The position numbers and the translations under genes were made by a program. From IMG/VR virus record IMGVR_UViG_3300030106_004480, positions 1-32,347 of that record: a stretch of 32,347 bases of DNA; one strand, 5' to 3'. Below the pieces are notes generated by a model. It did no database searches, was not told where the DNA came from, and was given only the letters and a program-made list of their open reading frames with translations. Shown here piece after piece: positions 1 to 32,347 of this stretch. This DNA is from a virus. The stretch's first letter is position 1; each line of letters begins with the position of its first letter.

Positions 1-897
1 GAAGACCCAAACACCAGTATGCGTGAGATGAACTTTGGCAACCCACCGCCCGATCAGCTTGGCATTGAGTCGGATGCGCGTAGCTACGAAGAGCAAAGTC
101 TTAATGTAAGCCAACTGGCAATGGGTGGTGGCCCGAAAGTCACTGCAACACAGGCCAGCCTACAGGCATCGTTTAGCCAGATCAACCGTGAGTGGATGCA
201 GCAATCAGTAGCTAACGCCTATCGCTCTATTGTGCGTAACACGTTGCGTATGATGGCCGATGATCGCTACACCCCAGAACAGTTTCTGGTCAACGTAGCG
301 CGAGACACCGAAGATCCGGTGTATGAAGCGGTCACAGCAGACTTATTGCGCGTTAGATACAAGATCGAGATCAACGCAGGGTCGATGCAGCCACTGACCG
401 AGCAGTTAGAGCGCCAAGATGCGCTACAACTGTTCAACTACACCATTGGCCTACCGGAAATAAACAGGATCGAAGCGATTAAAGGGCTGTTATCTACTTT
501 TAGAGTCCAAGATCCCGAAAAATACCTTGGAAACCAAGAAGATGGCGATACGATCAAGGCGGCAAACCTTGAAAACGTAGCTTACTTGGTCAATGGCGGT
601 GATCCAGGCGTTACGCCCAACGAAAATCACCAACTGCACATACAGCTGCACGGCCAGATACAGCAGTTGCCGCAGTTCCAACAACTATTACCGCAGCAAC
701 AACAGCAAGTGTTGCAGGTTGTGCAAAATCACGTTGGACAGCACCAGCAATTCCTACAACAGATGGCTCAAGGCCAAGCGCCGTCAGCCCCAGCTGAGTC
801 GGGTCGCTCCGAAAGCGAAGGTAGCATTATTTCGCTAGTACGAAGCCAAGCGCAAGAGGTCAGCCAGCAGCTACAAAACGCACCTGGGCAGGGATAG
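1..897 (+). CDS. Portal protein, C-terminal part (5' end outside window)
   Basis: The frame is open from the first base, so the start lies upstream of the window; 298 codons are visible. The portal dodecamer sits at one capsid vertex, forms the DNA entry channel and docks the terminase and tail. The visible part begins with a mixed helical region ending near residue 170. A glutamine-rich C-terminal helical tail follows, with runs of Q near 660-760 nt and a small acidic/serine segment. The motif NENHQLHIQLH resembles the conserved C-terminal histidine block of podovirus portals. Position immediately before the zinc-ribbon, scaffold and capsid genes, and downstream of terS on a circular map, supports the call. 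It could be another head protein of the same block, but portal is the best fit. Confidence 0.72.
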   Translation, partial: EDPNTSMREMNFGNPPPDQLGIESDARSYEEQSLNVSQLAMGGGPKVTATQASLQASFSQINREWMQQSVANAYRSIVRNTLRMMADDRYTPEQFLVNVARDTEDPVYEAVTADLLRVRYKIEINAGSMQPLTEQLERQDALQLFNYTIGLPEINRIEAIKGLLSTFRVQDPEKYLGNQEDGDTIKAANLENVAYLVNGGDPGVTPNENHQLHIQLHGQIQQLPQFQQLLPQQQQQVLQVVQNHVGQHQQFLQQMAQGQAPSAPAESGRSESEGSIISLVRSQAQEVSQQLQNAPGQG

Positions 898-900
898 ACT

Positions 901-1305
901 ATGGTTTTCCACGATTACGAATGTGAAAAGTGTGAACATCGCCAGATAGATGTGCCGTCAGATACTCATGCCAAGATTCGCCGCACAATACAATGCACAG
1001 AGTGTGATGGCACAGCGCGAATGATCTTTGTCACAAGCAACCATATCAACAGCCAGCATTCTGGGATGTATGGCAAGTTTCACGCTGGGTTTGGGCAGGT
1101 CGTAGAGTCATACAGCCATAAACAAGAACTCTTGAAGAAATACAACGTAACTGAAAGCGCAGATGCAGTGGGCGGTTCTAAATGCCACATCACGAACGAT
1201 GTGAGCCAACCTGCCAAACGCTCTACGCAACCAGCATTTTTTGGTAATACACCACAAGAAGCAATAGCAGCAGCAGAAAAAGCTTTCAACGAGGAGAGTA
1301 ACTGA
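901..1305 (+). CDS. FmdB-like zinc-ribbon protein
   Basis: This is a 134-residue protein starting 3 bases after the portal stop. The N-terminus has two CxxC knuckles, C8-x2-C11 and C32-x2-C35, spaced as in FmdB-type zinc ribbons, so it probably binds one zinc ion. The remainder is hydrophilic, with a glycine/histidine-rich middle (SQHSGMYGKFHAGFGQ) and an alanine-rich helical C-terminus. Similar small zinc-ribbon proteins are common between portal and scaffold genes in environmental phages. Their role is unknown; assembly factor or protease regulator are guesses. Its stop overlaps the ATG of the scaffold gene (TGATG), which suggests translational coupling. Confidence 0.6.
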   Translation: MVFHDYECEKCEHRQIDVPSDTHAKIRRTIQCTECDGTARMIFVTSNHINSQHSGMYGKFHAGFGQVVESYSHKQELLKKYNVTESADAVGGSKCHITNDVSQPAKRSTQPAFFGNTPQEAIAAAEKAFNEESN

Positions 1306-2174
1306 TGTCCGAGGCTATTCTTGATTTGGACTCCGGTTCAGAAGATACGTCACCCGATACAGGCCCATCTAACGAGCAGCCAACTAATGAAGTTGAACTG
1401 TTTGCGGATGACACGCCCGAATCGGCACAATCTGAAGAAACCGGACACTCTAATGCGGAAACGTCGGATTTTGATCCAGAACGGCACGATTGGCTTCGCA
1501 GTGATGTTGAGTCTGTGCCAGAGCAGTATCGGGGGCTAGTACCTCTCGCAAAGAATCTACAAGCGCAGTTTACCAAATCGCAGCAAGACTTGGCTGACCA
1601 ACGGCGTGAACTACAAGCTCAACAGGGTGAGTGGGCAAACCGTGTGCAGCAGATGGCTGTGCCACAACAACCGCAGATTGATCCTATACAGGAAATGCGG
1701 AACAACCTGTCTGAAGAGGATGCGCGAGGGATTGATGCCGTCGAGCAGATTATCCAGCACAGGGTTGGCACACAGATGCAGCAGATGCAAAACCAAGTCG
1801 CGCAGTTACAACAGCAGTTATCTCATGCAAACCAATACGTCCAAGGCCAGCAAACAGCGTACATCGATTCGCAGGTACAAGAGGCGCGTGGTGAATATGG
1901 ACAAGACTTAGACAACTATACCGATCAGATCGTAGCCACTGTTCGCATTAATAATCCACAGACAGGGCAACCTTATACGGTCAGAGAGGCGTATGAGTTA
2001 CACGCTGGGATAACAGCGCAAAAAGCTGCGGAGTTACGGCAAAACGATAGTCAAGCGCGTAACACTAGCAAACGTGCAGTGCGGTCAACTACAGGCGTAG
2101 ATGCAAGCGAGGATACTGGCCCGATTTCAGAAAACGAGGTTTTGGCAGGGTTGTCAAAATTAGGTTTTGAATAG
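1305..2174 (+). CDS. Probable capsid scaffolding protein
   Basis: This 289-residue protein has a strongly acidic, Ser/Glu/Asp-rich N-terminal 65 residues. A long, glutamine-rich, predicted coiled-coil middle follows (roughly residues 80-200), and the tail is short, mixed-charge and basic near KRAVR. This architecture and the position directly before the major capsid gene are those of podovirus scaffolding proteins, which template procapsid assembly and then leave. No protease motif is visible, so it is likely a pure scaffold and not a protease-scaffold fusion. The assignment rests on composition and gene order, not on a specific family motif. Confidence 0.66.
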   Translation: MSEAILDLDSGSEDTSPDTGPSNEQPTNEVELFADDTPESAQSEETGHSNAETSDFDPERHDWLRSDVESVPEQYRGLVPLAKNLQAQFTKSQQDLADQRRELQAQQGEWANRVQQMAVPQQPQIDPIQEMRNNLSEEDARGIDAVEQIIQHRVGTQMQQMQNQVAQLQQQLSHANQYVQGQQTAYIDSQVQEARGEYGQDLDNYTDQIVATVRINNPQTGQPYTVREAYELHAGITAQKAAELRQNDSQARNTSKRAVRSTTGVDASEDTGPISENEVLAGLSKLGFE

Positions 2175-2185
2175 GACTATAAAAA

Positions 2186-3175
2186 ATGCCAGCAACAAGT
2201 AGAACAGACGTATTTGATGCTGCGTTTACTCTCACGATGAGGGCCAAGCGCAAGGAACTTACAGATAACTTTTTTCAAGCATACCCCACGCTAGAAATGT
2301 TTCGCAGTGGAAATGCTTTAGTCACCGAAAACGGCGGTAAAGAAATCCAGTGTGATCTTCTTTACGGGGGTAACACGGCTCAGTATTTCAGCGGTTATGA
2401 CGTACTGAACACCGATGCCGTTGATGGTATTACAGCGGCGTTTTATCCGTTCCGCTATGTAGCTGCTCCGATTACGATCAACTACACCGAGGAACAGGAA
2501 AACCGCAAGAGCGATGCAGCTATGAAGCTGTTGGAAGCAAAGACTCGTCAGTCTATGCTTTCGATCCGCGACCAGGTAAACGCATCTCTCTATAGCTCAC
2601 AGACGGGCAAAGCGCCGTTGGGCTTCCAGGATATTATTGCTGATGATCCCACTTCCAGCCCGACTACGTTGGGTGGCATTACGGTAAGCAGCAATTCTTG
2701 GTGGCAGAACAAGGCCAACAACGCAACCTCTGACACTTCGTTCAAGACAATTACTGGAACGAATTTTTATGAAGGTATGCTGCGTATGGCATCGCTTTGG
2801 AATGACGTTTCCGAAGGCAATGAGCAGCCTACGAATATCTTTACGACAAACGATATTTACGCTGACTTTGAGGAGATATTTGAGGGTACTGGTTACCAGC
2901 GTTTGAGCAGCAACGATGCTCCGGGCGTTGATGGTCGCATGCCTTCTTTCCGTGGCATTCCGGTGCAGTATGACCGCGATTGCGCTACGGGCAAAATGTA
3001 TTTTCTCAACACCAACTATCTCAAGATGCACATGCAAGCTGGGATGAACTTTGCCAAAACTCCGTTCAAGGAGCCAGCAAACCAGATGGCGAAAGTTGCG
3101 TTTATCGTAGCAGGGCTGCAAATCACTACAAATAATCGCCGCAGACAGGGCGTTATTTATAACATCAACGACTAA
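2186..3175 (+). CDS. Major capsid protein (HK97-fold type)
   Basis: The gene encodes 329 residues, 11 bases after the scaffold stop. The sequence has the features of environmental-phage coat proteins of this length. There is a helical N-terminus (residues 1-35), and a segment rich in aromatic and beta-prone residues near 55-95 (YGGNTAQYFSGYD, YPFRYVAAPITINY). A long spine-like helix lies near 96-125 (EEQENRKSDAAMKLLEAKTRQ). The conserved late block RGIPVQYDRDC...MYFLNTNYLKM is followed by a beta-rich end, GLQITTNNRRRQGVIYNI. No N-terminal delta domain or protease site is obvious, in keeping with a separate scaffold. It forms the icosahedral shell. Gene order portal-scaffold-coat supports the call strongly. 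Confidence 0.85.
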   Translation: MPATSRTDVFDAAFTLTMRAKRKELTDNFFQAYPTLEMFRSGNALVTENGGKEIQCDLLYGGNTAQYFSGYDVLNTDAVDGITAAFYPFRYVAAPITINYTEEQENRKSDAAMKLLEAKTRQSMLSIRDQVNASLYSSQTGKAPLGFQDIIADDPTSSPTTLGGITVSSNSWWQNKANNATSDTSFKTITGTNFYEGMLRMASLWNDVSEGNEQPTNIFTTNDIYADFEEIFEGTGYQRLSSNDAPGVDGRMPSFRGIPVQYDRDCATGKMYFLNTNYLKMHMQAGMNFAKTPFKEPANQMAKVAFIVAGLQITTNNRRRQGVIYNIND

Positions 3176-3189
3176 GAAAGGTCTTAAAA

Positions 3190-3696
3190 ATGTCTGATTT
3201 TAAAAAGACTCAGCCAGGCCTTATTGGTGGTCAAGCAATAGATGAAACAAGCACTGAACAGCTGCATCCTTTAGGTATGCGCGTTTTTGCTGAAGATCTT
3301 GCATCTACTGATTATGGCGTTGGCGAATTTATATATCTCAAAGGTGTTGCATCTACTGCTTTGGGATCTTTTACAACGTACACCGAAGATAGCTTTTCAA
3401 CTGCGCTGTTGGCTGCTAATGCAGTTGGACAGGTTGCAGTTTCGATGAGCGCAAATGTTGCTAACCAATATGGTTGGTATCAGATAAGCGGTAAGGCAGT
3501 AGGAAAAGCTCTTACTAGCTACGCTGACAACGGTTTGGTTTACGCTACATCAACGGCTGGCAGCATTGATGATGCTGTGGTTTCTGGTGACAGGGTGAAG
3601 CGGGCAATAGGCGCATCTGCGGTTGGAACTCCATCCTCTGGTTTAGCTGAATTTGATATTCAGTATCCTTTTATGGATGATGGAGCAGCTTCATAA
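3190..3696 (+). CDS. Probable capsid decoration (cement) protein
   Basis: This 168-residue protein lies 14 bases after the coat gene. It is rich in Ala, Ser, Thr and Gly, with no long helices, no cysteine and no membrane segment. The pattern suggests a compact beta-sandwich: GVGEFIYLKGVAS, VGQVAVSMSANVANQYGWYQISGKAVGKAL, GSIDDAVVSGDRVKRAIGAS. Proteins of this size and composition directly after the coat gene are usually head decoration or stabilisation proteins that sit on the outer capsid surface. I infer this from context and composition, as no named family motif is visible. A hairpin follows the stop and may reduce read-through into the next genes. Confidence 0.55.
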   Translation: MSDFKKTQPGLIGGQAIDETSTEQLHPLGMRVFAEDLASTDYGVGEFIYLKGVASTALGSFTTYTEDSFSTALLAANAVGQVAVSMSANVANQYGWYQISGKAVGKALTSYADNGLVYATSTAGSIDDAVVSGDRVKRAIGASAVGTPSSGLAEFDIQYPFMDDGAAS

Positions 3697-3712
3697 TTTT
3701 ACCATTGATGGA

Positions 3713-3765
3713 GGGTGGGGTTGGCAGGTCGCAAGGTTGCCTCCTTTAAGCCTGTCACCTCACCC
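3713..3765 (+). terminator. Imperfect long hairpin after decoration gene, possible attenuator
   Basis: The only sizeable gap in the early late-block (3697-3793) holds an inverted repeat. The left arm, 3713-3728, runs GGGTGGGGTTGGCAGG; the right arm, 3751-3765, runs CCTGTCACCTCACCC. They pair over about 15 bases with two mismatches and a bulge, and a small GCAA/TTGC stem lies inside. No T-run follows, so a complete intrinsic terminator is unlikely. A partial terminator, RNA-processing site or stability element that raises capsid over tail gene expression is more plausible. Confidence 0.45.
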
Positions 3766-3793
3766 ACTATCTAAAATTTAAAGAGAGATAACA

Positions 3794-4207
3794 ATGGCAA
3801 AACGTATGCAGCAGCATACCCTGTCAGATGAAGTAGCAGAAGCGGCAAAAGCGACTACACCTGCTCCTGTAAAAGAGGAAGCGGCCAGCGTTACGCCAGA
3901 TCAAATTGCCCAGTTGATTTTAAAGGGCAGCGACGAAACGAAAGATGCAATTCGCAAGGCGCTCGATTTGGATAAAACGCACACCCGTCAGCGCCGATCC
4001 AAAGTCACCAATAGCCAAGTGCGGAATCACGTTAGGGCTGTTGGTGAGGTGACTCATTTGCCAGGTTTCATACCTGCGCCCCCGGCGCGTATATCAGATC
4101 GCGGCCCCGAAGCCGTCCGTATTTGGAAAGATCGTTGGTTGGAAAACAACGGCGATAATTTGTCCGAATACGATCTGGATCAGATAGCCCAGGGCGCTGA
4201 AATGTAG
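3794..4207 (+). CDS. Unknown virion-region protein
   Basis: This 137-residue protein is preceded by a good ribosome site (AGAGAG, 9 bases before ATG). The first 45 residues are Ala/Glu/Lys-rich and probably disordered or helical. A basic patch (KTHTRQRRSK, near residues 56-65) follows. The last 60 residues look folded and include a proline segment (LPGFIPAPPARISDRGPEAVRIWKDRW). It lies between the decoration gene and the connector genes, where small head-completion or neck proteins are usual. I do not recognise the family. The folded C-terminus with invariant-looking Trp residues (KDRWLEN) would be the part to search. Confidence 0.6.
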   Translation: MAKRMQQHTLSDEVAEAAKATTPAPVKEEAASVTPDQIAQLILKGSDETKDAIRKALDLDKTHTRQRRSKVTNSQVRNHVRAVGEVTHLPGFIPAPPARISDRGPEAVRIWKDRWLENNGDNLSEYDLDQIAQGAEM

Positions 4208-4210
4208 ACA

Positions 4211-4453
4211 GTGACAGAAAGTTTAGGTCAGGTAAACGCCGCTGCATTTTTTGGTGATGCTGCGCTCTTCGGAGTGCTACAGGCTGACACCGTTACGTTT
4301 GGCGCATCGTTTACTGTTCCATCGTTGACAACGACAGAGCGAGATGCGCTGACGGCAGCGAATGGGATGCTGATCTACAACAGCACACTGAACAAATTTC
4401 AAGGGTACGAAAACGGTGCGTGGGTCGATATGAGAGCCGCCGTACTGGGATGA
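4211..4453 (+). CDS. Small fibre-motif protein
   Basis: The gene has a GTG start 3 bases after the previous stop and encodes 80 residues. The second half contains a motif I know from tail-fibre and appendage proteins: a threonine/arginine-Asp turn, then ANGMLIYNSTLNKFQGYENG and a terminal W-V-D-M. In fibres this forms a short beta unit. Here it stands alone between the head and connector genes, so the product may be a small head fibre or a neck appendage. The stop overlaps the next start (ATGA at 4450-4453), which indicates coupled translation with the connector gene. Confidence 0.6.
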   Translation: MTESLGQVNAAAFFGDAALFGVLQADTVTFGASFTVPSLTTTERDALTAANGMLIYNSTLNKFQGYENGAWVDMRAAVLG

Positions 4454-5148
4454 CAAACATTGAGATTTTGCAGATAGCGTTACGGCGCGTTGGGCTGAAC
4501 ACAAATAGCTCGACGTTCAAGAATAGTGCGCGTGACTATCTGAATCTGGTTGGCAAAGATATTCAAAGCCGTGAGCAATGGAACTGGCTGTTTAAGTCGG
4601 CTACGTTTAATACTGTTGCAGACACGCGAACGTACTCGTTAGAAACGGATGTGCTGACTCCGTTATCGTTTCGGAACATAACAGAAAACCATGTCATCAT
4701 AGTCCAAAGCACCCAAGACATTGATGCAGCTGACCCAGACTCCAGCACAGACGGTGATCCTCGATTTGTTGCCATCAACGGCATAGATACCAACGGTGCT
4801 ATACAAGTAACACTGTATCCCACGCCAGACGGCGTAGACAGCATTGGGTATCGCTACTACAGACAAATCCCAGATTTTGTAGAGTTAGAAGACAACAACT
4901 CCATCAACCAGTATTACCCCCCAGTTATACAGCCAGCACTGATCTACGGCATCTCCTCGCTATTTAAGCAAGAGAAAGGTGATGACCAAGGCGCTGGTGT
5001 AGATCGCAATGAGATGGAGCGTGTGCTAGCAATTGCCTCCAGACAAAACCTCAGTGTGCAGGGCAACCGCAAGTTTCGTATGCGGCGCTCTGACGATACC
5101 GCAGTTGATAATTTTTCATTTTACCCAACTGAAGGTTCGTTAAACTGA
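4450..5148 (+). CDS. Head-tail connector / adaptor protein
   Basis: I chose the ATG at 4450, giving 232 residues; it forms an ATGA overlap with the previous stop. An in-frame ATG at 4420 would overlap the upstream gene by 34 bases and adds a non-conserved Arg-rich tail. The N-terminus is a helical bundle (MTNIEILQIALRRVG... followed by NSARDYLNLVGKDIQSREQWNWLF), as in adaptor proteins of the P22 gp4 / T7 gp11 type that bind under the portal. The middle is beta-rich with YPTPDG and GYRYYRQIPD. The end is again helical. Its position between the head and nozzle genes supports the role. Identity to a specific family is inferred. Confidence 0.62.
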   Translation: MTNIEILQIALRRVGLNTNSSTFKNSARDYLNLVGKDIQSREQWNWLFKSATFNTVADTRTYSLETDVLTPLSFRNITENHVIIVQSTQDIDAADPDSSTDGDPRFVAINGIDTNGAIQVTLYPTPDGVDSIGYRYYRQIPDFVELEDNNSINQYYPPVIQPALIYGISSLFKQEKGDDQGAGVDRNEMERVLAIASRQNLSVQGNRKFRMRRSDDTAVDNFSFYPTEGSLN

Positions 5149-6647
5149 TGCCAATAGCTGCCGAATCCCTTCGCCTTGGCCCTTGGAGAGACGGGGTAAA
5201 CTACAGTGTTCCAGCCGAGGATTTGTCTCCGTCTGGCATCCATGATATGCAAAATTGCACTGTAGGGTTGGCAGGTGAGGTATCTAAGCGTAAGGGGTTT
5301 GTAAAATTCAACAGCAGTGCAATGAACAGCGGTGCTACAGTTACAGCATTGGGTCAAGTCACGCTAGCTGGCACAGAGAAGGTGTTCGCTTTCTGCGGTG
5401 ACAAATTTTTTGACGTTACAGGTGGCTCTGCTACAGATCGGACAGGCAGCACAACGATTACGGCTGGCAACGACTATACATGGCAATGGGTGTTGGCAGG
5501 TGACACGTTGGTCGCAGTAAACGGCCAAGACACCGATGCCATCAAATGGACGGGCGGTAGCAACAATGCAGCTACGTTAGATGATGATTCGCGGTTTAGC
5601 AAGCCCAAGCACGTAGCGTTCTGGGAAAATCGTCTTTGGGTAGGTAACACCAATACCGTGCCAGATCGTGTATGGCGCTCAGATCCCGGTGATATAGAGA
5701 CATGGGGTGCGCTAAACTATCATGCCTTTGGTTACGATGTGACGGGACTTTCGCCCTTCCAAAGCACACTTTCTGTGCATACCGAGCAAGGTATACACAC
5801 CCTTACGCCTACGGGTAACTCTACGATCCCATTCAGCCAGCAGCAGCGCACACAGCGCGGAACAATCGCTAGCAGAACGATTGTAACGATCCCTGGAGAG
5901 CGTCAGTTGTTTGTGCGTGAGGACGGAATCTACCAGTGGACAGGTGGCCCTGCCGTTGAGAAGATCAGCTTTGCGTTAGATGATGGCTATTGGCCGAACC
6001 TCAACAGTGCGCGATTACCGTATTCGTTTGCATTGTTTTATCCAGCTGAAGAGCAGGTGTGGTTTTTTCTGCCCTTTGGGGCATCACAAACGCAGATGAA
6101 CAGCGTGGTTATATACAGCAACCGCCTTAACTGCTGGTTTGGCCCGTATAATGGGTTTACGCGCAACGCTGCGGCCATGATCGACGAGTTGCCCCATGCT
6201 GGCGATTTCGCTGGTCACATCCAGAAACATGAGACAGGTGACAACGATGACGGGTCAGCTATCCAAGCGTTTTTCGAGACAGCTAACTTGGCTCCTTTGG
6301 GCGATGCTGTTCAGTGTCGTTGGTTGTATAACCGCACATTGTTTGATAACACAGGAGACTTCGATCTAAGTATAACCCAGACCTCTGCTTCGATTGTTAG
6401 CAACGTCGAAACGATACAGATGGGCGATCTGGGCGCTACGTTGGACACTACGTTTACGCTGGATGCAAGCGTTCTACAGAGCGATGTAACTGCACTGACT
6501 ACGGACAGTGATCTGTTTGGATACGATCCGCGCACTAAGCTGCGGTTCAGCAATTTTAACGATGATGAGACATTCACGATTAGGCGCACCAATTTGCAAT
6601 ACAAGCCGATTGGTTTAACGCGCAAACGCACAACTGGGATAGAGTAA
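5148..6647 (+). CDS. Tail nozzle / hub protein (beta-propeller type)
   Basis: This 499-residue protein has a start that overlaps the previous stop by one base. It is almost entirely beta, with repeated blade-like units: Gly-Asp turns followed by W or F (FCGDKFFDVTGG, DYTWQWVLAGDTLVAVNGQD, HVAFWENRLWVGNTN, RQLFVREDGIYQWTGG, QVWFFLPFG, NRLNCWFGPYNG). This is the pattern of podovirus tail hub or nozzle proteins (P22 gp10 / T7 gp12-like), which form a beta-propeller platform below the adaptor and carry the fibres. The C-terminus is rich in Asp and Thr. Overlapping starts with both neighbours place it in the same coupled tail-assembly set. Confidence 0.62.
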   Translation: MPIAAESLRLGPWRDGVNYSVPAEDLSPSGIHDMQNCTVGLAGEVSKRKGFVKFNSSAMNSGATVTALGQVTLAGTEKVFAFCGDKFFDVTGGSATDRTGSTTITAGNDYTWQWVLAGDTLVAVNGQDTDAIKWTGGSNNAATLDDDSRFSKPKHVAFWENRLWVGNTNTVPDRVWRSDPGDIETWGALNYHAFGYDVTGLSPFQSTLSVHTEQGIHTLTPTGNSTIPFSQQQRTQRGTIASRTIVTIPGERQLFVREDGIYQWTGGPAVEKISFALDDGYWPNLNSARLPYSFALFYPAEEQVWFFLPFGASQTQMNSVVIYSNRLNCWFGPYNGFTRNAAAMIDELPHAGDFAGHIQKHETGDNDDGSAIQAFFETANLAPLGDAVQCRWLYNRTLFDNTGDFDLSITQTSASIVSNVETIQMGDLGATLDTTFTLDASVLQSDVTALTTDSDLFGYDPRTKLRFSNFNDDETFTIRRTNLQYKPIGLTRKRTTGIE

Positions 6648-9600
6648 TGGCTGTTAGTAGAGAACCAATGCTGGGCAGCACATCAAGGCGCAGAAGGACT
6701 AACACAACGCAATATACGAATCCGTATGCCCAAGCTGCTGCGGCAAGGTCAGCACAGCGTACAACTCCAAAACGCTATGCTAACCCTTTTTCGGGTCAGC
6801 CAGCAAACCAGCCTCCACAAGACCCTATAACACAGGCAATAACAGGTGGATCTACAGGCGGTGGCTTTGATGATACAGTAACGCCAACAGGCGTAAACAC
6901 AGATGCACAAACTGCGTTTCAAGAGCAAACGGGGGGCAAGGTTGCTGGTAGTACTCCAGCCAATATGCCACCCCCTCCACCACCGCCGCCGCCTCCACCA
7001 CCTACAATGGCACAGATGCAAGCGCCACAAACGCAAAACAATCCGTTGCCCCAAGGTGGAATGACTTCGGATCAATATCAGCAAGTTTTGCGGATGAACA
7101 ACCAGCCTACGGGCAACGCATTTGATCCGAATGCGGGTAATGCTATGGCATTAGCACAAGCCGCTCAACGCCCAGCAAACCAACCGTTTGACGATACAGT
7201 TACGCCAACGGGTATATCCACAGAAGTAGCCACATCTGCACCGCGAGATTTGCCGTCAATGGCAGATGCACAAGCTCCTTCAGTAGCGCCAGCGCCAATG
7301 ACAGTGGATGACTACCAAAATATTCTACGGGGCGAAACGCAGGGCATAAGAGATTCAATAGTTACAGCGGATGATTATAACAGACTTCTTAGTGGTGCGG
7401 AAGATCGCATAACAAGCGCGATCAATGCAGATCGGATGACCGCAGATGATTACCAAAATATCTTGCGCGGCGAAACTCAAGGTATCCGAGATGCCATCGT
7501 TACAGCAGACGATTATAACAGGTTACTTAGTGGTCAAGGTGATCGGATTGTAGATGCAATAAATCAAGGTAGAATGACCGCTGATGATTACCAAAGCCTA
7601 CTGCGCGGTGAAACCCAAGGTATTTCAGATGCAATAGCAGGTAGTACTAGCGCCCAACAAGCAATGTTTGACGCGCAGAACCAACGGTTTACTGATGCCA
7701 TATCGGGCAGCACTGACGCTCAACAGGCCATGTTCGACGCGCAGAATCAACGGTTTACTGATGCCATATCGGGCAGCACTGACGCTCAACGTGCAATGTT
7801 TGAAGCGCAGAATCAGCAGTTAGGCGGTATCAGTGGGATTTTAGAACAACAATTTGCCATGCAACAAGCCCAACAAGCCCAAGCTGACCAGCGCCGACAA
7901 GCACAGTTGGAAATGGAGGCAGCGCAACGAGCGCAGAATGAACAACAAGCGCAATTAGATATGCAACGAGCGCAAAGAATAAACGACCGTACGCGAGACT
8001 TGCTATCGGGATACGGTGGCGGCACACCTGCCCAACGAGAAATGATGATAGCACAAGCGCCAACCTTTCAACAGCAGCAGTTGCTTCGTAGGGCTGAGAG
8101 CAGACTTCAAGCGCCTTCTGGTGCAACGGATGCACAGGCTGCAATGTTTGCCGCACAGACACCTACTGAACTGCCCGATGTAACAGGTTTCCGTAGTCCT
8201 TATGCAGACGCTGCTGTAGCACAGGGGGGCGATATAACTGCGCCCACAACATATAGAAACCCCTACGCAGACGCTGCGGCTCAACAGCCCGATACTGGGC
8301 TTCGCACGGCAGACGGCAGACCACAGTTTCAGCCAAGGATGCCACAATTAGGAAGATTAGCAAATCCAGGTGGGAACCTACAGCAACGGTTAGAGCAAGA
8401 GTATTTAGGCCGCATTGACTCTGCTAATGACCCGATCCTTGCATCCCAGATAGCTGACCAACAGCTACGTCAGCAAGAGGCACAACAGGGCTTAGTCGAA
8501 CAGCTATCGCGCTACGGCGTATTACGAGGCGGTGGCGATACAGCCGCTGCATTGACGCGCATGGCAGAGGGCAATGAGCGTAACAGATTGGCATTAGAAG
8601 CTGCTGCGGCACAGCGCAGACAGGGCGATCTAAGAGATGCGTTGGCTTTCGATCAAGCGCGTTCATCAATGAATATTGCACAACGTGGTCAAGGGTTAGA
8701 AGAGCGTCTTGCACAAGATCGACTCTTAGATACGGCATTAGCTCGTGATGTAACTCGCGCTGGGCAGACAGGCCAGTTCCAAGGGGTAGATACGCTAGCT
8801 GCACAAGAGCAACGTCAACGGATGAATATTGCTGAACGTGGACAAACACTCGAAGAGCAATTGGGTGGCGAAACCATACAAGACAGACAGCAGGGACGCG
8901 ATATTGCGGCTGCTGAACTGACGGGACGTTTTGGCGATGCAGACACGTTAGCTGGCCGCGAGTTAGCATTACGAGAGGATCTGACTCGTCGAGGTGATTT
9001 ACGCGCACAGCAAGCGGCTGAGTCGGAGCTATTTGGACGAGTAATTACAGGAACGGATGCTCCTATAACAACATTGCAAGGCCAACGGGCTGCTAGTGAC
9101 TTAGATACGGCTGGTTTGGCGCGTGAGGCTACTGAGGCAGGTCTAACGGGCCAGTTTAGAGGTGGCGATACAACGGCTGAAAGAGCATTGGAAAGTCAGC
9201 TTGCCAGTGACGATCTAGCGCGTCAGATACAAGAGGCTGGCGTAACGGGACAATACGGCGGTGAAGATACGCTACAATCGCAGGTGATTGAAAGCAGCTT
9301 GCAGAACGAGGCGCTGAACCGAGGATTGGCGAGAGCCGGGGCTACGGGTCTTTTCCGCGAAGAGGGTGACACTGGCGCTGGCACAGAGACGCTTGAGAGC
9401 CGCCTACGCACGGCTGGTTTGACGGGCAGATTGGATGATGACATTACATTGGCTGGCCGACAAGCAGAACAAGATTTGATCGGAAGTATACTGGCTGCAT
9501 CTGACCCAGAGCTTGAAGGTCGCACTGATGCGCTTGCTGAAGCATTGACACGGAGATTGGGTGAAGATTTTGGCCCGACACAAGATGAAATTGTAAACGA

Positions 9601-9841
9601 CATACAGGAAGAATTTGAACAGGTTAAAGAAAACACAGATGCTGATAGTCCATTGGATAGGATCAGACAGTATTTAGAAATTGCTCGTAGATACGAAGGA
9701 ACGTCTGTGTCGCAAGCCTTATTAGAGGTTTTGCAAAGTGACAAAAGCGCAGCAGAAAAAGCAAGGGAAGCAGAAGAAGAGTTAGAAAATATTGGGTTAG
9801 CACGATTGCGTGACAAAACACAGCGAAATAGGAGTACATAA
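6647..9841 (+). CDS. Large repetitive virion protein (probable internal/ejected protein)
   Basis: This 1064-residue protein is low in hydrophobic residues and has no membrane segment. Order of regions: a basic N-terminus with NPYAQAAAA; a disordered Pro/Thr/Gln part with a run of 12 prolines (about residue 108); two 46-residue repeats starting MTVDDYQ/MTADDYQ with a third partial copy (residues 218-330); three units of about 20 residues around SGSTDAQQAMFDAQNQRF; a Gln/Ala/Arg coiled coil (380-450); and a second repeat field (about 690-945) with six copies of a TGQF-x-G-x-DTLA-like motif. Proteins of this kind follow the nozzle gene in many environmental podoviruses and are thought to be internal or ejection proteins. 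The role is inferred from position and composition. Confidence 0.6.
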   Translation: MAVSREPMLGSTSRRRRTNTTQYTNPYAQAAAARSAQRTTPKRYANPFSGQPANQPPQDPITQAITGGSTGGGFDDTVTPTGVNTDAQTAFQEQTGGKVAGSTPANMPPPPPPPPPPPPTMAQMQAPQTQNNPLPQGGMTSDQYQQVLRMNNQPTGNAFDPNAGNAMALAQAAQRPANQPFDDTVTPTGISTEVATSAPRDLPSMADAQAPSVAPAPMTVDDYQNILRGETQGIRDSIVTADDYNRLLSGAEDRITSAINADRMTADDYQNILRGETQGIRDAIVTADDYNRLLSGQGDRIVDAINQGRMTADDYQSLLRGETQGISDAIAGSTSAQQAMFDAQNQRFTDAISGSTDAQQAMFDAQNQRFTDAISGSTDAQRAMFEAQNQQLGGISGILEQQFAMQQAQQAQADQRRQAQLEMEAAQRAQNEQQAQLDMQRAQRINDRTRDLLSGYGGGTPAQREMMIAQAPTFQQQQLLRRAESRLQAPSGATDAQAAMFAAQTPTELPDVTGFRSPYADAAVAQGGDITAPTTYRNPYADAAAQQPDTGLRTADGRPQFQPRMPQLGRLANPGGNLQQRLEQEYLGRIDSANDPILASQIADQQLRQQEAQQGLVEQLSRYGVLRGGGDTAAALTRMAEGNERNRLALEAAAAQRRQGDLRDALAFDQARSSMNIAQRGQGLEERLAQDRLLDTALARDVTRAGQTGQFQGVDTLAAQEQRQRMNIAERGQTLEEQLGGETIQDRQQGRDIAAAELTGRFGDADTLAGRELALREDLTRRGDLRAQQAAESELFGRVITGTDAPITTLQGQRAASDLDTAGLAREATEAGLTGQFRGGDTTAERALESQLASDDLARQIQEAGVTGQYGGEDTLQSQVIESSLQNEALNRGLARAGATGLFREEGDTGAGTETLESRLRTAGLTGRLDDDITLAGRQAEQDLIGSILAASDPELEGRTDALAEALTRRLGEDFGPTQDEIVNDIQEEFEQVKENTDADSPLDRIRQYLEIARRYEGTSVSQALLEVLQSDKSAAEKAREAEEELENIGLARLRDKTQRNRST
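7299..7837 (+). repeat. In-gene repeat field (46-residue and 20-residue units)
   Basis: Within the 1064-residue gene, DNA from 7299 encodes units starting MTVDDYQNILRGETQGI (7299), MTADDYQNILRGETQGI (7437) and MTADDYQSLLRGETQGI (7575), a spacing of exactly 138 bp (46 codons). Each of the first two also holds VTADDYNRLLSG. They are followed by three copies of a unit around STDAQQAMFDAQNQRFTDAI (about 7647-7810), two of them nearly identical at DNA level. Near-identity of the DNA suggests recent duplication. Confidence 0.8.
8738..9465 (+). repeat. Six diverged TGxF-x-G-x-DTLA repeats
   Basis: The C-terminal third of the same protein repeats a motif of the form AGxTGQFxGxDTLAxxxL about every 30-70 residues. 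Copies are seen at TGQFQGVDTLA, TGRFGDADTLA, TGQFRGGDTTA, TGQYGGEDTLQ, TGLFREEGDTGAGTETL and TGRLDDDITLA. They alternate with charged helical linkers. The DNA copies are diverged, so this array is older than the 7299-7837 repeats. I recall this motif from large phage virion proteins, but cannot name a function. Confidence 0.7.
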
Positions 9842-10227
9842 TGGCAGCATTTCTCGCAGCAGCCGCACCATACATAGCATCAGCTGGTCTTAGCATCGGC
9901 CAAGGCATCATGGCGAATCGTGCGGCCAAGCGCCAGCAAGAGCGCATGGATAAAGAGGCAGCACAGGCCAAGCTGCTACAGAGCTTTGGCGCAAACGCCC
10001 AGCCCACGCAAGGCGGTATGCAGGGGCCGGGTATGGCACAGCAAGTTATGTCCGATCCACTGACGCAGCAACTGCTGACGAGTCTGATAGGCAAGGGGTT
10101 GAGTGGTATTGGTGGAGGACAAAGCGGTGGTGTAAGTGGCCTACAAAATCCAGCATTGTTGAAACAGCCTACTGCCCCTGTATATAGCACACAATTAGGT
10201 CAATTTAAACCACAGTTTGGTGGGTAA
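9841..10227 (+). CDS. Small internal virion / ejection protein candidate
   Basis: This 128-residue protein has an ATG that overlaps the previous stop. The first 28 residues are an Ala/Gly-rich hydrophobic helix (AAFLAAAAPYIASAGLSIGQGIM). A short basic/Gln helix follows (NRAAKRQQERMDKEAAQ), then Gly/Gln/Pro-rich, probably disordered sequence. An N-terminal hydrophobic stretch followed by a short coiled segment resembles the small ejection proteins of podoviruses (T7 gp14-like), which enter the cell envelope during DNA delivery. The composition is only suggestive. The neighbours are the other candidate ejection proteins, which fits the usual small-then-large order. Confidence 0.5.
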   Translation: MAAFLAAAAPYIASAGLSIGQGIMANRAAKRQQERMDKEAAQAKLLQSFGANAQPTQGGMQGPGMAQQVMSDPLTQQLLTSLIGKGLSGIGGGQSGGVSGLQNPALLKQPTAPVYSTQLGQFKPQFGG

Positions 10228-10232
10228 TAGTT

Positions 10233-12134
10233 ATGAATATGTTTAGCACGGGCAACCCCGAAGAAGACGAGCTATTAAAGCTATTGCGCCAGGGATTGAT
10301 AACGCCAGAGCAACTCGAAGATATGAGTGCTGGGCAACAAGCTGCACAAGAACTGCGTGGAGGCGTGAGTGATACGCTTATTCCAATGGGTTCGCGGCGT
10401 GATGCCACTGTAAGAGCGGCTGCAAGCCTACAGCCAGAAACCACAGCAATGGCACAAGCCCCTGCACAACGTGCTTCTACGCCTATGGCAAGTCGCAGTG
10501 AGGGCATGAAGGAGCGCAGTTTGACAGATATGCTCAAAGATAGAGCGTCTACTGCGACACCCATGCTTGATGAGCAGCGTGAAACCACGTTAAGAAGGCC
10601 AAGCTTACAGCCAGAAACTACTGCAACGGCTAAAGCTACTGTGCAACCCGACTTGAAACCAATGGCATCTCGTAGCGAAGACATGGAAGAGCCTAGTTTA
10701 ACAGGTGCTGTAGAAAGAGGGCTGTTACCTGGCGAAGAAGGATACGTTGAGCCAATAAGACCACCGAGTAGGATGTCGCAGGTTGCAGATTACCTCAAAG
10801 AAAACCCAGATGTAGCGGCTGCTGGCTTACAATCCATAGGGTCGTTAATTGCCAATATCGGCATGGCAAGAGGCCAAAAGAAAGCTGATGAGAAAACGCA
10901 ACAGCGAACGGCTCGAGCAAACCTTATTGGAGCTATTACGAGCGGTAGGGCAAGGCCGCAGGTGCAAGCAGAAACTCCAGACGCTGGGTTCTTAGGCCAA
11001 CTGGGAAGCGGTCTTGCTACTGCTGGTAAGTTAGGGTCTGACCTTATCAAGCAGCGCAACGTCATGGACTTGAAAGAGGGCGAGCTACAGAGAAAGGTTG
11101 CCGCTGATGCTGTAAGAGCCGCTAGAGTTGCCGCACAAAACAAGATGACAGACGCACAAATTGAAGACCTAATAGCGCGTCAAACACTAGCGATGACAGC
11201 AGAAGAGCGTAAGCAATTTGAAGCTGAATTTAGAAAGCAATACGGCATTGATTCACTAGAGTTAAAGAGGGTAGAGCAAGATCGACGTTTTGAACTTGAT
11301 AAGGAAAAGTTTGATAACAAAGTTTTGGGCGATGAGTTTTTACGCAATCTACAGCGCGAAGGTCAAGATATAGAAGAAAGAAAAATAGCTTTAAAAGAAG
11401 CCTATTTTGCGTTGGATGAAGCAGATAAAAAACAAGCTTGGGATTTAGCGATCAAACGATTTGGACTCGACGAAAAGAAATTTGGCTTAGATGAGAAGTT
11501 GTACGAGATCAAAAAAGAGGACGCTGAACGCAGAAGAGATGAAGCGATGAGGGAAGCCTCAGTTGCAGCAAGGCGAGAGCTTAGAGCAATAATAAAAGGA
11601 GATTTAAACGGAGACATATTAAAGCGTTACGTTGATTCGCAAAATGGATTATTCCCAACTATTGACGGTTTGAATGCGGCCTATAGTAATTTTATTGATG
11701 ATGCAAATGCTGCAAACATGAACGCAGTATTCCAGATGTATCAACGTCTATTTGACCCAGCAACTGTAAGAGAAGGTGACTTAGAGCTTCAGAGGCGTGG
11801 ACAGGGCATGGTTCTTGATATAACAGCATCAGCAGAAAGGTTAGGTGGAGGAGGTTTTGTCCTAGCAAAAGAACAAATAGAAAATATGAAGGATGTTGCC
11901 GATCAATACATCGCAAGTGCGCGGAAAGAAGCAAATAGGCGCTTAGACACCTATATAGACAATGTCATTTTAGGTGAAGGGGCAACGGCTACCCAACTAC
12001 GTCAAGCAGACGCTTTGAGGGCTTATTATGCGCCAATATTTGGAGATCCCATGACGCAAGGTGGAGAGACGGGCGGTGGTCGCACAGGCACTGCTGGGGC
12101 TGATTTTGTCAGTGAAAATTATAGCGGTGAGTAA
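10233..12134 (+). CDS. Coiled-coil virion protein (probable ejection protein)
   Basis: This 633-residue protein starts 5 bases after the previous gene. The N-terminal 170 residues are disordered and contain an internal duplication: SLQPETTAMAQ...PMASRSEGM (about residues 65-91) and SLQPETTATAK...PMASRSEDM (about 123-150). A short helical region near 185-215 (NPDVAAAGLQSIGSLIANIGMARG) is followed by a very long charged coiled coil, about 290-450, rich in E, K, R and D. The C-terminal 180 residues look globular. No enzymatic motif is visible. The position between two other large helical proteins, and before the tail fibre, suggests the ejectosome or internal core. Confidence 0.55.
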   Translation: MNMFSTGNPEEDELLKLLRQGLITPEQLEDMSAGQQAAQELRGGVSDTLIPMGSRRDATVRAAASLQPETTAMAQAPAQRASTPMASRSEGMKERSLTDMLKDRASTATPMLDEQRETTLRRPSLQPETTATAKATVQPDLKPMASRSEDMEEPSLTGAVERGLLPGEEGYVEPIRPPSRMSQVADYLKENPDVAAAGLQSIGSLIANIGMARGQKKADEKTQQRTARANLIGAITSGRARPQVQAETPDAGFLGQLGSGLATAGKLGSDLIKQRNVMDLKEGELQRKVAADAVRAARVAAQNKMTDAQIEDLIARQTLAMTAEERKQFEAEFRKQYGIDSLELKRVEQDRRFELDKEKFDNKVLGDEFLRNLQREGQDIEERKIALKEAYFALDEADKKQAWDLAIKRFGLDEKKFGLDEKLYEIKKEDAERRRDEAMREASVAARRELRAIIKGDLNGDILKRYVDSQNGLFPTIDGLNAAYSNFIDDANAANMNAVFQMYQRLFDPATVREGDLELQRRGQGMVLDITASAERLGGGGFVLAKEQIENMKDVADQYIASARKEANRRLDTYIDNVILGEGATATQLRQADALRAYYAPIFGDPMTQGGETGGGRTGTAGADFVSENYSGE

Positions 12135-12140
12135 ATAAAA

Positions 12141-14978
12141 ATGGCAGAAGAAAAGCAGTTTTTCAACACATACATCGAAGCTGGCGAGTCCCTCAAAAGG
12201 GATTATCCCAACAATAAAAAGCTCCAACTAAAAGACTCCGAGTCGTTAGGGATCGAATTTGCCGAAGCAAAAAGCGACAGGGTAGTAATCCGCGAACAGC
12301 GCAGAGGTGAACGTGCGCCTTTCCCGTACGGCAAGGATGAAGGGTTTAACGTCCTCAAGGCAGTTGGCAATATACCCCGAAGCTATGTTGAAGAAGCTGA
12401 GAATACTGCTCAAGCCTTACTTAGTCCCATACAGACAACAAAAGCACTCGCACGTACAGCAGCAGGGGCCGCAGAGACACTCGCCTTCCCAGGAGCAAAG
12501 CCTCCGATTAGCGCAGAAAATGTAGAAGCATTTGAGGGCGCTAAAGAGGACTTTCGGCAATCTATGTCGGATAGAGAAATTCAAGAAAATCCAGTTGCGG
12601 CAATAAGTAACGCTCTTCTTTTTCCTGGGCTTCTTGCAAAGGCTGGTAAGGCTGCTACGAGGGCAGCGGCAGCGAGGATGAGGGGTGCAGATAAAGTGCC
12701 AGAGGCAAGTGAACCAAGGCCATTTTTTGAGCAGTTTCAACAACCAAGAGGTGCGGCTCAAACAACAAGGGCTGATTTTGTGGTCGATGATAGCGGCCAA
12801 GCCACTGCATCTGCAAGAAGAGAAAGACAACGCGCAGGTGAACCTGCAAGTCCATTAGCTCCAACGAAACGATTGGAGTTTCCCAAGCCCAATAAGGCAA
12901 AACGGGCTGAAGCACTTGATCGGATTGGTGATGTTCTTGAGCGCGTTGAATACGACATACAAGGCATTGACCCGACAACGGGTATTATGAAAGCACCTGG
13001 ATTAATGGCGCGGTTGGGAGGAGGATTAGCAAAGAGTGTTGCTGACCGGACTATAAGGAAGCCAATAAAGCTTACTTACGAAGCCGTTGAGCGTACCATG
13101 CGCGATAATCCCTACTTGCAAGGGGCTGTGCAAGCGGCCAAGAACATGAGGCAACAAGCTGCGGATGCAGCCGCTGAAGCGCGTAAAGATCCTTTCAATA
13201 AAATAAAAGACTTTTATCAAAGAGGCCGAGAAAAGGTTCAAGGAGCAGCAGAGAGGGGCCAACAGCAAGCCGAGGCAACTATAGGGCAGCGCGTTACGGC
13301 GCCTGGATTGTTTAGGGGGCTAGCAGAAAACGTTTTCGGGTTCACTTGGAATGTCGGCCCCAACTTGGTGCGCCAGATGTTTGACTATGCTGAGTCTGAT
13401 GCTACGGCGAGAAACGCAATGCTTGAGGCTATCAGACAATCAGACGTAGTCGTAGATGGTCAGAAGATAAATGGCGATGCGGTAGTTGCTAAAGGGCTGA
13501 TGAAGGATCTCAATGAGGCAGTGAAAGAGTATTATGACAATGCTGAAGAAGTACATGCGAAAATGAGAGCGCCCCTTCAGCTTGATAAAGTCTATGTCCC
13601 TGTAACAGACTTCCGTCAGCGCATTGTAGAGAGCTTGCCAGGAAGCATCACATTAGAAAATGTAGATGGCGTTGGTAAATTTGAGTTTGACCCATTGTTT
13701 GGTGAGACAGGCAAAAATGCCGTTTCGCAGGTGTTGAACGCAATTTATGACTCTAGGTTAGGGAATGAGGCCATAAGTTTAGAGCGACTTGATAAAGTCA
13801 AGCAGTTGATCAGACAGGTCTTGTACGAAGGGACGCTTGAGTCAAGCACAGATGCGGCAAAAGCGTTGCGCTCGATGTATGCGGCAACAAGGCAGTATGT
13901 GGGAGAAATAGCTGACAATCCAGACGTTATGAATGCTTATTTTTCAGCGCGTAGAGCGGATGAAGTAGAGGAATTTTTAAGAAAAAATGCATTGACGGGT
14001 GGCGGTATGCAAGGCATGATACCGAATAGCATACTTGGCAAGATTGCCGATGAGAATGTAGCGCCTGTTGTGGGTGTTGGGGCTGGCGAATACAGTGCGG
14101 CGATGCGCCAATACTTTAATCACCAAAACTTCATGGATCGTCTGAACGATGACTTGCGACTCACTGCTCCAGAGCGCAGAACGATGGTGCAAATTGACGA
14201 TGACAACAGGCCCGTGTTAGATGACGCTGGAAACCCCGTTATGGAAGAAATCCTAACGCAGAAGGGCAAAGAAAGAGAAGTTCTTCGCTCAGTTTCTAAC
14301 GTATTTGAAGATGACTCTGGGTTGGCTCTACAGACTCTCACAGAGCTTGCAGAAGCAACGAATAATCCTACGCTACTTGCCAAGGTTATTGGCTTTAACT
14401 TGCGCCCTCAGATTGCAGGTGGATTGGCTCCCAGGGGCGAAGTTGGGCAAGCTGGTAGAAGTGCAGCAGGTTCGATCTTACATCCCATAGCGATGATTGG
14501 ATTGGCATTGGAATTGCCTCCAACCATAGCCATGTTTAGCCCTAAATACGGTTCGCAGGTAATGATTAGAGCGTTTTCTCCGGAAGGTCAAGAAGTGGCC
14601 TCTCGTATGCGAAGAGTATACGAACAGTTTAAAGAGAATTCTGCAAGCTACATCAGAGATGAAATGCCAAATGACTTTGAAAGGTTTCGCAAATTTGCCG
14701 CAGAGAGCTTAGATGTGGACGTAGACAAAGTCACGCCAGCGCAAGCTGCGGAATATTTTGACGAGTTCATGGCATTCGATGAAGCGGTTCAAACGCTGCC
14801 AAGGAGAAGCGTATCGCGCTTACAGGATTTTTTACGGGTAGGCCGAGCCTATGAGTCTATGCAAGAGGCTGGAGAACGCGAAGACAAGAGGTTGGATTTA
14901 CTTAAAAGATTGAGCAGGTCTGGTCAAGCTGTTCCAAGGAATTTACGAGGTGGCGGTATGCCACAACCAGCAAGATAG
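12141..14978 (+). CDS. Large helical virion protein (probable ejection protein)
   Basis: This 945-residue protein starts 6 bases after the previous stop. The N-terminal 170 residues include an amphipathic Ala-rich helix (NPVAAISNALLFPGLLAKAGKAATRAAAARMRG) that could contact membrane. A disordered segment rich in Pro/Arg follows. From about residue 250 the protein is mostly helical, with many basic and Ala-rich stretches. A short hydrophobic stretch, HPIAMIGLALELPPTIAMF, lies near residue 785. I see no lysozyme, transglycosylase or protease catalytic motif, unlike T7 gp16. Length, composition and place just before the tail fibre suit the largest internal/ejected protein of a podovirus. Function is inferred. 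Confidence 0.55.
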   Translation: MAEEKQFFNTYIEAGESLKRDYPNNKKLQLKDSESLGIEFAEAKSDRVVIREQRRGERAPFPYGKDEGFNVLKAVGNIPRSYVEEAENTAQALLSPIQTTKALARTAAGAAETLAFPGAKPPISAENVEAFEGAKEDFRQSMSDREIQENPVAAISNALLFPGLLAKAGKAATRAAAARMRGADKVPEASEPRPFFEQFQQPRGAAQTTRADFVVDDSGQATASARRERQRAGEPASPLAPTKRLEFPKPNKAKRAEALDRIGDVLERVEYDIQGIDPTTGIMKAPGLMARLGGGLAKSVADRTIRKPIKLTYEAVERTMRDNPYLQGAVQAAKNMRQQAADAAAEARKDPFNKIKDFYQRGREKVQGAAERGQQQAEATIGQRVTAPGLFRGLAENVFGFTWNVGPNLVRQMFDYAESDATARNAMLEAIRQSDVVVDGQKINGDAVVAKGLMKDLNEAVKEYYDNAEEVHAKMRAPLQLDKVYVPVTDFRQRIVESLPGSITLENVDGVGKFEFDPLFGETGKNAVSQVLNAIYDSRLGNEAISLERLDKVKQLIRQVLYEGTLESSTDAAKALRSMYAATRQYVGEIADNPDVMNAYFSARRADEVEEFLRKNALTGGGMQGMIPNSILGKIADENVAPVVGVGAGEYSAAMRQYFNHQNFMDRLNDDLRLTAPERRTMVQIDDDNRPVLDDAGNPVMEEILTQKGKEREVLRSVSNVFEDDSGLALQTLTELAEATNNPTLLAKVIGFNLRPQIAGGLAPRGEVGQAGRSAAGSILHPIAMIGLALELPPTIAMFSPKYGSQVMIRAFSPEGQEVASRMRRVYEQFKENSASYIRDEMPNDFERFRKFAAESLDVDVDKVTPAQAAEYFDEFMAFDEAVQTLPRRSVSRLQDFLRVGRAYESMQEAGEREDKRLDLLKRLSRSGQAVPRNLRGGGMPQPAR

Positions 14979-14987
14979 GAATAACTA

Positions 14988-17900
14988 ATGGGAACCGTAT
15001 CAAGAGTACACACATTTTCCAGCGGCGCGATCCTTACAGCAGCCCAGCTGAACAACGAGTTCGACAACTTGCTGACTTCCAGCGCCATCAACGGTGGGCT
15101 GGACGCAACGAATCTGGGCGTAACCGCTGGACAGGCTACAGCGTCGAAGGCGTTGGTCGTTGATGGATCGCGCAACTTAGCCGATGGCACGGCTGGCAAC
15201 CGCATCAACAATTTAGCCCTATCTGGCACGTTTGAGTCCACGGGCTTAGTTACAGCTACTGCGGGTATTACATCCGGGTCAAACATTGTATCCGACACCG
15301 ACAGCACGGACGATCTGGGAACGACAGGCGTACGCTGGCGTAACCTGTATGTGGACGATGTAACCGTTACCAACAACGTATCTATCGGCGGCACATTGAC
15401 GCTGACGGGTGGTCTGACTCTCAACGGCAATGTCGCTATCGGAGATAGTGCATCAGATACGCTCACGGTCAACAGCACGATCACCAGCAACCTCATCTTC
15501 ACGGACAACACCTACGACATCGGTGCATCGGGAGCTACACGCCCCCGTGACCTGCATCTAAGCCGCAATGCGCTTATGGGCGGCACACTGGGCGTAACTG
15601 GCCTCATCACAGCTACAGGTGGCGTAAGCGGTGCGTTGACAGGCAACGTCACAGGAAATGTAACTGGTAATCTTACTGGAAACGTAACTGGCAATGTGAC
15701 GGGTGATGTAACAGGCGATGTCACAGGTAACATCAGCGGTAACGTCACAGGCGGCACGATCAGCGGTAGTACGGGAACTTTCAGCGGTGATTTAACAGTT
15801 GCAACTAATGTGTTTTTTGTAGACGCAAGCGGGTCTGCGGTTGGGCTTGGGACTAATTCTCTCAACGCCTACAACTCTGCTCATCGCGCACTTGAGTTAG
15901 GAACGAGAGGCGCTAATATAGCAGGGCGCACAGACTCAGACACGATATACGTCAATGCCAACTCATTTCAACACACAGACGGCAACTGGAAATACAATAG
16001 CACGGATGAGGCATCTCAGTATTACCAGACGGGTGGCACACACAACTGGCGTAGAGCCGCATCGGGTACAGCAGGGACTAATATTACATGGACAACGCAA
16101 GCGGTTCTGGACAGTACTGGGTTGGGCATAGGCACAAGTTCGCCAGAGGAGTCTCTAACAATACACGGCGGCGGCTCAACTGCATCTACTGTCAACATAA
16201 CGGGTGGCGCATCGGGTAACGACAACGCAACACTCGCGTCTGATTACAGCCTGTATTATCAGATTGACGCTAATAACAGCGTAGGCAGTAGACGATACGA
16301 GTGGCGTGTGGGCGGCAAAGGCTACTCGGACGGTAGCGCGTTGATGACGCTCCTAAGCTCGGGGAATCTGGGCCTCTCAGCGCAATCACCAACAGTAAAA
16401 ATACACGCATCGGGGAGCAGTACTAATAGCGCACTTAGACTTGATGAGTCTAATTCCTCGGCCAGTTCATATCTCGGTTACATTGATACGAGCGGGAATT
16501 TTGGGATTGATGTAAATGGTGGCGGGTATTTGCGGTTTGCTGTCGGAAGCGCAGAGCGTTTGAGAATTGATGCATCTGGTCTTGTCGCTATTGGAAGCAC
16601 TTCACCTTCTTCTTATTCTGCAAGCGCAGATGATTTTGTTATTGCTAAAGATGCTTCTGCTGTTGGAATGACTATAAGATCCAGTTCAACAGGCACTGGT
16701 AATATCTTTTTTGCGAACAGTGAGGCGAGCAATGCGAATAATGGTGTTATAATATTCAATCACAGTACAGGCGAGTTTAGTTTTGACAATTATGTCAGTG
16801 GAAGTCATTACACATTTAATCTTAGTAACAGCGAAAAACTCAGATTAGACAGTACTGGATTGGGCGTGGGATCGAACTCGCCACAGGCATTGATACATGC
16901 ACAGGCGGCAGATGGTGCAGTAGGCGGTGCGATAAAATACACAGCAGATTCTGTGGCAAGCGGATATTTAAGCGCATCTACAGATGGTACTGTGTTAGCT
17001 ACAGATACAGCGGATATTACGTTCCGCTTAGGCGTTACTGGAAACGACCCAACGGACACTGGAGCAGAAGCGGTTCGTATAAAAAGCACTGGAATGGGCG
17101 TGTTATGTAGCCCTTCTGCACCTCTTGCAGTAGCATCTAAAGCGTCAACGTATGAGGGTATGGAGTTGGTCACGCCATCGGGTGATGGGTCTGGCAAATT
17201 TCAATTTGGTGTTCACGACTTAGGTGGAAGTGCGGGGCGTGGGATTGAGTTTCGCAGAGGCGGCAGTGACGGCTTTGATACGCTATCTCTCGCTATTAAT
17301 GATGCTGGCAATATGGGGTTGGGCCTAACTCCCAGTACGTTTAGTGTCGGTACAGCATTTGAGGTGGGTGGTGCGGGTAATGCTCTTTGGTATAGCGGAA
17401 GTGCGGGTGACATTATATTACGCTCAAACGTCTATTATAATAGCGGTGATAAGTACGGAGCGAACGGACACGCAACGCAAATTAAAATGAACAACAGCGG
17501 TGCGTTTGAGTTTTATACTGCCCCTTCTGGCACTGCTAATGCGGCTGTTACGCTGTCTAAAATAATGGAACTTAGTCAAGGCTCTTTAATATTAGAAGAC
17601 TCAAGCTCAAATTCAAACCCATTTATTCGGGTAAAAAATGATGCACGAGAATACAATTTACAGGTAGCAGGTGCGCGGTCAGACAGTTTTGAGATTTACG
17701 ATAACACGGCAGGAACACAAAGACTGACTATCGACTCGTCTGGCAATCTGATTGTTGGCACTACGGTGTCCACGCCCTCTGGCAATAATGTTGTTGGCAT
17801 ATGGAATAGCATCGGGACAGGTAGCTATGCTGGAGTTCTTAGAGTCGGTCACAGCACATCAAATGTCTCTGGCAGCGGGTATGTGGATTTTTGGTATAAT

Positions 17901-18275
17901 GGAGGTAATATTGGCAGTATTAGTCAAAACGGAACGACTGCTGTTGCATATAACACCACCTCTGACTATCGCATTAAAGAAAATGTAGTAGGCATCACAG
18001 ACGGCATCACGCGCATTAAATCGCTCAAACCATCACGTTTTAACTTTATCGCAGAAGCTGATCGCACGGTTGATGGATTCGTAGCGCATGAGGTGTCTGA
18101 CATTGTGCCAGAGGCTATCACTGGCGCGAAAGATGCAGTAGACGATAAGGGCAATCCGCAGTATCAAGGCATCGACCAGAGCAAACTTGTTCCGTTGCTG
18201 ACAGCCGCACTACAAGAAGCAATTAAAAAAATAGAAACCCTTGAAACCAAAGTGGCCGCACTGGAAGCGGCATAA
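14988..18275 (+). CDS. Tail fibre/spike with C-terminal S74 self-cleaving chaperone
   Basis: This 1095-residue receptor-binding protein has four visible parts. The N-terminal anchoring segment (FSSGAILTAAQLNNEFDNLL) is typical of podovirus fibres. A shaft follows with ten Gly-Asn-Val-Thr-like units (about residues 218-257). A long beta-rich shaft and body repeats STGLGIG or STGLGVG units followed by SP. The C-terminus is a peptidase S74 intramolecular chaperone domain. That domain begins at TSDYRIKENV, with the expected catalytic pair Ser992 and Lys997. It continues to FNFIAEADRTVDGFVAHEV and ends in a coiled coil (EAIKKIETLETKVAALEAA). In this family the chaperone trimerises the fibre and then cuts itself off before Ser. 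It binds the host surface. Confidence 0.85.
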   Translation: MGTVSRVHTFSSGAILTAAQLNNEFDNLLTSSAINGGLDATNLGVTAGQATASKALVVDGSRNLADGTAGNRINNLALSGTFESTGLVTATAGITSGSNIVSDTDSTDDLGTTGVRWRNLYVDDVTVTNNVSIGGTLTLTGGLTLNGNVAIGDSASDTLTVNSTITSNLIFTDNTYDIGASGATRPRDLHLSRNALMGGTLGVTGLITATGGVSGALTGNVTGNVTGNLTGNVTGNVTGDVTGDVTGNISGNVTGGTISGSTGTFSGDLTVATNVFFVDASGSAVGLGTNSLNAYNSAHRALELGTRGANIAGRTDSDTIYVNANSFQHTDGNWKYNSTDEASQYYQTGGTHNWRRAASGTAGTNITWTTQAVLDSTGLGIGTSSPEESLTIHGGGSTASTVNITGGASGNDNATLASDYSLYYQIDANNSVGSRRYEWRVGGKGYSDGSALMTLLSSGNLGLSAQSPTVKIHASGSSTNSALRLDESNSSASSYLGYIDTSGNFGIDVNGGGYLRFAVGSAERLRIDASGLVAIGSTSPSSYSASADDFVIAKDASAVGMTIRSSSTGTGNIFFANSEASNANNGVIIFNHSTGEFSFDNYVSGSHYTFNLSNSEKLRLDSTGLGVGSNSPQALIHAQAADGAVGGAIKYTADSVASGYLSASTDGTVLATDTADITFRLGVTGNDPTDTGAEAVRIKSTGMGVLCSPSAPLAVASKASTYEGMELVTPSGDGSGKFQFGVHDLGGSAGRGIEFRRGGSDGFDTLSLAINDAGNMGLGLTPSTFSVGTAFEVGGAGNALWYSGSAGDIILRSNVYYNSGDKYGANGHATQIKMNNSGAFEFYTAPSGTANAAVTLSKIMELSQGSLILEDSSSNSNPFIRVKNDAREYNLQVAGARSDSFEIYDNTAGTQRLTIDSSGNLIVGTTVSTPSGNNVVGIWNSIGTGSYAGVLRVGHSTSNVSGSGYVDFWYNGGNIGSISQNGTTAVAYNTTSDYRIKENVVGITDGITRIKSLKPSRFNFIAEADRTVDGFVAHEVSDIVPEAITGAKDAVDDKGNPQYQGIDQSKLVPLLTAALQEAIKKIETLETKVAALEAA
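15639..15758 (+). repeat. Ten tandem 12-bp units in tail fibre gene
   Basis: Ten consecutive 12-bp units of the form ACAGGCAACGTC encode Thr-Gly-Asn-Val-like tetrapeptides in the fibre shaft. Units start every 12 bases from 15639. Synonymous differences between units (GTC, GTA, GTG; AAC, AAT) show that selection holds the peptide, not the DNA. Gain or loss of units by slippage would keep the frame and change shaft length. Confidence 0.85.
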
Positions 18276-18287
18276 GGAGAATAACTA

Positions 18288-18635
18288 ATGGCATACGTAC
18301 ATGATCTCACTATTACTGATCGCATACGTGTTGCGCCAAGTAAGACGATTGGCGATGAAAGCACACAGGAAAACGTAATTGAAGCCGTAGTCTGCATAGC
18401 TAAATGTACAGATGATGAAACGAATGAAGTTGCAAGCACAGATCCGTGGGTTACGATTGATCTGAGCGAACTGACGGCAAGTGACTTTGTGGCGTTCGAC
18501 GATTTGACGGGACTGCCTACACGCGCTAAGACACAGCTTGAGGCGTGGGGCGAAGAGCAAAAGAGCGGTCTGGAAGCGCAGTTAGCGGCAAGGGCTGTAG
18601 CCAGTAGAGAACAAGCGGCTCCGTGGGTTGAGTAA
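18288..18635 (+). CDS. Small protein following the tail fibre (unknown)
   Basis: This 115-residue protein has a clear ribosome site (AAGGAGA, 9 bases before ATG). Residues 1-75 look like a small beta sheet (MAYVHDLTITDRIRVAP, VIEAVVCIAKCTDDETN, WVTIDLSELTASDFVAF). The last 40 are a charged helix (KTQLEAWGEEQKSGLEAQLAARAVASREQ). Similar short proteins with a beta N-terminus and helical tail follow fibre genes in many phages and may help fibre assembly. I cannot name the family with confidence. It is the first of a run of small genes before the late terminator. Confidence 0.65.
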   Translation: MAYVHDLTITDRIRVAPSKTIGDESTQENVIEAVVCIAKCTDDETNEVASTDPWVTIDLSELTASDFVAFDDLTGLPTRAKTQLEAWGEEQKSGLEAQLAARAVASREQAAPWVE

Positions 18636-18638
18636 CAT

Positions 18639-19055
18639 ATGAATTATCCGCCTTACAACAAAATTCGCAGCACTGGTGAAATGAAAGAGTGCTATGAAAA
18701 GGCGCTGAAGGAAATCGCTTCCCTGCGTGATATGCAGCGTAGCGAACGAGCAGCAAGCAGAGAAAACAGGCAAGAGGCGTTAGAGAGTAAAAAGCAGGTC
18801 AAGAGGCTGAACAAAGACTTGCTGACGATGACCAGAAAAGAGAAAGCCGCAGAAGAAGCGTCTAAGTGCGGTTACTGGAGCGGAGGCGCAACAGTGTTGG
18901 TTACAATGGTCTACGAGGCGTTCCGCATCTCTGGTCACTGGCCGGGGGGTAGAGCATGGCAGGAATGGTGGCAACACGAAGCTTTATACGGAGCTATATG
19001 CTGGGTTACGACGATGACATTCGCAAGTTTTCACAAGGCATTTCACGGCAAATAA
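18639..19055 (+). CDS. Coiled-coil protein with two membrane segments (lysis candidate)
   Basis: This 138-residue protein begins 3 bases after the previous stop. Residues 10-80 are a charged coiled coil (MKECYEKALKEIASLRDMQRSERAASRENR...). Two hydrophobic stretches follow: about 88-106 (SGGATVLVTMVYEAFRISG) and about 117-134 (ALYGAICWVTTMTFASFHKA). The short loop between them is rich in Trp and Gly. Topology and position in the small-gene cluster downstream of the fibre suggest a holin, spanin-like or other membrane lysis factor. No family motif confirms this. Confidence 0.58.
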   Translation: MNYPPYNKIRSTGEMKECYEKALKEIASLRDMQRSERAASRENRQEALESKKQVKRLNKDLLTMTRKEKAAEEASKCGYWSGGATVLVTMVYEAFRISGHWPGGRAWQEWWQHEALYGAICWVTTMTFASFHKAFHGK

Positions 19056-19067
19056 GGAGATAGAATT

Positions 19068-19193
19068 ATGCCAAACGTAGGCGGAAAAAAATATCCATAC
19101 ACGGCGGCAGGGATGAAGGCGGCAGCAAAAGCTCGGAAAAAAAAGAAGAAGGCTAAGGTGAAGCCCAAGTCTAAGATGCGTGGGAGTCGTTAA
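19068..19193 (+). CDS. Tiny lysine-rich protein, 41 residues
   Basis: An ATG at 19068 follows a strong ribosome site (AAGGAGA, 8 bases upstream). It encodes 41 residues: a short N-terminal motif (MPNVGGKKYPYTAAG) and then an Ala/Lys helix with runs of five lysines. The net charge is extremely positive. I recall similar micro-proteins with GGKKYPYT-like starts from environmental phages. Their function is not known; DNA or RNA binding, or packaging-related condensation, would be guesses. The stop overlaps the next ATG (TAATG), so it is read as part of the operon. Confidence 0.7.
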   Translation: MPNVGGKKYPYTAAGMKAAAKARKKKKKAKVKPKSKMRGSR

Positions 19194-19486
19194 TGCCAGC
19201 CAAGAAAGATCCACGTTTAGCCCGTGCTGGGGTGTCTGCCTATAATAAGCCGCGCCGAACGCCCAACCATCCAACGAAGTCGCACGTTGTAGTTGCTAAA
19301 TCGGGTGGGCAGGTCAAGACGATTCGCTTTGGTCAGCAGGGCGTAAAGGGCGCTGGACGTAACCCGAAAACGGCCAAAGACAAAGCAAGGCGTAAGTCGT
19401 ATTTCGCCAGGCACAATGCTCAAGATCCGAACCCAAGTAAACTTAGTCCTCGCTTTTGGTCGCATAAAGTTAAATGGGGTAAATGA
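19193..19486 (+). CDS. Basic DUF6321-like phage protein
   Basis: This 97-residue, strongly basic protein is coupled to its neighbours by a one-base overlap upstream and ATGA downstream. Recognisable blocks are KDPRLARAGVSAYNKPRRTPNHP, then KSHVVVAKSGGQVKTIRFGQQG, then an Arg/Lys-rich part (KTAKDKARRKSYFARH), and a C-terminal FWSHKVKW. From memory, this block order matches the small family named DUF6321, found mostly in phage and metagenome virus genomes. Function is unknown. High conservation and positive charge suggest nucleic-acid contact. Confidence 0.68.
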   Translation: MPAKKDPRLARAGVSAYNKPRRTPNHPTKSHVVVAKSGGQVKTIRFGQQGVKGAGRNPKTAKDKARRKSYFARHNAQDPNPSKLSPRFWSHKVKWGK

Positions 19487-19737
19487 TGGAAGGTGGGTCA
19501 GATCCAATCAGCTTATTGCTGACAGGCGGTGGGTCAGCTGGAACAGGCGCAATCTTAGCATATCTGATGATGAGCAAGATGGGCAAGAATGGCGGCAACG
19601 GTGATAGTGATGCCGTGATTGCCGAATTGAAAGACGTAGCTGGCAAATTAGACGAGACAAACAATCTGCTACAAGAGCTTCTACGCGCACAGGCGCGGAT
19701 GGAAGGTAGCCTCACGCATATATCAAACAGAGGGTGA
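19483..19737 (+). CDS. Small protein with one membrane segment
   Basis: This 84-residue protein has its ATG at 19483 overlapping the previous stop (ATGA); the adjacent ATG at 19486 is an equal alternative. Residues 8-30 form a Gly/Ala/Leu-rich hydrophobic stretch (ISLLLTGGGSAGTGAILAYLMMSKMG). The remainder is a short amphipathic helix (DAVIAELKDVAGKLDETNNLLQELLRAQARME). The pattern of one N-terminal membrane helix followed by a coiled coil is common in phage lysis clusters and in small virion proteins. It may be a holin partner. No catalytic residues are visible. Confidence 0.6.
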   Translation: MMEGGSDPISLLLTGGGSAGTGAILAYLMMSKMGKNGGNGDSDAVIAELKDVAGKLDETNNLLQELLRAQARMEGSLTHISNRG

Positions 19738-19739
19738 AA

Positions 19740-19961
19740 ATGAACGTACAAGAACGCAAAGAGCAAATACAAGAAGAGCAAAAGAAGGCGTTTGAGGAGC
19801 TACAAGCTGCTCAGAATACAGTGCAAGAGTTGACCGCACTGATACAACGCCAGAATGGAGCCATAGTAGCCCTGCAGAACGTCTTGGACGACCAGAACGA
19901 GCAATTACGCTCTGAGAGCAACGGAGAGGTCACAGAGGCCGTAGCGGAGCTTGTAGCCTAA
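19740..19961 (+). CDS. Small coiled-coil protein
   Basis: I prefer the ATG at 19740 (73 residues) because AGAGGG lies 5 bases upstream; a GTG at 19734 would add two residues and overlap the previous stop. The whole protein is one charged helix with Gln/Glu-rich heptads (EEQKKAFEELQAAQNTVQELTALIQRQNGAIVALQNVLDDQ). It has no membrane segment. It lies between two small membrane-protein genes, and its stop overlaps the next ATG (TAATG). A spanin-like or structural role is possible, but a signal peptide and lipobox are absent. Confidence 0.6.
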   Translation: MNVQERKEQIQEEQKKAFEELQAAQNTVQELTALIQRQNGAIVALQNVLDDQNEQLRSESNGEVTEAVAELVA

Positions 19962-20146
19962 TGATAGGTGGCGTTGATACACTGGTAAAAAGCGTTATAA
20001 AGAAAGTTGGATCACGCAAGTTTGCTGTGGCAACGGCAGTAGGTGCGGCAGCTACAACAGGTGCAGTTGAGATAACCTGGCCCGTTGCAGCTGTAGCCAT
20101 TGCTTATATTGCGTCACAGGCATTTGTGGATTACGGCAAAGAGTAG
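19961..20146 (+). CDS. Holin-like small membrane protein
   Basis: This 61-residue protein has two close hydrophobic helices: residues 20-35 (FAVATAVGAAATTGAV) and 38-55 (ITWPVAAVAIAYIASQAF). A basic N-terminal stretch (KSVIKKVGSRKF) precedes them and a short charged tail (DYGKE) follows. The motif SRKF before the first helix, and the second helix ending in -Q-x-F-V-D-Y, resemble small phage holins that permeabilise the inner membrane. It is the last gene before the late terminator. The M15 peptidase at 30859 would be the matching endolysin, separated by the early region. Confidence 0.58.
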   Translation: MIGGVDTLVKSVIKKVGSRKFAVATAVGAAATTGAVEITWPVAAVAIAYIASQAFVDYGKE

Positions 20147-20164
20147 TATATTAACTAATACCCG

Positions 20165-20222
20165 AAAATAAAAGCCTCCCGTTTTACGGGTCTTCTGACT
20201 TGTCGGCATGACAATATTTTTT
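20165..20222 (+). other. Two weak hairpins after the last late gene
   Basis: Downstream of the holin-like gene, CCCG-TTTTA-CGGG (20178-20190) forms a short GC stem. TGTC-GGCAT-GACA, ending in AATATTTTTT, forms another. The second has a T-run and could be a weak + strand terminator. They stand just before the stronger hairpin at 20229. Confidence 0.45.
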
Positions 20223-20228
20223 GGGTTT

Positions 20229-20285
20229 AAACGCGTCGAGATATTAGAGTTGCCGCTCTAATTAGCACTCGGCGCGTTTTTATTA
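20229..20285 (+). terminator. Main late-block terminator
   Basis: A 12-bp stem is formed by AAACGCGTCGAG (20229-20240) and CTCGGCGCGTTT (20268-20279), with one G-T wobble. It contains an inner stem TTAGAG/CTCTAA, and T-rich sequence follows on the + strand. It lies between the convergent late (+) and early (-) blocks and should stop rightward late transcription. The opposite direction has a poor U-run but could still pause leftward transcripts. Confidence 0.75.
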
Positions 20286-20364
20286 TTGCAACATTGCTGG
20301 TAGGATATGTGCCATCAAAACGGTTACTGCAATAATCACTATCCAAGGGCTATTTGCAATCTTT

Positions 20365-20577
20365 TCAATCATCCTGTTTCTCCTGTAGCACCTCTACTTT
20401 TTGTATCCCATTGTCAATGGCTTGCATGGCGGCTAAGATGTGACGGCATCGTCTTCTGTATGAATAGCCTAAGCATTGGCATTGCCAATCGCTTTCACCG
20501 TCTCCATCTAAGCGACCCACTACCGTGTATACTTTAGTTCTGTCACTGCTTGCAATCCGAAATTTTAACGTCATCAT
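20365..20577 (-). CDS. Small SWIM-type zinc-finger protein
   Basis: This 70-residue protein has a strong ribosome site (AGGAG, 5 bases before ATG). A short beta region (MTLKFRIASSDRTKVYTVVGR) is followed by C33-x-C35 and C44-x-H46 in WQCQCLGYSYRRRCRHILAA. This is the CxC...CxH signature of SWIM zinc fingers, with the usual helix (ILAAMQAI) after it. SWIM domains bind DNA or proteins and occur fused to helicases, transposases and RAD51 partners. A free-standing copy of this size is uncommon. It is the last gene of the leftward block and directly follows the structured RNA at 20585-20675, which may control it. Confidence 0.66.
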   Translation of the reverse strand: MMTLKFRIASSDRTKVYTVVGRLDGDGESDWQCQCLGYSYRRRCRHILAAMQAIDNGIQKVEVLQEKQDD

Positions 20578-20584
20578 AGCACTC

Positions 20585-20675
20585 CTAAAAAAAGAAGTTG
20601 GCCCAACGCCTCTCCCCTAAAGCGCGTTGGGACGATCCCTTTGCGCTCCTGTCCGACGTTAGGCCAACTTTATTT
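20585..20675 (-). ncRNA. Candidate structured small RNA or terminator-leader
   Basis: On the - strand a 9-bp perfect outer stem, AAGTTGGCC (20670-20662) with GGCCAACTT (20603-20595), closes a 76-base element. Inside are two further stems: GGAC/GTCC and CAACGC/GCGTTG. The outer right arm is followed at once by CTTTTTTT, as in an intrinsic terminator. A TTGATA-17-GATATT promoter lies just upstream (20682-20710). Promoter, branched fold and poly-U end together suggest a roughly 85-95 base RNA. It could instead be the leader or attenuator of the SWIM gene, whose ribosome site follows the poly-U directly. Confidence 0.5.
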
Positions 20676-20681
20676 TAGTTT

Positions 20682-20710
20682 AATATCCTATAAATCGCCC
20701 TCTATATCAA
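20682..20710 (-). promoter_or_regulatory. Sigma70-like promoter before the structured RNA
   Basis: On the - strand TTGATA (20710-20705) is separated by exactly 17 bases from GATATT (20687-20682). Matches to TTGACA and TATAAT are 5/6 and 4/6. The start point would fall near 20675, a few bases before the first arm of the structured element. The promoter lies inside the last codons of the overlapping ORFs that end at 20688 and 20702. Confidence 0.4.
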
Positions 20711-21395
20711 CTGCTCTTGACGTTGTAAAATCAGCTTGGCTACCTCTTCCATCTCTGGAGTGTGCCAGCCCGTCCATTCGCTTTGTTTGTGATCGTAACT
20801 CATCCCTACGCGATATAGCGCCTTGGATGCGCTTTCTGGCATCTCCAATGGCGCTGGCCCCTGTATCGTGTAACGATGAGTCGGTTGCGGGCTGTGCAGC
20901 TTCCTGTTGGCCTTGTCCCTTGCTCTCGCCTTCTGGTAATCCAACTCCTCCGCTATCAGATAATATAACACCTTCACCTCTGGCTGGGCCAAAGTCGAGC
21001 CATTCTCCATCAAATTCTTTAGCAATTCGATTGCCCACTGGATGGTCTGATTTGTAAGTGTACTGTCTGGGGGCGTGTCCTCTCTCGTTGACCACAGCGA
21101 CACAAAGATTTCCTCTATTGTCACCTGGTCCAAGGGCTTCGATCCGCTTTTGAGTATTTCTGTGCCGAGTTCTAGCATTGGTTGCCATCTCCGTTAACAA
21201 GGGGCCAGTGATATGTATCCCTTCTGCCCAAGTAAAAAGGGGCAGCTTTTGGTTTTGGGTTTCTAATAGTGTTGGGTTTGTCGCAGCCCATGAATACCCG
21301 TATAAAATGTCTCTCTCTGCATTACCCCTATCGAACTCCGTCATAGTTTTGGGCAGTGCATCTCTAAACTGGCTCATGGTGCTACAGAGTGACAT
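20688..21395 (-). CDS. Unknown early protein, overlaps a second ORF
   Basis: This 235-residue ORF overlaps the stop of the previous gene by 14 bases. An internal ATG at 21377 would start 4 bases after that stop and is an alternative. The N-terminal 75 residues look folded (MSQFRDALPKTMTEFDRGNAERDILYGYSWAATNP). The middle has a basic patch (TNARTRHRNTQKR) and beta-prone NLCVAVVNERG. The last 90 residues are Gly/Gln/Ser-rich and poorly structured. First codon positions are strongly purine-rich, as in true coding frames. From 21178 to its end a second frame is also open. I do not recognise a family. Confidence 0.55.
   Translation of the reverse strand: MSLCSTMSQFRDALPKTMTEFDRGNAERDILYGYSWAATNPTLLETQNQKLPLFTWAEGIHITGPLLTEMATNARTRHRNTQKRIEALGPGDNRGNLCVAVVNERGHAPRQYTYKSDHPVGNRIAKEFDGEWLDFGPARGEGVILSDSGGVGLPEGESKGQGQQEAAQPATDSSLHDTGASAIGDARKRIQGAISRRDELRSQTKRMDGLAHSRDGRGSQADFTTSRAVDIEGDL
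20702..21178 (-). CDS. Overlapping ORF nested in the preceding gene (unknown)
   Basis: This 158-residue ORF runs in a different frame through most of the ORF ending at 20688. GGAG lies about 10 bases upstream of its ATG. The translation looks protein-like: amphipathic helices (VTIEEIFVSLWSTRED, QTIQWAIELLKNLMENG, EVKVLYYLIAEELDYQKARARDKANR) and a compact C-terminus (GWHTPEMEEVAKLILQRQEQL). Third codon positions are GC-rich compared with the other frame. Either both frames are used, or one gene replaced the other by frameshift. No family is recognised. Position after rusA is where lambdoid phages carry late regulators, but there is no sequence support for that role. Confidence 0.42.
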   Translation of the reverse strand: MLELGTEILKSGSKPLDQVTIEEIFVSLWSTREDTPPDSTLTNQTIQWAIELLKNLMENGSTLAQPEVKVLYYLIAEELDYQKARARDKANRKLHSPQPTHRYTIQGPAPLEMPESASKALYRVGMSYDHKQSEWTGWHTPEMEEVAKLILQRQEQLI

Positions 21396-21723
21396 CGTTG
21401 TGCCGTTTTTCTACATATTCATCATCTGGATCTACCCCATGTATTCTATAATAATCAAGTTTAATATTTTCATAGCTGACACTTTTAATGCGATCAAACA
21501 AATCCTCTTCGCAAAAATCTACAACGTGACCAACTGCTATTATAATTTTTTCACCGCTCTTAGTGTAACATACAATTCTACATTTATCGTTTGGATCAAG
21601 TGGGAATGTCTTAAATTCAATATGGGACACATTCCGCATGGGTATTATGCCCGTAGTTCCGATTCCATCCTGTAAATCCCTCTTGTATTTCAAGCACATT
21701 TCTTTTTTTTGTTCACTGCTCAT
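21382..21723 (-). CDS. Unknown early protein, 113 residues
   Basis: The start is fixed by AAGGGAGCAAAC directly upstream of ATG, the same ribosome-site sequence used by the gene at 23569. The N-terminus is basic (MSSEQKKEMCLKYKRDLQDG). The core is beta-rich (SHIEFKTFPLDPNDKCRIVCYTKSGEKIIIAVGHVVDFCEED). The C-terminus is acidic (GVDPDDEYVEKRHND). The alternating pattern with a conserved-looking SGEK turn suggests a small beta-barrel. It overlaps the rusA stop by 11 bases and the next ORF by 14. No family is recognised. Confidence 0.66.
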   Translation of the reverse strand: MSSEQKKEMCLKYKRDLQDGIGTTGIIPMRNVSHIEFKTFPLDPNDKCRIVCYTKSGEKIIIAVGHVVDFCEEDLFDRIKSVSYENIKLDYYRIHGVDPDDEYVEKRHNDVTL

Positions 21724-22090
21724 CAGTTTGCTCCCTTAATATGACCTCTATACGAGGATCGTCCTTGTCTACTAAAAAAGTGTCGGTAAATCCGCGCACC
21801 CATTGTTGATTATCATCTGGCAAAACGCCAATTAAAACCAACCCATCTAAAATGTATTTTACAGCGATGCGAATGTTGTCTGGGTCACCTCGTTTTGTTT
21901 TTCTATAAAACTTAGTCTCGACCCAAACAGGGTTTTTGACTTTTTGCATACGCTGCACAACCGCTTCCGTAGCCACGGTTTCTGTCCATTTTTTCTTGAC
22001 CTTGCTATACTGCGCCCAATGCCGCTTGGAGGCATCAATCACCCCATTTAGGTTAGGTAGCTCACCTCTAATTATTAGCGGCTTGTTCAT
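21713..22090 (-). CDS. rusA: RusA-family Holliday junction resolvase
   Basis: I chose the ATG at 22090 (125 residues, close to the family's usual 120), since an ATG at 22141 would overlap the upstream gene by 74 bases. RusA dimers cut four-way DNA junctions in phage recombination and packaging. The family signature is clear. K64-x-K-R-G-D69-P-D71-N-I is followed by a helix with LDGL (D82) and then G-V-L-P-D92-D93, matching the catalytic aspartates of RusA (D70, D72, D91 in E. coli). A basic region (SKRHWAQYSKVKKKW) precedes them. It sits with an SSB-like protein and a PD-(D/E)XK-like nuclease in the same operon, which points to recombination-dependent replication. Confidence 0.85.
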   Translation of the reverse strand: MNKPLIIRGELPNLNGVIDASKRHWAQYSKVKKKWTETVATEAVVQRMQKVKNPVWVETKFYRKTKRGDPDNIRIAVKYILDGLVLIGVLPDDNQQWVRGFTDTFLVDKDDPRIEVILREQTDEQ

Positions 22091-22442
22091 TTTTTTCTCT
22101 AAAGGCATCATCAACGGTCGTATGCAGTTTGCCCATTTCATCCGGTGATGGTGGATCTATTAAAAATGAAGCCGCTCTCATCTGCAAGTTTTTCATTTCC
22201 TCTGTTTCTGAGTTGCCAAAAAATCCAACATACAATCCCCCTTCTCGCATGATTTCTTCATTAATGCCAAAGCAGATAACTTGCACATTGTTACCCCTTT
22301 GCATAAAACTTTTGACTTGCGAAGAAAATTTTACCGCATCAAGCAATTGTTGCTGTCTACTTTTTTCTTCCGTTTTTTTGTTTTTTTTTGCATCAATAAT
22401 TTTCTTGTTTGCTTTTTGTTTAATACGACTATTTTTGCTCAT
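22068..22442 (-). CDS. Unknown early protein, 124 residues
   Basis: The first 35 residues are lysine-rich and probably helical or disordered (MSKNSRIKQKANKKIIDAKKNKK). The remainder looks folded, with a beta segment (NVQVICFGINEEIMREGGLYVGFFGN), a helix (SETEEMKNLQMRAASFLIDPP) and a charged end. AGGA lies 6 bases upstream of the ATG. The gene overlaps rusA by 23 bases. The family is not recognised. A modified start that omits the Lys-rich part is unlikely, because no other in-frame ATG with a ribosome site is seen. Confidence 0.62.
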   Translation of the reverse strand: MSKNSRIKQKANKKIIDAKKNKKTEEKSRQQQLLDAVKFSSQVKSFMQRGNNVQVICFGINEEIMREGGLYVGFFGNSETEEMKNLQMRAASFLIDPPSPDEMGKLHTTVDDAFREKNEQAANN

Positions 22443-22449
22443 TTTATTC

Positions 22450-22752
22450 CTAGCTATTTTTTTTTATGACAACCTGTAAAAAGTCAATGACGTTTTGTAG
22501 TTCCTCTAATATCTCTGGGATTACATCATTGTATGCGCTTGGTGGCACTCTTGGATCATTTTCTTCACATGAATATTTAACTACAACGCGCGGCTCTGGG
22601 CTTTTCATTAGCGCATCGTGATCATACTCATACCGCCGTTCGTTATAAGTGTTTACAACACCTGCGGCAACCTCAATTGGCCAATACTTCCAATATTCTG
22701 TCACGCTGTTGTGGTCTAACTTATAGTATTTTCCGATATATTTATTTTTCAT
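22450..22752 (-). CDS. Unknown early protein, 100 residues
   Basis: This is a 100-residue, tyrosine- and tryptophan-rich protein (MKNKYIGKYYKLDHNSVTEYWKYWPIEVAAG) with a central acidic/basic stretch. Its C-terminal helix is hydrophobic and amphipathic (VIPEILEELQNVIDFLQVVIKK) and may mediate dimerisation. There is no cysteine pair and no membrane segment. It lies 8 bases downstream of the previous gene in the same operon. I cannot assign a family. Confidence 0.62.
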   Translation of the reverse strand: MKNKYIGKYYKLDHNSVTEYWKYWPIEVAAGVVNTYNERRYEYDHDALMKSPEPRVVVKYSCEENDPRVPPSAYNDVIPEILEELQNVIDFLQVVIKKNS

Positions 22753-22760
22753 TTTATATG

Positions 22761-23042
22761 CTATTTCTCCTCTTTTTTTTTTAACGGATCATGCTCTTCC
22801 CAATCCGCAATCAGCATACCTCGTTGATGCGGTGCATTAAATGATAGTTTACGCTCCTTAATCTCTCTAAGGATATCAAAGTATTTAGGGTAGTTTTTTT
22901 CGATATATTGCTTTAGGCTTTTGTGGAATTTCCCTTCAACCTGCTTATCCACCCACTTGTCTACTGCAATGCGCCAGTGATAGTAGGCCGAGTTTATCAA
23001 ATGTTCATCGGTCATTTTACCTACATCTATTTCTTTATTCAT
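22761..23042 (-). CDS. Unknown early protein, 93 residues
   Basis: This small, highly charged protein is probably an all-helical bundle (MTDEHLINSAYYHWRIAVDKWVDKQVEGKFHKSLKQYIEKNYPKYFDILREIKERK). A short tail follows (FNAPHQRGMLIADWEEHDPLKKKEEK). Its ATG overlaps the previous stop by 4 bases (ATGA), so it is coupled to the gene ending at 23039. No family motif is seen. Confidence 0.64.
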   Translation of the reverse strand: MNKEIDVGKMTDEHLINSAYYHWRIAVDKWVDKQVEGKFHKSLKQYIEKNYPKYFDILREIKERKLSFNAPHQRGMLIADWEEHDPLKKKEEK

Positions 23043-23569
23043 GTAAGCTTCTCGACTATGTCTATTGGTTCACTGTCGTATTTTGCCAAATCCATTTTGA
23101 TGCTTCCGCTGCGGTATAGCTCCAACGTCATCCCCAAGATGGTAGGTATGCGATTAGCTTGATTTTGCTCCTCACCGGATTCTTTCCAGACATGACAGGC
23201 TCCAATCCAACAGCGCGTCATGTGCCGCACTTGAGCAACAAACAGATCCTCGTATTCTGAAGAAGCCACTACGTTTTCGTTCCATCGTTTTCGCATTGTA
23301 ACTAAATATTCAACGCTTTTGCCATCCTCAACCTTAGCTTCAATTGCAATTAAATCGTTTTGCCGCACCTCGAGTTTCGCAATCTTTTTCTCGATGTCTG
23401 CATGACGATCCCGTAACTCAAAATAGGTTGTGCCAAAATCGTCTACCACTTTTAACAGGCTATTGCCACTCTCAGATTTCCCATCATACAGCACTTGAAC
23501 GGGCGTGTTAGGCTTTAATCCAAACTGCCTTGGCATATTGCGTTGCGATCCAATTTCTTTAGTTGACAT
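23039..23569 (-). CDS. Unknown early protein, 176 residues
   Basis: The start follows AAGGGAGCAAACA directly. The N-terminus (GLKPNTPVQVLYDGKSESGNSLLKVVDDFGTTYFELRDRH) looks like a small beta-barrel of SH3 or translation-factor type. A basic/helical segment follows (ADIEKKIAKLEVRQNDLIAIEAKVED). The second half is helical with C and W residues (VRHMTRCWIGACHVWKESGEEQNQANR). I do not recognise it. It overlaps the nuclease-like gene upstream by 11 bases and lies inside the recombination operon, so a DNA-metabolism accessory role is likely but unproven. Confidence 0.62.
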   Translation of the reverse strand: MSTKEIGSQRNMPRQFGLKPNTPVQVLYDGKSESGNSLLKVVDDFGTTYFELRDRHADIEKKIAKLEVRQNDLIAIEAKVEDGKSVEYLVTMRKRWNENVVASSEYEDLFVAQVRHMTRCWIGACHVWKESGEEQNQANRIPTILGMTLELYRSGSIKMDLAKYDSEPIDIVEKLT

Positions 23570-24044
23570 TGTTTGCTCCCTTCAGTTGGTGTTGACTCAG
23601 AGCATAACCCTCGCCATGCCCCAGGTCGATCAAGTTTTCCTGTCGGATCAACTCATCTCCGGTAGCCATGCCCCTAAACTCATACCTGGGGAATGTGCCG
23701 ACCATCAATGCGTATAAATCCTTTTTCTTCTTCCACCGCACAGCTAAAAGCCGTGCGGTTTTATATTTGCTAGTTTTCACATCCACTGTTTTGCCCATCC
23801 AGATTGCATCCCCTGTTCGATCTGCTGATGGATCAGCAACGATAGACATATCTGGATAAACATTGAAAAGTTTACAGAACGCTAACTCCGCACCGTAGCC
23901 CTCAAGATCGATATCAAACCGATCCTGTGAGCCAACTTGAGCATTGGTGATACCTCGTTTTTTGGCGTTTTCCATGCGACTACGCGCCATAAAACGGGCT
24001 AATCGTTGCTCTGCGTTATTGAGTTCGACCCGTGCGCCAATCAA
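23559..24044 (-). CDS. PD-(D/E)XK-type nuclease-like protein
   Basis: This 161-residue protein overlaps the SSB-like stop by 4 bases (ATGA). After an Arg-rich helix (NNAEQRLARFMARSRMENAKKRG) it shows the core of the restriction-endonuclease fold. The elements are an acidic residue in the first helix (E53 in GYGAELAF), D79 in DRTGDAIW, and D88-V-K90 in KTVDVKTSKYKTARLLAV. This E...D...DxK arrangement is the metal-binding site of PD-(D/E)XK nucleases. The downstream strand and helix also fit. Substrate is unknown. Next to an SSB-like protein and RusA, a recombination or end-processing nuclease is likeliest. Confidence 0.66.
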   Translation of the reverse strand: MIGARVELNNAEQRLARFMARSRMENAKKRGITNAQVGSQDRFDIDLEGYGAELAFCKLFNVYPDMSIVADPSADRTGDAIWMGKTVDVKTSKYKTARLLAVRWKKKKDLYALMVGTFPRYEFRGMATGDELIRQENLIDLGHGEGYALSQHQLKGANNVN

Positions 24045-24451
24045 AAGGGCAGGTCATCGTCATCGTTTGTTGAGGGATTTACGGGTTTTTCTGGCTGATC
24101 GGGCTGACCAGCTGGCTTTATGTGGAAGTTAGCAACCGGAAGGGTTTCGCCATCTCTCTCCCACGTTCCCATCTCGCGTTTAATCAAAAACGAGGAATTC
24201 GCAGCGATCCCTGCCTTGAGCAGAGACTGGTGCAACTTCCGGTTGGCAAATATCGTGACGTTCTCGTCAGCATACCGAGCGGCATACCTCATCGTGTTGT
24301 ATTGAGTTGGGCGCGAGTCTCCAAACGGAAAATGAATTTCATGCCATTGTCCATCTGGAAGGAAGATTTTCTGTTTGCCGTTTGGCGCAGCCTTAGTCGG
24401 CTCAGTGTGGTTCTGCGACCACTGTAGGATGGGGTCGTACATAGTATCCAT
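24041..24451 (-). CDS. Single-stranded DNA-binding-like protein with acidic tail
   Basis: I chose the ATG at 24451 (136 residues) because GGAGAG lies 6 bases before it; an upstream ATG at 24523 would run back through the promoter. The C-terminus is a Pro-rich linker followed by the acidic tip DDDDLPF, a hallmark of bacterial and phage SSB tails that recruit partner proteins. The body is beta-rich (KQKIFLPDGQWHEIHFPFGDS, TIFANRKLHQSLLKAG, SSFLIKREMGTWERDGETLPVANFHIKP) and could be an OB-type fold, though the canonical SSB core is not obvious. It is first in its operon and should coat ssDNA during replication or recombination. Confidence 0.62.
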   Translation of the reverse strand: MDTMYDPILQWSQNHTEPTKAAPNGKQKIFLPDGQWHEIHFPFGDSRPTQYNTMRYAARYADENVTIFANRKLHQSLLKAGIAANSSFLIKREMGTWERDGETLPVANFHIKPAGQPDQPEKPVNPSTNDDDDLPF

Positions 24452-24489
24452 AAGTTGCTCTCCTTGGATGTTTGATGAATGGATGACAC

Positions 24490-24519
24490 AATTTACGAGC
24501 ATCCCGTTTATATTGTCAA
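24490..24519 (-). promoter_or_regulatory. Leftward early promoter for the SSB operon
   Basis: On the - strand TTGACA (24519-24514) is separated by 18 bases from TAAATT (24495-24490), matching 6/6 and 4/6 of the sigma70 boxes. A GC precedes TTGACA, as at several other sites in the genome (GCTTGACA). It lies just downstream of a terminator and about 40-70 bases before the SSB ATG, so it would start a new transcription unit. Confidence 0.6.
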
Positions 24520-24521
24520 GC

Positions 24522-24566
24522 AAAAAAAACGCCAGATATGGCCCGTAGGGGTAACCACATCTGGCG
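24522..24566 (-). terminator. Strong intrinsic terminator after the integrase-XRE genes
   Basis: On the - strand the arms CGCCAGATGTGG (24566-24555) and CCATATCTGGCG (24541-24530) pair over 12 bases with one mismatch. Eight T residues follow at once (24529-24522). This is a textbook Rho-independent terminator and ends leftward transcription from the methyltransferase-integrase-XRE unit. The next promoter starts 3 bases later. Confidence 0.85.
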
Positions 24567-24582
24567 CTCCATCACCATTCAT

Positions 24583-24593
24583 AGGGAGCAAAC
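24583..24593 (+). promoter_or_regulatory. Orphan copy of the AGGGAGCAAAC initiation element
   Basis: AGGGAGCAAAC followed after 2 bases by ATGATGGCTCAAGGGTAA lies on the + strand between the terminator and the XRE gene. The same element stands directly before the ATGs of genes at 23569 and 21723, and as AGGGAGCAACC before 28124. Here it opens a 5-codon frame only, so it may be the relic of a lost rightward gene or a protein-binding site. Confidence 0.4.
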
Positions 24594-24618
24594 CCATGAT
24601 GGCTCAAGGGTAATCGAT

Positions 24619-24885
24619 TTAATTTAGATTGTCAAGCTCAAGTGCCTCTCTAATCTCCTGGAAGAACAATTCTCCATCCATCATCTCCCCTGCCATCAGA
24701 TCAGATAGCTGTGCCATACGATCATAATACTGTGATAGCACACGGCAAAATGATATTAGTATTTGTGCGCTTTTTTGTTTGCCCCCTTCAATGCGCGAGA
24801 TAGTTGAAACATCGTATCGCACAATCTCTGCAAACTGCGGTTGAGTCAATCCTAATTTAAGACGGGTGTGTTTAACGAGATTCAT
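24619..24885 (-). CDS. XRE-family helix-turn-helix regulator
   Basis: This 88-residue protein overlaps the integrase stop by 14 bases. Residues 3-60 form a Cro/CI-type helix-turn-helix: VKHTRLKLGLTQPQFAEIVRYDVSTISRIEGGKQ is followed by helix 4/5 (SAQILISFCRVLSQYY). The recognition helix is around VSTISRIE. The C-terminal helix (MAQLSDLMAGEMMDGELFFQEIREALEL) may form dimers. It is too short for a CI-type repressor with a cleavage domain and no RecA-site is seen. It probably controls the integrase unit or the adjacent promoter at 24490-24519. It could be an excisionase-like partner. Confidence 0.78.
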   Translation of the reverse strand: MNLVKHTRLKLGLTQPQFAEIVRYDVSTISRIEGGKQKSAQILISFCRVLSQYYDRMAQLSDLMAGEMMDGELFFQEIREALELDNLN

Positions 24886-25843
24886 ATTTTTTCTCCGGGT
24901 AGTCTACGAGAATGTAATCGGACGCATTATCGTTTAGTGCGTCTCTGTCTGTGTAATATCGCATGGTCGTATTGACCGTTGCGTGTCTAAGATGGCTCTG
25001 CACTTTCTGTACGGTTGCCCCCCCTTCCAATGCGAGTGTAGCGCATGTATGCCTTAATGAGTGCGCGGTGATTTTAATGCCGACCTTCTTGCCATACCAT
25101 TGAATGATGCTTGAAATAGCCTCTGGGCGAATCTTGCCACCCAAATTATTTACCCGTGACATCCCAACGAAAACGTAATCAAAATGCTCCGTGAACTGCC
25201 TGTAATGGTTGAGCAACGTATCAAGACTCTCGCATACCCTGTGCGATAGTTTGACTCTCTGCTCATATCCCGATTTTGTGTCGCGTAGCACAGCTACTGT
25301 ATGCTCTCCTTCGCGCTGTATGTCTTGCCACTTGAGATTAGCCGCCTCAGAGCGTCTCATGCCCGTATAGACTAACAAGATAATCAGCGCACTGTCTCTG
25401 GCCGCTTTAACTCTTGTGCGGAGGTCGCAGTGAGGACGTTCAATTGCTTCATATGCGATCTCAATCATCTCCTCTATCTTGTCTGTATCTACCGCTTTGC
25501 CCATGCTTGTCTGAGGCGTTTTATATCCTCTGACAAGCTCTGGGGACGCAGGGTTGCGATCAATCAATCCTATCGCAACGCACCGTTTGAAAAAGGATCG
25601 TAGGCTCGTCAACTTACGGTTGATCGTAGATGGCTTGATGCCAACTGAGGCTAGTTGGTTTCTATACTGCTCAACATCCTCAAATCCCGTTCCCCTTACA
25701 TGCGCTTCCGTAATCCAATCGATCCCGAAAAACTCAATCAGATCTGTCCGGTAAGCGGTGCGCGTGGCATCGCGCATCTGAGCAGATAGGAACGGCTCCA
25801 ATAGGTCTGATCCTCGTTGGGGCAATGCTACAATGCTAGTCAT
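24872..25843 (-). CDS. int: Tyrosine recombinase (integrase)
   Basis: I chose the ATG at 25843 (323 residues), which has AGGAG 6 bases upstream; the open frame extends further without a ribosome site. A SAM-like N-terminal core-binding domain (residues 12-108) precedes the catalytic domain (about 115-315). Visible active-site residues are R163 (TGMRRSEA), K190 (TKSG), H261-x-x-R264 (HSLRHTCAT), H287 (HLRHATVN) and nucleophile Y296 (MRYYT). It joins and exchanges DNA strands at short sites. The length and XerC/D-like core suggest a phage integrase, though a role in resolving multimers is possible. It overlaps the 56-residue gene upstream by 8 bases. Confidence 0.92.
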   Translation of the reverse strand: MTSIVALPQRGSDLLEPFLSAQMRDATRTAYRTDLIEFFGIDWITEAHVRGTGFEDVEQYRNQLASVGIKPSTINRKLTSLRSFFKRCVAIGLIDRNPASPELVRGYKTPQTSMGKAVDTDKIEEMIEIAYEAIERPHCDLRTRVKAARDSALIILLVYTGMRRSEAANLKWQDIQREGEHTVAVLRDTKSGYEQRVKLSHRVCESLDTLLNHYRQFTEHFDYVFVGMSRVNNLGGKIRPEAISSIIQWYGKKVGIKITAHSLRHTCATLALEGGATVQKVQSHLRHATVNTTMRYYTDRDALNDNASDYILVDYPEKKYESR

Positions 25844-26006
25844 TTGTTTCTCCTCTCCACCCGCGAGACACCCATTTGCCATCCTCGTCTTGGGATGGCT
25901 TATCGAACGATGTGTGGTAGGGACACCAAGGCCATTCGGCCAGATAATCATCTATCTTGGTCTTTAGCTCTTCTAAAGTGTTCTCTCTGAACGTGACAAA
26001 TATCAT
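25836..26006 (-). CDS. Small unknown protein, 56 residues
   Basis: Frame read from sequence: ATG at 26006, TAG at 25836. It starts MIFVTFRENTLEELKTKIDD, then YLAEWPWCPYHTSFDKP, and ends DEDGKWVSRGWRGETND. The Trp-rich core (WPWCPYH, WVSRGWRG) and the tight coupling argue that it is real: TGATG with the previous gene, an 8-base overlap with int, and an int ribosome site inside its end. No family is recognised. It may be a small directionality or regulatory protein given its place before int, but this is only positional. Confidence 0.66.
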   Translation of the reverse strand: MIFVTFRENTLEELKTKIDDYLAEWPWCPYHTSFDKPSQDEDGKWVSRGWRGETND

Positions 26007-26179
26007 CAGTTTTGCTCCGCTGTGAGGGTATCTTGCACTTCGTTGACCAGAAAATCGAATGAGGCGTTGAAGTGTTCTAGCGCCGCCTCGCGTTCACGGT
26101 GATGGAGTTCTGGATCGGTGGATTCGCTCCGTATGCGCTGTAGGGCAATCAGATTATCAAGGACTTGTTGTATTGTCAT
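26006..26179 (-). CDS. Small helical unknown protein, 57 residues
   Basis: ATG at 26179, TGA at 26006. The translation starts MTIQQVLDNLIALQRIRSES, continues ELHHREREAALEHFNASFDF and ends VNEVQDTLTAEQN. It is a single charged helical hairpin without cysteine or membrane segment. Its ATG overlaps the methyltransferase stop by 4 bases and its stop shares a base with the next ATG. Coupling on both sides supports translation. Function is unknown. Confidence 0.62.
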   Translation of the reverse strand: MTIQQVLDNLIALQRIRSESTDPELHHREREAALEHFNASFDFLVNEVQDTLTAEQN

Positions 26180-27234
26180 CCCATCACCGCCTTTATGAAC
26201 GCTTGCGCTTGCGGCGCGACGATAGCGTTACCGTAGCCGCGCAATCGTCCCACTCGGTTGGCAGCCCCATCAACCAACGGGAATGTGCTGGATTCAACTG
26301 GCCTCCATTTGTCATCTCGGCAGTAGAGCCAATCTGGATCTGCCCAGTAGCCGTTAGTCGGGCTGGGCCTGTCAGCCGCACTAGATTGGGTAGCTCTGCC
26401 ATCTTGCGCGGTTCTGCACCTGCACTGCCCCTCGCATCCGATTTGATTGGTGTCGGCCAGTGAGCTAACTGTGCTGTAGTCCCTGTTTTCATTAGTCCTG
26501 GCGTTCTTTTTCCCTCTTTTTTGTGCCGCTCCTTCCGTGCTATCACTGTTTCTATTTTCTCGCACGTTTCGGTTGCAGATGGAGTGGGCCAGTGAGCTAG
26601 TTTTGCTTGATCTGCCAGATTTATCCCAAACGTCTGCCCTATTGTCTTGCTCACCCTCACTGCGTTGCCGTCCTGTATTTCTACAGGTCGTGGCCCCCCC
26701 GTGCCGTCCGTTGTCCTCGTTGTTGACCCATGTGTTTTCGGCAACCCAGTACAGTCTTTGTCTTTGGTGCGGTGCGCCGACGCCACAAGCTGGGAATACG
26801 ACCATCCCTGCGGCGTAGTCTTCCTGCGCCAAGTCAGCTTGTACAAGGTCGAACCAAGATGTTCCACCTTTTCCTGCAACCTGCTCACCAAGGACTCTTG
26901 GAGGGCGGCACTTCGCGACCAGACGGAAGAGTTCGGGCCAGAGATGTCGCTCGTCTGCTGTGCCTTTTCTTCGCCCTGCTCCGCTGAACGGTTGACAGGG
27001 GCATGATCCTGTCCAGACCGGTGTATCGTCTGTGATCCCTGCCCGTCTGAGGGCGTATGACCAGACTCCGACCCCGGCGAAGAAGTGGCATTGGGTGTAT
27101 CCTTTGAGGTCATCTGGTTGGACTTCTGTAATTGATCTGTCATCTACGTCTCCTTGGGCAATATGTCCGTCGTTAATGAGCGCTTTAAGCCACTCCACAG
27201 CAAAAGGGTCAATCTCATTATAGTAAACACTCAT
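26176..27234 (-). CDS. DNA (cytosine-5) methyltransferase
   Basis: This 352-residue phage-type C5 methyltransferase adds a methyl group from SAM to cytosine in a short DNA site. Motifs are visible in order. The SAM-binding loop is FFAGVG (51-56). The catalytic motif is PCQPFS with Cys80. Motif VI is GEQVA (E117, in place of the usual ENV). Motif VIII is GAPHQRQRLYWVAE. After a long variable region (about 170-300, the target-recognition part) motif X is RLRGYGNAIVAPQAQAFI near the C-terminus. The ATG overlaps the upstream stop (ATGA). It may protect phage DNA from host restriction. No cognate endonuclease gene is adjacent. Confidence 0.92.
   Translation of the reverse strand: MSVYYNEIDPFAVEWLKALINDGHIAQGDVDDRSITEVQPDDLKGYTQCHFFAGVGVWSYALRRAGITDDTPVWTGSCPCQPFSGAGRRKGTADERHLWPELFRLVAKCRPPRVLGEQVAGKGGTSWFDLVQADLAQEDYAAGMVVFPACGVGAPHQRQRLYWVAENTWVNNEDNGRHGGATTCRNTGRQRSEGEQDNRADVWDKSGRSSKTSSLAHSICNRNVRENRNSDSTEGAAQKRGKKNARTNENRDYSTVSSLADTNQIGCEGQCRCRTAQDGRATQSSAADRPSPTNGYWADPDWLYCRDDKWRPVESSTFPLVDGAANRVGRLRGYGNAIVAPQAQAFIKAVMG
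26193..27143 (-). CDS. Long second-frame ORF inside the methyltransferase gene
   Basis: This 316-residue ORF lies entirely within the methyltransferase gene in another frame. The N-terminal 80 residues are Ser/Gln-rich. The rest has recognisable blocks: GSTLYKLTWRRKTTPQGWSYSQLVASAHRT, two LAHWPTP motifs, and a C-terminal LNPAHSRWLMGLPTEWDDCA. From memory, these blocks (LYKLTWK..., WPTP, NPAHSRWLMGLP.EWDDCA) recur as separately annotated proteins in many phages and prophages, which suggests a conserved overlapping gene and not chance. It may instead mark an ancestral methyltransferase-related frame. The product's role is unknown. I see no ribosome site strong enough to settle its start. Confidence 0.5.
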   Translation of the reverse strand: MTDQLQKSNQMTSKDTPNATSSPGSESGHTPSDGQGSQTIHRSGQDHAPVNRSAEQGEEKAQQTSDISGPNSSVWSRSAALQESLVSRLQEKVEHLGSTLYKLTWRRKTTPQGWSYSQLVASAHRTKDKDCTGLPKTHGSTTRTTDGTGGPRPVEIQDGNAVRVSKTIGQTFGINLADQAKLAHWPTPSATETCEKIETVIARKERHKKEGKRTPGLMKTGTTAQLAHWPTPIKSDARGSAGAEPRKMAELPNLVRLTGPARLTATGQIQIGSTAEMTNGGQLNPAHSRWLMGLPTEWDDCAATVTLSSRRKRKRS

Positions 27235-27578
27235 ACCAATACCTTCTTGAGGAATTTGAGGGCATCGTCCAAAGAATCGAAGCCTTGATAGAAGAACAGT
27301 ACTCCATCGAGATTGTAGTGATGCACTTGAAACCGATGCGTATCTGTGAACTCTCTGTGTTCGACATTCTCAGCATCTACGAACAGTTGTAATCGGCCAA
27401 TCGGTTTCAACTCAATGTCCAATTCTGGGATAGGATCGTTAAACAGCAATCGACTAAACGATGGACAGATGTCATCGCCATTAGACGTGTCGGAAAACCC
27501 TACCCTGCACAACGCATAGATAATCTCTGGGTCAATCGCAAATCTCTCATCAAATGGCCCTGCAATATATTTGCTCAT
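27231..27578 (-). CDS. Unknown early protein, 115 residues
   Basis: The start at 27578 is preceded by GGAGG 10 bases upstream, inside the previous gene's end. This is an acidic, beta/alpha protein with several aromatic residues (YIAGPFDERFAIDPEIIYALCRVGFSD, then ELKPIGRLQLFVDAENVEHREFTDTHRFQVHHYNLDGVLFFYQGFDSLDDALKFLKKVL). The last part resembles a small substrate- or protein-binding domain ending in a helix. No family is recognised. It is coupled to the methyltransferase by ATGA. Confidence 0.64.
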   Translation of the reverse strand: MSKYIAGPFDERFAIDPEIIYALCRVGFSDTSNGDDICPSFSRLLFNDPIPELDIELKPIGRLQLFVDAENVEHREFTDTHRFQVHHYNLDGVLFFYQGFDSLDDALKFLKKVLV

Positions 27579-27579
27579 G

Positions 27580-28059
27580 CTATGCCTCCTTCAAATCTGC
27601 TATGAGATTGTTGTGGTTGTTTAACGCTTTGAGTGCATTGTGAACTAACTGGTACTCATGGACAAGAGGGTAGTTGACAATCGAATCGCCCGACTCTTGC
27701 CATTCTTCTGCTTCATCGAGTGCGCCGATCAAATCAAGCCGCTCCAGCGCACGAGACAACGCCGCTGTAATCACATCAAGGGGCGCTACTAGCGCGAGAA
27801 TGTCGGGATAATCTTCGGCATAATCAACAATCACACCGCCAAGCCATTCCTCGACAATCATTTCAACATTGCCGTTTCTATCGGGATTAGACAACCAATC
27901 ATACCGTGCCTCAATGTGAACCAGCTGGTCTTCAGTGAGGCAGTCGCTATTGTCAGATCCCATCTTCCATTTGTCATGCTCGTTGTCCAGAATGCTACCC
28001 AGAATAGCAACCATGCGCTCTCGCTGCTCTATATCGAGTGTAATTACTCGTGATATCAT
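27580..28059 (-). CDS. Unknown early protein, 159 residues
   Basis: This is an acidic, all-helical protein preceded by GGAGG 11 bases before the ATG (GAGGAGGCATAGCGATG). Helices are evident (EQRERMVAILGSILDNEHDKWKMG, TEDQLVHIEARYDWLSNPD, VITAALSRALERLDLIGALDEAEEW, LVHEYQLVHNALKALNNHNN). There is no cysteine cluster and no membrane segment. Acidic helical early proteins of this size can be DNA mimics or host-takeover factors, but nothing specific shows this here. The final codons and ribosome site (GGAGGCATAGC) repeat the junction seen before 28059. Confidence 0.62.
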   Translation of the reverse strand: MISRVITLDIEQRERMVAILGSILDNEHDKWKMGSDNSDCLTEDQLVHIEARYDWLSNPDRNGNVEMIVEEWLGGVIVDYAEDYPDILALVAPLDVITAALSRALERLDLIGALDEAEEWQESGDSIVNYPLVHEYQLVHNALKALNNHNNLIADLKEA

Positions 28060-28061
28060 CG

Positions 28062-28124
28062 CTATGCCTCCTCTGCTTCGTTGGCTTCTCGCTCTGCCTT
28101 TAGCTCTGCTAATTTCTTAGCCAT
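28062..28124 (-). CDS. Twenty-residue leader-type gene
   Basis: ATG at 28124, TAG at 28062, with AGGGAGCAACC upstream of the start. The peptide is MAKKLAELKAEREANEAEEA, a single charged helix. It is the first frame after the leftward promoter at 28168-28196, and its last codons carry the ribosome site of the next gene (GAGGAGG). It may therefore work by coupling translation, not as a protein. The specific initiation element and spacing argue that it is translated. Confidence 0.5.
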   Translation of the reverse strand: MAKKLAELKAEREANEAEEA

Positions 28125-28167
28125 TAGGTTGCTCCCTAAAATATGCCGCTGAATTGCGACTTAGACT

Positions 28168-28196
28168 AACCTACGAAAGCGTTGATGTATTGTCAA
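28168..28196 (-). promoter_or_regulatory. Leftward promoter of the methyltransferase-integrase unit
   Basis: On the - strand TTGACA (28196-28191), inside GCGCTTGACAATAC, is separated by 17 bases from TAGGTT (28173-28168). The -35 box is perfect and the -10 box weak (3/6), so activation by a bound protein is possible. The first CAATCA repeat begins 3 bases upstream of the -35 box (28199), suggesting direct control of this promoter by whatever binds the repeats. Confidence 0.55.
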
Positions 28197-28198
28197 GC

Positions 28199-28400
28199 GC
28201 AATCAGATGCATTCTTAGAAATTAATTTGATTTGCAATCAGATCTATGTGAAGCAGCGCAATCAAAATGAGTCTGATCGATACCCGGCCAGTTGGCGCAA
28301 TCGCAATCAAAAACGTGTGATTCTCAAAAATTCCAGGGGGGCAATCAGATTGAAAATTGATGAGCAATCAAAATGACAATCAAATTGACAATCAAAATGA
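28199..28400 (+). repeat. Nine CAATCA-type iterons in the divergent control region
   Basis: Nine copies of a (G/A)CAATC core start at 28199, 28234, 28258, 28297, 28303, 28341, 28364, 28376 and 28388. Eight continue as CAATCA(A/G)A. The last three form perfect 12-bp tandem units CAATCAAAATGA, CAATCAAATTGA, CAATCAAAATGA (28365-28400), and the copy at 28259-28270 matches the same 12-mer exactly. Consensus CAATCARAWTGA. All point the same way. Iteron arrays of this kind bind replication initiators or regulators. Spacings of 12, 12, 23-24 and 35-39 bases suggest helical phasing. Here they fill the gap between divergent promoters. Confidence 0.75.
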
Positions 28401-28418
28401 TATTGAACCACTCGTCGG

Positions 28419-28467
28419 GGCCGCCGGTGCGGCCAGAATTTTGGCGATTTTTTGAGCGATTTTTTGG
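28419..28467 (+). other. GC hairpin and two AT-rich 12-mers next to the iterons
   Basis: GGCCGC-CGGT-GCGGCC (28419-28434) is a perfect 6-bp hairpin with a tetraloop. It is followed by two tandem 12-mers, GCGATTTTTTGA (28444-28455) and GCGATTTTTTGG (28456-28467). AT-rich repeated 12- or 13-mers beside iterons are the usual layout of a DNA-unwinding element in iteron origins. The hairpin plus T-tracts could alternatively act as a weak rightward terminator. Confidence 0.5.
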
Positions 28468-28521
28468 GCGGCGATATAGGCGAAACGTCAAGCGATAGAA
28501 CGACATAGACAAATAATAAGC

Positions 28522-28551
28522 TTGACATTATAGCAATACACATATTATATT
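28522..28551 (+). promoter_or_regulatory. Rightward promoter of the GP88-like module
   Basis: TTGACA (28522-28527), again within GCTTGACA, is separated by 18 bases from TATATT (28546-28551), matching 6/6 and 5/6. The start point would be near 28558 and the first ATG is at 28590, leaving a short leader with AAAGGGG as ribosome site. It is the best-matching promoter in the window. Confidence 0.68.
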
Positions 28552-28589
28552 GTTTAGACACCATTCAACCAAGCTGAAAGGGGCAAGCA

Positions 28590-28733
28590 ATGAGCAAGTT
28601 TGATTTAGATGTGGATCTGATTTTTGGCGCCATTTTACTATCGCCATTTGTCGTCGGTTTAGTGCTAGCGTTTTGGGCCATATTTTTCAGAGAGTCGTTT
28701 CCAAGAGTTTTAATTTATGGGATGGGAGGCTAG
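28590..28733 (+). CDS. Small single-span membrane protein, 47 residues
   Basis: ATG at 28590, TAG at 28731-28733, with AAAGGGG about 8 bases upstream. A short acidic N-terminus (MSKFDLDVDL) precedes a strong hydrophobic segment, about residues 11-33 (IFGAILLSPFVVGLVLAFWAIFF). A basic tail follows (RESFPRVLIYGMGG). By the positive-inside rule, N-out/C-in is likely. Its last codons contain the ribosome site (GGGAGG) of the GP88-like gene, 2 bases downstream, so the two are probably co-expressed. No family is recognised; a toxin- or anchor-like small membrane protein is possible. Confidence 0.62.
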   Translation: MSKFDLDVDLIFGAILLSPFVVGLVLAFWAIFFRESFPRVLIYGMGG

Positions 28734-28735
28734 CA

Positions 28736-29623
28736 ATGGCTAAAGTAAATAGAGCGACGGCGCTAGAGATTGCAAGCGCCGCTGGCGCTGGCGATAGCGC
28801 AAAAGTAGTTGAGTTATTACAAGCGATACCCGGCGATAGTTCACAAGTTCACACGTGGGCATATCATGCACAGCGCCTAGCCGATTATATCCAAGGTGAC
28901 TATACCGGGAAAGCACCTTTTGCAATATGGAACATTGACGGAAATAGTAAGCTACCTTTTGCCAGTTTTAGCACCTTGCCCGGCGTAACGTGTCCCGGCG
29001 CCGGTGAATGTTGGTTCGGACGGAGCGGGGCCGGATCTGGGTATTGTTACACGCTCAAAGGTTGGCGTTATCCCGCGACGCTGTTTAGACAAGTACAGAA
29101 CACGCTATTACTTGCACACAATAGCGACGTGATAGCACAAGCGACGTATAAGCTCAAACAGAATACGACTTGCCGTTTATACGTCGACGGCGACTTTGAT
29201 AGCTTACGCACGTTAACCTTTTGGATGCTAGTACTACGGGAAAGGCCCGATTTACTGACGTACGGGTATAGCAAGTCCTGGAACCTGTTCCTTATGTTTG
29301 ACCGTATGTGGGCAAGTAAAGTAGGATGGCCGAAAAACTATCTTTTAAACTTGTCGAATGGTTCCAAGTTTGAGCATTTAAGGCCCAAAATGGAACAATT
29401 GCAAGTAGTGCGCGGAAATTTCCTGGCGCTACAAATAGACAAAAGGCTAGCCGGTAAATATGGTCACCCGGAATATAGGAAAGCGCTAAGAGACGCTGCC
29501 AAGGCGCTTGGATTGAAAAAGGTGTTTGTGTGTCCTGGCAAGTGTGGAACGTGTACGAAAGCCGGGCATTTATGCGGAATGGAAAGCGCTAAAGGTGTTA
29601 ACGTCGTAATAGGGGTTCACTAA
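28736..29623 (+). CDS. GP88-like cysteine-rich protein
   Basis: I chose the ATG at 28736 (295 residues), which has GGAGG 8 bases upstream, over an open TTG at 28673. The core reads PFASFSTLPGVTCPGAGECW, then SGYCYTLKGWRYPATLFRQVQNTLL, then CRLYVDGDFDSL, and the C-terminus ends VFVCPGKCGTCTKAGHLCG. Cysteines at 86, 92, 104, 146, 266, 270, 273 and 280 could bind metal or an Fe-S cluster. Order and motifs (a Cys block, CY, then an R-x-Y/H-x-x-GDF strand) resemble the family called gene product 88 from mycobacteriophages. Its biochemistry is not settled to my knowledge. A nucleic-acid role beside the iterons is inference. Confidence 0.6.
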   Translation: MAKVNRATALEIASAAGAGDSAKVVELLQAIPGDSSQVHTWAYHAQRLADYIQGDYTGKAPFAIWNIDGNSKLPFASFSTLPGVTCPGAGECWFGRSGAGSGYCYTLKGWRYPATLFRQVQNTLLLAHNSDVIAQATYKLKQNTTCRLYVDGDFDSLRTLTFWMLVLRERPDLLTYGYSKSWNLFLMFDRMWASKVGWPKNYLLNLSNGSKFEHLRPKMEQLQVVRGNFLALQIDKRLAGKYGHPEYRKALRDAAKALGLKKVFVCPGKCGTCTKAGHLCGMESAKGVNVVIGVH

Positions 29624-29694
29624 TGGACGCACTAGCTGAGATTATCGTATTGCTGGCGCTATTGTTAGGCAGCATAGGCAAGGGAAAGAAATAA
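29623..29694 (+). CDS. Tiny hydrophobic peptide, 23 residues
   Basis: ATG at 29623 shares a base with the GP88-like stop, and its TAA shares a base with the next ATG (TAATG on both sides). The peptide begins MDALAEIIVLLALLLGSIG and ends KGKK, a single short membrane helix with a basic end. Precise coupling in both directions supports translation. It may be a membrane micro-protein or a spacer that couples ribosomes. No homology can be judged at this length. Confidence 0.55.
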   Translation: MDALAEIIVLLALLLGSIGKGKK

Positions 29695-29936
29695 TGACAT
29701 ATTGGATAGCAGAAACAAGTGCAAACAGTTACCCCGTCACAAGAGATAACTGGGAAAAAACAAAAGCAAAAACAATAAGAGGAGCTAAGATAGCGGCAAG
29801 GCATATGCAAGCGTTTCAAGGTACAACGCTTTACATTGCACAAGGTGAAAATAAGGATAATTTGCGCTTAGTCGCTTTCGCTACTGCTGATGCGCTAAAC
29901 TTTGCATACAAAGCGGTGTGGGTAAATTGTGATTAA
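29694..29936 (+). CDS. Small unknown protein of the GP88-like module, 80 residues
   Basis: This 80-residue protein is coupled to the 23-residue gene. It has an alpha/beta pattern: MTYWIAETSANSY, a basic helix (WEKTKAKTIRGAKIAARHMQAFQ), a strand (GTTLYIAQGENKDNLRLVAFATA), and a final KAVWVNCD. The basic helix followed by a strand resembles small nucleic-acid-associated phage proteins, but I cannot name a family. It closes the module; a terminator follows 25 bases later. Confidence 0.64.
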   Translation: MTYWIAETSANSYPVTRDNWEKTKAKTIRGAKIAARHMQAFQGTTLYIAQGENKDNLRLVAFATADALNFAYKAVWVNCD

Positions 29937-29960
29937 GTAGATAAAACAGCAGCAGTAAGG

Positions 29961-30005
29961 AAAGGCGCTCTGAGTCGATGGTTGGCTTGGGGCGCTTTTT
30001 TGTGT
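29961..30005 (+). terminator. Terminator of the GP88-like module
   Basis: AAAGGCGCTC (29961-29970) and GGGGCGCTTTTTT (29989-30001) form a stem through GCGC/GCGC plus flanking AAA/TTT pairs, with a loop of about 20 bases, followed by T6. It stops rightward transcripts from the promoter at 28522, making the four-gene module a self-contained unit. Confidence 0.65.
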
Positions 30006-30437
30006 GCATTGGGCAACGTGGGCAAGGATCGAGCAAGGAAAGGGAAAGGGGCAAACAAGGGAAACACGCAAACGGGCAATGGGATAGTAACAATGCAAAA
30101 TTACAGACAAACACAAAGCCATCTAATCAATTCACGCCTGTTCAATATACCCGACTATGCTTGACACTTGCAATGGCCTATGCGGCGCTTTCCTGGCGTT
30201 TATCGGCGCTTGTTGGCGTGTGTTATCGCATATAATTGTCAATATAGGCGGTAGAATATCGCGGTAAAATTGCGCCGAAAAAATCCAGATTTGCCGCCCT
30301 GGTGCGCGTCGGCCAGGCGAAACGATCGACGGCCTATTAAAACGGAAACGAACCCGTATATACTCACCCATACACGTTCGCCCCCATAATTTTTCTAAAT
30401 TTCGCTCTCCCCCATCTTGGAGTTCGCGTTGTGCGTA

Positions 30438-30467
30438 TATGAGCTAGTATGTGCTAGTATGAGCTAT
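30438..30467 (+). repeat. Three tandem 10-bp repeats
   Basis: TATGAGCTAG, TATGTGCTAG and TATGAGCTAT follow each other without gaps, differing at one position each from the consensus. Each unit contains AGCTA- or GCTAG-like half-palindromes. The 10-bp period places the units on one helical face, so they are good candidates for sites of a regulator, terminase or recombinase. Confidence 0.65.
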
Positions 30468-30493
30468 TGATACGTTTGAGAGCGTTTGCTTCT

Positions 30494-30533
30494 TGGCAGA
30501 GCTTGACCTTAGCCTTAAGGTTTTACCCTGCCA
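30494..30533 (+). other. Nested stem-loop in the non-coding region
   Basis: Outer arms TGGCAG (30494-30499) and CTGCCA (30528-30533) enclose an inner perfect stem ACCTTA (30506-30511) / TAAGGT (30516-30521) with the loop GCCT. The two stems could stack into one 40-base RNA hairpin. No T-run follows the outer arm, so a terminator is unlikely. Confidence 0.5.
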
Positions 30534-30823
30534 CTCTTGCTGTTGGGATTTTCTGGCTGATACGTCCGAGCCGCGCCCGCAACTGGCATCCATCGTTATG
30601 CACAACGATTGTGGAGTGAGTGACGCTTTTACCCCGTGCATGGGGCCGTAACAGGGATCGCCGCTTTCGCTTTAACCTTGGCCGTGTGTACGATTGCCTT
30701 ACCTCAGTGGGCCACTTCTACATAACACCCTGGTCTCGCTTTGTGTCCCGATGTTATGCATTGCGCCTCAATGATACGGTAAATGCTTTTGTAAAGCAAC
30801 TATGCATAGATATTTTTTATTGC

Positions 30824-30852
30824 TTGACATGGGTCTATAAATTTATTTTATT
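30824..30852 (+). promoter_or_regulatory. Candidate rightward late promoter
   Basis: TTGACA (30824-30829), within GCTTGACA, is 17 bases from TTTATT (30847-30852), matching 6/6 and 4/6. Transcription would start at or near the ATG at 30859, giving a leaderless or very short leader message. An alternative -10, TATAAA (30836-30841), lacks a good -35. It is the only plausible promoter before the terminase genes. Confidence 0.42.
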
Positions 30853-30858
30853 GTGGGT

Positions 30859-31272
30859 ATGGTAGTGGACTATACCCAACAAGAATGGCCTACAGACCGT
30901 TGGCCTAACTTCTCTCGCAAAGAGATGGAGTGCCAAGAAACAGGTGAGTGTTTGATCTGCGAGGACATGATGGACGCGCTTCAGCGGATACGCCATGAGT
31001 TGGGATCGCCAATGACGATATCGTCGGGCTACCGTAGTCCTCGCCATAGCATCGAGGCAGCCAAGGATACACCGGGCGCTCATGCTACGGGTAAAGCAGT
31101 AGACGTTGCCTGTGACGGTTCGTATGCCTACCAAGTATTGTCAGCAGCAATGCAAGCTGGCTTTACAGGTATTGGCATCAAGCAGACGGGCGTTAGCCGC
31201 TTTATTCACTTGGACTACATCCGTCCTGGCGATGGGTTTCATGTCCTACGGCCTGTGATCTGGAGCTATTGA
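30859..31272 (+). CDS. M15-family peptidase (endolysin-type)
   Basis: I use the ATG at 30859 (137 residues); in-frame GTGs at 30853 and 30865 are alternatives, and no ribosome site stands out. The fold and zinc ligands of M15A peptidases are visible: SSGYRSPRHS (55-64), H75 and D82 in GAHATGKAVDV, and H117 with D119 in RFIHLDY. The N-terminal part has a CQETGECLIC cluster (C25, C31, C34) that may form an extra metal site or disulfide. It should cut peptide cross-links in peptidoglycan at lysis or entry. It has no signal peptide, so a holin (candidates near 18639-20146) would be needed for release. Confidence 0.82.
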   Translation: MVVDYTQQEWPTDRWPNFSRKEMECQETGECLICEDMMDALQRIRHELGSPMTISSGYRSPRHSIEAAKDTPGAHATGKAVDVACDGSYAYQVLSAAMQAGFTGIGIKQTGVSRFIHLDYIRPGDGFHVLRPVIWSY

Positions 31273-31436
31273 TGGCAAAGAAAGCGTTTTGGGACAAGAA
31301 AAACCCACGCAAGAAGTCGAAGACGCTAACGACCAAGCAAAAGGCTGCGGCCAAAGCACGGGCTAAGAAGGCTGGCCGTCCGTATCCGAATCTGGTGGAC
31401 AATGCTGCCGTAGCACGGAAAAAGAAAAAGAAGTAA
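31272..31436 (+). CDS. Tiny lysine-rich protein, 54 residues
   Basis: ATG at 31272 shares a base with the peptidase stop (TGATG) and TAA shares a base with the next ATG (TAATG). The protein starts MAKKAFWDKKNPRKKSKTLT, then a KAAAKARAKKAG helix, and ends DNAAVARKKKKK. It is very basic and resembles the 41-residue gene at 19068 in style. Phage proteins with this Lys/Ala composition often lie beside terminase or capsid genes. Nucleic-acid binding is likely from charge alone. Confidence 0.66.
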   Translation: MAKKAFWDKKNPRKKSKTLTTKQKAAAKARAKKAGRPYPNLVDNAAVARKKKKK

Positions 31437-31921
31437 TGGCGTTATGCTTACGCCCCATTTCTATACGAGATGCTAAAAATTTTGTTACTGAACACCACAG
31501 GCACAATAAAGCGCCTCAAGGTGCCAAGTTTGCCATTGCAGTTGAAGACAATGATGAGATTGTTGGCGTTGCGTTAGTTGGCCGTCCTGTAGCAAGAAAA
31601 TTGCAAGATGGTTACACGGGTGAAGTTTTACGGGTATGCACAACAAAAGATAGTCCTAAAAACGTGTGTTCCATGCTTTACGGTGCTTGCAATAGAGCTT
31701 GGAAGGCTATGGGCGGTAGGCGTTTGGTAACCTACACACTTTGCACAGAAACTGGCACATCGCTTTTAGCGTCTGGTTGGCAAATTACTGGAGAAACAAT
31801 ACCGCCAAAAAATCCGTGGCAAAGCAGTAAAGACCAAACCAGAAAAAGAGAAATGCAGAAAATTTACGCCATACCTAAGAATCGTTGGGAACCAGAATTG
31901 CAAAGCCATGGCGCTATCTGA
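31436..31921 (+). CDS. XF1762-like acetyltransferase-fold protein
   Basis: The gene encodes 161 residues. The N-terminus LRPISIRDAKNFVTEHHRHNKAP, the block GVALVGRPVARKLQDGYTGEVLRVCT, then CSMLYGACNRAWKAMGGRRLVTYTL and ETGTSLLASGWQ match, from memory, the phage/prophage family named XF1762. That family has a GNAT-like fold: beta strand, then an acceptor loop near the VLRVCT strand, and a GASL-type loop (here GTSL). Donor and target are unknown; it could modify a host or phage component. It lies between the lysis gene and terS and overlaps terS by 14 bases. Confidence 0.66.
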   Translation: MALCLRPISIRDAKNFVTEHHRHNKAPQGAKFAIAVEDNDEIVGVALVGRPVARKLQDGYTGEVLRVCTTKDSPKNVCSMLYGACNRAWKAMGGRRLVTYTLCTETGTSLLASGWQITGETIPPKNPWQSSKDQTRKREMQKIYAIPKNRWEPELQSHGAI

Positions 31922-32347
31922 GCTACAAGAACAAGCAGTGCAGCTGGTGGTCTTAGATCGCTGGAACCCCAAGATGGCAAACGATAAGATTGCCAAGACG
32001 TTGGGCGTAGATAAGTCTACGGTGTTCCGCTGGCGCAAAGACCCAGAGTTCGACAAGGCGCTACAAACCGAGCTTGAGCGTGACCGTGCTGATTTTGATG
32101 AAGTGCCACTAGCTTGGCGCAAGAATCGCGTCTTAGCACTTGAAGAGTTGTATGACAAAATCGACGATGCCCGTGTAGCGTTAAAGCTGAAAGTGTTAAA
32201 GGAGATACGCGAAGAGGTAGGTGATCACCGGATACAAGTAGACCACACGGTTGAGATCAAGGGAGCTAACCTACCTCCCAGAGCGGAGTCCTACGAGGAA
32301 TGGCTACAGCAAAACGACCAGATGGTCGAGGCCAACTACACGGTAAA
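31908..32347 (+). CDS. terS: Terminase small subunit (3' end outside window)
   Basis: Read directly from the sequence: ATG at 31908, open to the last base, 146 codons visible. The N-terminus begins MALSELQEQAVQLVVLDRWN. A helix-turn-helix follows (about residues 24-44: ANDKIAKTLGVDKSTVFRWRKD). Then come a charged helical oligomerisation region (FDKALQTELERDRADFDE, WRKNRVLALEELYDKIDDARVALKLKVLKEI) and an acidic/polar C-terminal part. This is the layout of phage small terminases, which recognise the packaging site and regulate the large subunit. The large subunit should follow beyond the window and lead to the portal. Confidence 0.8.
   Translation, partial: MALSELQEQAVQLVVLDRWNPKMANDKIAKTLGVDKSTVFRWRKDPEFDKALQTELERDRADFDEVPLAWRKNRVLALEELYDKIDDARVALKLKVLKEIREEVGDHRIQVDHTVEIKGANLPPRAESYEEWLQQNDQMVEANYTV

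Follow-up and report, generated by a model that had tools for sequence, protein, structure and literature searches.

M.EcoHK31I and, like it, M.EaeI are C5 cytosine methyltransferases composed of two polypeptides, and the small subunit of M.EcoHK31I is encoded inside the gene of the large one in another reading frame. In M.EcoHK31I the large subunit carries motifs I–VIII and X and the small subunit carries motif IX, and the predicted recognition domain was placed in the larger subunit; in M.AquI motifs I–VIII are found in one chain and motifs IX–X in the other (PMC3404938). No report of such a nested pair in phages was found in the literature searched, and the passages found in a Paenibacillus phage paper, in which two cytosine methyltransferases are listed, contain no discussion of nesting.

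Here we analyzed a pair of overlapping frames in the virus record IMGVR_UViG_3300030106_004480 of IMG/VR, the whole 32,347-nucleotide stretch of which is referred to as the window and also holds tail-fibre and integrase genes. Our preferred reading, to which we assign a probability of about 0.8, is that this locus encodes a two-subunit C5 methyltransferase, in which the outer frame (alpha) would provide motifs I–VIII and X and a nested frame (beta) would provide the recognition region and motif IX. As far as the descriptions can be compared, the partition of motifs would be the same as in M.EcoHK31I (motif IX of beta being identified by position and a short pattern), and in the window's family the small subunit is likewise nested in another frame. 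Unlike M.EcoHK31I, the pair is phage-borne and very widespread, motif II/III appears ahead of motif I in alpha of the window's group, and selection in the family points to the small subunit as the site of recognition, whereas the published recognition domain of M.EcoHK31I lies in the large one. The nested form differs from M.AquI in that motif X remains on alpha; the split-overlap loci described below share the M.AquI partition.

The outer and the nested frame

Alpha and its motifs are located at the following positions.
26176..27234, minus strand: alpha, C5 cytosine DNA methyltransferase, 352 amino acids (ORF call; Pfam, PHROG and M.HhaI fold)
26992..27000, minus strand: motif IV of alpha, PCQ, with the catalytic Cys (sequence; aligned to M.HhaI)
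26755..26778, minus strand: motif VIII of alpha, GAPHQRQR (sequence; aligned to M.HhaI)
26218..26232, minus strand: motif X of alpha, GNAIV (sequence; structural alignment)

Alpha matched the Pfam model PF00145 (DNA_methylase) at 2.7e-17 and was assigned to PHROG 363 (phrog_363) at 6.6e-80. The first-pass annotation had described a methyltransferase with catalytic and SAM motifs and a motif X, and indeed motifs I (FAGVGVW), IV (PCQ), VI (GEQV, not ENV), VIII (GAPHQRQR) and X (GNAIV) were all present. Motif IX was not found in the alpha frame, in which matches to the M.HhaI profile stop past motif VIII.

The nested frame and its features are as follows.
26193..27143, minus strand: beta, +1-frame nested protein of 316 amino acids, proposed target-recognition and motif IX subunit (ORF; PHROG; tblastn; selection)
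26580..26600, minus strand: LAHWPTP block 1 of beta (sequence)
26448..26468, minus strand: LAHWPTP block 2 of beta (sequence)
26250..26297, minus strand: LNPAHSRWLMGLPTEW of beta, proposed C5 methyltransferase motif IX (VIII–X position in one-chain relatives)

As had been noticed in the first pass, this 316-residue frame is wholly contained in the methyltransferase gene (26193–27143 inside 26176–27234, offset +1) and holds two LAHWPTP blocks, at beta residues 182–188 and 226–232. The overlap had been thought to cover mainly the variable region; it actually extends over nearly the whole methyltransferase gene. Beta carries LNPAHSRWLMGLPTEWDDCA 14 residues ahead of its end, and it matched phrog_1008 (2.4e-36) and PHROG 31772 and none of the Pfam or NCBIfam models. 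The two frames of the window thus belong to known families, PHROG 1008 and 31772 for the second frame and PHROG 363 for the methyltransferase, all of which are labelled DNA methyltransferase; the labels are silent on the overlap at one locus.

Retention of the nested frame

The database search of the 316-residue translation, proposed in the first pass, was carried out by tblastn: 225 phage records contained beta, 167 of which matched at least 80% of it, and alpha was found at a coverage of 80% or more in 193 phage records. Annotation of the pair varies among phages: both frames are annotated in K1ind2, PhiXhv-28 and Jacopo, alpha alone in EBPR podovirus 2, the second frame alone in PMG1, VLCpiM12a and ST20 (in a shortened version), and neither in SAP012. 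In all of 125 distinct viral or phage homologues of alpha (119 from two viral-contig scans, five annotated phage records and the window), the +1 open run covered 85–100% of alpha, and the control frame +2 had 9–28 stops in nearly all of them. One of the viral scans had been chosen via beta, and therefore bacterial genomes were scanned with N-terminal patterns of alpha only; in 77 of the 78 full-length bacterial alphas the frame was open across at least 75% of the alpha length.

We also permuted synonymous codons in the 125 homologues, where the mean +1 run was 321 codons compared to 155 after permutation, and the observed length was reached by none of 500 permutations in 60 homologues and by 5 or fewer in 105. 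The second frame could conceivably be free of stops merely as a result of codon bias and a conserved methyltransferase, an explanation with which the GC content of 0.52–0.67 and the window sequence alone (observed length reached in 7 of 500 permutations) agree, and against which the near-universal retention of the frame argues.

Selection in the two frames

Single-site differences in disjoint pairs of homologues (62 independent pairs) were classed by their effect in both frames, in an OLGenie-like count. The region where a recognition domain of alpha would be supposed is the following.
26359..26730, minus strand: alpha residues 169–292, near-neutral and predicted disordered in alpha, constrained in beta (selection; pLDDT)

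At residues 169–292 strong purifying selection acts on the nested frame, and the methyltransferase frame looks near-neutral (62 pairs; beta omega: SN/SS = 0.17, NN/NS = 0.09; alpha omega: NS/SS = 1.32, NN/SN = 0.68), and methyltransferase codon position 1 was the most variable and position 3 the least. Bootstrap confidence intervals for alpha in the variable region (38 pairs: NS/SS 0.72–1.87, NN/SN 0.46–0.96) indicate that alpha is near-neutral there, rather than proven to be wholly neutral. Upstream of the beta start the beta frame was unconstrained (SN/SS = 1.53, NN/NS = 1.51, 62 pairs), residues 32–105 showed weak beta-frame constraint, and both frames were constrained at residues 106–168 (beta 0.37/0.18, alpha 0.19/0.09) and at residues 293–346; constraint on the second frame spans approximately methyltransferase residues 106 to 330. 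This pattern held in the subsets of 85–98.5% and 72–85% identity, and two other nested groups, each with few pairs, showed the same direction, alpha being somewhat more constrained there.

The first-pass annotation regarded both frames as real, and named free second-frame stops in homologues, with matches that are mere shadows lacking purifying selection, as the outcome that would speak against it. We looked for this outcome and observed the opposite: single differences introducing a beta-frame stop numbered 0 in methyltransferase residues 106–292 and 38 in the 31 codons before beta, and omega was around 0.1. Retention in homologues and purifying selection in beta, along with constraint on alpha elsewhere in the gene, bear out that both frames are real and, judged by these sequence comparisons, the nested 316-codon frame is a real gene. 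In the variable region it is the methyltransferase that is near-neutral and the second frame that is conserved, so the latter is not a by-product of the former; on the basis of codon permutation, the +2 control frame, dual-frame selection and the codon-position pattern at residues 169–292, we rejected codon bias as the origin of the open frame and regard it as extremely improbable.

Probable start site of beta

A putative ribosome binding site precedes the beta start codon.
27150..27155, minus strand: Shine-Dalgarno AAGGAG, 6 nt upstream of the beta ATG at 27143, within alpha (sequence; family-wide enrichment)

The codons of alpha that create these signals are strongly over-used across the family (AGG, which creates the Shine-Dalgarno sequence, at Arg33: 45/125 vs 27/843; GAT, which creates the start, at Asp37: 96/114 vs 300/933), and an ATG at these alpha sites together with an SD-like sequence was found in 86 of 125 homologues; these counts were drawn from related sequences, for which Fisher p-values overstate independence and are optimistic. 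Another way to express the second frame would be programmed +1 frameshifting from alpha instead of internal initiation, giving a fusion of motifs I–VIII, the recognition region and motif IX. One-chain relatives show such an order in one frame, and nested loci always use the +1 frame; however, constraint on the second frame sets in some 50 codons ahead of motif VIII, the Shine-Dalgarno sequence and start codon are enriched at alpha residues 31–37, and the fusion would lose motif X, so we consider frameshifting unlikely.

Structure prediction of alpha and beta

AlphaFold predicted for alpha (72-sequence alignment) a confident Rossmann domain at residues 1–175 and the motif X helix, and residues 177–301 had a pLDDT of 32–41, i.e. 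predicted disorder. By VIA, the model matched M.HhaI with Z = 14.3 and an rmsd of 4.0 over 185 residues, alpha residues 1–175 and approximately 340–352 corresponding to M.HhaI. Alpha has the motifs and the SAM-dependent Rossmann domain of a C5 methyltransferase; we conclude that it does not unite a recognition domain and motif IX with them in one chain, because M.HhaI matches end after motif VIII, residues 177–301 are predicted to be disordered and the region is near-neutral.

At the N-terminus of alpha (residues 3–58; 27061–27228, minus strand), a motif II/III-like stretch (YYNEIDPFAVEWL...GDVDDRSI) precedes motif I (FFAGVGVW) in the window's alpha family. Residue 1 of the alpha model corresponds to M.HhaI residue 34 by VIA, alpha 37–66 corresponds to HhaI 3–32 by HMMER, and hhalign of the alpha N-terminus against canonical-order relatives gave the same placement, weakly. 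This arrangement suggests that the Rossmann domain is locally permuted.

Beta modelled alone had a pLDDT of 59.8, of low confidence apart from one element.
26775..26924, minus strand: beta residues 74–123, helix and beta-hairpin, pLDDT mostly 82–92, under purifying selection (AlphaFold; selection)

This helix-hairpin, which the model extends to residue 125, had no clear match in the PDB, and the beta profile matched nothing among PDB chains up to an E-value of 10. Searches by Foldseek and VIA with the beta model returned weak, unrelated matches only, a low-confidence lone model saying little; by sequence or by this model, beta had no detectable likeness to canonical small domains.

One-chain, split and nested layouts in related phages

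Three layouts were found in related phages. They were counted by motif patterns, which overlook many loci, and near-duplicates are among the loci counted. In the one-chain layout, which has the canonical order (mycobacteriophage ShiLan gp70 and 13 viral loci), motifs I–VIII, PTP repeats, the IX block and motif X share one frame. In the split layout (21 loci), alpha ends about 20 codons past motif VIII and the repeats, the block and motif X are in the +1 frame. In the nested layout, that of the window's group, motif IX is in +1 and motif X is back in frame 0. The beta-like block of the one-chain relatives is xPAFSEWMMGWPAGW. By hhalign, the window's beta profile aligned with the VIII–X part of the fused proteins (probability 96.4, E = 1.2e-9), with split betas (E = 1.5e-18) and with Firmicutes-type nested betas (E = 1.6e-28); PTP-rich repeats could raise these scores, and the alignment spans the motif IX block too.

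Among individual loci, L251, L255, L259–L268 and similar ones have the mycobacteriophage-type split layout with repeats, motif IX and motif X of beta in +1 (AquI-like). In the one-chain loci L169, L234 and L239 a PTP-repeat stretch also lies upstream in the +1 frame, as if partly left behind, and in L253, a locus assigned to the class "separate", the recognition/IX/X part is found far downstream from alpha, in frame +2.

Beta might instead be a separate protein with another function, e.g. an inhibitor or accessory factor, the recognition domain being in alpha. The predicted placement of that domain in alpha of M.EcoHK31I (PMC3404938) and the extra N-terminal helix-hairpin of beta are compatible with this; on the other hand, the stretch of alpha that would have to perform recognition is near-neutral and predicted disordered, and beta aligns with the VIII–X segment of one-chain enzymes, which leaves this alternative improbable. 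Because of selection, the disorder prediction and the one-chain relatives, we favour the nested frame as the recognition part itself, with motif IX. The first-pass annotation had suggested that the second frame arose from, or shapes, sequence specificity; the relation to specificity stands, and its role is recast, since beta would itself be the recognition part.

A proposed two-subunit methyltransferase and its spread

According to the two-subunit reading, alpha would form the catalytic, SAM-binding domain with motifs I–VIII and X. Translation of beta would start at the internal ATG with its own Shine-Dalgarno sequence in the +1 frame, yielding the DNA-recognition (small) domain, i.e. the repeat-rich variable region and motif IX, in which specificity would reside. 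Between motifs VIII and X, alpha would be an out-of-frame translation of beta DNA, an unstructured spacer on which selection would act little. The two polypeptides would be expected to assemble into one active enzyme, which may serve in protecting phage DNA.

The nested layout fits an origin from a single-chain enzyme in which two mutually compensating frameshifts moved the recognition–IX segment by a single base; this origin is suggested by the layouts, with no direction of change between them implied. It is likely, though with less assurance than we attach to the two-subunit reading, that a C5 methyltransferase found in hundreds of phages and prophages has had its recognition half transferred to a nested frame, leaving a neutral, unstructured spacer of about 125 residues in the catalytic chain, and that the fused, split and nested forms record a stepwise relocation between frames. 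New here are the extent of spread, the placement of recognition by selection and the series of layouts.

The DNA sequences marked by these viruses are probably set by the nested gene, which is often unannotated or mislabelled, databases calling it methyltransferase, hypothetical protein or nothing. If so, for a large class of phage methyltransferases the nested frame is where target specificity should be read, the family would provide many natural examples of same-strand nested genes that share out constraint along a gene, and how a domain changes reading frame without losing function would become testable.

Genomic neighbourhood

No restriction enzyme was recognized adjoining the pair in the window, where the neighbours are annotated only in part, and in a check for a nested restriction-modification system no restriction gene was found in the annotated neighbourhoods of three plasmid matches (H153–H155). 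Elsewhere in the window, positions 28673–29623 (plus strand) encode another 316-amino acid protein, with a weak match to phrog_1392 (function unknown) and Cys-rich motifs (CPGAGECWFG and CPGKCGTCTKAGHLCGM).
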